From positions 1 to 47,279 of IMG/VR virus record IMGVR_UViG_3300023184_000209: DNA of 47,279 nucleotides. One strand, written 5' to 3'. Below are positions 1 through 47,279 of the stretch, piece by piece; positions within the stretch are counted from its first letter, which is position 1, and each line of letters begins with the position of its first letter. The stretch is from a virus. The translations under genes were made by a program, and so were the position numbers. The notes under the pieces are model-generated. The model was given only the letters and a program-made list of their open reading frames with translations. It searched no databases and was not told where the DNA came from.

Positions 1-1
1 T

Positions 2-901
2 AATGGATTTGCACCTCGTTCAGCTACAACATCTGGCAATGGTGGGGTTGGCTTATTATTTTATGCATCAGGAAGAGGTATAGGAGATCCATCCTCTAAC
101 GAAAATATTCATTTGAATGAATTTAATGGGTTTACACAAACATATGTAAACCAACCTTCATTGTCGAGGCCATGGAATTGGATAAGCATGAGTAGCGGAA
201 CAAATTTATATTTTATATTAGGTGGAATCACAACGGCACAATTGCCAAATAACAGTTTAACCAATCAAAATAAAATTACTTATAATTTACAAAATCTTAG
301 TTCTTCAAATTCTACAATTGCAACATCAAATTATAAAAATGGAGCAGACGAATTACTTAAAAATGAAGTAACTTATGATATAAGCGGAAACTCCAATCAA
401 GGCAACATGAGCGTTTATAGATCATGTTGGAAAGATTCTGCTGGTTTCTTTATGAGAAATCAAGGTGTAGGAGATTTTTTCCGAATCAAAAGTTTTTATA
501 AGACAAGTGGCACAACAACTGATTACTTTGTTGATATTAGAAAGTTAAATGATATGTCTGGATCGACAAAAGTAGAAGGCCAGCTTGTTACTTTAAGTCA
601 AGGAGTTTATTTCTTCAACAATAGCGGTTCTATTTCTGCCTATAATCCAACATCTAATGTTTGGGAAACTGGCGGAACTGGAGTGAATTCATCTTCATTT
701 AGATTGTTGCAAGATAACACAGTTTCTGGTTATGATAACGCAACGCAAACTCTTGTTGCGACATCCGATAATGATAAAATTGCTTATTTAAGTTTTGATT
801 ATAGCAATAAAGCATATATAAAATTCAATGAAACAACACTTACATTTAGCAATGTTTCCAATAGGCCTAGTGGCAATCAATGGATTATGAGTATTTTCTA
901 G
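2..901 (+). CDS. Virion/tail structural protein, 5'-truncated
   Basis: The reading frame is open from base 2 to the TAG at 899-901, so the true start lies before the window. The visible 299 residues are rich in Ser, Asn, Thr and Gly with alternating hydrophobic residues, the look of a beta-rich phage fibre or baseplate protein, with no cysteine cluster or catalytic motif. It sits 22 bp before a very long fibre-like gene on the same strand, which supports a receptor-binding or tail-surface role. I do not recognise the family. The TTG at 113 is not a convincing start because the frame is uninterrupted before it. Confidence 0.6.
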   Translation, partial: NGFAPRSATTSGNGGVGLLFYASGRGIGDPSSNENIHLNEFNGFTQTYVNQPSLSRPWNWISMSSGTNLYFILGGITTAQLPNNSLTNQNKITYNLQNLSSSNSTIATSNYKNGADELLKNEVTYDISGNSNQGNMSVYRSCWKDSAGFFMRNQGVGDFFRIKSFYKTSGTTTDYFVDIRKLNDMSGSTKVEGQLVTLSQGVYFFNNSGSISAYNPTSNVWETGGTGVNSSSFRLLQDNTVSGYDNATQTLVATSDNDKIAYLSFDYSNKAYIKFNETTLTFSNVSNRPSGNQWIMSIF

Positions 902-923
902 AAACCAAACAATAAATAATATA

Positions 924-3900
924 ATGTCTAATTACTTTCCTCCCACACCTGTATACCCTAAAAACTACGACAACAATCGTACATTGTTTTTAGTTTATAA
1001 TACTTCCGAATCAATCACTACATCTGAAAACAATCCTTGGCAAGATTCAATTGAAATAAAACCAGTTGCAATAAACCAAAATGAAATATGGTCAGATAAT
1101 GGCTATGGCAATATAAATGGAGAGCTTTTCTATTACAACAATGTTGAAAAAAATGAAAATGGAAAAATATTCAAATTTACAAATTGCATAAGAAATATTG
1201 CTGGATCTAAAACAAAATTTAATCATGTTGGTGCTGAAGTTAGAGGATTTGTGATCGCAGAACATCACAATCAACTCGCTACAGCAATAATCAATATGGA
1301 AAATTTTATTGGTTATAATTTTACAGATGACAAAGCAAGTTTAGATTGGAGAATTAGAAATCTTGCGGAACTACCAATTATTCTCGATGACTTTACATGT
1401 CCTGATGTTACTTTCTTTTTTACTATTGCATCAGCTAATCCAACTACAGGAACAATAGCAAATTATAGCGTTGAAATTAATGGATCTTATCTAAACTTCA
1501 GAATAGATTTTGGCGATGGAACATTTACAACTACAAGTTTGGCTGGAACACATACATATTCGGCAAGTGGAAAAATAGATCCAGTCATTCAAGTTAATAC
1601 AAATAACTGCACTATAGTTCAAAGCCCTACACAAAGAGAAGTTGCAACGCAACCAAGTATCACAACTGTTAATCCTCCTTTAGAAATTATAATTCCAAAC
1701 ATACCAGATATTCCACAACTTATCATTCCGCAATTAAATTTACCAACAGTTAATGTTCAACCTCCACCTATTTTATTTCCATGTTTAGATATTGGACCTT
1801 TAGGACCAATTAATATTCCTTCTGTAATTATAATCGACCCACCAGTACCATCAATCATTACTTTCGGACCACTCGATATACCAAGTGTGATTTCGTTTGT
1901 ATCTCCAAATATTCCAACTGTAATTACATTTACACCACCTAGTTTCCCAACTGTAATTACATTTACACCACCTAGTTTCCCAACTGTAATTTCAATAACA
2001 GTGCCTAGTTTTCCAACTATAATTTCATTTACACCACCTAGTTTTCCAACTATAATTTCATTTACACCACCAAATATTCCAACTATAATTTCATTTACAC
2101 CACCTAGTTTCCCAACTATAATTTCATTTACACCACCTAGTTTCCCAACTGTAATTACATTTACACCACCTAGTTTCCCAACTGTAATTACATTTACACC
2201 ACCAAATATTCCAACTGAAATATTTGTTACTGGTTGTAGTATGCCGACTGAAATTTCAATAACAGTGCCTAGTTTCCCAACTGTAATTTCAATAACAGTG
2301 CCTAGTTTCCCAACTATAATTTCATTTACACCACCAAATATTCCAACTATAATTACATTTACGCCACCTACTTTCCCAACTATAATTTCATTTACACCAC
2401 CAAATATTCCAACTATAATTTCATTTACACCACCTGATATTCCAACTGTAATTTCATTTACACCACCTGATATTCCAACTGTAATTACATTTACACCACC
2501 TGATATTCCAACTGTAATTTCATTTACACCACCTGATATTCCAACTGTAATTACATTTACACCACCTGATATTCCAACTGTAATTACATTTACACCACCT
2601 GATATTCCAACTGTAATTACATTTACACCACCTGATATTCCAACTATAATTACAGTTACACCACCTAGTTTCCCAACTGTAATTACAGTTACACCGCCTA
2701 TCATTCCAACTGTAATTTCATTTACACCACCAAATATTCCATCAATTGTGAGTATTATAGGCTGCACTATTCCATCTGAAATAAATGTTATAAACTGTAG
2801 CATTCCAACAAACATTTCATTTACACCACCTGATATTCCAACTGTAATTTCATTTACACCACCTGATATTCCAACTGTAATTACATTTACACCACCTGAT
2901 ATTCCAACTGTAATTACATTTACACCACCTGATATTCCAACTGTAATTACATTTACACCACCTGATATTCCAACTGTAATTACATTTACACCACCTACTT
3001 TCCCAACTGTAATTACATTTACACCACCTGATATTCCAACTGTAATTACATTTACACCACCTGATATTCCAACTGTAATTTCATTTACACCACCTGATAT
3101 TCCAACTGAAATATTTGTAACTGGTTGTAGTATTCCGACTTTAATTTCGGTAACACCACCTAGTATGCCATCAAACATTACATTTACACCGCCTGATATG
3201 CCAAGTGTAATTACATTTACGCCACCAAGTATGCCAAGTGTAATTACATTTACGCCACCAAGTATGCCAAGTGTAATTACATTTATACCACCTAGTTTTC
3301 CAAGTGTAATTACATTTACGCCACCAAATATTCCATCAATTGTGAGTATTATCGGTTGTACTATTCCATCTGAAATAAATGTTATAAACTGTAGCATTCC
3401 ATCAAACATTACATTTACACCACCTGATATGCCAAGTGTAATTACATTTGTTCCACCTAATATGCCAAGTATAATTACATTTGGTATAGGACCAACTATA
3501 CCAAGTGTAATTACATTTGTTTCACCGCCAACTATAACAAGTGAAATTAAATTTATCTCACCACCAAGCATACCAAGTGAAATTAAATTTGGGCCAGCAC
3601 CAAGTTTAACAGTAGATTGGGGAACTCCACCAAGTTTAAACTGTACTGTTACAGTCGCTTGTCCGTCTAGTGGCCCTGCGTTTAATTACAGGTCAATGGA
3701 TGGAATAAATGATCTTGACGATCCCTCTTTGAGTGTCGAAATCAATGATATTGGAATTCCATCGATAATAAAAGTGATCGCCCCAGTAATACCAGATATA
3801 AAAATATTACATGACATTCCAGCCTTGATTAGAATAGAATCTTTTAAGATACCAGATAAAATAACACTTGTGTCTGATTTTGATATTCCGAAAGAAATTA

Positions 3901-4268
3901 AAATTACTTCTGATAATATTATTTCTGAAATAAAATTAGTAGCTGAAAATTTACCATCAACAATTAAATTAGAATCTGATTTGCCAAAATTTATAAGACT
4001 GGACATTCCAGAAGATTTCCCAAGGTCTATCAAAATTGATGCAAGTGGAATACCAGATAAAATTCAAGTTGTTGGAATTCCTCCTTCTATTGAGATTGTA
4101 GGAAATATACCTTCTGAAATTAAATTGGTAATGCCAGAAAAACCAGAAATAGAACTAGTTTATAAAGGTTCTCCAATTGATGTCAAAATACAATTAGACA
4201 TAAGTAAATTAAATGGAGAAAATAATAGTAAGCAGCAATGTGTAGCGATAGTTCCTTGCGGAGATTAA
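924..4268 (+). CDS. Giant repetitive fibre-like protein with 11-residue Pro repeats
   Basis: This 1114-aa protein has three parts. Residues 1-150 form a unique N-terminal region. Residues about 155-235 look like a PKD/Ig-type domain (IDFGDGT at 194-200 followed by HTY). The rest is a long repeat region. From about residue 331 the unit is 11 residues, consensus ITFTPPDIPTV, repeated nearly 50 times. From about residue 900 the Pro-Pro pairs disappear but an IP-x-x-I-K rhythm continues to the C-terminus. Cysteines at 438, 614, 625, 735, 812 and 823 are all separated by exact multiples of 11 residues. There is no signal peptide. Neighbouring glycosyltransferase-like genes and the upstream structural gene suggest a tail fibre or whisker, possibly glycosylated. 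The family is not recognised; the fibre role is inference. Confidence 0.6.
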   Translation: MSNYFPPTPVYPKNYDNNRTLFLVYNTSESITTSENNPWQDSIEIKPVAINQNEIWSDNGYGNINGELFYYNNVEKNENGKIFKFTNCIRNIAGSKTKFNHVGAEVRGFVIAEHHNQLATAIINMENFIGYNFTDDKASLDWRIRNLAELPIILDDFTCPDVTFFFTIASANPTTGTIANYSVEINGSYLNFRIDFGDGTFTTTSLAGTHTYSASGKIDPVIQVNTNNCTIVQSPTQREVATQPSITTVNPPLEIIIPNIPDIPQLIIPQLNLPTVNVQPPPILFPCLDIGPLGPINIPSVIIIDPPVPSIITFGPLDIPSVISFVSPNIPTVITFTPPSFPTVITFTPPSFPTVISITVPSFPTIISFTPPSFPTIISFTPPNIPTIISFTPPSFPTIISFTPPSFPTVITFTPPSFPTVITFTPPNIPTEIFVTGCSMPTEISITVPSFPTVISITVPSFPTIISFTPPNIPTIITFTPPTFPTIISFTPPNIPTIISFTPPDIPTVISFTPPDIPTVITFTPPDIPTVISFTPPDIPTVITFTPPDIPTVITFTPPDIPTVITFTPPDIPTIITVTPPSFPTVITVTPPIIPTVISFTPPNIPSIVSIIGCTIPSEINVINCSIPTNISFTPPDIPTVISFTPPDIPTVITFTPPDIPTVITFTPPDIPTVITFTPPDIPTVITFTPPTFPTVITFTPPDIPTVITFTPPDIPTVISFTPPDIPTEIFVTGCSIPTLISVTPPSMPSNITFTPPDMPSVITFTPPSMPSVITFTPPSMPSVITFIPPSFPSVITFTPPNIPSIVSIIGCTIPSEINVINCSIPSNITFTPPDMPSVITFVPPNMPSIITFGIGPTIPSVITFVSPPTITSEIKFISPPSIPSEIKFGPAPSLTVDWGTPPSLNCTVTVACPSSGPAFNYRSMDGINDLDDPSLSVEINDIGIPSIIKVIAPVIPDIKILHDIPALIRIESFKIPDKITLVSDFDIPKEIKITSDNIISEIKLVAENLPSTIKLESDLPKFIRLDIPEDFPRSIKIDASGIPDKIQVVGIPPSIEIVGNIPSEIKLVMPEKPEIELVYKGSPIDVKIQLDISKLNGENNSKQQCVAIVPCGD
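1914..3480 (+). repeat. 33-bp tandem repeat array inside fibre-like gene
   Basis: A 33-nt unit encoding 11 residues is repeated about 47 times in tandem. Many copies are nearly identical (for example those at 2430-2640 and 2830-3090), while others diverge at the D-I-P or S-F-P positions. The array stays in frame throughout. Because 33 is a multiple of three, the opposite strand is also stop-free for about 1.8 kb, which produces a spurious antisense open frame. Near-identity of central copies points to recent expansion or gene conversion, so copy number may vary between relatives. Confidence 0.9.
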
Positions 4269-4275
4269 TCTGATT

Positions 4276-5181
4276 TTGTTAGAAGAAATTGAAAAATTAT
4301 CTTACGAAATAGACAATTTTTTTGACAATAGTTGCAGTGCCTTTATGGTTGCTGGTGGAGTTGGCGATCTTCTATTATTGCTTGCAACCGCATATGACCA
4401 ACACGATCCAAGAATATTGTTTTTATCAAATGACGATAAAAATATATTTGCAAAATGTTTTTGTGATTTTTTTAATGTAAAATGTTTATTTCACAAAAAC
4501 ATCGTGTTTAGTGATGGCTATGATTTCATTTATAAAAAATTTACAAGTATGCCATGTTTTAAGCAATCTGCACATTTACCAGATAGAATTACACTTCCTT
4601 ATAAGGATTGGCATGATACTTCAAAATATATTCCAAGAATAAAAACCAAACCGAATTGGAACAAACTTATAGGAAGAAGCGATATAGTTCCATCAAAATA
4701 TATAATTCTTGCACCTTCTGGTGGTCTGAGAGATGTTTCAAAAAAGAAATTCCTAACTCAAGATGAGTATAATGCTTTAATAGAAAAGCTTCTTGAATTA
4801 AAATATTCTATTGTGACAACTGGAAGCTTAGACGATTATAATTACTATGAATTACATGAAAACAAAAATTGCCATTGGCTAACACACAATTGCTTATACA
4901 GTTTAAATGAAAAAAAAGAGATTAAATTTTTAGATTTTTTGCAGATAATTAATTCATCCAGTGATTGTATAAGTGTTGACACATATTTAAAAACATTAAT
5001 TTTACTTTTACAAAAAAAAGCCAAAGTAATTAGAACTACATTTGATGGTAAATATAAAGATTTTGGAATTGATGTTTCAGACCAAATATTTTTAAATAAA
5101 AGCATATGGGAAAAAATAAAGTGTTACACATTTGAAGAATTGATATTCGATCTAAATACTAAAAACAAACTACTCTTTTAA
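4276..5181 (+). CDS. GT9-like (GT-B fold) glycosyltransferase homologue
   Basis: A 301-aa protein beginning at TTG 4276, seven bases after the fibre gene stop, with CGGAG upstream. Near the N-terminus GGVGDLLLLL (about residues 27-36) resembles the Gly-rich loop of heptosyltransferase/GT9 proteins. A central APSGG segment precedes a Rossmann-like half, and SVDTYLKTL near residue 235 resembles the family's DTG/A-x-x-H region but lacks the histidine. It may therefore be divergent or inactive as a classical heptosyltransferase. It is followed after three bases by another sugar-related gene and lies next to the repetitive fibre, so fibre glycosylation or host-glycan modification is plausible. Confidence 0.45.
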   Translation: MLEEIEKLSYEIDNFFDNSCSAFMVAGGVGDLLLLLATAYDQHDPRILFLSNDDKNIFAKCFCDFFNVKCLFHKNIVFSDGYDFIYKKFTSMPCFKQSAHLPDRITLPYKDWHDTSKYIPRIKTKPNWNKLIGRSDIVPSKYIILAPSGGLRDVSKKKFLTQDEYNALIEKLLELKYSIVTTGSLDDYNYYELHENKNCHWLTHNCLYSLNEKKEIKFLDFLQIINSSSDCISVDTYLKTLILLLQKKAKVIRTTFDGKYKDFGIDVSDQIFLNKSIWEKIKCYTFEELIFDLNTKNKLLF

Positions 5182-5184
5182 AAC

Positions 5185-6042
5185 ATGAAAACATCAAAAA
5201 GAATTAAAATTTATCAAGATGGAAATGAATATATCAAAACCGATAGCAATATGTGGGTGCGTAACTTTACAAAAACAAACTGCCCACAAGTCGATTTAAA
5301 CAAAACATACAATCCAAGTGATTATTTTGTTTTTTTAAAAAATGAAATTCAAAATAGTATGCAAAAACATATGTGGGTTAATCATGAAAATTTAAATCAT
5401 GATAAGATTCTAATTATTAGTGATGGATTTAATTTTGAAAAAAAACAAAAAATTTTAGCATCTATTCCAAAAGACATAACAGTAATTGGAGTTTTGGGTT
5501 CTTTAGCAAAGTGGAATACAAACAATAGAAATATGGATTATTATGTTGTTAACAATCCTTATAAAGACTGTGTGAAATACTTTGGAAAAAGACACATCAG
5601 AAACTTTCCAAAATGTATAGCATCTTTAAAAACCAATTCTGATTTCGTAGCTAATTATAGAGGAAGAATGTTAAAATATCTTCCCGTTTACGAAGGTGGA
5701 TATACCTCTAAATATGCCAAGGAAACAGACACACAAATTGATGATTATAGAAATCCAATTTGTGCAGCCATTCAATTGGCATTTATGTTCAATGCATATA
5801 AAATATTTTTATATTGTTGCGATGACAGTTTTGAAGGCGAAAGACCAAGTGCAGAAAAATTAGAAAATGGATTGTATCAATATCCACAACAAAGAATAGC
5901 TCATGAAATCATTGATGCAAAATTGTTTTGGTTAAAGATGTTACCTTATCAGGAAATTAAAATATTTTATAACTCGAATGGTTTAAAGTTTGAAAACGCA
6001 ACATATATAGAAGAAGATGAAATACTTAATGTTATGAAGTGA
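5185..6042 (+). CDS. DUF115/MAF-like Rossmann protein (possible glycan enzyme)
   Basis: A 285-aa protein three bases after the previous gene. The middle has a Rossmann-like beta strand and loop (ILIISDGFNF near 70-80, then a VIGVLGSLAKW strand). The segment around 190-215 (ICAAIQLAFMFNAYKIFLYCCDD) resembles the A-x-Q-x-A-x-x-[FL]-G-x-x-x-I-x-L-x-G-x-D signature of DUF115/MAF proteins, which act in flagellin and surface glycosylation. The conserved glycine is an asparagine here. The next gene starts four bases after the stop. The assignment rests on motif resemblance only; it could be an unrelated Rossmann protein. Confidence 0.4.
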   Translation: MKTSKRIKIYQDGNEYIKTDSNMWVRNFTKTNCPQVDLNKTYNPSDYFVFLKNEIQNSMQKHMWVNHENLNHDKILIISDGFNFEKKQKILASIPKDITVIGVLGSLAKWNTNNRNMDYYVVNNPYKDCVKYFGKRHIRNFPKCIASLKTNSDFVANYRGRMLKYLPVYEGGYTSKYAKETDTQIDDYRNPICAAIQLAFMFNAYKIFLYCCDDSFEGERPSAEKLENGLYQYPQQRIAHEIIDAKLFWLKMLPYQEIKIFYNSNGLKFENATYIEEDEILNVMK

Positions 6043-6046
6043 AAAT

Positions 6047-6340
6047 ATGAACAACCCATTTAATTTTTTTAATTTATCTGATTTCAAAAAATGGATAAAA
6101 AACCATGATGATAACAATCAAGAAAAAGAATCATTCATTGGAAAAAGAATAAAACCAAAAAGCAATATAGAAAATTTCGAAGAGAAAATACAAGTCGAAA
6201 TAGGAGATGAAAAAGAGATAGTAGAAGAATTTAGCAAAATTGGTGGAAAAATCATTGAGCAAGATGGCAATAAATTCATGATTGAAGTTAAATCTGGAAA
6301 TTTCATTTGTCATAAAAGATTTTTGAAAAAGATCAACTAG
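6047..6340 (+). CDS. Small charged protein, unknown
   Basis: A 97-aa Lys/Glu-rich protein in the same run as the two preceding genes (gap of four bases). The C-terminal half (about residues 50-97) reads as a small alpha/beta domain with alternating strands (KIIEQDGNKFMIEVKSGNFICH). No signal peptide, membrane segment or metal site is visible. It overlaps the convergent minus-strand gene by eight bases at its 3' end. I do not recognise it. Confidence 0.5.
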   Translation: MNNPFNFFNLSDFKKWIKNHDDNNQEKESFIGKRIKPKSNIENFEEKIQVEIGDEKEIVEEFSKIGGKIIEQDGNKFMIEVKSGNFICHKRFLKKIN

Positions 6341-6704
6341 ATTTTCGCACCATGACTTTAATTTGATTTATATTTTTTGTGTATATCTCTGGAGAAATTG
6401 CAGAAGTAATTGATCCATATTCTTGAATGTTAGATAAAGGAATATTCGAATATCCCCTTAATTTCAATTGCGACCTTAGTGCCAAATAATCATTTGCCGA
6501 TTCAATCCATGGCTCAAACAATAATCTGTTTTCATAAATTGATTTTTTTATAAAGTCTTTATAATCCAACGGAAGTCTTAAATCGTCTACACTTTCAAGA
6601 TGAGATGCAAGTATTTTTTTGCCTCTTAATTGAGTAAGCAATTTGACACCAGTTTTATCTCTTCTTGCTATGTAAATCCAAATAATTGAATCATTCACTG
6701 CCAT
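6333..6704 (-). CDS. Conserved-looking 123-aa protein, unknown
   Basis: A soluble 123-aa protein (MAVNDSIIWIYIARRDKTGVK...) with an N-terminal beta strand and a long amphipathic middle. Its start overlaps the end of the small upstream minus-strand gene by 14 bases, so the two are probably co-translated. It converges with the plus-strand gene ending at 6340. No motif identifies it. Confidence 0.55.
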   Translation of the reverse strand: MAVNDSIIWIYIARRDKTGVKLLTQLRGKKILASHLESVDDLRLPLDYKDFIKKSIYENRLLFEPWIESANDYLALRSQLKLRGYSNIPLSNIQEYGSITSAISPEIYTKNINQIKVMVRKSS

Positions 6705-6852
6705 GATGCGTATCCTTTTTTGAATTTTTAAATAATTCTTCGAAAATAACCTCTAAAAGTATTCTCTTATAAATATCATCTTGACCTAAATTAGTTGATA
6801 ATATGTCAAAAGCCTCAATAAGTTCTTGTGTTTTTTGAAGATCTGAACTCAT
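6691..6852 (-). CDS. Small helical protein (53 aa), unknown
   Basis: A 53-aa frame beginning ATG at 6852-6850, preceded on the minus strand by AAAAGG about seven bases upstream, a good ribosome-binding site. The peptide (MSSDLQKTQELIEAFDILST...) is predicted helical and acidic in the middle. Its stop lies inside the start region of the 123-aa gene, typical of coupled phage genes. Its start codon overlaps the divergent plus-strand ATG at 6851, both using the palindrome CATG at 6850-6853. Confidence 0.5.
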   Translation of the reverse strand: MSSDLQKTQELIEAFDILSTNLGQDDIYKRILLEVIFEELFKNSKKDTHHGSE

Positions 6853-7456
6853 GTTTTTACCTTTTCATCAATTTAAGAGTGTGCAAAACAAATATTGTTG
6901 CTCATATTTTGGAAACAATAATGATTATCTAATATTACTTAAAAATCTTAGACCATATATCGAACAACAATTTAATGGCATACAAATATATCTCGCTTGT
7001 AAAGACGAATCATATTATTTATTACATGACGAACCAAGAGTCGTAAAAAAAAGTGAATTTGTAAAACAAAATTTTTGTTATGTAAGAGAAATAAAAGTTA
7101 ATTTACAAAAAAAAATGCACCCAATACATGAACTTGTGATGGAATCAGACATAAAAATTCCATGTTTTGAATTTAATAAATGCACAAATTCAAATAGAGT
7201 AAGTGTATTTACTCAAGGCATATACCCAACAAAATCATTGGATTTTAATCAAATAGAAAAATTAAAAAAAATAATACAGCAAAAAGGCCTTACATATGTT
7301 GATAAATTAGAAGATGCAAATCAGATATATTCTGTAGAAAATGAAGTATTTGCTGCTTCTATTTTCAAAGGAATCAAATGTACCTTAATAGAAAGTGGAT
7401 TGGGAACTTCTTTGTATAAGTCCTTATTTCCTGAATTAAATTTAATTTCGCTATGA
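6851..7456 (+). CDS. 201-aa protein, unknown (possible GT-B-like half)
   Basis: A 201-aa soluble protein with alternating strands and helices. The C-terminal half (NQIYSVENEVFAASIFKGIKC then LIESGLGTSLYKSLFP) looks like a single Rossmann-type half domain, reminiscent of GT-B glycosyltransferase C-terminal halves, but no catalytic motif is clear. Only a weak GAAG lies upstream of ATG 6851. It lies in the sugar-enzyme/structural neighbourhood. Function unknown. Confidence 0.45.
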   Translation: MFLPFHQFKSVQNKYCCSYFGNNNDYLILLKNLRPYIEQQFNGIQIYLACKDESYYLLHDEPRVVKKSEFVKQNFCYVREIKVNLQKKMHPIHELVMESDIKIPCFEFNKCTNSNRVSVFTQGIYPTKSLDFNQIEKLKKIIQQKGLTYVDKLEDANQIYSVENEVFAASIFKGIKCTLIESGLGTSLYKSLFPELNLISL

Positions 7457-7544
7457 TCGGTGAAAATTTTTATATTTTATAAAAAATAAGATGACTTCAA
7501 AAAGCTATATAACTGAGAATTTATTTTTTCATAATAGGAGCAAT

Positions 7545-8123
7545 ATGAGCGAATTTAGAGTCAAGTTGAACAATAGCAAGCAAGGAACGATGGATGTAGA
7601 CCCTTCCACACAGGCTCAGTTCTCTACTTCTGTTCAAAGAACTATCTTTGTTCAAGGGCCAGGTAAAAAATACCGAAAACTTTTTGATGGAGAGGAATTT
7701 GTTGATTGCAATTACTGGAAAAAGTTTGCATATCCTCAAATGGAACAAGAACAGGCCTTCATTGAAGTCGTTTCTGATGATGGTTCTATCTATAGTGAAA
7801 ATCCAGCAGAAAATAATTTCCCTTCAGTTTATACATTGACAGTGAGTCCAAGCACAGCATTTGAAGACAATGTTGTTGATATAGCTGGTGATACTGATTC
7901 ATTCTCTAGTTTTGTACAAATTAGTAATTTGGGATCAAATCAAATAAATATTAGGCTTAATGGTTTGGAAAGTGCAATATTCACACTTGGACAGGATCAA
8001 ACTCAAGTTTTTAATAGTGGTGATCTATTGATTACAAAATTAGAGTTCACAAATACCATTTCTGGTGCAGTTGATGCAGATGTTCAAGTTCTTTGCTCTG
8101 TAAGAACATCTTGTTTAAGTTAA
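7545..8123 (+). CDS. Virion structural protein (beta-rich), putative
   Basis: A 192-aa protein starting at ATG 7545, chosen because AGGAG sits four bases upstream; the frame is open 18 codons further but lacks such a site. It has an N-terminal region with aromatic-rich segments (DCNYWKKF near residue 55), then a Ser/Thr/Asn-rich beta region from about 90 ending in a C-terminal strand pattern like phage head-fibre or decoration proteins. It is monocistronic in appearance, with a strong terminator directly after it. The exact virion role is unknown. Confidence 0.5.
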   Translation: MSEFRVKLNNSKQGTMDVDPSTQAQFSTSVQRTIFVQGPGKKYRKLFDGEEFVDCNYWKKFAYPQMEQEQAFIEVVSDDGSIYSENPAENNFPSVYTLTVSPSTAFEDNVVDIAGDTDSFSSFVQISNLGSNQINIRLNGLESAIFTLGQDQTQVFNSGDLLITKLEFTNTISGAVDADVQVLCSVRTSCLS

Positions 8124-8158
8124 ACTTATAATGGTCAAAGTAAGATGAATTAAATCAA

Positions 8159-8193
8159 AAAATACCACTATCTTAAAATAGTGGTATTTTTTT
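8159..8193 (+). terminator. Rho-independent terminator
   Basis: Perfect inverted repeat AAATACCACTAT / ATAGTGGTATTT around a six-base loop, followed by a T run into 8193. It closes the structural gene ending at 8123. The next gene begins immediately after, so that gene needs read-through or a promoter close by. Confidence 0.9.
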
Positions 8194-8203
8194 GAAGAGA
8201 AAA

Positions 8204-9169
8204 ATGGCTGAATTAAAAAAATCAGAATATATACAACCAACATTATCAATTAAAGATTTCTTTCAAAGAAGAAATCAAATTTTGTTACATCATGACAAAG
8301 GTGGCTTGGGTGATGTTCTTATGCATCGAATGTTATTGACAGATATGCATCATCATTTGCCAAATGCAGAATTTACAGTTGCTTGTCTACCCGAATATGC
8401 CGAAGCAACTACTGATCATCCTTATGTTAAAAATGTTGTTGATTCTAGAATTGTTAATCCAAATGATTACATTGTGTGTTTTAATACCTGTGTAAGTATA
8501 GCAGATAGATATGAAAATAGAAATGCTCCACATTACACTATTCATCGGAGTGATATTTGGGCAAAATATTGTGGACTTGAATTAACAAGTCATGATATGT
8601 GTTTTGTTATTGAAGAAGAAAGAAAAAATAGAATAAAAAAAGAATTAGAAAAATATAGAAAAAATAATGGGGCATTAATTGGATTTTGTCCTGTATCAAA
8701 AATGGCAAATAAAACACTATTGCCAAATCAAATAAAATGTATTGCCGATTATTGCAAAAACCACAATTTGATAGCACTCCATAAATCTCCCATATTAGAT
8801 TGTGAAAAATTACGATTGCCAACAATATGCCCTCAAAATTTAAAAGATTGGATTTGTTATATTAGTTGCATGGATTATATGATAACTGTTGACACCGCTG
8901 CTTTTCATGCTGCTGGAGGTTTAAAAAAACCATTGGTTGGTATTTTTACTTTTGCAAATGGTAAAACTTATGGTAAATATTATGACTTCATACTTGTTCA
9001 AAAGCATAGAGACAATGGAAATTGGGATTGTGGGCCATGTTTTGTATTTGGTAATTGCCACAAATCAAAAAAAGCAATTAAGCCATGTTTGTCAGAACTT
9101 ACTGAACTTGAAATTATAGAAGGAATTAAAAAGATGTTTGAAAAATGGCCTAAATGCACACTATATTAA
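8204..9169 (+). CDS. Glycosyltransferase family 9 (heptosyltransferase-like)
   Basis: A 321-aa protein. ATG 8204 is preferred over TTG 8192 because GAAGAGA precedes it and the TTG lies in the terminator. GGLGDVLMHRMLL (about residues 29-41) is the GT9 N-terminal Gly-rich loop. VDTAAFHAAGGLKKPLVGIF (about 225-245) is the classical D-T-x-x-x-H-x-A donor-site signature, and the C-terminal CGPCFVFGNCHKSK segment has three cysteines. GT9 enzymes transfer heptose or other sugars to lipopolysaccharide; here the acceptor could be host LPS or a virion protein. This is the better-preserved of two GT9-type genes in the window. Confidence 0.75.
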   Translation: MAELKKSEYIQPTLSIKDFFQRRNQILLHHDKGGLGDVLMHRMLLTDMHHHLPNAEFTVACLPEYAEATTDHPYVKNVVDSRIVNPNDYIVCFNTCVSIADRYENRNAPHYTIHRSDIWAKYCGLELTSHDMCFVIEEERKNRIKKELEKYRKNNGALIGFCPVSKMANKTLLPNQIKCIADYCKNHNLIALHKSPILDCEKLRLPTICPQNLKDWICYISCMDYMITVDTAAFHAAGGLKKPLVGIFTFANGKTYGKYYDFILVQKHRDNGNWDCGPCFVFGNCHKSKKAIKPCLSELTELEIIEGIKKMFEKWPKCTLY

Positions 9170-9184
9170 ATTTAAGAGGTTAAT

Positions 9185-9403
9185 GTGGCACAACTTATAA
9201 AAGCTAGTGATATCAAGGTTATTACAAAAGATGGCGAATGTAAGCTGTCTATAAGTATAGATTTAAATATAAATTTAAACACTTCTGGCGTAACTGTTGG
9301 TGTTCAAAATGCAAAAGTTGAGCAAAAAAAAGAAGAAAGTGCAATGTGGGAAGTTCCAGATTTTGCACAGATGCCAAAATTAAATTTTGGAAAAAAAGCA
9401 TAG
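9185..9403 (+). CDS. Small protein upstream of actin-like gene, unknown
   Basis: A 72-aa protein from GTG 9185, with AAGAGG five bases upstream. The N-terminal two thirds alternate hydrophobic and polar residues (small beta domain), followed by a charged linker and a conserved-looking tail, WEVPDFAQMPKLNF. It ends 25 bases before the actin-like ATPase on the same strand. Its position suggests a partner of that ATPase, but this is only contextual. Confidence 0.5.
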   Translation: MAQLIKASDIKVITKDGECKLSISIDLNINLNTSGVTVGVQNAKVEQKKEESAMWEVPDFAQMPKLNFGKKA

Positions 9404-9428
9404 AAACACAAAAGGAAAGGCAAATAAA

Positions 9429-10436
9429 ATGGCAAGTTGTGGCTTTGATGTGGGTACTTATAATCTGGTTTCATGTAGAAGAGATGGAAACGGCAACTTT
9501 GTAAATAAAAGAGAAGTTAATGCATTTTTAGAATTACCATTAGAAAATAGGTTTGTTTTCGACATGATGAAACAAGCTGGTGTTCCTCTTATAGAAAGAG
9601 AAAATGTAGCATATGCTCTTGGTGAGGCTGCTGTAAATATGGCCTATACCATGAGCCAAATTGAGCTTAAAAGGCCTATGTCTGGTGGCTGTGTGAATCC
9701 AAAAGAAAGAGATGCTTTTCAAATTCTTTCTATCATGATTCATGGTCTTTTAGATGGAGTAAAACAGAATAATGAAACTGTATATTACTGTGTTCCAGCA
9801 AATGCCATTAATGAAGATACAGATGCCGATTATCACCAGAAGGTTTTAGAGGCAATATTCAAAGCATATAGATCCGAAGAAGGATATACAGTTAATGCAT
9901 ACCCAATTAACGAAGCTCTTGCTTTGGTCTATGCAGAATTAGGCAAAAAAGCTTATACTGGTATTGGAATTTCATTTGGAGCAGGGATGGTAAATCTATG
10001 CTACTCAATGTATGGCAATCCTATTTTCAAATTTGCAATTGTAAATAGTGGAGATTGGATTGATAAACAAGCAGCAAAAGCAACTGGCGAAAGTCCAACA
10101 TTCATCAATAAAGAAAAGACCAAAGTCGATCTGAGTGCGATTCCAACTAATTTAGTTGAAAGAGCAATTCAAACACAATATAGAATTATGATTGAGCATA
10201 CAATAAATGAAATTAAAAAAGGATTATCTACTGCTAATAAAGCTATTCACACTGATACGCCAGTTGATATTGTCATTGCTGGTGGAACTTCATCCCCACC
10301 TGGCTTTGATAAATTGTTCAGAGAAACCTTAATGCAAGCAAAACTTAACATTAAGATTGGCGAAGTCATTAGACCAGAAGATCCTTTATTTAGTGTTGCC
10401 AGAGGCTGTTTAATTGCTGCCGAAACCGCTAGGTAA
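9429..10436 (+). CDS. Actin-like ATPase (ParM/MreB superfamily)
   Basis: A 335-aa protein starting at ATG 9429, preceded by AAAGGAAAGG. Actin/Hsp70-fold motifs are visible in order: phosphate-1 GFDVGTYNL at 5-13, phosphate-2 GIGISFGAGMVNLCYS at 178-193, and an adenosine-type motif VIAGGTSSPPGF at 282-293. Length fits ParM/MreB-type filament proteins. Phage relatives form filaments used for plasmid-like partition or for positioning replicating DNA or virions in the cell. The small gene before it and the duplicated protein after it may be accessories. Filament formation is inferred from family. Confidence 0.75.
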   Translation: MASCGFDVGTYNLVSCRRDGNGNFVNKREVNAFLELPLENRFVFDMMKQAGVPLIERENVAYALGEAAVNMAYTMSQIELKRPMSGGCVNPKERDAFQILSIMIHGLLDGVKQNNETVYYCVPANAINEDTDADYHQKVLEAIFKAYRSEEGYTVNAYPINEALALVYAELGKKAYTGIGISFGAGMVNLCYSMYGNPIFKFAIVNSGDWIDKQAAKATGESPTFINKEKTKVDLSAIPTNLVERAIQTQYRIMIEHTINEIKKGLSTANKAIHTDTPVDIVIAGGTSSPPGFDKLFRETLMQAKLNIKIGEVIRPEDPLFSVARGCLIAAETAR

Positions 10437-10445
10437 TTTTAAAAA

Positions 10446-10465
10446 GAAAGAAAGAAAGAAAGAAA
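10446..10465 (+). repeat. (GAAA)5 microsatellite over a ribosome-binding region
   Basis: Five perfect GAAA units run directly into the ATG at 10465, the last A being the first base of the start codon. The repeat occupies the place of the Shine-Dalgarno sequence, so slippage could change spacing and translation of the downstream gene. Confidence 0.85.
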
Positions 10466-10923
10466 TGAGTAAGCAAAAAAATGTAAGTGATTTGGGAACT
10501 GCCGCATATTTACTTATGCATGATTATAAGGTTATAGGAAGAAAAGCAAAAGACATTTACTTTTTAACCACAGATGAAGAAAATCCTGATAAATTTGATC
10601 AAATCACATTAGATTATCTCTCTAGTGAATTTCACAGATTTGATGCTTGTATAATGTCTCTTAAAAAAATTGGAGATTATCATTTTCAGTCAAAAAATCA
10701 AAGATTTGTAACAGATCTTGGTGCAGCAGCATATATTTTAATGCACAAATACAAAGTTCTTGGCAAAAAAGGTAAAGCTATCTATTTCGAAATAGAAGAA
10801 GAAGGTTGCGATAAATTTGATGAACTTAGTTTGGAATACCTATCAAGCGACTTCCATAGATTTGATTCTTGTCTTATGTCTTTGAAAAAAATCAATGAAT
10901 ATATGAGCAATCAAATAAATTGA
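10465..10923 (+). CDS. Tandem DUF5659-like protein
   Basis: A 152-aa protein made of two similar halves: residues about 7-70 and 80-145 share V-[ST]-D-L-G-[TA]-A-A-Y-[LI]-L-M-H-x-Y-K-V and a terminal LSSxFHRFDxCxMSLKKI. Each half resembles DUF5659, a small domain seen in phages and bacteria, without known function to me. The duplication is clear at protein level but not at DNA level, so it is old. It lies directly downstream of the actin-like gene (28-base gap), start chosen after the GAAA tract. Confidence 0.6.
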   Translation: MSKQKNVSDLGTAAYLLMHDYKVIGRKAKDIYFLTTDEENPDKFDQITLDYLSSEFHRFDACIMSLKKIGDYHFQSKNQRFVTDLGAAAYILMHKYKVLGKKGKAIYFEIEEEGCDKFDELSLEYLSSDFHRFDSCLMSLKKINEYMSNQIN

Positions 10924-10986
10924 TAATAGCAATTATCTAAATCATCATATCTCCAACTATATACATTTAGTAATAATGGAGAAAAT

Positions 10987-12237
10987 ATGGAAATAGATCA
11001 CGACTTAAAAACAAAAATCGATACAACGGTAGATAATCTTGTAAACATATTAAAAAGAGACTTATTATCCCCATCATCTCCCAAAAGAGGCATGTGGGAT
11101 AGATTCAAAAATTGGATGTCTAATGTTGTATATGGAAGATATGGAAAAACTAATCCTTATTATTTCGTAAATCGTTTAGGCGATATGGGTGGTGTTCCAC
11201 TTCCCGAAAAAAATAAACCTGCATCTGGTGAAATTCCCATACCAAAAAAAGAAAACTACAATCCAATATTTAAAAAAAGATTAACTATTGAAGAATATAG
11301 AATATTGGGAAAAGAATTCGAAATATTTGAAAATAAATTATCAAATATTTTAGAAGTAAGTATGCCTAAAGGTACAGAAAATCTACAAATCATAAGAATG
11401 CTAGATGATCTTGCTCAAAACTTAAAAAAAGCCATCTCAAAAATCGTATCTGATCATATGACTATTATGGCAACAAAAGGTGTTGCAGAACCAGTAGAAA
11501 AAACAACAGAAGAGCCAGAAACAACAGAACCAATAGAAGAACCAGAAAAAAAAGAAGAACCAAAGTCAGTAGTTAGTCATGATATAAAAAGGGATTATGG
11601 CGTTAGAATAAACAAAGCTTTAGAAGATCTTGAAAATGCATTTAAAAATAAAGATATGCCAGAAGAAATATATAATTCAATAAAAAAGAATCTTATAGAA
11701 ATAGGAGATCACTCTCTATGGAATGGTTGGCAACCAGATGTTGAAGATGAATTGACAAATTTAGAAAATAAAATTAATGGTGTGTCAACCATGAATGTTG
11801 AACCAAATTTCTATAGAGATAAAGATGAACTTAAAGATGAGCTTAAAGATGAGGCCGAAGAAGAATTCCCTTTTAATTTTCCAGATAACAAAGAAGGACT
11901 TGAAAAAGTTAGAAGAAAAATAAAAACCAATAAAGAATATAAAAATGCTTTTAAAAATTGGGGAAGAATAGCTTCAGAAGACGATATAGAAATTTTCAAT
12001 CTATTAAGTGAAAAAGTAGATAAAATATTAAACAAAATATTATCTGGTGGTGAAGATATTCCTTTAGATATTCAAGAAAAAATTATAAAAAGATATAAAG
12101 TGTTTGTAAGTCATGTAATTAAAAGCCAAGAAAAAAATGACAAAACAATAAAATTTGAATCTAGTATTAGCCCTTTATATTCTTTAAGCCTAAAAGAAAA
12201 AACAATTTATATAAAAGAATTAATCTCTGAAAGATAA
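10987..12237 (+). CDS. Large Glu/Lys-rich protein, unknown
   Basis: A 416-aa hydrophilic protein from ATG 10987 with GGAG upstream. Residues 30-65 carry aromatic and basic residues (MWDRFKNWMSNVVYGRYGK); 170-200 is a Pro/Glu/Thr/Lys-rich flexible linker; the remainder is helical with an acidic stretch (DELKDELKDEAEEEFPF near 280). No membrane segment, signal peptide or catalytic motif is seen. It could be a structural or head-core protein, but this is not supported beyond composition. Confidence 0.5.
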   Translation: MEIDHDLKTKIDTTVDNLVNILKRDLLSPSSPKRGMWDRFKNWMSNVVYGRYGKTNPYYFVNRLGDMGGVPLPEKNKPASGEIPIPKKENYNPIFKKRLTIEEYRILGKEFEIFENKLSNILEVSMPKGTENLQIIRMLDDLAQNLKKAISKIVSDHMTIMATKGVAEPVEKTTEEPETTEPIEEPEKKEEPKSVVSHDIKRDYGVRINKALEDLENAFKNKDMPEEIYNSIKKNLIEIGDHSLWNGWQPDVEDELTNLENKINGVSTMNVEPNFYRDKDELKDELKDEAEEEFPFNFPDNKEGLEKVRRKIKTNKEYKNAFKNWGRIASEDDIEIFNLLSEKVDKILNKILSGGEDIPLDIQEKIIKRYKVFVSHVIKSQEKNDKTIKFESSISPLYSLSLKEKTIYIKELISER

Positions 12238-12239
12238 AT

Positions 12240-12851
12240 TCAATTGTCAGAGCCAGTAATTTTTGATGGAAGCTTAGTTGGTGGTAATTCGTAAAATCTA
12301 AAAATCTGTTCTTGACTCAAACTACCATTCCCATTTTTTTTATTTGGCTTATTTTGTGTAGAATTTTCAGATTCTCCACCATCAGCATTCGCTTCTCCAA
12401 CAAGGGTTTTTCCAGACATAATCAATTGCATGGCCTTAGCTGCCTGTTTATGTAATTCTTCTGTATATGGCAATCTATAAGCTCTAGGCTCTGAATTATT
12501 TTTCTTTGAAGAAAATGGCTTTAAAAATAGATTGGTGTCAATCTCCTTGACATTATTATCATCATCGACTTCAGTGGCCCAAATGAAAATATTGCCAAGA
12601 TGTTTAGAATTAGTTTTAGATGGCTCTTGCACCAAAAGCCAATGAATCACTGTTTTATTTGGAAATTTAGATTCTGTTGCCCAACCACTTAAATCACTAA
12701 GTGAAAACCACATAAGAAAACTAAAATATAAAGACAAAAATACAAACACAAGCTTAAAATACCAAGCTCCTCTGGAATACAATATAATCCATAAGCCTAT
12801 AGATGCTAAAATAATGAATGTTAAGGGAATTCCAATTGCATTTATGTTCAT
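12240..12851 (-). CDS. Membrane protein of motor-like cassette
   Basis: A 203-aa protein with two N-terminal membrane segments (about 5-25 and 31-53) and a polar domain of about 150 residues with a Ser/Asn/Gly/Lys-rich linker near 155-175. It is the last of three consecutive minus-strand membrane genes, seven bases after the ExbD-like gene, and is presumably part of the same complex. By analogy with Ton/Tol and Mot systems it could be the effector or linker protein, but no family is recognised. Confidence 0.55.
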   Translation of the reverse strand: MNINAIGIPLTFIILASIGLWIILYSRGAWYFKLVFVFLSLYFSFLMWFSLSDLSGWATESKFPNKTVIHWLLVQEPSKTNSKHLGNIFIWATEVDDDNNVKEIDTNLFLKPFSSKKNNSEPRAYRLPYTEELHKQAAKAMQLIMSGKTLVGEANADGGESENSTQNKPNKKNGNGSLSQEQIFRFYELPPTKLPSKITGSDN

Positions 12852-12858
12852 TTTTTCC

Positions 12859-13503
12859 TCAAGGTGTTTCTGGCGGTATTATTGGTACATTTGCTGGTTG
12901 TTGGCCTTGTTTATTTCTTATTCCCAAAAGCTTCTTTTCTAAATCAGAAACACTTTCGAGATCACCTTTAGAATTTATTTTAAATCTAAATGCTGTTTTT
13001 TCATCGCCAACTTTATTTAGTGTTATCTTTCTTTGTACCAAAACCGAATAAGTAGGACTTACTTTTTCAAGTTGAACTGTAACCTCAGTTGGAACTTGAT
13101 GATTAAAGTTATATGCGTGAATATTCACACAATACTCCCCAACAGTAGTACCACGCAAGGTTATAATTTCTTTATTTTCGTTATATGTTATTTTACCAAA
13201 ACGAGTATTTATAGTATCATTCTTGTGACCCAAATCATCTCTATCCAAATGCATCAACCCATCTTCTCTACGCACAAAACATACCAAATTTCCTTCTGGA
13301 TCTTCTACATATGCATCAACATCATTGTCTAATTCTTTTGGCCATGTAAAGGTTATGAGATATGAAGCTTTAACATCTGGTGTTTTTTTATTTTGATTTA
13401 TAAGTGCGAAAGCCAAAACAAAAAGACAAGCAAAAGCTAAAAGCATATTAAAGAGCAAATCTAAAAAAGATGTATTGCAGCTATAGTTTTTTCTTATTTT
13501 CAT
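12859..13503 (-). CDS. ExbD/TolR/MotB-like protein with DUF2135-like domain
   Basis: A 214-aa protein with a short basic N-terminus, one membrane helix (about 12-36) and a long extracytoplasmic domain. The helix starts with SFLDLLFNMLLAF, where the single Asp (residue 15) sits as the conserved proton-carrying Asp does in ExbD, TolR and MotB. The soluble part (about 55-130) contains DVDAYVEDPEGNL and LDRDDLGH, resembling DUF2135-type beta domains. The C-terminus is Pro-rich. The gene lies two bases after a MotA/TolQ/ExbB-like gene, the usual partner. Energising by ion flow is inferred. Confidence 0.6.
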   Translation of the reverse strand: MKIRKNYSCNTSFLDLLFNMLLAFACLFVLAFALINQNKKTPDVKASYLITFTWPKELDNDVDAYVEDPEGNLVCFVRREDGLMHLDRDDLGHKNDTINTRFGKITYNENKEIITLRGTTVGEYCVNIHAYNFNHQVPTEVTVQLEKVSPTYSVLVQRKITLNKVGDEKTAFRFKINSKGDLESVSDLEKKLLGIRNKQGQQPANVPIIPPETP

Positions 13504-13505
13504 AT

Positions 13506-14024
13506 TTAATCTTTTTTATTTTTAAGAGCATTTTCAAGTTTATCAAGTTCTATAGAAACCAAAAAAAATTGTAATTTCAAAAAAGAACCACAAACTAAAC
13601 CAACTATAGTTGTATACAATGCTGTTGCCATGCTTTGACCTAATTGTGATAATAATTGTTGTACTGTTTGTATGTTTTGTATGTCCAATGTATTAAAACC
13701 AGATAACATCATTATAAATCCAACTATAGTTCCTATCATTCCAAGAGTTAAGCACAATTCACTTGTAAACCATCCTATTTCGGCCTTATTCACATAATCA
13801 TTTAATGCTACTTCTCCAAATTTTTTACCATTTTTACAAATAAGATAAGAAATGTTTCCGCAAAATATAGTGCATATTAAAAATACAATATAAGTAAAAT
13901 AACTTATATAACTACTGTCCTTGACCCAAATTTCTTTTGCGAAACCAGCATATGATGTGAATATAGATAGAACACAAATTATAGTAAATATCAACCACCA
14001 CTGTAAGAATAAAGTATATTTCAT
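13506..14024 (-). CDS. MotA/TolQ/ExbB-like channel protein
   Basis: A 172-aa protein with four predicted membrane segments (about 5-28, 40-63, 88-110, 128-155) and a lysine-rich tail. The last two segments carry the family signature: SELCLTLGMIGTIVGFIMML and LGQSMATALYTTIVGLVCG, matching the L-G-x-x-G-T-V-x-G and A-L-x-T-T-x-x-G blocks of ExbB/TolQ/MotA. Its start overlaps the previous gene's stop (ATGA at 14021-14024), indicating translational coupling. Such proteins form pentameric ion channels with an ExbD/MotB-type partner, which is encoded next. A phage copy is unusual. Confidence 0.65.
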   Translation of the reverse strand: MKYTLFLQWWLIFTIICVLSIFTSYAGFAKEIWVKDSSYISYFTYIVFLICTIFCGNISYLICKNGKKFGEVALNDYVNKAEIGWFTSELCLTLGMIGTIVGFIMMLSGFNTLDIQNIQTVQQLLSQLGQSMATALYTTIVGLVCGSFLKLQFFLVSIELDKLENALKNKKD

Positions 14025-14407
14025 GTTTTTCCTTTTTGTAGTTTCGCAGTTAGCTCCGCTAAGTCCTCTATATTTATGAATTGATCTTCATTTGTTTCAC
14101 TGGTTTTTTTAGGATTTTTCATATTCTCTCTAACTTCCTCAATTATCTTAATGTGTTCTGGATTTTGCTGATCAAGAACTTGTTCTTCAATAATGCCAAT
14201 AACCTGAGAAAAAAAATAGAAGTTTTTACAAGCTGTCAATGCGTGAGTGGTAAAGATTCCATCATCATCAATTTCATCAACAACACCAGTGAAAAAATCT
14301 GCAAATTGAGCATCATTAAAGTCTCTCTTTGCTATAGGATGAGTCAGAATTGTGCAAATTTTACCTTGGAATTTTTGCTGTAATTTTTTTACTGTTGTTA
14401 TTTTCAT
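14021..14407 (-). CDS. 128-aa protein with possible SH3/Sm-like barrel, unknown
   Basis: A soluble protein. Residues about 10-75 alternate strands around FTGVVDEIDDDGIFTTH and FYFFSQVIGIIEEQ, which looks like a small Sm/SH3-type barrel; residues 80-128 are a charged helical tail. It sits between primase (22-base gap) and the channel gene (four-base overlap). It may link replication-region expression with the membrane cassette simply by operon structure. Function unknown. Confidence 0.5.
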   Translation of the reverse strand: MKITTVKKLQQKFQGKICTILTHPIAKRDFNDAQFADFFTGVVDEIDDDGIFTTHALTACKNFYFFSQVIGIIEEQVLDQQNPEHIKIIEEVRENMKNPKKTSETNEDQFINIEDLAELTAKLQKGKT

Positions 14408-14429
14408 TGTAATCCAATTGAGTTAATGT

Positions 14430-15470
14430 TTATAGAAAACCAAGAATATCACCAGACATTCCATGTGGTGCCAAAAAATCAACAGCTTTTTGTTTTTGTT
14501 TTATCCAAGCATTTAAAATTACTGCTCCAACTTCAATATACATCTCATTCCAGTCATTATACTGTTCTGGTGGTCTTACAAACATTAGCTTGTCATTAGA
14601 ATTTATGTTCTTGCTTAAAGACAACATATTCATCATTTTAGCACTACCCTGAGAACCTGCCTTGTCTCTATCTAAACAAATAACAACCTTATAATCAGAC
14701 AGCATAATTGCTTGTTTTTCGCTCATATTCTTGCCACCACACGCAGCAGCACTCAATTCGCATAATTTCAAGCTTATTGCATTAAATTCGCCTTCGCAAA
14801 GGTATAGTGTTTTTCCTTTTTGTGGCCAATTACCAGCCATATAAATTACATCTTCTTTTCCAACACCACATTCTTTTGGTGGCCCTAAATATCTAAGTTT
14901 TGCTTTAGGACTAATATGCCTTGAGTTCCAATAAATCAATCTTCCATCACGACCATAATAGGGAATGACAATCCTAAACTTATATGGCTGTTCCATACAA
15001 ACATAAAGACCATCTATTGGTATTTTCCTACGAGACAAATAATCTTCTGCATGCTTTCTGAACCAATTATTTGTTCCAAGATCAGATATCAAATTAGAAC
15101 CATAAGGTAATTGTAAACCAGATTTTTGCTTAGGCTCTTCTATAACTTCAGATTGATCATTAAAAAATTCATCCAATTTCTTTTCTAATTGTGCTATTGT
15201 CTGATATCCAAGCAAAGTAGATAAAGCTTCTTCACGAGAACACTTATCGACTAATTGAACAAGTTTTACCAAAGAACCCTTTTGATCAGTCTTCCAACAA
15301 TGATAAACACCAAAATCTCTAGATTTCTTGCCACCAGTTGGATTACACCACAAGTGATGTTTTGTATCATCTGAAAATATACTATTTAAATGAATCTCGT
15401 TACCTTTAACAATCACATCGCTAAATCTAGATTCTGCCCATTCAACAAATTTGTCAAAATTTATTGCCAT
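14430..15470 (-). CDS. DnaG-type primase (zinc-binding and TOPRIM domains)
   Basis: A 346-aa protein. The N-terminus (about 38-75) has a cysteine/histidine pattern HHLWCNP...VYHCWK typical of a primase zinc-binding region, though only two cysteines are obvious. The TOPRIM domain follows with LYLCEGEFNAISL (near 223-235) and VICLDRDKAGSQG (near 262-274), the Glu and D-x-D motifs that bind metal. It synthesises RNA primers for lagging-strand replication. There is no helicase motif, so it is a stand-alone phage primase of shorter than bacterial length. It heads the minus-strand block that includes the motor-like cassette. Confidence 0.75.
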   Translation of the reverse strand: MAINFDKFVEWAESRFSDVIVKGNEIHLNSIFSDDTKHHLWCNPTGGKKSRDFGVYHCWKTDQKGSLVKLVQLVDKCSREEALSTLLGYQTIAQLEKKLDEFFNDQSEVIEEPKQKSGLQLPYGSNLISDLGTNNWFRKHAEDYLSRRKIPIDGLYVCMEQPYKFRIVIPYYGRDGRLIYWNSRHISPKAKLRYLGPPKECGVGKEDVIYMAGNWPQKGKTLYLCEGEFNAISLKLCELSAAACGGKNMSEKQAIMLSDYKVVICLDRDKAGSQGSAKMMNMLSLSKNINSNDKLMFVRPPEQYNDWNEMYIEVGAVILNAWIKQKQKAVDFLAPHGMSGDILGFL

Positions 15471-15509
15471 TTTAATTCTTTCTCTTTACAATTAAGCGGA
15501 GAAACAAAA

Positions 15510-16268
15510 ATGAACATTGAACATATCTCGGTATCTAGAAAACAGTGCTTCGATACTTGTCATGCCCAATACAAATACAGGTATCATTTGAAAATTATAT
15601 CAAATGAACCAGTTGCTGACCACTTCACATATGGAAAAATTGTTCATAAAGTTGCAGAACATTATGTGATGGAAAAAGGTAAAAAACCAATAGAAGAAAT
15701 TGCTTCAGAAGTTTTGACTGGCAAAATCATGTTGGAACAGGACAATCCTTCACCACCATTGCCTTCCCAATACAAGAAAAAATTACCAATTCATTTGGCA
15801 AATGTCAAAACAATTACCGATAGAATTGGTTTTGATGGCGAATTAGAGTGGGAATTTAATTATGATATTGATCCGCCAAATAATAAAAAAATAAAAGGAT
15901 TTATTGATCGACTTATAATTCGTGGAGATAAATTCTTTATTCTTGATTACAAAACCACGAAACAAGGAATGTGGCGAAAAAATAAAAGTAATATAGTAAA
16001 AGACCTACAATTAAGAACATATGGAAAAATAATTCAAAATCACTTTGGTGCAAAAGCAGAAAACATCAAGGCAGCTTTGTTTTATCTAGAAGGATCTGAA
16101 ATAGTATCGACTGGATTTACACAAGAAAGTCTTGATTCGGCACAACAAGAACTTATAGAAACTTATGATCGCATAGTTTCCTCTGATCCATCTTTAGTTG
16201 TTGGATCAGTAGGAAACCATTGTAGATTTTGTGATTATAGAAAGGTTTGTACTTTTTATAAAAATTAG
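15510..16268 (+). CDS. Cas4/RecB-like PD-(D/E)XK nuclease with Fe-S-type cysteines
   Basis: A 252-aa protein from ATG 15510, preceded by GCGGAG; the open frame before it overlaps primase and is ignored. It has Q-x-x-x-C-x-x-x-C near the N-terminus (Cys 13, 17), GKIVHKVAEH (the RecB helical histidine motif), GFIDRL and FILDYKTTK (the D and D-x-K catalytic core), and a C-terminal cluster C238-x2-C241-x5-C247. One N-terminal plus three C-terminal cysteines is the Cas4/AddB arrangement that holds a 4Fe-4S cluster. It likely acts as a 5'-3' exonuclease in replication or recombination. It is divergent to primase. Confidence 0.75.
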   Translation: MNIEHISVSRKQCFDTCHAQYKYRYHLKIISNEPVADHFTYGKIVHKVAEHYVMEKGKKPIEEIASEVLTGKIMLEQDNPSPPLPSQYKKKLPIHLANVKTITDRIGFDGELEWEFNYDIDPPNNKKIKGFIDRLIIRGDKFFILDYKTTKQGMWRKNKSNIVKDLQLRTYGKIIQNHFGAKAENIKAALFYLEGSEIVSTGFTQESLDSAQQELIETYDRIVSSDPSLVVGSVGNHCRFCDYRKVCTFYKN

Positions 16269-17305
16269 TCACGAATGACTACGCCAGCAAGTACCTTTAG
16301 CTCATTAAAAGTTTCATCATCATAAAACATAGATGCAGCTTGTAATTGCGGAGTCGTTGGTGCTTGTTGCTGTCCTGCTGCTGGTGCTGGTGCTTGTTGC
16401 TGCCCTGCCACTTGTGGTGCTGCTTTTTGCTGTACTGCTGGTGCTGCTGCTTGTTTATTCCCCATAGCAGCTTGTGTCGCTGGACTAAATGGTGGTTTAA
16501 TATCAATTTCACCTCTAGCAATCTTACCTGCAACATCTGCTACTACTTTTTTGTCAATTACAGGCATTTCTACTCTTGCTGGACACCATGATTCTACTGG
16601 TGTCGCACCCACTTTATCAGCATTAGCCTTTAGAATGTTTAAGCCTTTCTCGAAATCACCTTGACCAAATAGAGTTATGCGTTTTTGAAGTTCTTCCCAT
16701 GTATATCCAGGAGCGTTAGGCGACCCGGTTTTTTCATCCAAATCAGGCGAATCTGGAGATTTCCCAGTTTGTTTTGCAACATCAATAATATTTTTTTGAA
16801 TATTATTTCCATTAAAATCCTTTATACTTCCACTGCCGCCTTGACCGCCTGAATTGCCTTTAATATCATTGGCTTTAGTCCATACATTTAAAGCAGAAAT
16901 AAGTTCTGGGCCTGGTAAATTTATTTGTGTTGCAGTTATATTTGCAGTTGGATCTACCAGCATTGTAGATGCCCATCTGTGATGACCATCGACAATAAAA
17001 TTATCTTTTGACATTATTGATTTTAAATCGCCACCAACATCATAGTCGCCACCAAAAGGTTTAGTCATTAGAGCCATATTAAAAGCTTTTACAAGTATAA
17101 TTTCGCTTTGCGATGGTTTAAGTTGATTGGCTGCTGCCGATCCTTTTCCCATTAGTGCTACATCATCTTGTTTGTCGTTATCTTCTTGTCCAGAACCAAC
17201 AGCAGCTTTGGCCAAATTTGGATCAATTTTACTTAATACCAACGGATCTTTTTGTCCTAGTGTATCTTCCTTTACTTGATTCCAAAACTCTAAAAATGAT
17301 TTCAT
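16265..17305 (-). CDS. ParB-like (DGHHR) protein with capsid-targeting-like N-terminus
   Basis: A 346-aa protein from ATG 17305, chosen because AGGAG lies five bases upstream. Residues 1-10 (MKSFLEFWNQ) resemble the T4 internal-protein targeting peptide. The ParB/Srx-like core (about 60-135) contains FIVDGHHRWAS. Residues 145-165 are Gly-rich, and the C-terminal region about 285-330 is a Gln/Ala/Pro-rich flexible linker before a short hydrophobic-charged end. It overlaps the convergent nuclease gene by four bases. It is paralogous in its core to the gene upstream. The role could be DNA binding or nucleotide hydrolysis after ejection; no direct evidence. Confidence 0.6.
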   Translation of the reverse strand: MKSFLEFWNQVKEDTLGQKDPLVLSKIDPNLAKAAVGSGQEDNDKQDDVALMGKGSAAANQLKPSQSEIILVKAFNMALMTKPFGGDYDVGGDLKSIMSKDNFIVDGHHRWASTMLVDPTANITATQINLPGPELISALNVWTKANDIKGNSGGQGGSGSIKDFNGNNIQKNIIDVAKQTGKSPDSPDLDEKTGSPNAPGYTWEELQKRITLFGQGDFEKGLNILKANADKVGATPVESWCPARVEMPVIDKKVVADVAGKIARGEIDIKPPFSPATQAAMGNKQAAAPAVQQKAAPQVAGQQQAPAPAAGQQQAPTTPQLQAASMFYDDETFNELKVLAGVVIRD

Positions 17306-17346
17306 AATGACTCCTGTTATTGATTTATTATATATAATATAACTTT

Positions 17347-18192
17347 TTAATTTTCTGCTAATAATCCAGATAAAGTTAACCAATCTGGGATGACATTTAT
17401 TTTTCCTTGTTCTAAGTCTTTTTCAAATCCTTTGGCAGCACCACCAGTTTGAGGCATTAAACCTCTTGATTCTTTTCCTAAATTGTATTTTCTTATTTTC
17501 AATACATTATTCCAAAGAAAATCAACCACATCATCAACATTTTTGGCCAAATTCTTATCAATAAATATTTGTAAGGATTTTTCTGTAATTATATTTTTAA
17601 TATGGTTTTCAAATGATTCGTAATCTATGGTGAATAGATTAGTCTCATCTCCAGAAGCTAAAGGAACACGACTTAATTTTGCAGCAACAGCTAAATGTGC
17701 TATTTTTAATCCTCGTAAATATGAATTTAAATTTTCAATTATCAAACAAGGAACTTCTGATTGTGGATTGAATAGAAAATATTGTGACCATCTATGATGA
17801 CCATCAAGAATGAAAACACTACCATTCACCATACAAGTGACCACATAGCCCTTTACTTGTGCATTACCATCAAGGAATTGTGCAAGGTTGCCAAATCTAT
17901 CAGTTAGTCCATTGTCTAAAGATGATTCAAGAAAGATTTCATCTTGGGTTGGAATTAAATCCATTACAGATATATCTTTTCTTGTGATTTTCAAAGCATC
18001 ATTCTCATCGCCAGATTTTAAAAAATCAACAAAATTAGGATTAGAAATAAATTGCTTAAGGTTTGATACGAAATTTCCAAGATCAAGATTATCAGACATC
18101 ATTTTTCTTAATGTTGATTGAAGTTCGGTATATTCATCAGAAGATAAATTGTTATTTTCTTTATAATCTAAAAATTCTAAAAATGTTATCAT
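17347..18192 (-). CDS. Second ParB-like (DGHHR) protein with targeting-like N-terminus
   Basis: A 281-aa protein starting MITFLEFLDYKE. A helical region precedes a ParB/Srx-like core around 120-150 with VFILDGHHRWSQYF, followed by a helical C-terminal half with MPQTGGAAKGFEKDLEQGKINVIP, a segment that matches the spacing of the downstream paralogue's conserved ARGEIDIKPP part. The two proteins share N-terminal motif, DGHHRW core and this C-terminal segment, so they probably arose by duplication and diverged. It lies nine bases after the secreted protease gene in the same direction. Confidence 0.6.
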   Translation of the reverse strand: MITFLEFLDYKENNNLSSDEYTELQSTLRKMMSDNLDLGNFVSNLKQFISNPNFVDFLKSGDENDALKITRKDISVMDLIPTQDEIFLESSLDNGLTDRFGNLAQFLDGNAQVKGYVVTCMVNGSVFILDGHHRWSQYFLFNPQSEVPCLIIENLNSYLRGLKIAHLAVAAKLSRVPLASGDETNLFTIDYESFENHIKNIITEKSLQIFIDKNLAKNVDDVVDFLWNNVLKIRKYNLGKESRGLMPQTGGAAKGFEKDLEQGKINVIPDWLTLSGLLAEN

Positions 18193-18201
18193 ATAAAAAC
18201 C

Positions 18202-19080
18202 TTAATTTGGAATCAAAATATATTCTTCATCATACTTATGCTGCCTAATGGTTCTATCAATAATTTTTAATTTTTTAGCTAAATCAAAATCTGGTCTGAT
18301 CTTGAGTAAAAATTCATATCCATTTTTTGTCCATATATCATGAATTACTGGTAGTGGCGTAAAATAACCCTCACTTGTTCCTTTATACATTGATGTTGCC
18401 CAACAAGTTGCAATGTAATATTTATCATCCATTAAACCACCACCAGAACGGCCTGGTCTTGGGCTGTTTCTTATTGTTGTGAGACTTTCACTAATTACAC
18501 CAACCACTTCGACCTCATAATGAGCCACTTCGTCACCACCATCACATCCACAACTATGCATAATACTACCTTTTTTATACTGGTAATCTTTAGGTGCAAT
18601 TGGAAAATAATTTGGAACCCAATCTGGTTCAAATGAAACGAGTGCTGTGTCTGCTCCAGTAATATGATTGTAAAAAAGAACTTTTGCAGTATATGTTTTT
18701 GGTTCTGCTAATTTTTTTTCATTATGAAACCATGTGATAATCTTACATGTTATATTTCTTTTTAATCCTTCTTTAGCACTCATGGCTCCATTATTCCAAA
18801 GATGACCACATGTAGCAACATAAGCTATGTTTTTTAAAGAATCGTAATAAACTATAGTTCCAGAACCAGAGCCATCTGATACAGCTATTTTAACTGATGG
18901 TGACAACCATTTTCTAAATTCAATTCCTCTTTGCTCAACAGGTGCTTCGCCATAATAGCCAATTTTTGATGGCAATAATGGCATTTTGTCAAGAGGATGT
19001 ACTTTTATTTCTTGACCAAATGCCAAATTTGTAGATAAAATGGTAAATAAACAGAAAAGGTTTATAATAAATTTTTTCAT
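18202..19080 (-). CDS. Secreted trypsin-like serine protease
   Basis: A 292-aa protein with a Sec signal peptide (MKKFIINLFCLFTILSTNLA, cleavage near FGQ-E). The chymotrypsin-fold triad is visible in order: His93 in VATCGHLW, Asp144 in TGADTALVSF and Ser212 in GRSGGGL. Cysteines around 176-179 could pair. AGAGGAAAT precedes the ATG. Export to the periplasm or outside is inferred from the signal peptide. It is first in a minus-strand run with the two ParB-like genes. A phage role might be cleavage of an envelope or competitor protein. Confidence 0.75.
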   Translation of the reverse strand: MKKFIINLFCLFTILSTNLAFGQEIKVHPLDKMPLLPSKIGYYGEAPVEQRGIEFRKWLSPSVKIAVSDGSGSGTIVYYDSLKNIAYVATCGHLWNNGAMSAKEGLKRNITCKIITWFHNEKKLAEPKTYTAKVLFYNHITGADTALVSFEPDWVPNYFPIAPKDYQYKKGSIMHSCGCDGGDEVAHYEVEVVGVISESLTTIRNSPRPGRSGGGLMDDKYYIATCWATSMYKGTSEGYFTPLPVIHDIWTKNGYEFLLKIRPDFDLAKKLKIIDRTIRQHKYDEEYILIPN

Positions 19081-19105
19081 ATTTCCTCTTTTAGAGTAAT
19101 CCTTT

Positions 19106-19534
19106 ATGTATATAGGCCAAAATGTTCTAACTCTAACGGTATCTCATAATATCTTTCTTACAAAAGAGCAGAGATATTTATTTGCAGAACCAGATGCAGA
19201 AATAGAAGCTATAGGTGTATCAATTCCGGTATGGTATTTAAATGGAAAAACATCAGAACCTGCGATTGAAGTTTTTTGTAAATATAAGCTAAAAATAGAT
19301 AATGGGAAAAAGGCAGTCACAAAGTTTGATGAAGGTTATAATATATTTTTGCCACCATTCTTAGACAATATTTCTTTGCCAATAAGTATTATGCTTAGAG
19401 ATTCAAAAGATGGTGGAAAAGAAAGTCTACAATACAAAGAATATAGTCGTATAGAAAAGAAAACTATAAATTACAGTATAATTCACATTATTGAAATATA
19501 TGACGATCAAAGATTGATATCAACTATAGTTTAA
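19106..19534 (+). CDS. 142-aa beta-rich protein, unknown
   Basis: A single plus-strand gene divergent from the protease (25 bases between starts) and overlapping the convergent minus gene by four bases. The sequence alternates hydrophobic strands (VLTLTVSHNIFL, AIEVFCKYKLKI, SIIHIIEIY) and looks like a compact beta-sandwich, as in small virion proteins. No signal peptide and no strong Shine-Dalgarno site. Not recognised. Confidence 0.5.
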   Translation: MYIGQNVLTLTVSHNIFLTKEQRYLFAEPDAEIEAIGVSIPVWYLNGKTSEPAIEVFCKYKLKIDNGKKAVTKFDEGYNIFLPPFLDNISLPISIMLRDSKDGGKESLQYKEYSRIEKKTINYSIIHIIEIYDDQRLISTIV

Positions 19535-20052
19535 GGACAATCTCTAAGAGATAAAGTCATTCTCAAACTAAGCACATCTCCACTTATCAATGTTGATGGG
19601 GTTGACAATGAAACGCTTGAAATGAGACTTCCTGTATTGTCTGATTTATTCGTCAAAAACAAATTATACATAGGGCCATAAGAACCGCCACTAGCAACAA
19701 ACGAAACCACATTAGATAAAGCTTTGTGAATACTTGTTTCCGCAGAAATAGTCCATCCTGTATTGCCTGTAGAAATTGAATTCAGTGGTTGTCTTGTGTA
19801 ACCGCTTCCAGTAGGTTCGCCAACTAAGCTTGTCATACTGTCAGCATAAGCTATTGCTGCTCTTGAGTCTAAGCCAAGATAATATATTGGTGTTGGCAGT
19901 GTGCCATCATTATAAAATAAAGTTTTTAAAAATAATTCTTCTCCTTGAGAATGAAGAATATTATAAAGATTTTTATCTTCCCAAATAACTTCATTGTTTC
20001 TTATGTGTTGTGCATGAGTTATTTTTAAAATTCCATTCCAATTTGTTTTCAT
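19531..20052 (-). CDS. Virion structural protein, putative (tail/baseplate type)
   Basis: A 173-aa protein, MKTNWNGILKITHAQHIRN..., with an N-terminal conserved-looking module ending in YYLGLDSRAA and a Ser/Thr/Gly-rich beta C-terminal half ending in LRMTLSLRD. This composition is typical of phage tail or surface proteins. It is last in the minus-strand run that starts with terminase. The specific role is not known. Confidence 0.5.
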   Translation of the reverse strand: MKTNWNGILKITHAQHIRNNEVIWEDKNLYNILHSQGEELFLKTLFYNDGTLPTPIYYLGLDSRAAIAYADSMTSLVGEPTGSGYTRQPLNSISTGNTGWTISAETSIHKALSNVVSFVASGGSYGPMYNLFLTNKSDNTGSLISSVSLSTPSTLISGDVLSLRMTLSLRDCP

Positions 20053-20060
20053 ATTTTCAC

Positions 20061-20375
20061 CTAATCTATAATAGTTTTTATTTCTTTGTCTTGTTTTATA
20101 AATGACGAATTAATCTTATTTTGCTCAAAGTTGATTAACTCGTCAATTTTAGAAATAGCCTTTTTTGCATCTATTGGGTTTATTAGTGTGCCATTTTTTA
20201 GAACCATATTAGAAGATACAAATTCAGACTTTTTGTTTTCTTTGATTTGTTTTTGTTCAATTTTTTGCAAAGCCGTTTTCAAATAGAAGTTTATTTCTGC
20301 CATTTGAAAATCTCCAGATGTTCCAGACAAGGCCATGGAAATGTAATTTTTAATTTCATTTAAATTAACTTTCAT
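20061..20375 (-). CDS. 104-aa helical protein, unknown
   Basis: A mostly helical, Lys-rich protein (LNEIKNYISMALSGTSGDFQ near the N-terminus). Its start overlaps the end of the upstream gene by 11 bases, so it is translated from the same message as the 297-aa gene and terminase. No motif is recognised; a small structural or chaperone role is possible. Confidence 0.5.
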   Translation of the reverse strand: MKVNLNEIKNYISMALSGTSGDFQMAEINFYLKTALQKIEQKQIKENKKSEFVSSNMVLKNGTLINPIDAKKAISKIDELINFEQNKINSSFIKQDKEIKTIID

Positions 20376-21258
20376 GTGACTCCAATTCCAGATATCTTAT
20401 TTTTTGCAAGCAGTCTTTCACTCTAAAAAAACCTTCTTCAAAAATTATTTGATTTATTTTTAATTTAATCTTCCAAATATTCATTTCATCTTTTGGTTCT
20501 GGTCTTTTTAAATCTAGAGGAAAATAAAAATATTCATTTATTTTATTTAAATAAAAGTTTCTTTTAAAGTTATTTATTTTTTTGTTATTACCAGTTGTTT
20601 CTTGGATATAGAAGTCGAAATAATGCTTAATTGGATTGAACAACTTGTCTCTTAATATTTCAAAATCTTGATTGCAACTAGATGCCTCTTCAGACACATA
20701 TTTAATGCCATTGTCATCCATTGATAAAAATATATTTCCATCGCCAACTTGGATTTTCGCAGAATCATCAGTTAAAATATGAACAATAACATCAGTTCCA
20801 TTCCAATTTGTTTCTTGAATCGCTTCATTTATGTAAATGTCTAAAATTTTAAATTTATTTAATGCCTTGAAACATTTTGACTCTACCACAAATGAAATAT
20901 CATCTAAAGTAACATCTTCTTTTAAAAAATAAAATAATTTAATTTTTGTAATATTTTCTTCTATTCTTCTAATTTTATAATTTTCTCTTATAGATGCCCA
21001 TTCTAAAAAATGTTCAAATTCTTTTAGATATTCAGATTCGTTAGGCGAAGATATGTTTAAAAGTAATTTAAATTTTTTTGGATAATTTATAAAATCTAAA
21101 TCTTTAGATAATTCCGACAAATCAACATAATATTCACGCAATTCACGCTTGTTCTTAAAGATAAAACATGAATCTTGCACATTTATTTTATACTCAGAAA
21201 TATCATAATTCACTTTTGATTTATGATATTTTTTTTCAATATATTTTTGTAGCGACAT
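20365..21258 (-). CDS. 297-aa protein downstream of terminase, unknown
   Basis: A soluble protein beginning MSLQKYIEKKYHK, rich in Lys, Phe and Ile, three bases after terminase. The middle (150-185) has alternating strands (TDVIVHILTDDSAKIQVGDG). No membrane segment or enzyme motif. Position next to terminase suggests head completion, neck or a structural role, by context only. Confidence 0.5.
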   Translation of the reverse strand: MSLQKYIEKKYHKSKVNYDISEYKINVQDSCFIFKNKRELREYYVDLSELSKDLDFINYPKKFKLLLNISSPNESEYLKEFEHFLEWASIRENYKIRRIEENITKIKLFYFLKEDVTLDDISFVVESKCFKALNKFKILDIYINEAIQETNWNGTDVIVHILTDDSAKIQVGDGNIFLSMDDNGIKYVSEEASSCNQDFEILRDKLFNPIKHYFDFYIQETTGNNKKINNFKRNFYLNKINEYFYFPLDLKRPEPKDEMNIWKIKLKINQIIFEEGFFRVKDCLQKIRYLELESHES

Positions 21259-21261
21259 AAT

Positions 21262-23076
21262 TTACCATCCGAACTCTCTTAACAAGCTTTCATTTTTTCT
21301 TCTGAAGGAAACGCCATCAGAATTATAAATATCATCATCATCAAATAAGCTAGATTTTGTAATTTTAAGAACATCCTCTGGCTTGCCCTCTTCTAGTTCT
21401 CTTTTTATTTCTTCGTAAACTTCATTATTTATTTTGTCAATTCTATTCGTATCAATAGAAGCCCCTAATGGAATGTCTTGCATCATAGAATCTCTAACAT
21501 ATAATGCTATGCACATCGACATGATAGCATCATCGTGCTTTCCTTTTTGAGCTTGTGCCTTTTTAGTCGTTGAATTATATTCAAATGTACCAAGTTCATT
21601 TGTAAATCTAATACTGTTTATTCTTATTTGTTGATTCATCAATTTATTTTGTAAAGTTTCAAGGAACAATGGGCGATTTACCTGTCCCATTTTTATACCA
21701 GCCCTAGAATTAGACTTGGTTGAATCAAAGTACAAATTGTCATAATACAATTGATTTTGTAAATTATTCAAAACAGCTATACCAGGCCCCATATTTTCTA
21801 CAACCATAAGTGAATTATTATAGTAAATTCCAACTTCTTTTAATGTTTGTGCAAATAAATGTGGAGGTATGGTATTTGAATAAAATTCTGCAACTTGTTC
21901 TAAGGTCAACATATCAATTACTTGGAAGCAACTATTATCATTGTTTTCTGCCTGACCTTCGGCACAATCTGCACCAATAATATATTCATGACCTTCAACT
22001 GGTTCTTTCCATACCCACAAAGCACCCTTGTTCTCTTCTGATTCACAAATTGCTGCAAATCCCATAAGATTGCACCACTTTGCAAATAATTTTCTATTTG
22101 GATTGTTGTTTATGGTTTGTTCTGTAAGCTCTCGAACTATCTTGGATGAAAAATAAGTCTCACCAGTTCCCAAAAACTCTCTCAAAACTTCTTGTAAAAA
22201 ACCTTTTTCTCCCAACTGAGCTTTTTGTTCTGATGCCCACTTAGGATTGTTGTAATCTGGATGTTCCCAATAATCTAAATCTATAATATTAAATAAATTT
22301 CTTTTTTCTTTGGCTTCAATATATGTCTGATGATACCAATTGCCGATACCATTTACAGTGGAAACCAAGGCACAATTACCACCAGTGGAAAGAACAGGCC
22401 ACATGGCCTTCCAATGCTTATCCATATCCTCAATAAATGCAACTTCGTCAATAATTAAGAATGTAACTGATTTTCCACGGGCAGCTTGAGGAGAATAAAA
22501 CTTCAAAGAACTTCCAGTTTCGGTAAACATTTTCAAATGGTCATTCCATTTTCCATCTTTTTTTGGCCTAAGCCAATCTGGTATATTTTCAGAAGCACGA
22601 TCAATCATCATTCCAATATCTGTAGCTTCTCTATCTGTTTTCGATAATAGCATAATTTGTTGATCAGTTTGAAACATACACTTCCACATACCCCACAAAA
22701 GCGTAACAGTTGTTAAACCGCCTTGGCGAAATTTTGAGATAATATTGAATCTATGATTCATATAATCATTTATTACTTTATGCTGATATTTAAACATTAT
22801 AAATGGAATAAGACCTCTTGTTGGATGTAGAATTTTTACATATTTGTGACAAAAATACGAAAAACTATGACAACACTTTATGATCTCTAGTTGCCTTCTA
22901 TTTGGATCATATTTTTCAACATACTCCATAGGTTCATCTGGATCTATTTCCAATTGATATTTGTCAAATGAATAATATTTGGAATTATATTCACTTGCGT
23001 AATATTGCTTTAGGGATTTATATTTCGATCTCCAGATCGAATCAGATTGATTTTTTAAAAATTCTGGTAAACTCAT
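21262..23076 (-). CDS. Terminase large subunit (T4 gp17-like)
   Basis: A 604-aa packaging motor. The N-terminal ATPase has a Walker A-type loop SKFRQGGLTT at 114-123, LLSKTDREA (motif after adenine-binding region), and Walker B FLIIDE at 206-211. The C-terminal RNase H-like nuclease has IIGADCAEG (Asp370), MVVENMGPG (Glu427) and KHDDAIMS (Asp515/516), matching the three acidic residues of gp17-type nucleases. Length is close to T4 gp17 (610 aa). It docks on the portal and cuts and translocates DNA into the head. Confidence 0.92.
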   Translation of the reverse strand: MSLPEFLKNQSDSIWRSKYKSLKQYYASEYNSKYYSFDKYQLEIDPDEPMEYVEKYDPNRRQLEIIKCCHSFSYFCHKYVKILHPTRGLIPFIMFKYQHKVINDYMNHRFNIISKFRQGGLTTVTLLWGMWKCMFQTDQQIMLLSKTDREATDIGMMIDRASENIPDWLRPKKDGKWNDHLKMFTETGSSLKFYSPQAARGKSVTFLIIDEVAFIEDMDKHWKAMWPVLSTGGNCALVSTVNGIGNWYHQTYIEAKEKRNLFNIIDLDYWEHPDYNNPKWASEQKAQLGEKGFLQEVLREFLGTGETYFSSKIVRELTEQTINNNPNRKLFAKWCNLMGFAAICESEENKGALWVWKEPVEGHEYIIGADCAEGQAENNDNSCFQVIDMLTLEQVAEFYSNTIPPHLFAQTLKEVGIYYNNSLMVVENMGPGIAVLNNLQNQLYYDNLYFDSTKSNSRAGIKMGQVNRPLFLETLQNKLMNQQIRINSIRFTNELGTFEYNSTTKKAQAQKGKHDDAIMSMCIALYVRDSMMQDIPLGASIDTNRIDKINNEVYEEIKRELEEGKPEDVLKITKSSLFDDDDIYNSDGVSFRRKNESLLREFGW

Positions 23077-23152
23077 TATTTTAAATGACTTTCTTTTTTT
23101 ATGAAACTACTTTAAAATATATAGGAAAATGAAATTTTATTTAGGAGATATC

Positions 23153-23638
23153 ATGGAAAATTTACAAGTTTTAACAAATGAGGTGAAAATGGCTACCAAA
23201 GAAGAACTCTATGCATTATTAGTAAGCGATCTTCGCAATGAACTAACTCATTTGCATTTTTATCTACAAAGTGCTGCTTTAGTTCAAGGATTACACTCAA
23301 AGGAATATAAAGAACATTTTTTAGAGGAATCAAGCAAAGAATTAAAGCATGTAAGTCAATTTAGTGATCTTCTAATTGGGCTTGGTCTTGAAATAACCAA
23401 TATGCCTTATTATGAAAAATTACCAAAATTGAATAATCCAGTAGATATCTTGAAACAAGCCTTGACACTTGAAGAGGAAGTAGTTTCTAATTATACAACA
23501 AGAATGCATCAAGCCGAAAGTTTGAAAACAGTTGATGGTGACTGGATTCATATATTTCTTGAAAAACAAATAGAAGAAAGCAGATTAGATGTTGACGAAT
23601 TAAAACAAATTATTCGTGGCATTAATTCTGGGTTTTAA
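23153..23638 (+). CDS. Ferritin-like / bacterioferritin-type protein
   Basis: A 161-aa four-helix protein from ATG 23153 with AGGAG upstream. Iron-site-like motifs fall in helix order: NELTHLHFYLQ, EESSKELKHVSQF (E-x-x-x-x-x-x-H pair), LTLEEEVVSNYTTR and FLEKQIEESRLDVDE. This is the ferritin-like superfamily pattern, though the last His of the classic site is not evident. Such proteins oxidise and store iron or protect DNA from peroxide. It is divergent from terminase, and the zinc-ribbon gene follows directly. Confidence 0.65.
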   Translation: MENLQVLTNEVKMATKEELYALLVSDLRNELTHLHFYLQSAALVQGLHSKEYKEHFLEESSKELKHVSQFSDLLIGLGLEITNMPYYEKLPKLNNPVDILKQALTLEEEVVSNYTTRMHQAESLKTVDGDWIHIFLEKQIEESRLDVDELKQIIRGINSGF

Positions 23639-23640
23639 TT

Positions 23641-23823
23641 ATGTTGAAAAAAATTATAAAGACTCAATTTTTACAATTCAACAAATATCGTATTTGTTTG
23701 GAATGTGGTCATAATTTTGTTTTTGATGAAAGATTAACCCCATTTCCAATTTCTAAAAGCAGATATGAAAAAATTAAAAATCTTCCTTGCAAAGTTTGTT
23801 TTAATTCATCAAAGTCAAAATAG
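23641..23823 (+). CDS. Small zinc-ribbon protein
   Basis: A 60-aa basic protein with two C-x2-C pairs (CLEC near 19-22 and CKVC near 50-53), a typical zinc ribbon of about 35 residues, in a Lys-rich context. It begins two bases after the ferritin-like stop. DNA/RNA binding or transcription modulation is possible but not shown. Confidence 0.55.
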   Translation: MLKKIIKTQFLQFNKYRICLECGHNFVFDERLTPFPISKSRYEKIKNLPCKVCFNSSKSK

Positions 23824-23937
23824 ATAATTTGCATAAGTATTAAAATATTTTATAAAATACACAAAAAATATTGTAGTATTGTTTTTTTTGTGGTAAGTTA
23901 TTTTGTGGATTTAATTTTTTGTAGAAAGAAGGAAAAT

Positions 23938-24384
23938 ATGAAGTATTTTTTTGTAATTTTAATGTGTTTTGTTCCATCGTTATCTTATGCCGATGATGGT
24001 ATTATAAGTAGAATTGTTAATATGACTACAAATGATGTACAAATATCATTTGTAGAAGAAACTAAAATTGAAAAAAAGCTAGTTCATGTTTGCAATGGTT
24101 GTTTTTTGAAATTTGAATTTCGAGATTATGCTGTTACATACCGCAAAAGAGTATGGGTCGAAAAGGTGCCAATTACCCAAAATGTCGCAAAAATAGTGGT
24201 TTTAAACAAATGTGTTCTTATGCCACAATGTGTTAATGGATATAATATGATGGTTACTACTAATGTACAAGAACAAATTATCGTGAATCAACCAACAATA
24301 ATTGGATATACCGATAAAATCATTAGATGCGGAATACCTTATAAAGTTTGCGAACAACCAGTTTATACCACATTTGCACAATAA
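23938..24384 (+). CDS. Exported protein with signal peptide, unknown
   Basis: A 148-aa protein from ATG 23938, preceded by AAGAAGGAAAAT. Residues 1-18 form a Sec signal peptide ending LSYA-DD. The mature part is beta-rich and has six cysteines (HVCNGC, KCVLMPQC, RCGIPYKVC), probably disulfide-bonded in the periplasm. A strong terminator follows. Family not recognised. Confidence 0.6.
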   Translation: MKYFFVILMCFVPSLSYADDGIISRIVNMTTNDVQISFVEETKIEKKLVHVCNGCFLKFEFRDYAVTYRKRVWVEKVPITQNVAKIVVLNKCVLMPQCVNGYNMMVTTNVQEQIIVNQPTIIGYTDKIIRCGIPYKVCEQPVYTTFAQ

Positions 24385-24402
24385 ACTATTTTTATAATTT
24401 TC

Positions 24403-24438
24403 ATAAGACAGGAATAATATCCTGTCTTATTTTTTTTG
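24403..24438 (+). terminator. Rho-independent terminator
   Basis: Stem ATAAGACAGGA / TCCTGTCTTAT with a six-base loop and eight following T residues, 18 bases after the exported-protein gene. Confidence 0.92.
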
Positions 24439-24526
24439 ATCTTTCTCTAATATCTAATAGATAAAAATATTTTCATCAATAAATCACTACATAAATTTGT
24501 AGAGTTTTTAAAAAAAGAGGTTAAAA

Positions 24527-25357
24527 ATGTCATTTTTTCAAAATGTTTTCGCACAAGAATATCAGGGATATTTCAATACAGGCAATGATCGTCAATATTC
24601 ACTGACATTTAAAATTGCTGCAAATCAAAATACACAAGATTTCACCTATAGTTGGAATCATGACCCATTTGATTTCTCCATTTATAATACGATCAAGATA
24701 AATTATGCTTGGGATGAAGAATTTAGAAATTGGTCTTCTCTAGAGATAAATATTAGTGGCCTAAACTCCAGCGAAGTAACTGCATACGAAGTTGTTAGTT
24801 CTTTAAATGAAGATGCTACTTTTGCAAGTATGTTTGAAGCTAGAGTATCAAAAAATGGAATAAAAAATCATGTTTTGATTGTTGCAAAGCAAAATCGCCC
24901 AAAGCGTATTGTTAAAATGTATATCTCAAACACATCTGCTGAAAGAATTTTAAGATTCAATAAGAAAGCACCTGTTGGCGAAATAATGTCTTTTTTCTCA
25001 AAAGATACCATAGACAATAGATTTACCTTTCCTTTAAGCCTTGCCCATTTAATAGAACTCGATCCAGAAGATGAATTTGATTCTCAGATTATTTCAGAAG
25101 CTGGATTTGATCCAACCAGCCCAAAAGCAGATTGGGAACTATTGCGTGGTCGTGCCTCTGGCATATACGATTTCAAAAAACAAACTTTGGATGAGTCTGG
25201 AAGAGTGGTAGAAAAAATCGAATACCCAGCAGGTGCATTGGTTGGCGATATATCCCGAAAAACCATCTACACCTTCACCGACACAAATACCGAACCTGAC
25301 GAAATTTTTCAGATACCGCATGTTCTTATAAATGAGGATCTTATCACGCCTAGCTAG
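24527..25357 (+). CDS. 276-aa virion-type protein, putative
   Basis: Starts at ATG 24527 after AGAGG, downstream of a terminator, so it has its own promoter region. The protein has an N-terminal beta region (YSLTFKIAANQNTQDFTYSW) and acidic C-terminal half, no signal peptide and no membrane segment. Aromatic and Asn-rich composition and moderately high expression codons suggest a virion protein. Not recognised more specifically. Confidence 0.5.
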   Translation: MSFFQNVFAQEYQGYFNTGNDRQYSLTFKIAANQNTQDFTYSWNHDPFDFSIYNTIKINYAWDEEFRNWSSLEINISGLNSSEVTAYEVVSSLNEDATFASMFEARVSKNGIKNHVLIVAKQNRPKRIVKMYISNTSAERILRFNKKAPVGEIMSFFSKDTIDNRFTFPLSLAHLIELDPEDEFDSQIISEAGFDPTSPKADWELLRGRASGIYDFKKQTLDESGRVVEKIEYPAGALVGDISRKTIYTFTDTNTEPDEIFQIPHVLINEDLITPS

Positions 25358-25486
25358 TATTTTAAGAATTAGGAAGGCGTAAAGAAAATTCTCTTAGAGA
25401 CCAATTTTCTGCACTGTCTTCCAATTCTGCGATAGAAACTTTTTTGTGGATTGATAAAATTTTTTTATTTTCAAAAATATGAATAG
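25358..25486. other. Non-coding or decayed stretch between convergent genes
   Basis: Together with the terminator after it, this is a 185-bp gap between convergent genes. The minus strand has an open frame through it whose last 40 codons (ending REFSLRLPNS) look protein-like. The frame runs through the terminator at 25487-25515 and starts inside the upstream gene, and no start codon with a ribosome site is visible. A degraded small gene is possible. Confidence 0.3.
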
Positions 25487-25515
25487 AAAAAAAGGGGAAG
25501 TTGTGAAGCTTCCCC
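25487..25515 (-). terminator. Rho-independent terminator (minus strand)
   Basis: On the minus strand GGGGAAG, an eight-base loop region, CTTCCCC and a seven-base T run (A run 25487-25493 on plus). It lies 27 bases after the stop of the tail-anchored protein gene ending at 25543. Confidence 0.88.
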
Positions 25516-25542
25516 CAATTTGGTTTTATCTCTTTAGAATTA

Positions 25543-26088
25543 TTACATTGCAAATAACATGTATCCCAAACCAGCAACCAAAAGAACAATAATCCCAATT
25601 AAAATCTTATTAGTAAGATTATTGTCGGAATCTCCATTAACTCTTTCAGCAATTTGATCTGCGATTCCAAGGCTATTTAAGTTGCAATTTTCAGACTTTA
25701 CTGATTTTAGGGCTGTTGCAAATGCTTCTGCCAAATCTTCTTTAGTTAGGCCTTTTTTGCAAGCAGACTTGCAGCCTTGGGCAGCAACATGATTGTTAGC
25801 CAAAGCAATATGTTCAACAAGTTGCATTGGGATTTTTGGTTCTGCCGATTCTACTTTGACATCGACAACATTGCCTTGTGCATCCAAGGTTTCAATCTTG
25901 CGTTCATAAAGTACAGGCTTGGTTTTTTCGACTATTCTTTGCTTGAGCTTCAAAGGTCTTTCATCTTCCATGTGAAGTTCTACAATTTTTTCACTGGTCA
26001 AATCAGAATGATTGACGCTCTCAGAAATTCTTTTTTCTGCTTTTCTTCCGTCTTCTAAAGTCCATTTTTCTACATTTTGATTATTCAT
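25543..26088 (-). CDS. Tail-anchored membrane protein, unknown
   Basis: A 181-aa protein with a long charged soluble N-terminal domain and a single hydrophobic C-terminal helix (about 161-180, LIGIIVLLVAGLGYMLFAM), so the bulk faces the cytoplasm. CKSACKKG near 105-112 gives a C-x3-C pair. AAGGGGA precedes the start, and a TATAAATA element lies about 30 bases upstream. A terminator follows, so it is monocistronic and probably well expressed late. Function not recognised. Confidence 0.6.
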   Translation of the reverse strand: MNNQNVEKWTLEDGRKAEKRISESVNHSDLTSEKIVELHMEDERPLKLKQRIVEKTKPVLYERKIETLDAQGNVVDVKVESAEPKIPMQLVEHIALANNHVAAQGCKSACKKGLTKEDLAEAFATALKSVKSENCNLNSLGIADQIAERVNGDSDNNLTNKILIGIIVLLVAGLGYMLFAM

Positions 26089-26117
26089 AGTTCCCCTTGA
26101 TGATATAAAGTGACATC

Positions 26118-26125
26118 TATTTATA
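26118..26125 (-). promoter_or_regulatory. T4 late-promoter-like TATAAATA element
   Basis: The minus strand reads TATAAATA 29 bases before the start at 26088, with a Shine-Dalgarno between. This equals the T4 late promoter -10 element, at sensible spacing. In AT-rich DNA such a match can arise by chance, and I do not see this octamer consistently before other structural genes. Confidence 0.35.
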
Positions 26126-26140
26126 TTTATGCCATGGAGT

Positions 26141-26509
26141 TTAATTTTGAAACCTTATTTTTATTTCTATTATCTTAGCTTTCGAATTTTTAAGCAATCC
26201 GCTTTTTTCTAAAGCAATTATTTCGGCTTCCTTCTCATCCTTGGCAACAATACTAGGCACAGTAACATATTCTACGCCTAATCCTTGTCTATATCTAATT
26301 AGAGCTTTGTAATTCGTTTTTTTTTCAATATCTACAACAGATTTTGCAAAATTTAACGCTTCATCATATGTTGCAAAACTAACTTGAGATATCACTTTAG
26401 GACTATGTGGCAAAGAAACTTTTTGTAAAAAAAATTCATTTTTATCCTCATATATGATAAAACCAAGGTTCAAAAGTGATTTATATATATTTTCCATCAT
26501 ATTCCCCAT
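26141..26509 (-). CDS. 122-aa protein, unknown
   Basis: A soluble alpha/beta protein with two similar-looking parts: QVSFATYDEALNFAKSVVD and VAKDEKEAEIIALEKSG, each a strand followed by a helix, as in small phage 'amphipathic repeat' proteins. It overlaps the upstream gene by 13 bases. The start could be ATG 26509 or ATG 26500. Not recognised. Confidence 0.5.
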   Translation of the reverse strand: MGNMMENIYKSLLNLGFIIYEDKNEFFLQKVSLPHSPKVISQVSFATYDEALNFAKSVVDIEKKTNYKALIRYRQGLGVEYVTVPSIVAKDEKEAEIIALEKSGLLKNSKAKIIEIKIRFQN

Positions 26510-27030
26510 TTTTTCTTAAGATCATCTAATATTTCTTTTTTCTTTTTATTTGCTTTTTTTTCCAAATCCTCATTTTCTAAAGGTCTTTTTTTCTTTTCTA
26601 TTTTTTTTGCATAATCGTACATCTGGTCAATATGATTTTCCCATATTTCATTAGGAACAAATCCTTCAAGTTCTCCAGCAACCTCCTTATAAACAAGGTT
26701 GCTCTCATATCTAACTGTGATATCAGCATTGCCATATAGCAAAATAATGGTTAAATTATTACCAAATTGCAATCCCTCGTAAGACATTCCAATTTCACTT
26801 ATAGATTCATTTTCATCCATTATTGGCAATTCGTTTTTACCATCATCAATATCATTAAAGTCATAAAAATCATCTAAAAATGTCTGGTTATAATTGCCTC
26901 CACCCTGTGATATAATTGGGTATCCTAATTTTTTAGCTATGTAGGCAAACTTTCCTTCGTATCCAATATATCCCTTTTTCATGGCCTCTATTGTTCTTTG
27001 CTCTTGTACTAACTTCTCTCTATTGTGCAT
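26497..27030 (-). CDS. 177-aa protein, unknown
   Basis: Residues 1-40 are basic; 60-140 contain beta strands (NNLTIILLYGNADITVRYES) and the last 40 residues are a strongly charged Lys/Glu helix. The start is divergent from the metalloprotease gene, with 85 bases of promoter region between. It heads a short minus-strand pair. Not recognised. Confidence 0.5.
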   Translation of the reverse strand: MHNREKLVQEQRTIEAMKKGYIGYEGKFAYIAKKLGYPIISQGGGNYNQTFLDDFYDFNDIDDGKNELPIMDENESISEIGMSYEGLQFGNNLTIILLYGNADITVRYESNLVYKEVAGELEGFVPNEIWENHIDQMYDYAKKIEKKKRPLENEDLEKKANKKKKEILDDLKKKWGI

Positions 27031-27115
27031 ATTGTTTCCATATCATGTAAATATTAAATTTATATATAACTTTACATTATTATATATTATATCACATTAT
27101 TCCAAGGAGGCAATT

Positions 27116-28774
27116 ATGTTAAACTGGATTAAAAACATTTTTAAATCTGTATGTACAGCGAAAAATAAAATTGCTGCTACACCCGTAAAAACAATAGATT
27201 ATCTTTTGAATGACCCGACCACACCAGAACAAGGTGTTAAAATTGTTCCACCAACTGCATGTTCGCTTAAATTAAATGTACAAGGATATGTTGGTGCTGG
27301 ATATGATATGCACTCACCGCAAGGCCAAGCAGCAAGTTGCTATGTGACTATTCAAAATACTGCGAAATATTTAATCTCGCAAAACAAAACAAAAAAGACA
27401 TTTACAAAATGGGCAGCTACAAATACTTTAAATGTGTTGCCAAGAGCAGGTAAAGATTTTAATGCATATTATGATAGATCTAATCTTAAATTCTTTTACG
27501 ATATTGATACTGTAACTAAGAAAACGGTATATACAGCAGAATCAGCAGATATTGTGTCTCACGAATTCGGACATGCTTTCTTGGACATACTCAGACCAGA
27601 TCTTTGGAATGCACAATCATATGAGGCTTGGGCTTTTCATGAATCTTTTGGTGATATTTCAGCTATTTCAAATATTATGCAATATGACCAAATACTTCAA
27701 AAAGCTTTAACGCAAACAAATAACGATCTTTCTAAATCTAATATCATATCAAGATTAGCCGAAGAATTGGGCAAGGCAATATTTGATGTGACTGGGGATA
27801 ATACATATCAATATTTTCTTCGTGATGCAGTTAACGATTTCATTTATGCTGATCCTAAAAAATTACCAGCAGATAGCCCTAATGATCAACTATCTAATGA
27901 ACCACATAGCTTTAGCAGAGTGTGGACTGGAACTTGGTATGAATGTATGATTGAAATATTCAAACAAAATATGTCTAGTGGCATGCAACCTTTGCCAGCA
28001 CTTAAATCTGCTAGAGATACAGCAGTAACATATATTTTGTATGCTTGTCAATTTGCAGATACCATCAAGTTTTATAATTCTGCTGCTTTGCAAATGTTGA
28101 ATTATGATAGTTCAAAAAATAATTCCAAATATGCAAGCGTTTTGAGAAAAGTTTTTATTAAAAGAAACATAATTGCAGTAACTCTTCAAGTGCTTTCTAA
28201 TAAAAGCTATGAAAGCATCATAAAGGAAAACAAACTAGAAATAAAGAAAATCATTTGTGATGATGGATTTGTTTTAAAAACACAATCAGAATCACAAGTT
28301 AAAATTAAAAAAGAAGTTTCAATCTTATCGAACAAAAAAGATATGACTGTAGAAGTTCCTTGTAGAAATATGTATATGTTTGATAAAAATAAGAATTTAA
28401 TTCATTCGATTGAAACTAGCGAAGAAGAAGTTAATGAAATGGCAAATTCTTGTGTGAATTCATTGAGTGAAAATAATCTTATTGGAGAAGATGATTCTCA
28501 CATGTTTGAAGTTATAAACAATAAACTTTTAAGAAAGAAAATTGTTTGTAAATGTAATCCAAATAATGCTTGTGATCCAAATGCTCCAGAATATGGAAAG
28601 CCATGGAAAGGACAAAACAACGCTGGGTGTGGCTCTAAAGGCGTTACTGTAGATTGCAGTTGCTCTCCACAAGAAGAGCCAGTTGCTGTAAAAAGAGGAT
28701 GCTATACATCAAGTACGATTTGTTCTAAAATTTGTAGAACAATAGGATCGTTGATTAGCAGGAAAGTTTGCTAA
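27116..28774 (+). CDS. M4 (thermolysin)-like metalloprotease with Cys-rich tail
   Basis: A 552-aa protein from ATG 27116, preceded by AAGGAGG. The zincin motif HEFGH is at 149-153, followed by FHESFGDIS at 174-182, where Glu176 matches the third zinc ligand and the Gly/Asp pattern of M4 peptidases. A later RVWTGTWYEC segment resembles the M4 C-terminal domain. From about 500 the protein is Cys-rich (CKCNPNNACDPNAP, CSC, CYTSSTICSKICR). No Sec signal peptide is evident. Thermolysin homologues are usually secreted; here the target is unknown. Confidence 0.65.
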   Translation: MLNWIKNIFKSVCTAKNKIAATPVKTIDYLLNDPTTPEQGVKIVPPTACSLKLNVQGYVGAGYDMHSPQGQAASCYVTIQNTAKYLISQNKTKKTFTKWAATNTLNVLPRAGKDFNAYYDRSNLKFFYDIDTVTKKTVYTAESADIVSHEFGHAFLDILRPDLWNAQSYEAWAFHESFGDISAISNIMQYDQILQKALTQTNNDLSKSNIISRLAEELGKAIFDVTGDNTYQYFLRDAVNDFIYADPKKLPADSPNDQLSNEPHSFSRVWTGTWYECMIEIFKQNMSSGMQPLPALKSARDTAVTYILYACQFADTIKFYNSAALQMLNYDSSKNNSKYASVLRKVFIKRNIIAVTLQVLSNKSYESIIKENKLEIKKIICDDGFVLKTQSESQVKIKKEVSILSNKKDMTVEVPCRNMYMFDKNKNLIHSIETSEEEVNEMANSCVNSLSENNLIGEDDSHMFEVINNKLLRKKIVCKCNPNNACDPNAPEYGKPWKGQNNAGCGSKGVTVDCSCSPQEEPVAVKRGCYTSSTICSKICRTIGSLISRKVC

Positions 28775-28800
28775 GAACTCCGATTCTTTTTTAAATTTAC

Positions 28801-29229
28801 TCAATCTAAATAAGGGCTTTCTATTTTTACTGGTAAGCCCTTATTGTCATAATTTATGATATCCATATTGGAATCAATTTTTTGATATATAAGTTCTGTG
28901 TAGGATTTATTTCCAAATGTGTTTATTCTGATTGCTACATTGCTAACATCTTTTTTAACATAATATATATGAATATAAAAAGTGTCTTTGTTTTCTGCCT
29001 GTAAATAATAGCCACTTTTATTTTTTTGATCTTTTGTTATTTTTATATTTAAATCACGAAGAGAATTTTTTACACATCTGTACATAATTGAAGTATTTAT
29101 TTCATAATATTTTTTCGCTTGGCCTTCTTTCCAAATGATTATACCTGTAATAATAGGGCTAAATAGTGGAACAAATTGACAACCTGAAAAAAAAATCATA
29201 AAAATTAAAAAAATAAATGTATTTTTCAT
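28801..29229 (-). CDS. Lipoprotein, DUF3568-like
   Basis: A 142-aa protein with signal sequence MKNTFIFLIFMIFFSGCQ, a lipobox with the lipid-attachment Cys at 17. The mature part has a pattern of small helix (YRCVKNSLRDLNIKI) and strands ending in INTFGNKSYTELIYQKID, matching DUF3568-type small lipoproteins. AAGGAGATAGTA precedes the ATG. Inverted repeats at 28809-28819 and 28835-28845 lie inside the coding end and may act as a terminator for either strand. Confidence 0.65.
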   Translation of the reverse strand: MKNTFIFLIFMIFFSGCQFVPLFSPIITGIIIWKEGQAKKYYEINTSIMYRCVKNSLRDLNIKITKDQKNKSGYYLQAENKDTFYIHIYYVKKDVSNVAIRINTFGNKSYTELIYQKIDSNMDIINYDNKGLPVKIESPYLD

Positions 29230-29280
29230 TACTATCTCCTTATATTATGTATTAAGGTCTTACAGAAAAGGAAACAAAAC

Positions 29281-29664
<384 letters not shown>

Positions 29665-29682
29665 TTTTTAAATAATTAAACC

Positions 29683-29719
29683 AAAATGCCATCAATATTT
29701 AGATATTGATGGCATTTTT
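29683..29719 (+). terminator. Rho-independent terminator
   Basis: Stem AAAATGCCATCAATAT / ATATTGATGGCATTTT with a four-base loop and T run, 19 bases after the poly-Asp gene. The stem is unusually long. Confidence 0.9.
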
Positions 29720-29820
29720 CAATTAAAGCCAAAAACAGGTAAATAATCAATAATCTTATCAAAAGACTAATCTTAAATTAATCGCAAATCTATATATTTA
29801 TAGACATTTCAAGGAGGAAT

Positions 29821-30528
29821 ATGCGTTTAAAAAAAATTAGCTTTTTCTTAGTCCATGTCTGTACTTTTTTGCTTTTTTTGTTTTTTATTACATTTGCTCT
29901 TAGGCAATCCGATAAGAAATTATATCCAAATCCAAATGACACAAGACGCAATCCGGTTTCACTTTATGAAGGTGAAGCGGATGAAAATATGTCTGATGTT
30001 ATGACTCCAATCACCATGAAGGATAGAGTTTTCAACAAAACTGGCATCCAATGTGTGTGGGCATCATTGGAATGCATAGGAAGATATGCCAATGAAATTA
30101 AATTATTTGATCTTACTAAAGATCGTGATTGCCAAAGCTATAGCAGTCCTTCAAATGCCTCTTGGAAATTAAAAAAACTAGGTGTAAAATTCGAACAAAC
30201 AAATAGCATAAAAGATAGAAGTCTTATAAAAAAGGCCATAGTAATTGAAAAAAGAGGAGTTTTATTTGGAATACCTGGCCATGCTATGGTGATGGTTCAC
30301 TACGATGAAGATAAAAAAATAATAAAATATATCAACAATAGCGATAAAGAACTAAAAATTAGAACATGGAAAATGTCTGAGTTTGATCAAAGATGGGATG
30401 GATGGATTTGTGCAATTTATGCCGACAATGATATTATTCAAATGAAAACAATTGCTTCTCAAATAAAAATTGTTGATTATTATAATAATTTTATTGTTCC
30501 GAATAATTATATTTTATTCCCAAATTGA
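29821..30528 (+). CDS. Membrane-anchored papain/C39-like cysteine peptidase
   Basis: A 235-aa protein with AAGGAGG upstream. A hydrophobic N-terminal segment (about 6-28) anchors or exports it. The catalytic set is visible in C39/papain order: Gln77-Cys78 in TGIQCVWASLECIG, His154 in GIPGHAMVMVHY, and Asn172/173 in KYINNSDKE as the third residue. A C39-like fold from about 70 to 200 is the best reading. The substrate may be a peptide or amide. It overlaps the convergent minus gene by 22 bases. Confidence 0.6.
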   Translation: MRLKKISFFLVHVCTFLLFLFFITFALRQSDKKLYPNPNDTRRNPVSLYEGEADENMSDVMTPITMKDRVFNKTGIQCVWASLECIGRYANEIKLFDLTKDRDCQSYSSPSNASWKLKKLGVKFEQTNSIKDRSLIKKAIVIEKRGVLFGIPGHAMVMVHYDEDKKIIKYINNSDKELKIRTWKMSEFDQRWDGWICAIYADNDIIQMKTIASQIKIVDYYNNFIVPNNYILFPN

Positions 30529-30725
30529 TTTTTCTTTTTGCTACATTTTTCTTTTTTGGGTCTTGGTGGAACAGGTGGCTTTTCCTCGTCTGAATAGAAT
30601 GGAAAAGCCCCTCTAGTTTCTAAAGGAGGAGTATCAGTATCTTTTCCACCTGCATCTCCAACATCAGAAGGCATGGTTGCATTGAAGTTCTCATCTCTTT
30701 TCATAATCCAATCTAAAAATGTCAT
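30507..30725 (-). CDS. Small Pro-rich protein with targeting-like N-terminus
   Basis: A 72-aa protein starting MTFLDWIMKRDE, similar to the N-termini of the proposed head-targeted set. The rest is disordered, with Gly/Asp/Thr then EEKPPVPPRPKKEKCSKKK, so very basic at the end. It is three bases after the sulfotransferase-like gene. It could be an internal head protein; function unknown. Confidence 0.5.
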   Translation of the reverse strand: MTFLDWIMKRDENFNATMPSDVGDAGGKDTDTPPLETRGAFPFYSDEEKPPVPPRPKKEKCSKKKNQFGNKI

Positions 30726-30728
30726 ACA

Positions 30729-31322
30729 TTATTTAATGCTAATGCAATTAATATTACGAACAAAATAAAGATATTTTTCATAAACATGATTTAAATTTTC
30801 AATTTCTTTATATGTCAAAATATTTTTATTTTTATTTTCAATATTTTCAAAAACAAAATTAAATCTTTCTTTTATGTTAAGATAATCTTTAATTTCCTGT
30901 ATTCCTTTGCCATTTTTCAAATTTGCATGTGTTAAAAATAATCCATCTTTTGAATTCTTTGCCATTTCACATATCCTTCTGATTCTGTAAAGATAATATG
31001 AAATTGCATCTTTTTTATTATAAAGTTTATTTGAAACTAAGAATTCAATTGTCTCCTCTGGCTCTCGTACAATGAATATAAATTTACAATTTTCATATGC
31101 TTGTTTGCATGAAAATTGATAATTAAAAAGCAAATGATCCATGTAAACTCTTGCCGATGTTTTGAGTTTATGCTTTCTTTCTGTTAAAAAATATATATCT
31201 TGCATGCTTCTATAGATATTTTCTTTTTTGTAACCCTGAATTGACAATAGATCGCAAAAAGCGACATATAGTTGATCAGACTCAGATCCTAAATGACTTG
31301 ATAAAAATAAAACTTTTTTCAT
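30729..31322 (-). CDS. Sulfotransferase-like protein
   Basis: A 197-aa protein. VLFLSSHLGSESDQLYVAF (residues 4-22) sits where sulfotransferases bind the PAPS phosphate, and FIFIVREPEETIEF (about 82-95) resembles the second PAPS-binding R-[DE]-P motif. The later part is helical with lysines. The first loop is degenerate (no RSGT), so catalysis is uncertain. It would modify glycans or proteins with sulfate; alternative is an unrelated P-loop protein. Confidence 0.4.
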   Translation of the reverse strand: MKKVLFLSSHLGSESDQLYVAFCDLLSIQGYKKENIYRSMQDIYFLTERKHKLKTSARVYMDHLLFNYQFSCKQAYENCKFIFIVREPEETIEFLVSNKLYNKKDAISYYLYRIRRICEMAKNSKDGLFLTHANLKNGKGIQEIKDYLNIKERFNFVFENIENKNKNILTYKEIENLNHVYEKYLYFVRNINCISIK

Positions 31323-31391
31323 CTATAACCTTAAAAACAATTAGCCTTATAATAACTAAATAATCCATACTAAGTTAATTAGAGGAATATT

Positions 31392-33902
31392 ATGACAGTT
31401 TGGTCAGATTTTTTTAAATTGTTTACATACGCAACCGAAAAAGATCCTTTAAGCAAAATAAAGGATACTTCAAAATTTACGGGTGCAGGTATAGCACAAA
31501 CCGATGCACTTCAAACTGGCGGAGAGCTAGTAACAGGCCAAGGCCCAAGTAATTATGTAAATCTTCGTCAAACCTATGACATGATTGATACTACTACTCT
31601 TGGCAATAGGAGTATGAGGTACAAGGAATACGAAAGATTAAGAAATGTTCCAGAAATTGAAATGGCCATGACCGTATTTGCTGATGAAGCTTGTGTTTCT
31701 GGTGATACTAAAATTGCAACCCCATTCGGCTATCAAACAATTGAATGGCTAACAAACAACAAAGCAGATGAAAGATTTTTAGTATATTGTTATGATTTTG
31801 AAAAAAATGATTACAGTTTAGGATGGGCATTTGCTCCAAGAATTGTAAAAAAAGCAAAAACAATTGAAATACTTTTGGACAATGGAAAGTCAATTATCGC
31901 AACACCAGATCACAGAGTTCTTAAAAGGAATGGAGAATGGATAGCCTGTGGCGAATTAGAATTTGGCGATGAACTAATGCCATTTTATCGAACTCCAGCA
32001 AATCAAGATCTTACAAAAATCAAAACAAATCAATTCCCAAGAATCATGAGCTTTGAAAAAGGATGGGTACATGAAAGACAATTCATTGATGATTGGAGAT
32101 ATGGAAAAACAAATCCAGAATATGAAAAATTAAATAGAGCAACAAGATTGATTTGCGGAGATATTCCTGTTCGACAAATTGCCAAAATCATGAATTTAGA
32201 TTGGCACACAGTAGAAAATTGTATTCACAAAAATGGATTCTCACTTAAAGAATTAAAATATTTAAATAAAAGCAAAACTTGTCGCAAAGTAGTTGGAGTT
32301 ACAGAAGGAAAAGAAATTGATGTGTATGACATCTCTGTGGAAAAACACAAATGCTTTGCAACTGATTCTGTTATACTTCACAATTGCCAAAAAGATGATA
32401 CTGGTAATATTTTTAAAATTGATTGCAAAAATGATGATGTGAAAAAAGAACTTGAATTCTTATTGTTGCATAGAAAAATGCTAAATTTGAATCGTCATGG
32501 ATTTGCCTATTTCAAAGATTTAATTGTTCATGGTGATAAATTTTTTGAAATAGTTATAAATCCAGACAAGCCTTCTGATGGAATATATAAACTTACAACA
32601 CTACCACCAGAAACAATGTATAGGATTGAAACTATTAAAGGAAGATTAATAGAATTCCAACAATCCAAAGAAGGTCCAGATTATCAATCGTTAGGAAGAG
32701 GAGATATATCACAACTTAGTGATGCGGAACTCAATCAATCTACAGCAATTAGATTTAATCCATTACAAGTTTTACATATTAGAATAGGAGATGATAGAAG
32801 AAACTTCTATCCTTATGGACAGTCTCTTATTGAGCCAGCCAGAGGGCCAGCACATCAATTAAGACTCATGGAAGATGCAATGGTGGTGTATAGGTTGACT
32901 CGTGCGCCAGAGCGTAGAGTGTTCTATATTGATGTTGGTCAGCTTCCTCCATTTAAAGCAGAAGCATTTTTGGAAAGAATGAAAGATCAATTCAGAAAGA
33001 GAAAAATTGCTGGTAATCGTGGCAATAGCGGAGCCAATATGGTTGAAGAAAGATGGCAACCACCTGCACAAGATGAAGACTTTTGGATTCCAATTCGCCC
33101 TAATGCAAATACAAGAATTGAAACTTTGCCTGGTGCGCAAAATCTTGGAGAAGTAGATGATGCTTTGTACTTTAGAAATAAATTATTTGTATCTCTAAAC
33201 TTTCCCAAAAATTATTTCTCAAGTGAAGATGTAAATGCAACAAGAATTACATTGTCTGCACAAGATGTAAAATTTGCTCGCATGATCGAAAGATTACAAT
33301 CAAATTTTGAAGATGGAATTCTTGATCTTTGCGAAAGACATTTAGAGCTTCGTGGCTACCCAAGCGAAATGTATCAAGATCTTAAAATAAAAATGACATC
33401 ACCTTCTGATTGGCGTGAATTGTCAAGAAATGAAGTTAAGACTGCAAGATTTGGAAATGCTGCATCGCTTAAGGGAAGTTTGCTTATGTCAGATTTCGAC
33501 ATATTAACAAAAATACTTATGCATACCGAAGAAGATGCATCGATGATGTTGAGTCGTTTGAAATTACAAAAACTTGAAGATTTAAAAATTGCTATCATGG
33601 GGCAAAATCCACAATTGCTTGGAGTCGGTGTTCCAAGTGAAGAAAAAGCTGCTCCAGAAATTGGTGCTGAGGCTGGTGGACCTACTCCAGAATTGGGTGC
33701 AGAAGGAACTCCACCACCAGAAGGAACTCCACCACCAGAAGGAACTCCTCCAGAAGAAAGCGAATCAAAAGAAGAAACTGGTTCGTCTGCCTCTGAAATA
33801 CCAGAAGCAGATGAGGAAGATTTGAAGAAATATAACCTTGAAATCTATAGCTATGGAACAGAACAAGATTACGAAGATAAAGACACTAGTTATTTGAGTT
33901 AA
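31392..33902 (+). CDS. Portal protein (T4 gp20-like) containing an intein
   Basis: An 836-aa product from ATG 31392 with AGAGGA upstream. Residues 1-100 and 332-836 are the portal exteins (605 aa after splicing); features include ALHQLR-type helix (PAHQLRLMEDAMVVYRLTRA), the RRVFYIDVGQLP strand and NVDDALYFRNKLF region typical of gp20 portals. Residues 101-331 are an intein. The extein C-terminus has PEGTPP repeats and an acidic tail. The dodecamer sits at the head vertex where terminase docks. Next to core, protease and scaffold genes as in T4. Confidence 0.9.
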   Translation: MTVWSDFFKLFTYATEKDPLSKIKDTSKFTGAGIAQTDALQTGGELVTGQGPSNYVNLRQTYDMIDTTTLGNRSMRYKEYERLRNVPEIEMAMTVFADEACVSGDTKIATPFGYQTIEWLTNNKADERFLVYCYDFEKNDYSLGWAFAPRIVKKAKTIEILLDNGKSIIATPDHRVLKRNGEWIACGELEFGDELMPFYRTPANQDLTKIKTNQFPRIMSFEKGWVHERQFIDDWRYGKTNPEYEKLNRATRLICGDIPVRQIAKIMNLDWHTVENCIHKNGFSLKELKYLNKSKTCRKVVGVTEGKEIDVYDISVEKHKCFATDSVILHNCQKDDTGNIFKIDCKNDDVKKELEFLLLHRKMLNLNRHGFAYFKDLIVHGDKFFEIVINPDKPSDGIYKLTTLPPETMYRIETIKGRLIEFQQSKEGPDYQSLGRGDISQLSDAELNQSTAIRFNPLQVLHIRIGDDRRNFYPYGQSLIEPARGPAHQLRLMEDAMVVYRLTRAPERRVFYIDVGQLPPFKAEAFLERMKDQFRKRKIAGNRGNSGANMVEERWQPPAQDEDFWIPIRPNANTRIETLPGAQNLGEVDDALYFRNKLFVSLNFPKNYFSSEDVNATRITLSAQDVKFARMIERLQSNFEDGILDLCERHLELRGYPSEMYQDLKIKMTSPSDWRELSRNEVKTARFGNAASLKGSLLMSDFDILTKILMHTEEDASMMLSRLKLQKLEDLKIAIMGQNPQLLGVGVPSEEKAAPEIGAEAGGPTPELGAEGTPPPEGTPPPEGTPPEESESKEETGSSASEIPEADEEDLKKYNLEIYSYGTEQDYEDKDTSYLS
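31692..32384 (+). mobile_element. Mini-intein in portal protein (231 aa)
   Basis: The insert starts with Cys (CVSGDTKI, residue 101), has block B-like GKSIIATPDHRVL, block F VYDISVEKHKCF, and ends VILHN directly before Cys332. So all splice residues (Cys1, penultimate His, final Asn, Cys+1) are present and it should splice. Splicing restores TVFADEA-CQKDD. No LAGLIDADG or HNH motif is seen. The central 190-280 region contains a helix-turn-helix-like segment (PVRQIAKIMNLDWHTVENC), perhaps a remnant or DNA-binding part of a homing endonuclease. Confidence 0.9.
33702..33755 (+). repeat. 18-bp tandem repeat (x3) in portal C-terminus
   Basis: GAAGGAACTCCACCACCA occurs twice perfectly and a third time with changes, encoding PPEGTPPPEGTP, a flexible linker before the acidic portal tail. 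Confidence 0.85.
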
Positions 33903-33909
33903 TATTACA

Positions 33910-34152
33910 ATGGAAAGACAATTACCATCATTTGTGTTTAAAAATAAATCCTTACTTTCTATTTCTAGAAATGCAGGATGTTATCATTGTTGTAAGATTT
34001 TTAAAGCAGACGAAGTAAAAGAATTTACAGACGAAGGGGAAACTGCACTTTGTCCAATTTGTAAAGTTGATGCAATAATATTTGATTGCATTGGATATGA
34101 ACTTACTGAAAGTAATTTGCAAAAATCTTTTAAGTATTGGTTTTCAAAATAA
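33910..34152 (+). CDS. Zinc-binding small protein
   Basis: An 80-aa protein with two C-x2-C pairs, CYHC (24-27) and CPIC (48-51), within NAGCYHCCKIF and ALCPICKVDA. This is the pattern of a widespread small cytoplasmic zinc-binding protein family with an N-terminal R-N-A-G-C motif. It starts seven bases after portal and is presumably co-transcribed. Role unknown. Confidence 0.6.
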   Translation: MERQLPSFVFKNKSLLSISRNAGCYHCCKIFKADEVKEFTDEGETALCPICKVDAIIFDCIGYELTESNLQKSFKYWFSK

Positions 34153-34153
34153 A

Positions 34154-34468
34154 TTATATTGGGCTATCTGAATTAGGCAAAACAACCATGTCAGTAGTGC
34201 GATTTTTTTCAATGCCACCAGCAACCCTTTTAATTTTTGTAATATCTAATTTGTCCAAATCATCTTGAAGTTGAGGGAAATTTGAAACTTCTGTTTTAAA
34301 CAAATTATATAGCCTACCCATGAAGCTAGAATCATTACTAATTGATTTGTCAACGAAGACAAACATTGGTGCTAAAACTTCCATTCTTTCTTTTGTTAAA
34401 CCCATTGGACCAATCTCATTGGCCAAATCAGTTCCCACACTTTCCATAAATTCATAAAATGTTTTCAT
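34154..34468 (-). CDS. Small protein with capsid-targeting-like N-terminus
   Basis: A 104-aa protein starting MKTFYEFMES, the closest match in the window to the T4 internal-protein targeting peptide (MKTYQEFIAE, from memory). A gp21-type cleavage after MKTFYEFME is possible. The remainder is helical with no known motif. It is the only minus-strand gene inside the head gene block, opposite to portal and protease genes. Confidence 0.55.
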   Translation of the reverse strand: MKTFYEFMESVGTDLANEIGPMGLTKERMEVLAPMFVFVDKSISNDSSFMGRLYNLFKTEVSNFPQLQDDLDKLDITKIKRVAGGIEKNRTTDMVVLPNSDSPI

Positions 34469-34516
34469 TTTTTACCTCATTATTTATATTGATAAGCATA
34501 CTTATATAGTTGTGAC

Positions 34517-34539
34517 ATTTGTTTTTGACACAAACAAAT
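34517..34539. repeat. Inverted repeat in head-gene promoter region
   Basis: ATTTGTTT and AAACAAAT form a perfect 8-base inverted repeat with a seven-base centre TTGACAC. The centre contains TTGACA, so it could be an operator over a -35 element. No T run follows, so it is not a terminator. Confidence 0.5.
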
Positions 34540-34563
34540 ATTGAAAAATAAAAGTAAAAATAT

Positions 34564-34572
34564 TGTTATAAT
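34564..34572 (+). promoter_or_regulatory. Extended -10 promoter (TGTTATAAT)
   Basis: TG-T-TATAAT is a perfect extended -10 sigma70 element, about 85 bases before the core-like gene at 34657. No well-spaced -35 is seen (the TTGACA at 34525-34530 is too far upstream), which is normal for extended -10 promoters. It would drive the core-protease-scaffold-capsid run. Confidence 0.5.
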
Positions 34573-34656
34573 GCAATATATACGATAATGACACGGCATC
34601 CAAAATCGTGCTAATAAAATATATTTGTAACCTACAGCACAGGGAGTTGATTACAC

Positions 34657-36495
34657 ATGAAAAGAAAACTTATCAGTTTCGAAGCGTTTAAAAATTTAGA
34701 AGAAGGATCTTTGACAAGATCAGAACAAGAACTAATCAATGCAGAAGATGTTTTGGGTAAAACCCTTGGCGTTGATGTTGAATTGCATTGTTATGGAGAA
34801 TCAGATGTTACATATAAAACATCCGATGATACATATATTCATGCAATTTATAAATTAGAAGATGATCAAGTTATTCTTGAAAATATTCAAGAACTTGTAA
34901 TCGATAATGAATCGGCAAAAGCAAATTCTCGTAATGCTATTTCAGAAATGGTTGATGCATTGCTTGATAATAACAAGCAAAAAGCAAATACTAAATTTGA
35001 AGAATATTTTTCAATGCCAAGTGTTCGTAGAGAACTAACTGAAGGATATAAGGCTGTAGTTACCGCTAATAAGCCAACTGGCAAACGATCTCATTGGTTT
35101 AAAAAACATCGCAAATCATCCTCTGTAAATAAAGGTAGAATAACGAGAGCGAGAAATGCTAGAATGGTTCCAGAATCTATAAGAAAATTAGCAAGAAAAG
35201 AAGCGTCAAAAGCAAAGAAAAAATTGGGAAAAACATCCAATAAAAGATGGGGAGTTCAGACTCGTTATAAAAAGACTATGAAAGAATGGTCAAAATTAGC
35301 TGAAAATGTATTTGGATATATCGATTATAAAAATTATGGTCATGTTATTTCTGAATCTGTAGTCAAAAATGACAACAACGGAAATGTAGTTGCTTTGGCA
35401 ATTCCAAACATACAAAAGCGTAACGAAGGTAAAGTTCTTTCATTTAATTGGAAGACTTTAGATACCGAAGTTAAAGTTCTTCGTGGCAAAGCAAAGAGAG
35501 TAAATGAAGACCAATCATTCGTAAAAGCTATTGCTGAACTTAAACGATATAACAATATATCTGACAATGCTAATCTTGAAGAATGCTTGGAAAACATTGT
35601 CGCAAAATGGCCATCAGTTCTTTATTTGACGCAAGATGAACTATCAGCAAACATCGCTGAAGCTCTTGAAATCGCAAATGTAAATAATTATGATGATAGC
35701 GTTTGCAACTTTATGGCAGAAGCAATTCTAAGAACAGCACATCATGCTTATACTAATCGTGTTAGCAAAATCGCTAAGTTGGCTGGTTACTCTAATGATG
35801 TAACTTCCGAATGCAAAACATGCAAAGATTCATATGTTGAATTCCAAAACATAGCTGTTGATTTCTTTGACAAAATAGACGAAAGCGATAGCATTGATTT
35901 AAAAGTATTTTCCGATTTATACAAAGCACTTCATGAAATGAATAAAGCAGCAATTCAAATCGGAGATGAAGTTGCTAAGGTAGAAACCGCTAGCTTCATG
36001 TCTGAATGTGAATCTGTACTCAATAGAAATTCTGCTCCTAGTTTGGAATTAGCAGAAAATATCGCTGATTATATCAGTGAATTGGTTGAAGCAAACTTGG
36101 ATCACTCTGGCGAATGGAAAGACATGGATGTTCATACCTCGGTAGGTGGAGATCACCCCATGAATGCTTGGGCTGCAAAACAAACCGATGCTGTTCCTTC
36201 CAAATTTAATGGTGGGGATGAATATGGTCTTAATCACAGTCCAGTAAGCGATGGAAAGTCCTTCGGTGGCGAAGAAGAAATGATGGGTGATGCTTTAGGA
36301 AACGATAGCGGAGATAATACTTGGCCTTCCCTAAACAATCCCTACATTCCTGATGCTTTTGAATTTACAATGAAAGGCGAAAAAGGTGCAGATAAAGATA
36401 ATGATGAATTAGGAACTTACCAAGATAGTGATACTTGGCCTAATCTTAAAAATACTTTATCCCCAGAAAGCAAAAGACCAGTAATCAACCAATAA
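34657..36495 (+). CDS. Large prohead-core-like protein (gp67/68 position)
   Basis: A 612-aa protein with GGGAG before ATG 34657. MKRKLISFEAFKNLEEG at the N-terminus again resembles the targeting peptide. Residues about 140-215 are strongly basic (many Lys/Arg), a possible DNA-binding segment; 300-450 are helical; 470-612 are acidic and Asp/Gly/Asn-rich with NTWPSLNNP and DTWPNLKNT as repeats. It occupies the gp67/gp68 place between portal and protease. A structural core or internal DNA-binding protein is inferred from synteny and charge, not recognised sequence. Confidence 0.5.
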   Translation: MKRKLISFEAFKNLEEGSLTRSEQELINAEDVLGKTLGVDVELHCYGESDVTYKTSDDTYIHAIYKLEDDQVILENIQELVIDNESAKANSRNAISEMVDALLDNNKQKANTKFEEYFSMPSVRRELTEGYKAVVTANKPTGKRSHWFKKHRKSSSVNKGRITRARNARMVPESIRKLARKEASKAKKKLGKTSNKRWGVQTRYKKTMKEWSKLAENVFGYIDYKNYGHVISESVVKNDNNGNVVALAIPNIQKRNEGKVLSFNWKTLDTEVKVLRGKAKRVNEDQSFVKAIAELKRYNNISDNANLEECLENIVAKWPSVLYLTQDELSANIAEALEIANVNNYDDSVCNFMAEAILRTAHHAYTNRVSKIAKLAGYSNDVTSECKTCKDSYVEFQNIAVDFFDKIDESDSIDLKVFSDLYKALHEMNKAAIQIGDEVAKVETASFMSECESVLNRNSAPSLELAENIADYISELVEANLDHSGEWKDMDVHTSVGGDHPMNAWAAKQTDAVPSKFNGGDEYGLNHSPVSDGKSFGGEEEMMGDALGNDSGDNTWPSLNNPYIPDAFEFTMKGEKGADKDNDELGTYQDSDTWPNLKNTLSPESKRPVINQ

Positions 36496-36504
36496 AGGAG
36501 AGTA

Positions 36505-37185
36505 ATGAGTGATAAAATGCTACTTGTTGACTCCTGCAATTCTGGCGGTTTCGTTCTAAGTCTAAATGAATCCACTAATAGAGGATTAACTAGCTTTAGA
36601 GGGAAATTCCAAGAAGCAGAAGCTGTCAATAAAAATAAAAGGAAATATCCTTACAGTGTTTTAAGCGACAATGTTAAGGCTTTAACTCCAATAATTGAAG
36701 CAAGAGGGTTGATTGGAGAATTAGATCATCCTACAGATAGTATCATACATTTCGAAAAAGCTTCCCATGTAATTACTAAGTTATGGTGGGAAGGAAATAA
36801 TCTTATGGGTGAAGGCGAAATATTAAACACTCCTCATGGCCGTATTCTAAAGGCACTAATCAATGATGGTGTGCGTGTTGGAATCAGCAGCAGAGGTGTT
36901 GGCAACGGAAGAGTAGATGAAAGTGGAATTCTTGTCATTGGCGAAAGTTATAAACTATTAACATTCGATGCAGTGGCTGATCCATCTACACATTCTGCTT
37001 TCCAAGAAAAAATTGTAAGCAAGCGTGAAAGTTACATTCCATCAAATAATTCAGTGGAATCTTCTGATTCTTCAGTTAAAAACGAAAGCAGAAGCATACA
37101 TAAAATTAGCAAAGAAGCATTAATAGCTTGCTTAGGTGGAATAATTGAAGATCAAACAAAGAATATAAAATCTAAAATTGTTTGA
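36505..37185 (+). CDS. Prohead protease (T4 gp21-like)
   Basis: A 226-aa protein with GGAG upstream, nine bases after the preceding gene. GLIGELDHP contains the catalytic His75 and RVGISSRGVG the Ser128/129, the His-Ser pair of the gp21/herpes-type maturation protease family. The C-terminal 50 residues are Ser-rich. It cleaves scaffold, capsid N-terminus and internal proteins at L-x-E-type sites during maturation. Confidence 0.88.
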   Translation: MSDKMLLVDSCNSGGFVLSLNESTNRGLTSFRGKFQEAEAVNKNKRKYPYSVLSDNVKALTPIIEARGLIGELDHPTDSIIHFEKASHVITKLWWEGNNLMGEGEILNTPHGRILKALINDGVRVGISSRGVGNGRVDESGILVIGESYKLLTFDAVADPSTHSAFQEKIVSKRESYIPSNNSVESSDSSVKNESRSIHKISKEALIACLGGIIEDQTKNIKSKIV

Positions 37186-37230
37186 TTTAATTTTTTAAAA
37201 ACGAAATACTAGCAAAGTGAGGTTAGGCTA

Positions 37231-38130
37231 ATGGAAAAGATAATGGAAGCAATCAAGAAACTTTTACCAGAATCCGATGTAAAGGAAGTAAGTTCAGCTA
37301 TCAACGAAATGCTGAATCAGGCAACGCTAGATCTCGAAAAAGAATATAACGAGAAACTTGAAGAGGCCTATACTGAACTTTCTGGGGAATTGTCAAACTC
37401 TGAAAAAACCGCAGAACAAGGTTATGAAGAAGCATATGCTATCATTGCCGATTTGCGGAATCGTCTAGATATTCAAGGCGAAGAATACAAAAACGCACTT
37501 GAAGAAGGATACGAAGAAGCTTATCAAATGTTGAAGTCGGAACGATCCAAAAACGGCAACATCGAAGTTGAGTTGTATGAAGAATACGACAAGAAACTTC
37601 AAGAAATGAAAGAATATATCGTAGACAAAGTAGATCAATTCTTGCAAGCAAAAGGTCAAGAAATTTACGAACAAGCTCGCAAAGATGTTGTTAGTGATCC
37701 TCGTATCGCAGAACATAAAGTTGCCTTGGATAAAATCGTTGATATCGCAAGTAACTATTTGTCTGATGATGAATCTCAAAACTTCTCTTCAGCTAAAGTT
37801 GAAGAATTCCAAAAACAATTGGAAGAGTCTAGAGGCCAACTCCGTATTATGGAAGCTCGCAATATTCGCTTGTCTACCGAAAATACCAAACTTAATGAAA
37901 ATGTACGCTATGCTAAAAATTTGATTACAGAGCAAAAACAAGCGACATCTTCACAGAAGAGATCTGAAGTAATCACAGAACAGAAAGAAAGATTTGAAAA
38001 AGCAAAGAATGTAACGGGGAGAGGACAAAAAGTTGTTGATCAAGAAGTCGTCATTGCGGAAAATGTCGGCAACAACAGCAGTGAAATAGACCAAATTTTG
38101 GTTCTTTCAGGTATAAAGAAACCAAAGTAA
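37231..38130 (+). CDS. Scaffold / prohead core protein (gp22-like)
   Basis: A 299-aa almost wholly helical, Glu/Lys-rich protein with heptad-type coiled coil from about 20 to 250, including a tyrosine repeat motif EEAY (EEGYEEAYAII, EEGYEEAYQML, EEAYTEL). It lies between protease and major capsid as gp22 does in T4. No signal peptide or enzyme motif. Expected to be cleaved by the protease during head maturation. Confidence 0.75.
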   Translation: MEKIMEAIKKLLPESDVKEVSSAINEMLNQATLDLEKEYNEKLEEAYTELSGELSNSEKTAEQGYEEAYAIIADLRNRLDIQGEEYKNALEEGYEEAYQMLKSERSKNGNIEVELYEEYDKKLQEMKEYIVDKVDQFLQAKGQEIYEQARKDVVSDPRIAEHKVALDKIVDIASNYLSDDESQNFSSAKVEEFQKQLEESRGQLRIMEARNIRLSTENTKLNENVRYAKNLITEQKQATSSQKRSEVITEQKERFEKAKNVTGRGQKVVDQEVVIAENVGNNSSEIDQILVLSGIKKPK

Positions 38131-38167
38131 AAGCTAAATTCTAACAAGTTATAAAGGAAATTTTAAT

Positions 38168-39613
38168 ATGAACGCTAATGCTAGATTTTTAAATGAAGCT
38201 AAAGAGTTAGAAGGACGCTGGGCTAAGACTGGTCTCCTCGAAGGCATCGAAGACCGTAATACTCGTGCAGCCACAGCAGTTCTTCTCGAAAACCAACGCC
38301 TTATCAACGAAGTGTCTACCGACACCGCTGACATCGCACAGTTCAAACGAATCTCAATCCCATTGGTTCGTAGGATCTACCCACAATTGATCGCTAATAA
38401 GATCGTATCAGTCCAGCCTTTGCTCGGACCTACTGGTCTTGTTTATTATCTCCGCTTTAGATACTCTTCCAACAAGGGTGCTACTCGTGGTGCTGATAAT
38501 AATAGCGGTTTCCCTGGCGATGATGCAAATTCATTGATGCAGAGAGCAGATGGTACTGCTAATCTCGATATCTTCTATTCCCATCAGTTCGTTCAAAATG
38601 AAGTGGGAGCTACCGATGATGGTGCAGATGCTACATCTGTATACAATCCTTTTGAACACACCCCTATCTTGACAGGAACCGTTACTGGTACTGTTTATGA
38701 TGGTGCTGTAGCTATCCAAACATTCAGCGTAAGTTCCGCTGGTGTATTTAACTTTACCGATATCGGAACTCCTAGCCCAAAAGCAACCTCCGCAGGATCA
38801 AGCTTAAATGCTACTACTGGCGTGGTTACCCTTGCTTGGACTGGTGGCAACCCTGGTGATAACCATATCGTTGCAAGTTACGAAGCTAATCTTGAATGCT
38901 CACAAGATCTTCCAGAAATCAACCTCGTTGTTGAATCTGAAGATATTACTGCCAAAACCCGTAAGTTGAAGGCTGTATGGTCTTATGAAGCTCAACAAGA
39001 TCTTCGCTCACAACACAACTTGGATGCTGAAGCCGAATTGACCGCAGTTCTTGCTCAAGAAATTAATCTTGAAATTGATCGTGAAGTCCTCACCGACCTC
39101 CGTCAAAATGCTGGTACTGTAACCGCTTGGGATTTCAACACCTCCTTGGGTGATACTATCAAAGAAAAATACGAATCTCTCTATGTGAAGATCGTTGAAA
39201 TTTCCTCAGTTATTCATCGTAAGACCCTTCGTGGTGGTGCTAACTTCATCGTTACATCTCCTGAAGTTGCTTCAATCTTTGAAACCGCAACCGCTGGTTT
39301 TGCTCCTGCACCTTCTGAAACTTTCAGCAGCAGCTTGGGTATCCAGTATGTTGGTACTGTGAACAATCGTTGGAGACTATATAAAGATCCATTGTTCCCA
39401 TCTAACCAAATCCTTATGGGCTATAAAGGCGATTCATATCTTGACTCAGGATATTTCTACTGCCCTTATGTTCCTCTTACTCAGACTCCTGTTGTTCTCG
39501 ATCCAGAGAGCTTCTGTCCTCGTAAGGGAATTTTAACAAGATACGGAAAAAAATTATTGAGGGAAGGGGCAAAGTTTTACGCAAGAATGAGCATTGCCAA
39601 TTTTATTATATAA
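38168..39613 (+). CDS. Major capsid protein (T4 gp23-like)
   Basis: A 481-aa protein with AAAGGA upstream. The N-terminal 40 residues (MNANARFLNEAKELEGRW) are the expected cleaved propeptide region; ISIPLVRRIYPQLIANKIVSVQPLLGPTGLV follows in the typical N-arm of gp23. An inserted beta domain of about 75 residues (about 165-245) resembles the Ig-like insertion seen in gp23 relatives. Codon use is markedly more GC-rich and biased (many GGT, CTC, ATC, CGT) than neighbours, as expected for the most abundant virion protein. A strong terminator follows. Confidence 0.9.
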   Translation: MNANARFLNEAKELEGRWAKTGLLEGIEDRNTRAATAVLLENQRLINEVSTDTADIAQFKRISIPLVRRIYPQLIANKIVSVQPLLGPTGLVYYLRFRYSSNKGATRGADNNSGFPGDDANSLMQRADGTANLDIFYSHQFVQNEVGATDDGADATSVYNPFEHTPILTGTVTGTVYDGAVAIQTFSVSSAGVFNFTDIGTPSPKATSAGSSLNATTGVVTLAWTGGNPGDNHIVASYEANLECSQDLPEINLVVESEDITAKTRKLKAVWSYEAQQDLRSQHNLDAEAELTAVLAQEINLEIDREVLTDLRQNAGTVTAWDFNTSLGDTIKEKYESLYVKIVEISSVIHRKTLRGGANFIVTSPEVASIFETATAGFAPAPSETFSSSLGIQYVGTVNNRWRLYKDPLFPSNQILMGYKGDSYLDSGYFYCPYVPLTQTPVVLDPESFCPRKGILTRYGKKLLREGAKFYARMSIANFII

Positions 39614-39647
39614 AAATACTAGTAATATATCAAATACAAAGTATTGA

Positions 39648-39683
39648 GAAAACCTCGGATTTTTCCGAGGTTTTCTTTTTTTT
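39648..39683 (+). terminator. Rho-independent terminator after capsid gene
   Basis: Stem GAAAACCTCGGA / TCCGAGGTTTTC, four-base loop, and an eight-base T run. It ends the head operon. Confidence 0.95.
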
Positions 39684-39783
39684 GTAACATGTAGTTTTAA
39701 ATTTAATCTATGCCAATTTTCACAAAATTTTCTGTATATTTAACTGCGTTAAAAAAAATCAAGAAAGAGTTGTAAGTTTTAGG

Positions 39784-39812
39784 TTGACATTTCTTTATTT
39801 TTGTCGAATAAT
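39784..39812 (+). promoter_or_regulatory. Sigma70-type promoter for endonuclease gene
   Basis: Perfect -35 TTGACA (39784-39789), 17-base spacer, and -10 AATAAT (39807-39812, five of six). It lies between the capsid terminator and the endonuclease start at 39841, with AAGGAG upstream of the GTG. This is the best -35/-10 pair I found in the window. Confidence 0.8.
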
Positions 39813-39840
39813 ATAGTCAGCATCTATAAGGAGAAAAATC

Positions 39841-41370
39841 GTGAACATCGAAGAATTTAAAACTAAGTATGCCGCCTTCAAAGATACCGACAAGATTCAA
39901 ATCCAATGTGATCATCATAATCACATTCCTTTTGGAGAAATAATTACAATAGGCAAACAACCAGCAAAGAGAAACATCTTGAAAAGCGGAGGCAAGGAAT
40001 TCATTTGTCGCCAATGCTTTATGAAATACAATAACCCTGTAAACAAGATCGGAGAAAAAAGACAAGATGATTCCATCATTGAAGTATTTTGTCCTTGCCA
40101 AGAGCATAATGGCGAACCATCACGCCAAATGAAAAAAAGTTGCTACTACGGATCAATGGAAACGCCTTATCTGCAAATTTGTGGAAGCTGTGTGCAAAAA
40201 GGCAGAGAAATAAGCGATGAACAAAAAGAAAGAATTCGACTTTCTCTTACTGGTATTAAGCGTAGTGATGAGTTTAAAGAAAAACTTAGCGTTTATATGA
40301 AAAACAATCCAGAAGGAATCGCAAGAGCAAAGTCTAATTTAATTCCAGGTTCTGGTGGGGGCTGGAACGAAGGTTTAAATTTATCAGAAGAAACAAAACA
40401 AAAAATGTCTGAATCTCATATGGGCAAGAAATTTTCCGAAGAACATTGTCAAAAAATTTCTGAAGGGAGAAAAAAAATGTTAGAAGAAACCGGAGGCTTC
40501 ACTCCAGAACACCGAATGAAGCTATCACGGGCAACGATCAGACAGTATCAGAATGGTTTTGACCCCAAGACCCACCATATTAGGGGAGTACACCATTCAA
40601 CCAAGATACCATCGGGGCAAGGGGTATTTAGGTCGTCATACGAGAAGAAAGCCTTCATGATACTGGATAATGACGAATCCGTTGTGTCTTACGAGATCGA
40701 AAAAATAACGATTAAGTACTTCAATCCAATCAAGAAGATCGATTCATTATATGTGATAGACATTTTAGTGAAACACAAAGACGGAACATCGAAATTGATT
40801 GAAGTAAAACCTCAATCTTGGCTTCTCGACCCAGTTATACAAGCAAAGATCGAAGCTGGAAAAATAAAGGCAGCAGAAATCGGCTTGCCATTTGAAGTTT
40901 GGACAGAAATGAATCTTTTTGGTCATGTGTATAACAAAAAAAATATGAAATTGTTCATGGATAAAATATTAAGTGAAGTCGATAAAAACAGAAGGATCAA
41001 GATATCGTCCGAGAAATCAAAAAGATATTACCACACCCATATTGCCAACGACAAAATTACCTTATTTTGCTCCTTCTGCAACGAGGAACATACTCCGCTA
41101 AGACTTACGCACGATAAGAATATAGCCAGAAATGGTCGCTACATATGTGAGCGTGAGGGAGGTCATATAGCGGGAAGTAGACCGAAGCCACATTTGCAAA
41201 AAAACAATCCTCATGTAGCTGACGGAAAGAAAGAATGCGTTAACTGTTTACAAATATTGGAATTTAAACTTTTCTCGCCCGACAATACGAAAAGAGATGG
41301 TCTTTGCGGAAGGTGCAAGGAATGCAGATCTAAAAAAGCAAAAGAAAAATACAATAAAAAAACTAAATAA
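39841..41370 (+). CDS. NUMOD3 + PD-(D/E)XK homing-type endonuclease
   Basis: A 509-aa protein from GTG 39841 after AAGGAGAAAAATC. In order: an N-terminal His/Cys-rich region (CDHHNH, CRQC, CPCQEH, CGSC); three NUMOD3-like modules around 130-230 (SDEQKERIRLSLTG, SEETKQKMSESHMG, TPEHRMKLS); a TnsA/PD-(D/E)XK nuclease around 260-360 with RSSYEKKAF, YVIDILVKHKDG and LIEVKPQSW as the E, D and E-x-K motifs; and a C-terminal Cys-rich region (CNEEH, CVNC, CGRCKECR). It is a free-standing mobile gene inserted downstream of the capsid gene. Confidence 0.7.
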   Translation: MNIEEFKTKYAAFKDTDKIQIQCDHHNHIPFGEIITIGKQPAKRNILKSGGKEFICRQCFMKYNNPVNKIGEKRQDDSIIEVFCPCQEHNGEPSRQMKKSCYYGSMETPYLQICGSCVQKGREISDEQKERIRLSLTGIKRSDEFKEKLSVYMKNNPEGIARAKSNLIPGSGGGWNEGLNLSEETKQKMSESHMGKKFSEEHCQKISEGRKKMLEETGGFTPEHRMKLSRATIRQYQNGFDPKTHHIRGVHHSTKIPSGQGVFRSSYEKKAFMILDNDESVVSYEIEKITIKYFNPIKKIDSLYVIDILVKHKDGTSKLIEVKPQSWLLDPVIQAKIEAGKIKAAEIGLPFEVWTEMNLFGHVYNKKNMKLFMDKILSEVDKNRRIKISSEKSKRYYHTHIANDKITLFCSFCNEEHTPLRLTHDKNIARNGRYICEREGGHIAGSRPKPHLQKNNPHVADGKKECVNCLQILEFKLFSPDNTKRDGLCGRCKECRSKKAKEKYNKKTK

Positions 41371-41410
41371 ATACAGTGTAATAATTTAGTTTTTAAATAA
41401 TGAGGCTAAC

Positions 41411-42031
41411 TTGAAAAGTTTTATACAATGGTTAGAACAATCTACTCTTGGAACCGAGATGGTTGATGAGAGACAAATAGATTCAGCATACGACAAGGCA
41501 AAATTTGCGGTAAAATTAGTTCAAATGTATGATGAGACTTTGCCAAGAGATCAGAAATTACTTTTAAACATAAGCACTATAGCCACATTAAATCAAGGTG
41601 TTTATGGGATGTATAGTTCTGCTGAAGACAAGAAGGTAATTGGAGCAAATGTTGTTGGGAAAATAAGAATGAAATTTGGAGATGATTTTATAGCAAGTCA
41701 AAAAATAAACACTCTTCCATCGGCAGTAATAAAGAAATACATACCAGATGTTGATTTAAATCAGATAAAATCATCTGATGTCATTCATATAAATGTACAA
41801 AAGCATTTACAGTCACATGGAGACACGCTGGAATGTGTTTTAGAGCTTGCCAGTACGATTGTTCACGAATGTACTCATGAATTAGAAAGGCAAAAAACAG
41901 GCACCACTAATGAGATTGGCCCAGTTAAAGCAGAAGGTATATTCATGCAATGGGTAAAAAGAAATTGGAAAACAATAACGACCAGAATTCCGCAGATTGC
42001 AAGCATTCCCAAGAAAGACATTAATGCTTAA
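41411..42031 (+). CDS. Zincin-like protein with targeting-like N-terminus
   Basis: A 206-aa protein from TTG 41411 (GAGG five bases upstream). It begins MKSFIQWLEQS, similar to the proposed head-targeting peptides. A helix near 155-167 carries HECTHELE, a match to the HExxH zinc-protease motif, and E179-type acidic residues follow. The middle region has an 'IHINVQKHLQSHG' segment. If packaged, it could be ejected and act on a host or head protein. It overlaps the convergent MscL-like gene by 11 bases. Confidence 0.5.
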   Translation: MKSFIQWLEQSTLGTEMVDERQIDSAYDKAKFAVKLVQMYDETLPRDQKLLLNISTIATLNQGVYGMYSSAEDKKVIGANVVGKIRMKFGDDFIASQKINTLPSAVIKKYIPDVDLNQIKSSDVIHINVQKHLQSHGDTLECVLELASTIVHECTHELERQKTGTTNEIGPVKAEGIFMQWVKRNWKTITTRIPQIASIPKKDINA

Positions 42032-42380
42032 TTTCGCTATTAGGATCGAACTTTTTTATAATTTTGTAAAAAACTATGTAAATGAATGTGATAGTGATTG
42101 TGAACTCTAATATTCCACCTAAAAACTTACCAAGTTCTATTTCCATTCCTGTGACTGGTATGAATATTAGATTCCTCCAATTTCCTCCAGTTGAGTTTAT
42201 TATATAATTTATAAAAGGCATAAATATTGTTTCTGATATAATTGAAACAAGTTTCTGAACTGTCTGTGCAGCTATTAGGGTTATGGCCATAGAAAACAAA
42301 TTACTTGAGAATATAAATTTTTTATAATCATTTATTTCTTTTTTAAATTGTTCTTTACTTATAAAATTTTTCTCATCCAT
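42021..42380 (-). CDS. MscL-like mechanosensitive channel protein
   Basis: A 119-aa protein, with two membrane helices at about 28-52 and 88-110, the topology and length of MscL (E. coli 136 aa). The first helix region NLFSMAITLIAAQTVQKLVSIISETIFMPFINYI resembles MscL's N-x-x-D-L-A...A-F-x-K-I-V-x-x-x-x-x-x-I-M-P, including the I-x-M-P end. The N-terminal amphipathic stretch and C-terminal charged tail also fit. MscL opens under membrane tension; in a phage it might control lysis timing or osmotic balance. Confidence 0.55.
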   Translation of the reverse strand: MDEKNFISKEQFKKEINDYKKFIFSSNLFSMAITLIAAQTVQKLVSIISETIFMPFINYIINSTGGNWRNLIFIPVTGMEIELGKFLGGILEFTITITFIYIVFYKIIKKFDPNSEIKH

Positions 42381-42445
42381 AAATTTATCTCACTTAAAAA
42401 CATATATATAATATAAGAGTAATCATTTAAATGTATGGAGATAAA

Positions 42446-42790
42446 ATGAGAATTACATGTTTTTTAATTTTATTTTTAATTGTTTCTGGTTGTGAGAGAA
42501 TTAGACATAGGGATATAGAAAAAAATTACAGTGGCTTTACCTTGTACAATAAAGAAAAAGCGTCTTTCAAGAATACGAGTTTGTGCAAGACGACTGATGA
42601 TGTTTTATATTGTAAGCCATGTGCAATTCGCACAATAGTAAGTGAAGACTTTATGCGTGGATACAACGATGTGATGATTAACAAGAAGATAAAATTATTT
42701 GGCAAGAATGATGATTACCAGACTGGGAATAATCTTGGATTGAATGACAAAAAAGATAATGTTTCTCGTAAATTTGATGTAAGAAAATAA
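42446..42790 (+). CDS. Small lipoprotein, unknown
   Basis: A 114-aa protein from ATG 42446, after TGGAGATAAA. MRITCFLILFLIVSGCE is a lipobox signal with the lipid-attachment Cys near 16. The mature part is polar, with DVLYCKPCAIR as a C-x2-C pair. It is divergent from the MscL-like gene, with 65 bases of promoter region between. Role unknown; could be a superinfection-exclusion type lipoprotein. Confidence 0.6.
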   Translation: MRITCFLILFLIVSGCERIRHRDIEKNYSGFTLYNKEKASFKNTSLCKTTDDVLYCKPCAIRTIVSEDFMRGYNDVMINKKIKLFGKNDDYQTGNNLGLNDKKDNVSRKFDVRK

Positions 42791-42828
42791 AATTAGTACA
42801 CTAATATTTTGGAAAAAGGAAAATTAAA

Positions 42829-43233
42829 ATGTTTGATAAAAACAATAAAAACTACAAGTTTTATTTAGCTGGAATCATTTCCGAAAGTCAATACTACGAT
42901 CTTTGTGAAGATCATCCAATAGCTACGAATGATGGTGGCAAACTTGAAGCCTCAAACGATGGAAACAGAATGTTGATGAATAACCTAAAAGATATAAAGG
43001 AATACGCTGACCTTATTCTTTCTATGCTAGAAGATCATGACCAGCTTGATGAGTGGATGGAAAATAAAATTTCGGTTTGCAGAGCATACATGTCTGATGT
43101 TGGCCATGCATTTAAAAACGACAAAGATGAAGATGAAGAAGAAGGTGGGTGTGGTGGCATTCCAGTTGCTAGTATGGGTGCAAAGTCTATGGATTTAACT
43201 CCAATTACAAGTTTGTATCAAGCTATGCGATAA
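42829..43233 (+). CDS. Small virion-associated protein, myovirus type
   Basis: A 134-aa protein with GGAAAA upstream. Residues 12-25 (YLAGIISESQYYDL) precede a helical core, NNLKDIKEYADLILSMLEDHDQLDEWMENKIS, resembling small proteins often found in T4-like phage virions, with D-x-L-x-x-W and K-I motif. An acidic stretch (KDEDEEEGG) follows. No signal peptide. Likely structural, position unknown. Confidence 0.5.
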   Translation: MFDKNNKNYKFYLAGIISESQYYDLCEDHPIATNDGGKLEASNDGNRMLMNNLKDIKEYADLILSMLEDHDQLDEWMENKISVCRAYMSDVGHAFKNDKDEDEEEGGCGGIPVASMGAKSMDLTPITSLYQAMR

Positions 43234-43291
43234 TGATGGAATAACAAAAAGTTATTTAAAGTCCATTTTTCATAAAATTCATATTTAAATT

Positions 43292-44308
43292 TCACTTTAT
43301 AGAATTACATCTTACAAAAGTGGTGCATTTGCTTAAATCTTTCAATTGATTAGCTCCAACATAAGCACATGCAGATCTTAGTCCGCCAAGAATTTGATTT
43401 ACTACAGTTTCGGCACTACCTTTATAACCAACAAATTTAACTTCGCCTTCTGAAGCCCTATAATCCTTCATTCCGCCACAATATTTGTTATTTGCCTCTT
43501 CACTAGACATTCCATAAAACTTCAAATATTTTGTATCATCTTCAAATATCCATTCTCCCTCACATTCATCTGTACCAGCAAACATTCCTCCAAGCATTAC
43601 AAAGTCTGATCCTGCTCCGAAAGCTTTTGCTACATCGCCAGATTCTTTGCATCCACCATCTGAACATATAAGTCCATTTAATCCATGTGCTGCTTCTGCA
43701 CATTCGATTACGGCACTAAGTTGAGGATATCCTACTCCTGTAACCATACGAGTTTTACATACGCTACCACCGCCTATTCCGACCTTTATACAATCTGCTG
43801 CACCTGATAATAAAAGTTCTTGAACCATTTCTGGGGTACATACATTTCCAGCCATAATAAATGAATCTGGGAATATAGATCTAATTTCTTTAACTTTGTT
43901 TTGAAAGTGTTCTGTATAGCCATTAGCGACATCAATGGAGATGTTTATTTTGCGATTTGTAGATTTCATTTCTTTCAGTTTGATAAAATCGTCATCGGTA
44001 ATTCCAGTTGTGTAAAATGCGAATTCTGAGTATTCATTAGAATCAAAGAATTTTTGTAGTATGGGCAATTCATAGAATTTATGAAGACAAGTAAAAATGT
44101 TTAATTTGCCTAATGATTCTGCCATTTTCAAAGTTCCAACAGTATCCATGTTGGCAACAATGATTGGCACTCCTTTTATTATTGAATTGCTATTTAGTCC
44201 TTTAAAGCTTCTTGATAGGACTACATCTTTTCTACTGGCTGTTTTAGATCGTTTTGGTTTTATAAGAACATCATTAAATCCAAGTTTTATTTCATTGATA
44301 ATTTGCAT
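43292..44308 (-). CDS. guaC: GMP reductase
   Basis: A 338-aa IMPDH/GMP reductase family TIM barrel. The catalytic loop GIGGGSVCKTRMVTGVGYPQ (Cys184) and DGGCKESGDVAKAFGAGSDFVMLGG phosphate-binding region are clear. No CBS domain insert, and the length matches E. coli GuaC (347), so GMP reductase rather than IMP dehydrogenase. It converts GMP to IMP with NADPH, feeding adenine nucleotides, which would suit an AT-rich phage. AAGG precedes the start, overlapping the stop of the microprotein upstream. Confidence 0.8.
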   Translation of the reverse strand: MQIINEIKLGFNDVLIKPKRSKTASRKDVVLSRSFKGLNSNSIIKGVPIIVANMDTVGTLKMAESLGKLNIFTCLHKFYELPILQKFFDSNEYSEFAFYTTGITDDDFIKLKEMKSTNRKINISIDVANGYTEHFQNKVKEIRSIFPDSFIMAGNVCTPEMVQELLLSGAADCIKVGIGGGSVCKTRMVTGVGYPQLSAVIECAEAAHGLNGLICSDGGCKESGDVAKAFGAGSDFVMLGGMFAGTDECEGEWIFEDDTKYLKFYGMSSEEANNKYCGGMKDYRASEGEVKFVGYKGSAETVVNQILGGLRSACAYVGANQLKDLSKCTTFVRCNSIK

Positions 44309-44317
44309 GTAATAGCC

Positions 44318-44416
44318 TTAATCTAAATCTGTTAATATCTCGTTAAATGCAATGATAAATAAAATATAGATTAAAGTAAAGACAATATATTCAAAAATGA
44401 AGATAATATGAATCAT
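44318..44416 (-). CDS. 32-aa membrane microprotein
   Basis: Too short for routine calling. ATG 44416 overlaps the stop of the 122-aa gene as ATGA (44413-44416), a classic coupling signal. The peptide (MIHIIFIFEYIVFTLIYILF, then IAFNEILTDLD) is one hydrophobic helix with an acidic tail. Its stop overlaps the guaC ribosome-binding site, so all three genes appear in one message. Confidence 0.5.
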   Translation of the reverse strand: MIHIIFIFEYIVFTLIYILFIIAFNEILTDLD

Positions 44417-44781
44417 ATTTCTTTGTTGAACTTTTCTGTGATTTTATATTTATGCTTCCCAGTAATAGTTGCTTTTTTTTTCACATTGTCATAGGTTAGC
44501 ATACCATCAATTTTGCCAGTAAAGTCAATATGCAAATCATAAATTGGTTTTGTCAAAAAAGATTTGTTATTATAAAGTTCGTTATCCCATTTTATTTCAT
44601 TCTTGCCACATTTTGTTGTGACAATTACGCTATCGATTTTTATAGATGGCAATTCTTTTTCTTTGCATTTGCCTTGATATAAAATAAAAACTTTTGATAT
44701 GTTTAGGCTTTCAAGAAAAGACCAGATGTCATCATTTTTTACTAAGTGCATTCTCCTCTCTTTTAGACCCGAAATATTCAT
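44413..44781 (-). CDS. 122-aa protein, unknown
   Basis: A soluble alpha/beta protein. Strand-rich parts include KVFILYQGKCKEKE and IKIDSVIVTTKCG; the C-terminal half (YDLHIDFTGKIDGMLTYDNV) reads as a beta-sheet. No recognised motif. It lies 34 bases after the methyltransferase on the same strand and overlaps the microprotein start by four bases. Confidence 0.5.
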   Translation of the reverse strand: MNISGLKERRMHLVKNDDIWSFLESLNISKVFILYQGKCKEKELPSIKIDSVIVTTKCGKNEIKWDNELYNNKSFLTKPIYDLHIDFTGKIDGMLTYDNVKKKATITGKHKYKITEKFNKEI

Positions 44782-44815
44782 GGTCTATTTGTATATATTG
44801 ACCGATAATAGAATT

Positions 44816-45631
44816 TTATTGATTTTCATTTATCCTCTTACTGATGACATCTGTATATTTTGATTCTTTTTCTATAAGAATATATTTACGATTTATTTGT
44901 TTTGCAATTTTACCTACTGTTCCACTACCAGCAAATGGGTCGAGTATTGTGTCGCCTTCATTTGACCATGATGAAATGTGGTCATAGGCAAGTTTCTCTG
45001 GAAAGGGTGCTGGGTGTCCTTTATAGCCAGCACGACCTTCACGCCAAACATTGTCACGCATACGAAAATCAGATATTTTTAGGTTTTTGGTTCGCCCATT
45101 ATATCTTCCATTGTCTGATGTTTTAATCTTTTTTCTAATGTGAAAAGTTTTACCAGCCGATTCATTTGGTATGTCGTGAATAGGATTGTATGTCTTTACG
45201 CTTCCTTTTGTGAACACGAACATATACTCGAACTGTTGTTTGTATCGTTGGGCGTTCAAGTGGTGGGGAAAAATGGCGGTTTTATGCCATATCATCGTAT
45301 CGTGGAGATTAAAGCCTACATCTTTAAAGTAAAGTGCTTGCTTGAATGAAGTTCCTGTCTCATTGCCCTTTATAGTGGCATCTCCTACCACCCAAACCAC
45401 TACACCGCCTTCTTTTATTACTCTAAACAATTCTTGAATTGCTGGTTTCCAAATGTGTTCACCCCAATCTAAACTTCCACTATATGTTCGGAGATTATCG
45501 TAAGGGGGAGATGTTAGAACCATATCAATATTATTGCTTTTAATATGTTTCATTAAATCAAGACAATTTGCATTGTAAATACAATTTTCTAACACACCTT
45601 CTTGCTCTGCATCTTTGGTTGTTTTTATCAT
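44816..45631 (-). CDS. Beta-class DNA methyltransferase (N4-C or N6-A)
   Basis: A 271-aa protein. TSPPYDNL (residues 40-47) is the catalytic motif IV and comes before the SAM motif I, DPFAGSGTVG (231-240), the order of the beta class. The central region (90-210) is the target-recognition part. TSPPY can go with N4-cytosine or N6-adenine methylation, so the base is not settled. There is no restriction partner, so it probably protects phage DNA or marks it. Directly after the microprotein at 45639. Confidence 0.85.
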   Translation of the reverse strand: MIKTTKDAEQEGVLENCIYNANCLDLMKHIKSNNIDMVLTSPPYDNLRTYSGSLDWGEHIWKPAIQELFRVIKEGGVVVWVVGDATIKGNETGTSFKQALYFKDVGFNLHDTMIWHKTAIFPHHLNAQRYKQQFEYMFVFTKGSVKTYNPIHDIPNESAGKTFHIRKKIKTSDNGRYNGRTKNLKISDFRMRDNVWREGRAGYKGHPAPFPEKLAYDHISSWSNEGDTILDPFAGSGTVGKIAKQINRKYILIEKESKYTDVISKRINENQ

Positions 45632-45638
45632 ATTTCAA

Positions 45639-45737
45639 TTACTGATCTTTATAATATTCATGTATTTGATTATGCAAAAGAACGAGTCTGCAAAATATTA
45701 AAATAATTACAAAAATTATTCCAATATTTATAAGCAT
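45639..45737 (-). CDS. 32-aa membrane microprotein (second)
   Basis: ATG 45737 lies inside the 3' end of the 72-aa gene (ten-base overlap), and the stop is seven bases before the methyltransferase start. The peptide starts MLINIGIIFVIILIFCRLVL and ends with a polar tail HNQIHEYYKDQ: one membrane helix. Overlap on one side and a tight gap on the other support real coding. Confidence 0.45.
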   Translation of the reverse strand: MLINIGIIFVIILIFCRLVLLHNQIHEYYKDQ

Positions 45738-45946
45738 GAATTATTCACTTTTTTAAATTGTCTTTTGAGGTATTTTTTAAGGCACAAAAAAGCATCAGAA
45801 GATGACAAATTGTTTAATTTGTGCATATTTATACCATTGATTTTATCTGAGTCGATTTGGAAATATTCACCATCAAATGAAATCCAGTCATTCCTTTTTG
45901 AATATTGAATAAGAATATCAAGTGTTGTTTTTTCAATTATAGTCAT
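45728..45946 (-). CDS. 72-aa protein, unknown
   Basis: A small soluble protein (MTIIEKTTLDILIQYSKRND) with an N-terminal helix and a basic C-terminus (KKYLKRQFKKVNNS). It is in the middle of the minus-strand run, 15 bases after the 143-aa gene. No motif recognised. Confidence 0.5.
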   Translation of the reverse strand: MTIIEKTTLDILIQYSKRNDWISFDGEYFQIDSDKINGINMHKLNNLSSSDAFLCLKKYLKRQFKKVNNSCL

Positions 45947-45961
45947 TCGAATATTATGCTA

Positions 45962-46393
45962 TTAATGCAAAATATCTTCAAGCCCAAAATAGTAATTATT
46001 TTTATTGTAACCTAATTCTTCAATTATTTTTTTCAATTTTTCTCTTAAATTTTCATGATATTGAATACCATTTGTTATTTGTTTTTCTTTTGATTCTTTA
46101 CAATCCCCATAAATCATATATCCAAACATTTGACAAATGTCATTATTTAAACCAATTCTTTTTTCAACTTGCTTTTCACAATAAGATTTTATTTGTTCGT
46201 CTGTAATGTTGGCTTGTTTTTTCAATGAATTTAAATCAATTGATTGGATCATTTTTATAAAATCAACAAGTGAAAATTCAATTTTAAGATCGATTCCTTT
46301 TTCATTAACATTTAGGTGAATAGAATCGTCTCTAAAGGATTCTTGATAAAGATGTATTTTTGGATCATAATACAAACTTACTTTTGTACTCAT
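45962..46393 (-). CDS. 143-aa protein, unknown
   Basis: Residues 1-40 are beta strands (VSLYYDPKIHLYQE, IDLKIEFSLVDFI), the remainder helical and charged (Lys/Glu). Two cysteines only. It follows the LAGLIDADG endonuclease gene by three bases in the same direction. Not recognised. Confidence 0.5.
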   Translation of the reverse strand: MSTKVSLYYDPKIHLYQESFRDDSIHLNVNEKGIDLKIEFSLVDFIKMIQSIDLNSLKKQANITDEQIKSYCEKQVEKRIGLNNDICQMFGYMIYGDCKESKEKQITNGIQYHENLREKLKKIIEELGYNKNNYYFGLEDILH

Positions 46394-46396
46394 CGA

Positions 46397-46963
46397 CTAC
46401 TCTTTTGTGAGAAAATTTGGTATTCTATGGGCGAATGTTTTAAGATACTCTTGTGCGCCTTTATTGTCAAATACAATTTCAAATCTATCTTTTTGTTTTT
46501 TAATTTCACAAAAACAATCAAGAGAATTAAAATAATCTGCTATTATCACAGTTCCCTCTTCTCCAAATTTTTGTGTTCTGAGGTAAACTTTCCTCTTACT
46601 TTTCCTACCAGAATCGATATACCAAATCATCCAAGCTAGATCATTAAGTGATTCTAGTATCTCCCTAGTTACGACCTTTTTACCTTCTTTGTAAAATGTT
46701 CTATATAAATCATTAAAGCAAGGATAAGCAACCGAATAGCATCGATAGGTGTTTTTATCCTTTTTTATTGTACTACTATCTATTTTAAAAAATTCTTTTA
46801 GTTCATTTATTTTATATGAAAGCCAATTTAAATTATTATCTCTCATGGCCAAATAACAATTTCTCCCATAAGTTGGATTTACAATTGAAGATCCTCCCAA
46901 TATGGTTCCATAAAGGATTTGCTTTTGATATGATTTTATAATCGGACTGTTTTCATAAGTCAT
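46397..46963 (-). CDS. LAGLIDADG-type homing endonuclease, free-standing
   Basis: A 188-aa protein with two motifs of the LAGLIDADG_2-like type: LYGTILGGSSIV at 17-28 and LNDLAWMIWYIDSGRK around 105-120. The body fits: YRCYSVAYPCFNDLYRTFYKEGKK and the C-terminal strand set. In the first motif the usual Asp of LLGDGS is replaced (GGSS), and the second retains YIDSG. It may be functional or a degraded form. It heads the minus-strand run to guaC. Confidence 0.65.
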   Translation of the reverse strand: MTYENSPIIKSYQKQILYGTILGGSSIVNPTYGRNCYLAMRDNNLNWLSYKINELKEFFKIDSSTIKKDKNTYRCYSVAYPCFNDLYRTFYKEGKKVVTREILESLNDLAWMIWYIDSGRKSKRKVYLRTQKFGEEGTVIIADYFNSLDCFCEIKKQKDRFEIVFDNKGAQEYLKTFAHRIPNFLTKE

Positions 46964-47072
46964 GATAAATGTATATATTATTTTCGCAATTTTTTATCCA
47001 ATAGATTATATTAAAAATAACCGATAATTATATCTATACTAGTTTCTATACCTTAATTTCAAGGAGGCTATT

Positions 47073-47279
47073 ATGGGTGCTACTAGCGTAACAGGTGTAG
47101 GTCAAGGTTCAGCCAGCAAGGTTGGACCAGCAATCAAGAACATTACCATTAACGATCCACATATCATCATTGCTGGTGATTGTGATACTTCTGTTAATAT
47201 AGGTAGTGGTAACTGGCAAGCATTGGTCAAATTTCCAGAATTGCCACTCGGACCAGAACATTATTCCGTTTTTGTGATT
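47073..47279 (+). CDS. Virion-type protein, 3'-truncated
   Basis: Starts at ATG 47073 after AAGGAGG (about seven bases upstream). The 69 visible residues (MGATSVTGVGQGSASKVGPA) are Gly/Ser/Val-rich with a beta pattern and a V-x-I-A-G-D region, typical of small phage surface proteins. The gene runs past the window end. Its codon use is GC-richer than neighbours, like the capsid gene, which suggests high expression. Confidence 0.6.
   Translation, partial: MGATSVTGVGQGSASKVGPAIKNITINDPHIIIAGDCDTSVNIGSGNWQALVKFPELPLGPEHYSVFVI

Follow-up and report, generated by a model that had tools for sequence, protein, structure and literature searches.

The gene at positions 924..4268 (+) of the viral DNA analysed here raises the question of what kind of structure is encoded by a long array of 11-residue repeats in which successive cysteines are spaced by exact multiples of 11. 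The window, meaning the whole 47,279-nucleotide stretch (positions 1 to 47,279 of IMG/VR record IMGVR_UViG_3300023184_000209), is a 47-kb viral record that encodes an intein-bearing T4-type portal, a large terminase, a prohead protease and a major head protein, and the gene belongs to an uncultured lineage of T4-like jumbo myophages. An initial sequence-only reading proposed a rigid fibre of constant 11-residue period, punctuated by cysteines acting perhaps as cross-links or metal sites. The analysis described below upholds a fibre-like protein with a beta-type repeat and finds the rigid, cysteine-punctuated 11-residue rod to be too specific an idea.

The open reading frame spans 1114 residues, and all of the following features lie on its plus strand. 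The N-terminal domain (residues 1-160; 924..1403), which is common to two upstream genes, is probably a baseplate-anchoring module. It is followed by a predicted PKD-like beta-sandwich (residues 161-233; 1404..1622) that scored 19.3 bits, under the cutoff, against Pfam PF18911. AlphaFold2 modelled this region with a pLDDT of 73-88, and comparison by VIA with the PrtV PKD1 domain (4l9d_B) gave a Z of 8.8 and an rmsd of 2.2 over 71 residues; it is this structure comparison, not the sub-threshold Pfam score, that supports the predicted PKD fold. A Pro-rich transition of irregular spacing with a conserved PPIxFPC motif (residues 240-316; 1641..1871) leads into the array (residues 317-844; 1872..3455), after which the register loosens, at residues ~850-890, within a tapering stretch of 12-residue units (residues 845-897; 3456..3614). 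The remainder (residues 898-1114; 3615..4265) is a conserved C-terminal domain with the landmarks xWGTPPxLxCxVTVxCP, degenerate IPxxI strands that continue the repeat to residue ~1070, VMPEKPEIEMVYKGAPIDVK... and CVAIVPC. The protein has no family in PHROGs and matches no known fibre family in sequence, and PDB sequence searches with profiles of the array and of the C-terminal domain returned nothing at E values up to 1. A 604-residue antisense frame (1757..3571, -) overlies the array, where the 33-bp repeat is free of stops; it is probably no gene and a by-product of the repeat, and the orthologous locus L025 retains only a 138-residue antisense stretch.

Within the array the register is strict. 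As initially noted, the 11-residue unit holds for about 520 residues, in 48 consecutive units of 33 bp without any indel. Self-identity at lag 11 was 0.735, compared to a maximum of 0.203 among 2000 shuffles, and TRF reported a period of 33 with 43.3 copies at 1908-3335. The unit consensus is P-[DSN]-[IFM]-P-[TS]-x-I-[TS]-F-T-P, with proline at position 4 in all 48 units and isoleucine at position 7 in 46. Calling the repeats exact is correct for the register and incorrect for the letters, since the 48 units comprise 28 different 11-mers. The six in-array cysteines do share a single phase modulo 11 and one repeat position, unit position 1, with GC or NC standing in for the usual PP, and the described alternation of single and double Cys units along the rod is also seen: single FVTGCS units carry Cys438 (2235..2237) and Cys735 (3126..3128), while double units carry Cys614 and Cys625 (2763..2798) and Cys812 and Cys823 (3357..3392). 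However, the double block at residues 603-635 recurs at 801-833 with 5 of 99 bases differing, and block 427-459 is related to block 724-756 (23 of 99 bases differing). Because these blocks are copies, the six cysteines do not represent six independent placements.

A search with the full protein recovered 21 loci in viral contigs and the 595-kb phage record LR756511 (LR756511.1, locus L023), and a search with a C-terminal profile recovered 54 viral loci plus a contig assigned to a Neisseriaceae MAG, with no annotated phage isolate among the relatives found. The MAG contig (L076, RXKI01000042.1; 77 kb) carries the fibre gene together with the same downstream genes and is therefore probably phage DNA. 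The C-terminal domain is common to more than 50 relatives, and the N-terminal domain is also present in those that are complete at the 5' end. Identity to the window in the C-terminal domain is 44-59% in most orthologues and 35% in LR756511; over the first 300 residues, identity among orthologues is 39-58%, most lying at 45-58% and LR756511 lower. All orthologues having both ends combine conserved ends with a variable middle.

How the middle varies is evident from the sister phage L002, in which the N-terminal 300 residues are 96% identical to the window and the corresponding DNA is 95.7% identical. At this divergence about 23% of orthologous 33-bp units would be expected to be identical (0.957 to the power 33), whereas none of the 48 window units is identical to any L002 unit; the L002 contig ends after its first 28 array units, which limits the comparison without explaining the pattern. 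The nearest unit differs from a window unit by a mean of 1.46 mismatches within the window array versus 4.85 in L002. This far closer likeness of units to their own array-mates indicates concerted evolution; the arrays are thus being rewritten through duplication and loss more quickly than their flanks diverge. One GC-containing Cys unit is common to both phages, being the 11th of the window array and the 20th of the L002 array, so the distance of a cysteine along the rod is not conserved. In-frame tandem duplication of 33-bp units, or of blocks of them, accounts for both the exact register and the cysteine spacings in multiples of 11. The proposal that the spacing is a design is not supported, given the displaced shared unit and a range among relatives from no array cysteine to 92.

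The same turnover is apparent across the family. Array length ranges from 95 to about 1,160 residues; these unit counts come from metagenome assemblies and are uncertain, since many relatives' contigs stop inside the array and the longest exact repeat within the window array is 158 bp. Reliable counts are favoured by the agreement of L026-L028, three assemblies that match at 99.8% or more across 854 residues, and by that of L041, L043 and L044 across their shared parts, although the agreeing assemblies may be reassemblies of related samples. The dominant unit has 10, 11 or 12 residues, as in DDLPDNIPFI (10), PVTVPTEIKIT (11), PPSFPCISFCK (11, L066) and FGPAPTIPTTIN (12). The strand core is likewise spaced mostly by 10, 11 or 12 residues, with 11 and 12 mixed within L025, L026, L029 and L068. 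Mapped on a C-terminal-domain tree, unit length switches between 10, 11 and 12 residues at least seven times, which is a parsimony minimum on one tree and not an event count because some deep branches are unresolved and L023 has a long branch. Loss of the 11-residue register in close relatives had been named as grounds for giving up the regular rod, and this partly holds: L002, the closest relative, still has 11-residue units, but L029 and L030, within the window's own supported clade, use 12. Other relatives have 10- or 12-residue units, several arrays mix 11 and 12, and the 11-residue spacing is therefore no structural constant. What does stay constant across arrays is a P-x-x-I-x-F strand core in most units, followed by a loop rich in Pro, Gly or Asp. 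The most cysteine-rich case seen is L066 (3546-8681), a 1711-residue orthologue whose PPSFPCISFCK units bring 92 array cysteines.

AlphaFold2 returned a mean pLDDT of 46.7 for the full-length monomer; for a fragment of 14 units aligned in register the value was 58.7, and strands formed only in the last six units of that fragment. Both runs predicted, at low confidence, one strand of 4-5 residues per 11-residue unit. Because both runs were of monomers, the low score fits an oligomeric fibre or disorder alike. Foldseek comparison of the full-length model with viral structures gave TM-scores of about 0.3 or below, which were treated as meaningless outside the PKD domain, and a Foldseek search of the PDB with the array model found nothing; VIA returned one weak row for the array model, a capsid spike (9ny6_C, Z 3.4). 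A leucine-rich repeat of the 22-residue FNIP/IP22 type was rejected, as self-identity in the window protein at lag 22 (0.58) does not exceed that at lag 11 (0.65) and alignment with CroV588 gave an rmsd of 23.8.

The gene neighbourhood bears on the location of the product. In the 323-kb relative G004, the orthologue is preceded by genes for a tape measure, gp25 (PF04965), a baseplate wedge subunit and a P2-I-like tail protein. Residues 10-220 match the two genes directly upstream with E values of 1e-10 to 1e-14 (paralogous matches in relatives' contigs), and both of these fibre-like genes have PKD domains above the cutoff in L025. In the window, the C-terminal part of the preceding fibre-like gene is present at 2..901 (+) and is 99% identical to L002 3714-5978, where it encodes 754 residues; the listed frame 113-901 is not the whole gene, as the frame is open from base 2 and the gene is cut by the contig end. 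The position of the gene after baseplate-wedge genes, together with a PKD-bearing N-terminus that two upstream genes also have, makes it likely that the product is a baseplate-anchored fibre. Downstream, a 301-residue gene (4276-5181, +) directly after the fibre is without a match in the compared relatives' neighbourhoods and is taken to be an insertion particular to this phage or its near group. The next conserved gene (5185..6042, +) has a weak, below-cutoff MptE-like match (Pfam E 0.026) and is 45-61% identical in the relatives listed. A conserved block, whose gene order is kept in the relatives examined, includes a glycosyltransferase family 9 gene (8192..9169, +; PF01075, 25.2 bits, cutoff 22). 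O-glycosylation of the array by this neighbour was considered and set aside, since Ser/Thr content of the array varies from 11 to 36% across relatives while the neighbour stays.

Several other genes of the window were recorded. An actin-like protein (9387-10433, +) gives a full-model match to Pfam Volactin (239.6 bits, E 8e-71), copies 69-84% identical follow the fibre block in many relatives, and no solved relative was found by sequence; this phage-encoded actin of the Volactin family seems to merit its own study. A ferritin-like protein is encoded at 23129-23638 (+), and a 127-residue protein at 29281-29664 (+) is nearly all Asp/Glu in its C-terminal two thirds (GAT repeat; TRF, 39.5 copies of 6 bp). 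The T4-like portal gene (31392-33899, +) is split by an intein whose N- and C-terminal splicing regions score above the cutoff; the gene at 39841-41367 (+) mixes a head-closure match with TnsA-like, NUMOD3 and endonuclease VII matches and possibly carries an inserted endonuclease or intein. An IMP dehydrogenase/GMP reductase domain protein lies at 43292-44308 (-).

We consider it probable that the product is a fibre anchored at the baseplate of a T4-like jumbo myophage, and that between its conserved ends runs a beta-repeat shaft that evolves by gain and loss of units. The N-terminal module with its PKD-like domain would attach the fibre to the baseplate region, and we infer that the conserved C-terminal domain may register and cap the chains, or join or bind a conserved partner. 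The shaft between the two ends would consist of repeats, each with one short beta-strand (PxxIxF) and a Pro/Gly-rich loop, most likely wound with other copies of the chain into a homo-oligomeric beta-fibre. As 30-, 33- or 36-bp units are duplicated in frame or lost, this shaft would grow, shrink and be homogenised, changing in length and surface chemistry while both ends stay. Cys units would be passengers or local stabilisers, kept in phase by whole-unit copying. A bolder proposal, possible yet doubtful in our estimation, is that the shaft represents an oligomeric beta-fibre fold not described before, in which each unit supplies one short strand and units of 10, 11 and 12 residues are tolerated even side by side. 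Its length would be evolvable, and in some lineages a ladder of cysteines, with two in each unit and as many as 92 in a chain, would cross-link it.

Other explanations of the array start from the same data. It could only hold two folded ends apart, as a flexible Pro-rich tether in an extended or disordered state, in which case the strand pattern would be a weak propensity; the proline content of 24%, the low pLDDT of both AlphaFold2 runs and the tolerance of unit lengths of 10-12 and widely different chemistries would all suit it. Yet the P-x-x-I-x-F core is retained in arrays that are otherwise almost wholly changed, a tether would not be expected to show the hydrophobic alternation of I7 and F9, and both runs predicted regular strands, so that we regard a tether as distinctly unlikely. 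Those regular strands, with tight Pro/Gly turns and strictly repeating hydrophobic strand positions, could also belong to a single-chain beta-solenoid with several units per turn. This we hold to be the most improbable account of the array, because neither lag 22 nor lag 33 outperforms lag 11 in the window, unit lengths of 10, 11 and 12 residues are mixed in arrays, and the AlphaFold2 monomers were of low confidence even though monomer runs can find single-chain solenoids.

Two further explanations concern the role of the array and that of its cysteines. If the array were a variable host-contact surface, with unit turnover selected for diversity of receptors or decoys and not for length, its position as the most divergent part of the protein between conserved ends, and the total change of unit identity between lineages with flanks near 95%, would follow. 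We nevertheless find this unlikely: units are nearly identical within an array, as duplication without diversification predicts, neutral concerted evolution accounts for the pattern, and no carbohydrate-binding family was matched. The idea that Cys units are regularly spaced by design, as cross-links or metal sites, gains from the common phase of all array cysteines in the window, from the CISFC motif with two cysteines per unit in L066 and LR756511, and from the GC unit kept in L002. It is, however, quite improbable in light of the differing spacing of that unit from the N-terminus (unit 11 versus unit 20), the origin of the copies by block duplication, and the lack of any array cysteine in the 10-residue arrays of L036, L037, L038 and L021.

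The preferred reading, a fibre with fixed ends and a shaft of changing units, has broader implications. If fixed ends tolerate replacement of the rod by units that differ in length and chemistry, the fold must rest on a minimal strand-loop code and not on an exact period, and such a code may help in building protein rods to a desired length. With dozens of related genomes to compare, the family also documents naturally how tandem repeats turn over in phage structural genes, and its cysteine-rich variants pose the question of what role dozens of cysteines play in one phage structural protein.

The repeat can be set beside those of known fibres. In the triple beta-spiral of adenovirus and reovirus shafts, a strand-and-turn repeat of 15 residues has Pro or Gly in the turn. 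The array resembles it in strand and turn, but, as the sequence-only reading had pointed out, differs in length, with a period of 11 in the window and 10-12 in the family. The triple-stranded beta-helix of T4 gp5 is likewise a phage rod of regular short repeats, whose length can be altered through added repeats, but it is built on the octapeptide VxGxxxxx (PMC4576200), whereas the window unit is PxxPTxIxFxP (11 residues) and that of the family PxxIxF (10-12). In the delta beta-bracelet of Orsay virus, a pentameric nematode-virus fibre, each repeat supplies one strand of ~5 residues and a short loop (PMC7565637). This pattern fits the one predicted here and offers an architectural precedent, not a relative: the bracelet repeat has 8 residues, (L/V)x2Vx4V, compared to 10-12 in the window family, and no sequence relation between bracelet and window array was found. 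By the figures in PMC7565637, a shaft of 528 residues would measure about 250 A as a triple beta-helix, 470 A as a beta-spiral and 990 A if bracelet-like. Our searches of the open-access literature found no account of a comparable repeat fibre in jumbo phages; accession LR756511 was absent from the papers searched, and a text search of a paper on aquatic jumbo phages (PMC12619734) turned up no link. The LR756511.1 protein itself has the same N-terminal domain, C-terminal domain and 11-residue array, and differs in its unit, PPSFDCISFC(Q/H), which has two cysteines. A likeness is also seen to T4-like baseplate-anchored fibres of the gp12 or gp34-37 type, which similarly adjoin baseplate-wedge genes (gp25, gp6-like), share an N-terminal module with neighbouring fibre-like genes and have a long repetitive middle. 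Whereas phage fibres usually have variable receptor-binding tips, the C-terminus here is as conserved as the N-terminus, which speaks against the fibre reading, and the rod of 10-12-residue units, homogenised in each lineage, likewise sets this family apart from its T4-like counterparts.

Follow-up and report, generated by a model that had tools for sequence, protein, structure and literature searches.

A conserved three-gene phage cassette resembling ion-driven inner-membrane motors, with a DUF2135-like domain and a third subunit

What does a phage do with the parts of an ion-driven membrane motor? This question is raised by three adjacent genes on a 47,279-base viral contig, IMG/VR record IMGVR_UViG_3300023184_000209, which was analysed over its whole length and is called the window below. 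Known roles of motors of this general kind range from flagellar motility and nutrient uptake to cell division and gliding, with defence as a more remote case; Exb/Tol-type motors carry varied extra domains, and Zorya is a remote homologue (PMC12505986).

Results

The window encodes a T4-type portal protein (phrog_213, E 6.6e-75), a T4-type major head protein (phrog_138, E 6.4e-84) and a terminase (phrog_2, E 3.6e-43); we take all three PHROGs to be of the T4 type. The cassette is thus borne by a phage, as a first-pass annotation had claimed, and the three consecutive minus-strand open reading frames that it had listed between 12240 and 14024 were found exactly there. Gene B (13506..14024, minus strand) encodes 172 amino acids, gene D (12859..13503, minus strand) 214 and gene T (12240..12851, minus strand) 203. 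They follow a Toprim primase gene identified with Pfam (14430..15470, minus strand) and a gene for a 128-amino-acid protein (14021..14407, minus strand), so that the order on this strand is primase, 128-aa gene, B, D, T. Spacing is tight, with a 4-base overlap before the start of B, a gap of 2 bases between B and D, and a gap of 7 between D and T. The 128-aa protein matched no Pfam family above cut-off and no PHROG; its family is present in 8 of 65 phage loci. The primase upstream in the same gene run suggests that the trio is expressed together with DNA replication genes. A promoter scan returned 26 sites against 18.9 expected, and the accompanying terminator scan found none.

Further features were noted elsewhere in the window. 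A Volactin (actin-like) gene lies at 9387-10436 on the plus strand (PF25216, E 8.1e-71), and its family occurs near the cassette in 5 of the 65 phage loci. The 169-aa product of 10414-10923 (plus strand) consists of two similar halves, an internal duplication read from the translation. At 39841-41370 (plus strand), a single open reading frame matches, in separate parts, families of head-closure proteins, homing endonucleases and endonuclease VII; this is the pattern that a mobile endonuclease lodged within or next to a head-closure gene would give. The adjacent genes at 16265-17383 and 17347-18192 (both minus strand) share a D-G-H-H-R-W motif, and the latter matched no Pfam family.

Gene B encodes a MotA/TolQ/ExbB-type membrane protein. 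Hydropathy indicated about four helices, and residues 90-148 matched Pfam MotA_ExbB (PF01618) above its cut-off (33.9 bits vs 22.9, E 3e-8). The same family was matched at E<=1 by all 12 aligned B members searched, with a best value of 8.3e-9. The original assignment of B was upheld, as was the profile match expected of it. Against solved structures, a profile of 85 B rows found MotA (8gqy, E 2.6e-5), TolQ (E 2.3e-4) and, weakly, ZorA (E 0.035-0.046); a 12-row profile placed MotA (3.7e-4) and ZorA (6.1e-4) close together, with TolQ lower (0.05). The best match in PADLOC was ZorA2 (E 7.7e-9). In total, six PADLOC ZorA models of 461-683 positions were matched, always within B residues 40-170. 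Helices 2 and 3 of B are separated by at most 26 residues according to hydropathy.

B lies outside the sampled TolQ/ExbB clade. In a quick tree with long branches, which held 31 of the 85 B rows and only 7 MotA and 2 long ExbB rows, 28 TolQ/ExbB rows stood on one side of a branch with none of the 31 B rows among them (SH-aLRT 99); the kinds of reference sequence were named by eye and three badly picked reference ORFs were dropped. Monophyly of all B was not rejected (p-AU 0.56). Two residues of B are invariant in all 85 rows, Asp36 (codon 13917..13919, minus strand) and Thr139 (codon 13608..13610, minus strand). The latter fell on a Thr in the final helix of TolQ, at the second Thr position of 'ATAIGL'. 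In Exb/Tol/Mot motors, a Thr of the ring and an Asp of the partner protein line the ion path.

Gene D combines a single ExbD/MotB/ZorB-like helix with a DUF2135-like, predicted periplasmic beta-sandwich. Hydropathy found one helix, and the structure model (mean pLDDT 89.8) comprised a helix at residues 10-37 followed by the sandwich. At the start of the helix lies Asp15 (codon 13459..13461, minus strand), a candidate ion-binding residue, which is Asp in 86 of 86 aligned members and is present in each of the 65 phage copies examined (63 alignment rows and 2 loci). D had been described as an ExbD/MotB-type protein with a conserved membrane Asp. The single helix and the Asp of the aligned members bore this out, but 10 of 15 bacterial loci fetched after a profile search carry Val at this position, and the expected family match failed: Pfam ExbD/TolR (PF02472) gave nothing at E<=1 for the D of the window and 11 relatives. 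Only the helix weakly resembles ExbD or ZorB. Its profile aligned with that of ExbD in register, Asp on Asp, at a probability of 9, which is not significant, and PADLOC ZorB1 matched it at E 0.004.

The periplasmic part of D (residues 45-188; 12940..13371, minus strand) had been read as a DUF2135-like domain in place of a peptidoglycan-binding OmpA domain. Pfam itself returned only chance-like hits at E<=1: DUF2135 was matched in none of 12 D members, and no OmpA domain was found in the D of the window. When residues 44-192 of the 86-row D alignment were compared with 15 DUF2135 (PF09906) proteins by hhalign, the probability was 95.5 (E 1.5e-8) and the score 54.4, against a maximum of 17.4 in 20 column-shuffled controls. 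Both parts of the earlier reading thus stand. The corresponding comparison with 25 TerD (PF02342) proteins gave a probability of 1.5 and a score of 19.4, with a maximum of 18.5 in 20 shuffled controls. Fold comparison with VIA ranked 3ibz first (Z 11.5 over 145 residues, 4.4 A), and further matches included 2qz7 (9.8) and 2kxt (9.2). Chains titled TerD or tellurium occupied rows 1, 4 and 6 of this list, and others without such titles scored in the same range (2qng 10.2, 9a6r 9.8, 7jtk 9.5; next row 6.1). Foldseek returned nothing for D at E<=0.001. Since the DUF2135 profile score exceeds that of the shuffles and the likeness to TerD is one of fold only, we describe it as a DUF2135-like domain whose fold is TerD-like.

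A role of D in tellurium resistance was considered and rejected, because the likeness to TerD came from VIA alone and the profile test was no better than chance. Ten residues of the domain are invariant in 86 rows (Trp54, Asp61, Asp63, Leu86, Arg88, Asp89, Asp90, Gly92, Glu112 and Arg117), and two of its fold neighbours, 2kxt and 2lge, bear calcium in their titles. From the acidic residues of this set (Asp61, Asp63, Asp89, Asp90, Glu112) and the calcium-titled neighbours we would guess that the domain could bind metal. Neither D nor T matched a curated family above its own cut-off in Pfam, PHROGs, NCBIfam or PADLOC; phrog_1735, of unknown function, matched 4 of 12 D proteins (best E 3.2e-6).

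T is a partner as conserved as B and D, which the first-pass annotation had overlooked, as it had the wide spread of the trio. It had been described as a two-helix membrane protein, and both hydropathy and the structure model (pLDDT 82.9) agree, the model showing a hairpin of helices 3-25 and 30-54 and a small alpha/beta domain. The loop between the helices is charged, and Lys33 within it is near-invariant (81 of 90 rows), which by the positive-inside rule would place the alpha/beta domain in the periplasm. The family consensus contains a conserved P-R-x-Y-x-L-P-Y segment. Foldseek found no solved relative of T at E<=0.001, and the best VIA match (Z 8.0) covered the helix hairpin only. Weak sequence matches to a Mediator subunit (E 0.08) and SurA (E 0.3-1.4) were discarded as chance.

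The trio is widespread, occurring in many viral contigs, in named phages and on some Pseudomonadota chromosomes. Pattern-based scans of viral contigs gave 178 matches, 167 of them D relatives, and 80 of these relatives were retained; in bacterial genomes, 34 of 46 matches were D relatives. The non-redundant set comprised 86 D loci, 63 from phages (the window, 6 annotated phages and 56 IMG/VR contigs) and 23 from bacteria. B, D and T stood in this order on one strand in 84 of the 86, directly adjacent in 78 and with an inserted gene or gap in 6; the two remaining loci are truncated by a contig end and have no B. The genes of the window are under purifying selection, with dN/dS of 0.07-0.25 in six of nine comparisons with estimable dS. 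Given this constancy of order and this selection, B, D and T form one unit whose conservation goes well beyond chance. Among 36 longer viral contigs (near-copies included), 14 had a match to the T4-type capsid profile, which hit none of 14 control genomes, and 17 to the terminase profile, which also hit 11 of the controls. One or the other was present in 21 contigs, in two of them weakly (E 8.5e-4 and 9.2e-5). As the other 15 had neither, some of them may be fragments, may stem from other phages or may not be viral.

We then compared the trio with known systems. Like TolQR and ExbBD, it pairs a PF01618 ring-type protein with a single-helix partner that has a membrane Asp, and the last-helix Thr aligns with that of TolQ; unlike them, its B falls outside their sampled clade, its D carries a DUF2135-like domain and lacks an ExbD match, and it has an extra subunit, T. 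No TolA, TonB, TolB or Pal was detected by Pfam among ten window proteins scanned. The MotAB flagellar stator resembles the trio in the about four helices of its ring protein, and MotA 8gqy was the best match of the larger B profile, but the B of the window is only 172 aa long with a short spacing of helices 2 and 3, and D has no OmpA match. DUF2135 proteins are similar to D by hhalign and differ in that the domain of D is joined to an ExbD-like helix and escapes direct detection by Pfam.

An analogy with Zorya had also been drawn. It finds some backing in the PADLOC matches of B to ZorA2 and of the D helix to ZorB1. However, B lacks the long cytoplasmic tail of ZorA, D lacks the OmpA domain of ZorB, and a scan of 10 neighbours turned up no ZorC/ZorD or ZorE at E<=0.01. 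The trio is not Zorya, and the comparison stays an analogy. A ZorA2 search of 299 genomes gave no match and was uninformative on the presence of Zorya in hosts.

In viral contigs, primase, RNase H and sigma factor families recur near the trio. Among the 65 non-redundant phage loci, the neighbour families, each labelled according to a single member matched in Pfam or, for DnaK, by eye, included GDP-mannose dehydratase (14 loci), ClpP (11), primase (8), RNase H (7), SbmA/BacA (4), ClpS (4), subtilase (4) and DnaK (3). The SbmA/BacA-type transporter gene lies beside the trio or one gene away in L011 (2839-3855; PF05992, E 1.3e-73) and, as judged by clustering, in L068, L083 and L090. L068 and L083 belong to contigs with terminase and T4-type capsid matches, and in L068, L083 and L090 genes of the DnaK, Hsp20 and ClpS types, the first two named by eye, cluster with the trio. 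A subtilase-family gene adjoins T in four viral loci (Pfam-checked in one). Upstream of B, a Trypsin_2 protease gene with a signal-like start, as judged by eye, was found in 4 of 4 inspected phages of the 16-3 type, next to it in three of them and separated from it by a 44-aa ORF in 16-3. Together, these two kinds of protease beside the trio point to extracytoplasmic work.

Named carriers came from a search of 50,697 phage records, in which the D of the window retrieved 26 records and each of three distant viral-contig queries 27. All 27 are named after Rhizobium or Sinorhizobium, and phages of other hosts were absent. The trait therefore seems to follow the host. Counted by name, the records represent 19 phages with genomes of 59 to 171 kb, some assigned to the Pootjesviridae and others carrying no family name. 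The whole trio was present in all 8 phages inspected (16-3, RHph_TM3_3_14B, RHph_X2_25, NV1.1.1, RHph_I1_18, RHph_N3_19, RHph_I46 and P10VF), annotated as hypothetical or by number only. In Pootjesviridae it is flanked, according to the annotation, by topoisomerase, late sigma factor and gp46/47-type genes.

Bacterial copies have another setting. Of 49 bacterial loci, counted with near-copies, 25 had a PQQ-dependent dehydrogenase gene in the stretch fetched and 21 a lipoprotein-like gene, its lipoprotein start judged by eye; the two members of the latter that were scanned matched DUF3108_like, one of them below cut-off. D occurred in 16 of 398 Pseudomonadota genomes, the centre genome included. 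A strong PQQ-dehydrogenase match was found in 15 of these 16 versus 152 of all 398 (Fisher P=3.6e-6, or 9.0e-6 without the centre genome, both ignoring kinship). No PQQ-dehydrogenase match was found in any of 101 viral loci, the window and near-copies included. In an unrooted tree of D, the bacterial copies formed one group opposite all phage copies (100/100).

Ten of the 16 genomes belong to the group with Val in place of Asp15, and in none of these ten does a PQQ dehydrogenase lie near the trio. In Val-type D, Lys also replaces an Asn four residues on, and the Thr motif of B is kept in 10 of 10. The Asp is thus either dispensable in some members, or these copies conduct no ions; they may be differently driven or idle, and provide a natural control. 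Judged by eye, 9 of these ten loci (L224-L233) have a sensor kinase-like gene nearby and 8 a response regulator-like one.

Discussion

With middling confidence, we propose that the trio represents a subfamily of its own among the ion-driven '5:2'-type inner-membrane motors, one that acts at the periplasmic side in the course of infection and would there remodel or guard the host envelope. B would form the ring, presumably a pentamer, and the helices of D, presumably two, its axle. Asp15 of D and Thr139 of B may line the ion path, as their conservation suggests. Ion flow would then move D, and the DUF2135-like domain together with the periplasmic domain of T would pass force to a target in the periplasm or outer membrane. 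The phage would make this motor along with its replication genes, so that it would be active in the course of infection and not at the time of lysis, a timing favoured by the replication genes around the trio in the window and in Pootjesviridae. The likeliest job would be to remodel or guard the envelope, by superinfection exclusion or envelope upkeep in preference to lysis. Several findings speak against the proposal: Val replaces the Asp in 10 of the 15 later bacterial loci, D has no Pfam ExbD match and its helix aligns with ExbD only below significance, and a lysozyme gene near the trio in two phages would suit lysis. We consider exclusion and support of the host about equally likely, and lysis less so.

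Superinfection exclusion, in which the motor would alter the envelope and so block adsorption or injection by a second phage, is possible, though we hold it only tentatively. That 27 of 27 D-bearing phage records are rhizobial is what one would expect if the trait were bound to a single type of host and exchanged among its phages. In phage 16-3, the trio lies about 4 kb past immXu, and the protease genes near it fit such a role. On the other hand, searches of Pfam, PHROGs, PADLOC and NCBIfam revealed no likeness to a known exclusion protein, and many chromosomal copies sit near PQQ dehydrogenases. This latter association suggests a metabolic rather than an antiviral role.

A comparably tentative alternative follows from the bacterial copies: the motor could supply the energy for taking up or assembling a cofactor, metal or enzyme of the periplasm, and by carrying it the phage would keep its host productive. 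The enrichment of PQQ-dependent dehydrogenases, both near the trio and across D-bearing genomes, is consistent with this, as are the calcium-titled fold neighbours of the D domain and the SbmA/BacA-type transporter gene near the trio in four viral loci, Pfam-checked in one. But that enrichment has no counterpart in the viral loci, and the Fisher test takes no account of kinship, with 10 of the 16 genomes belonging to the Asp-to-Val group that has no such dehydrogenase near the trio.

Control of lysis, in which the complex would conduct ions, run down the gradient and set the moment of lysis as a holin does, is improbable. Two 16-3-type phages do have a lysozyme gene whose end lies about 3.5 kb ahead of B, but in the window and in Pootjesviridae the trio keeps company with replication and transcription genes, two conserved periplasmic domains exceed what a holin needs, and bacterial copies would have no use for lysis. 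It is most improbable that the trio is a decoy which poisons host ZorAB through mixed assembly: the PADLOC matches to ZorA2 and, weakly, ZorB1 and the 12-row B profile, with ZorA near MotA and better than TolQ, speak for it, but the 85-row profile ranks MotA and TolQ above ZorA, a decoy needs neither the conserved T nor the DUF2135-like domain, and the trio is also found on bacterial chromosomes.

Our literature search, in which subscription journals are thinly covered so that absence is no proof, brought up no report of a phage motor like the trio among the matches listed, and within the same coverage nothing on DUF2135 or on ExbD with DUF2135. None of the words searched occurs in the text of PMC10460002, on AP-16-3, a relative of 16-3.

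Returning to the motor proposed above, its carriage by phages would be a new use for motors of this general kind. The proposal is testable in cultured carriers, including 16-3 of rhizobia, with Asp15 as a one-residue control, and the bacterial copies offer an independent handle on function via PQQ-dependent oxidation. If the trio drives exclusion or envelope takeover, the phage would be using the gradient of its host in a novel way. More broadly, though we put this forward with considerable reserve, phages of several kinds may possess and operate a distinct class of ion-driven rotary motor, marked by a DUF2135-like head on the axle and by a third subunit, that does mechanical work on the host envelope, and the chromosomal copies may be a phage motor tamed by bacteria, one branch of which lacks the usual Asp.
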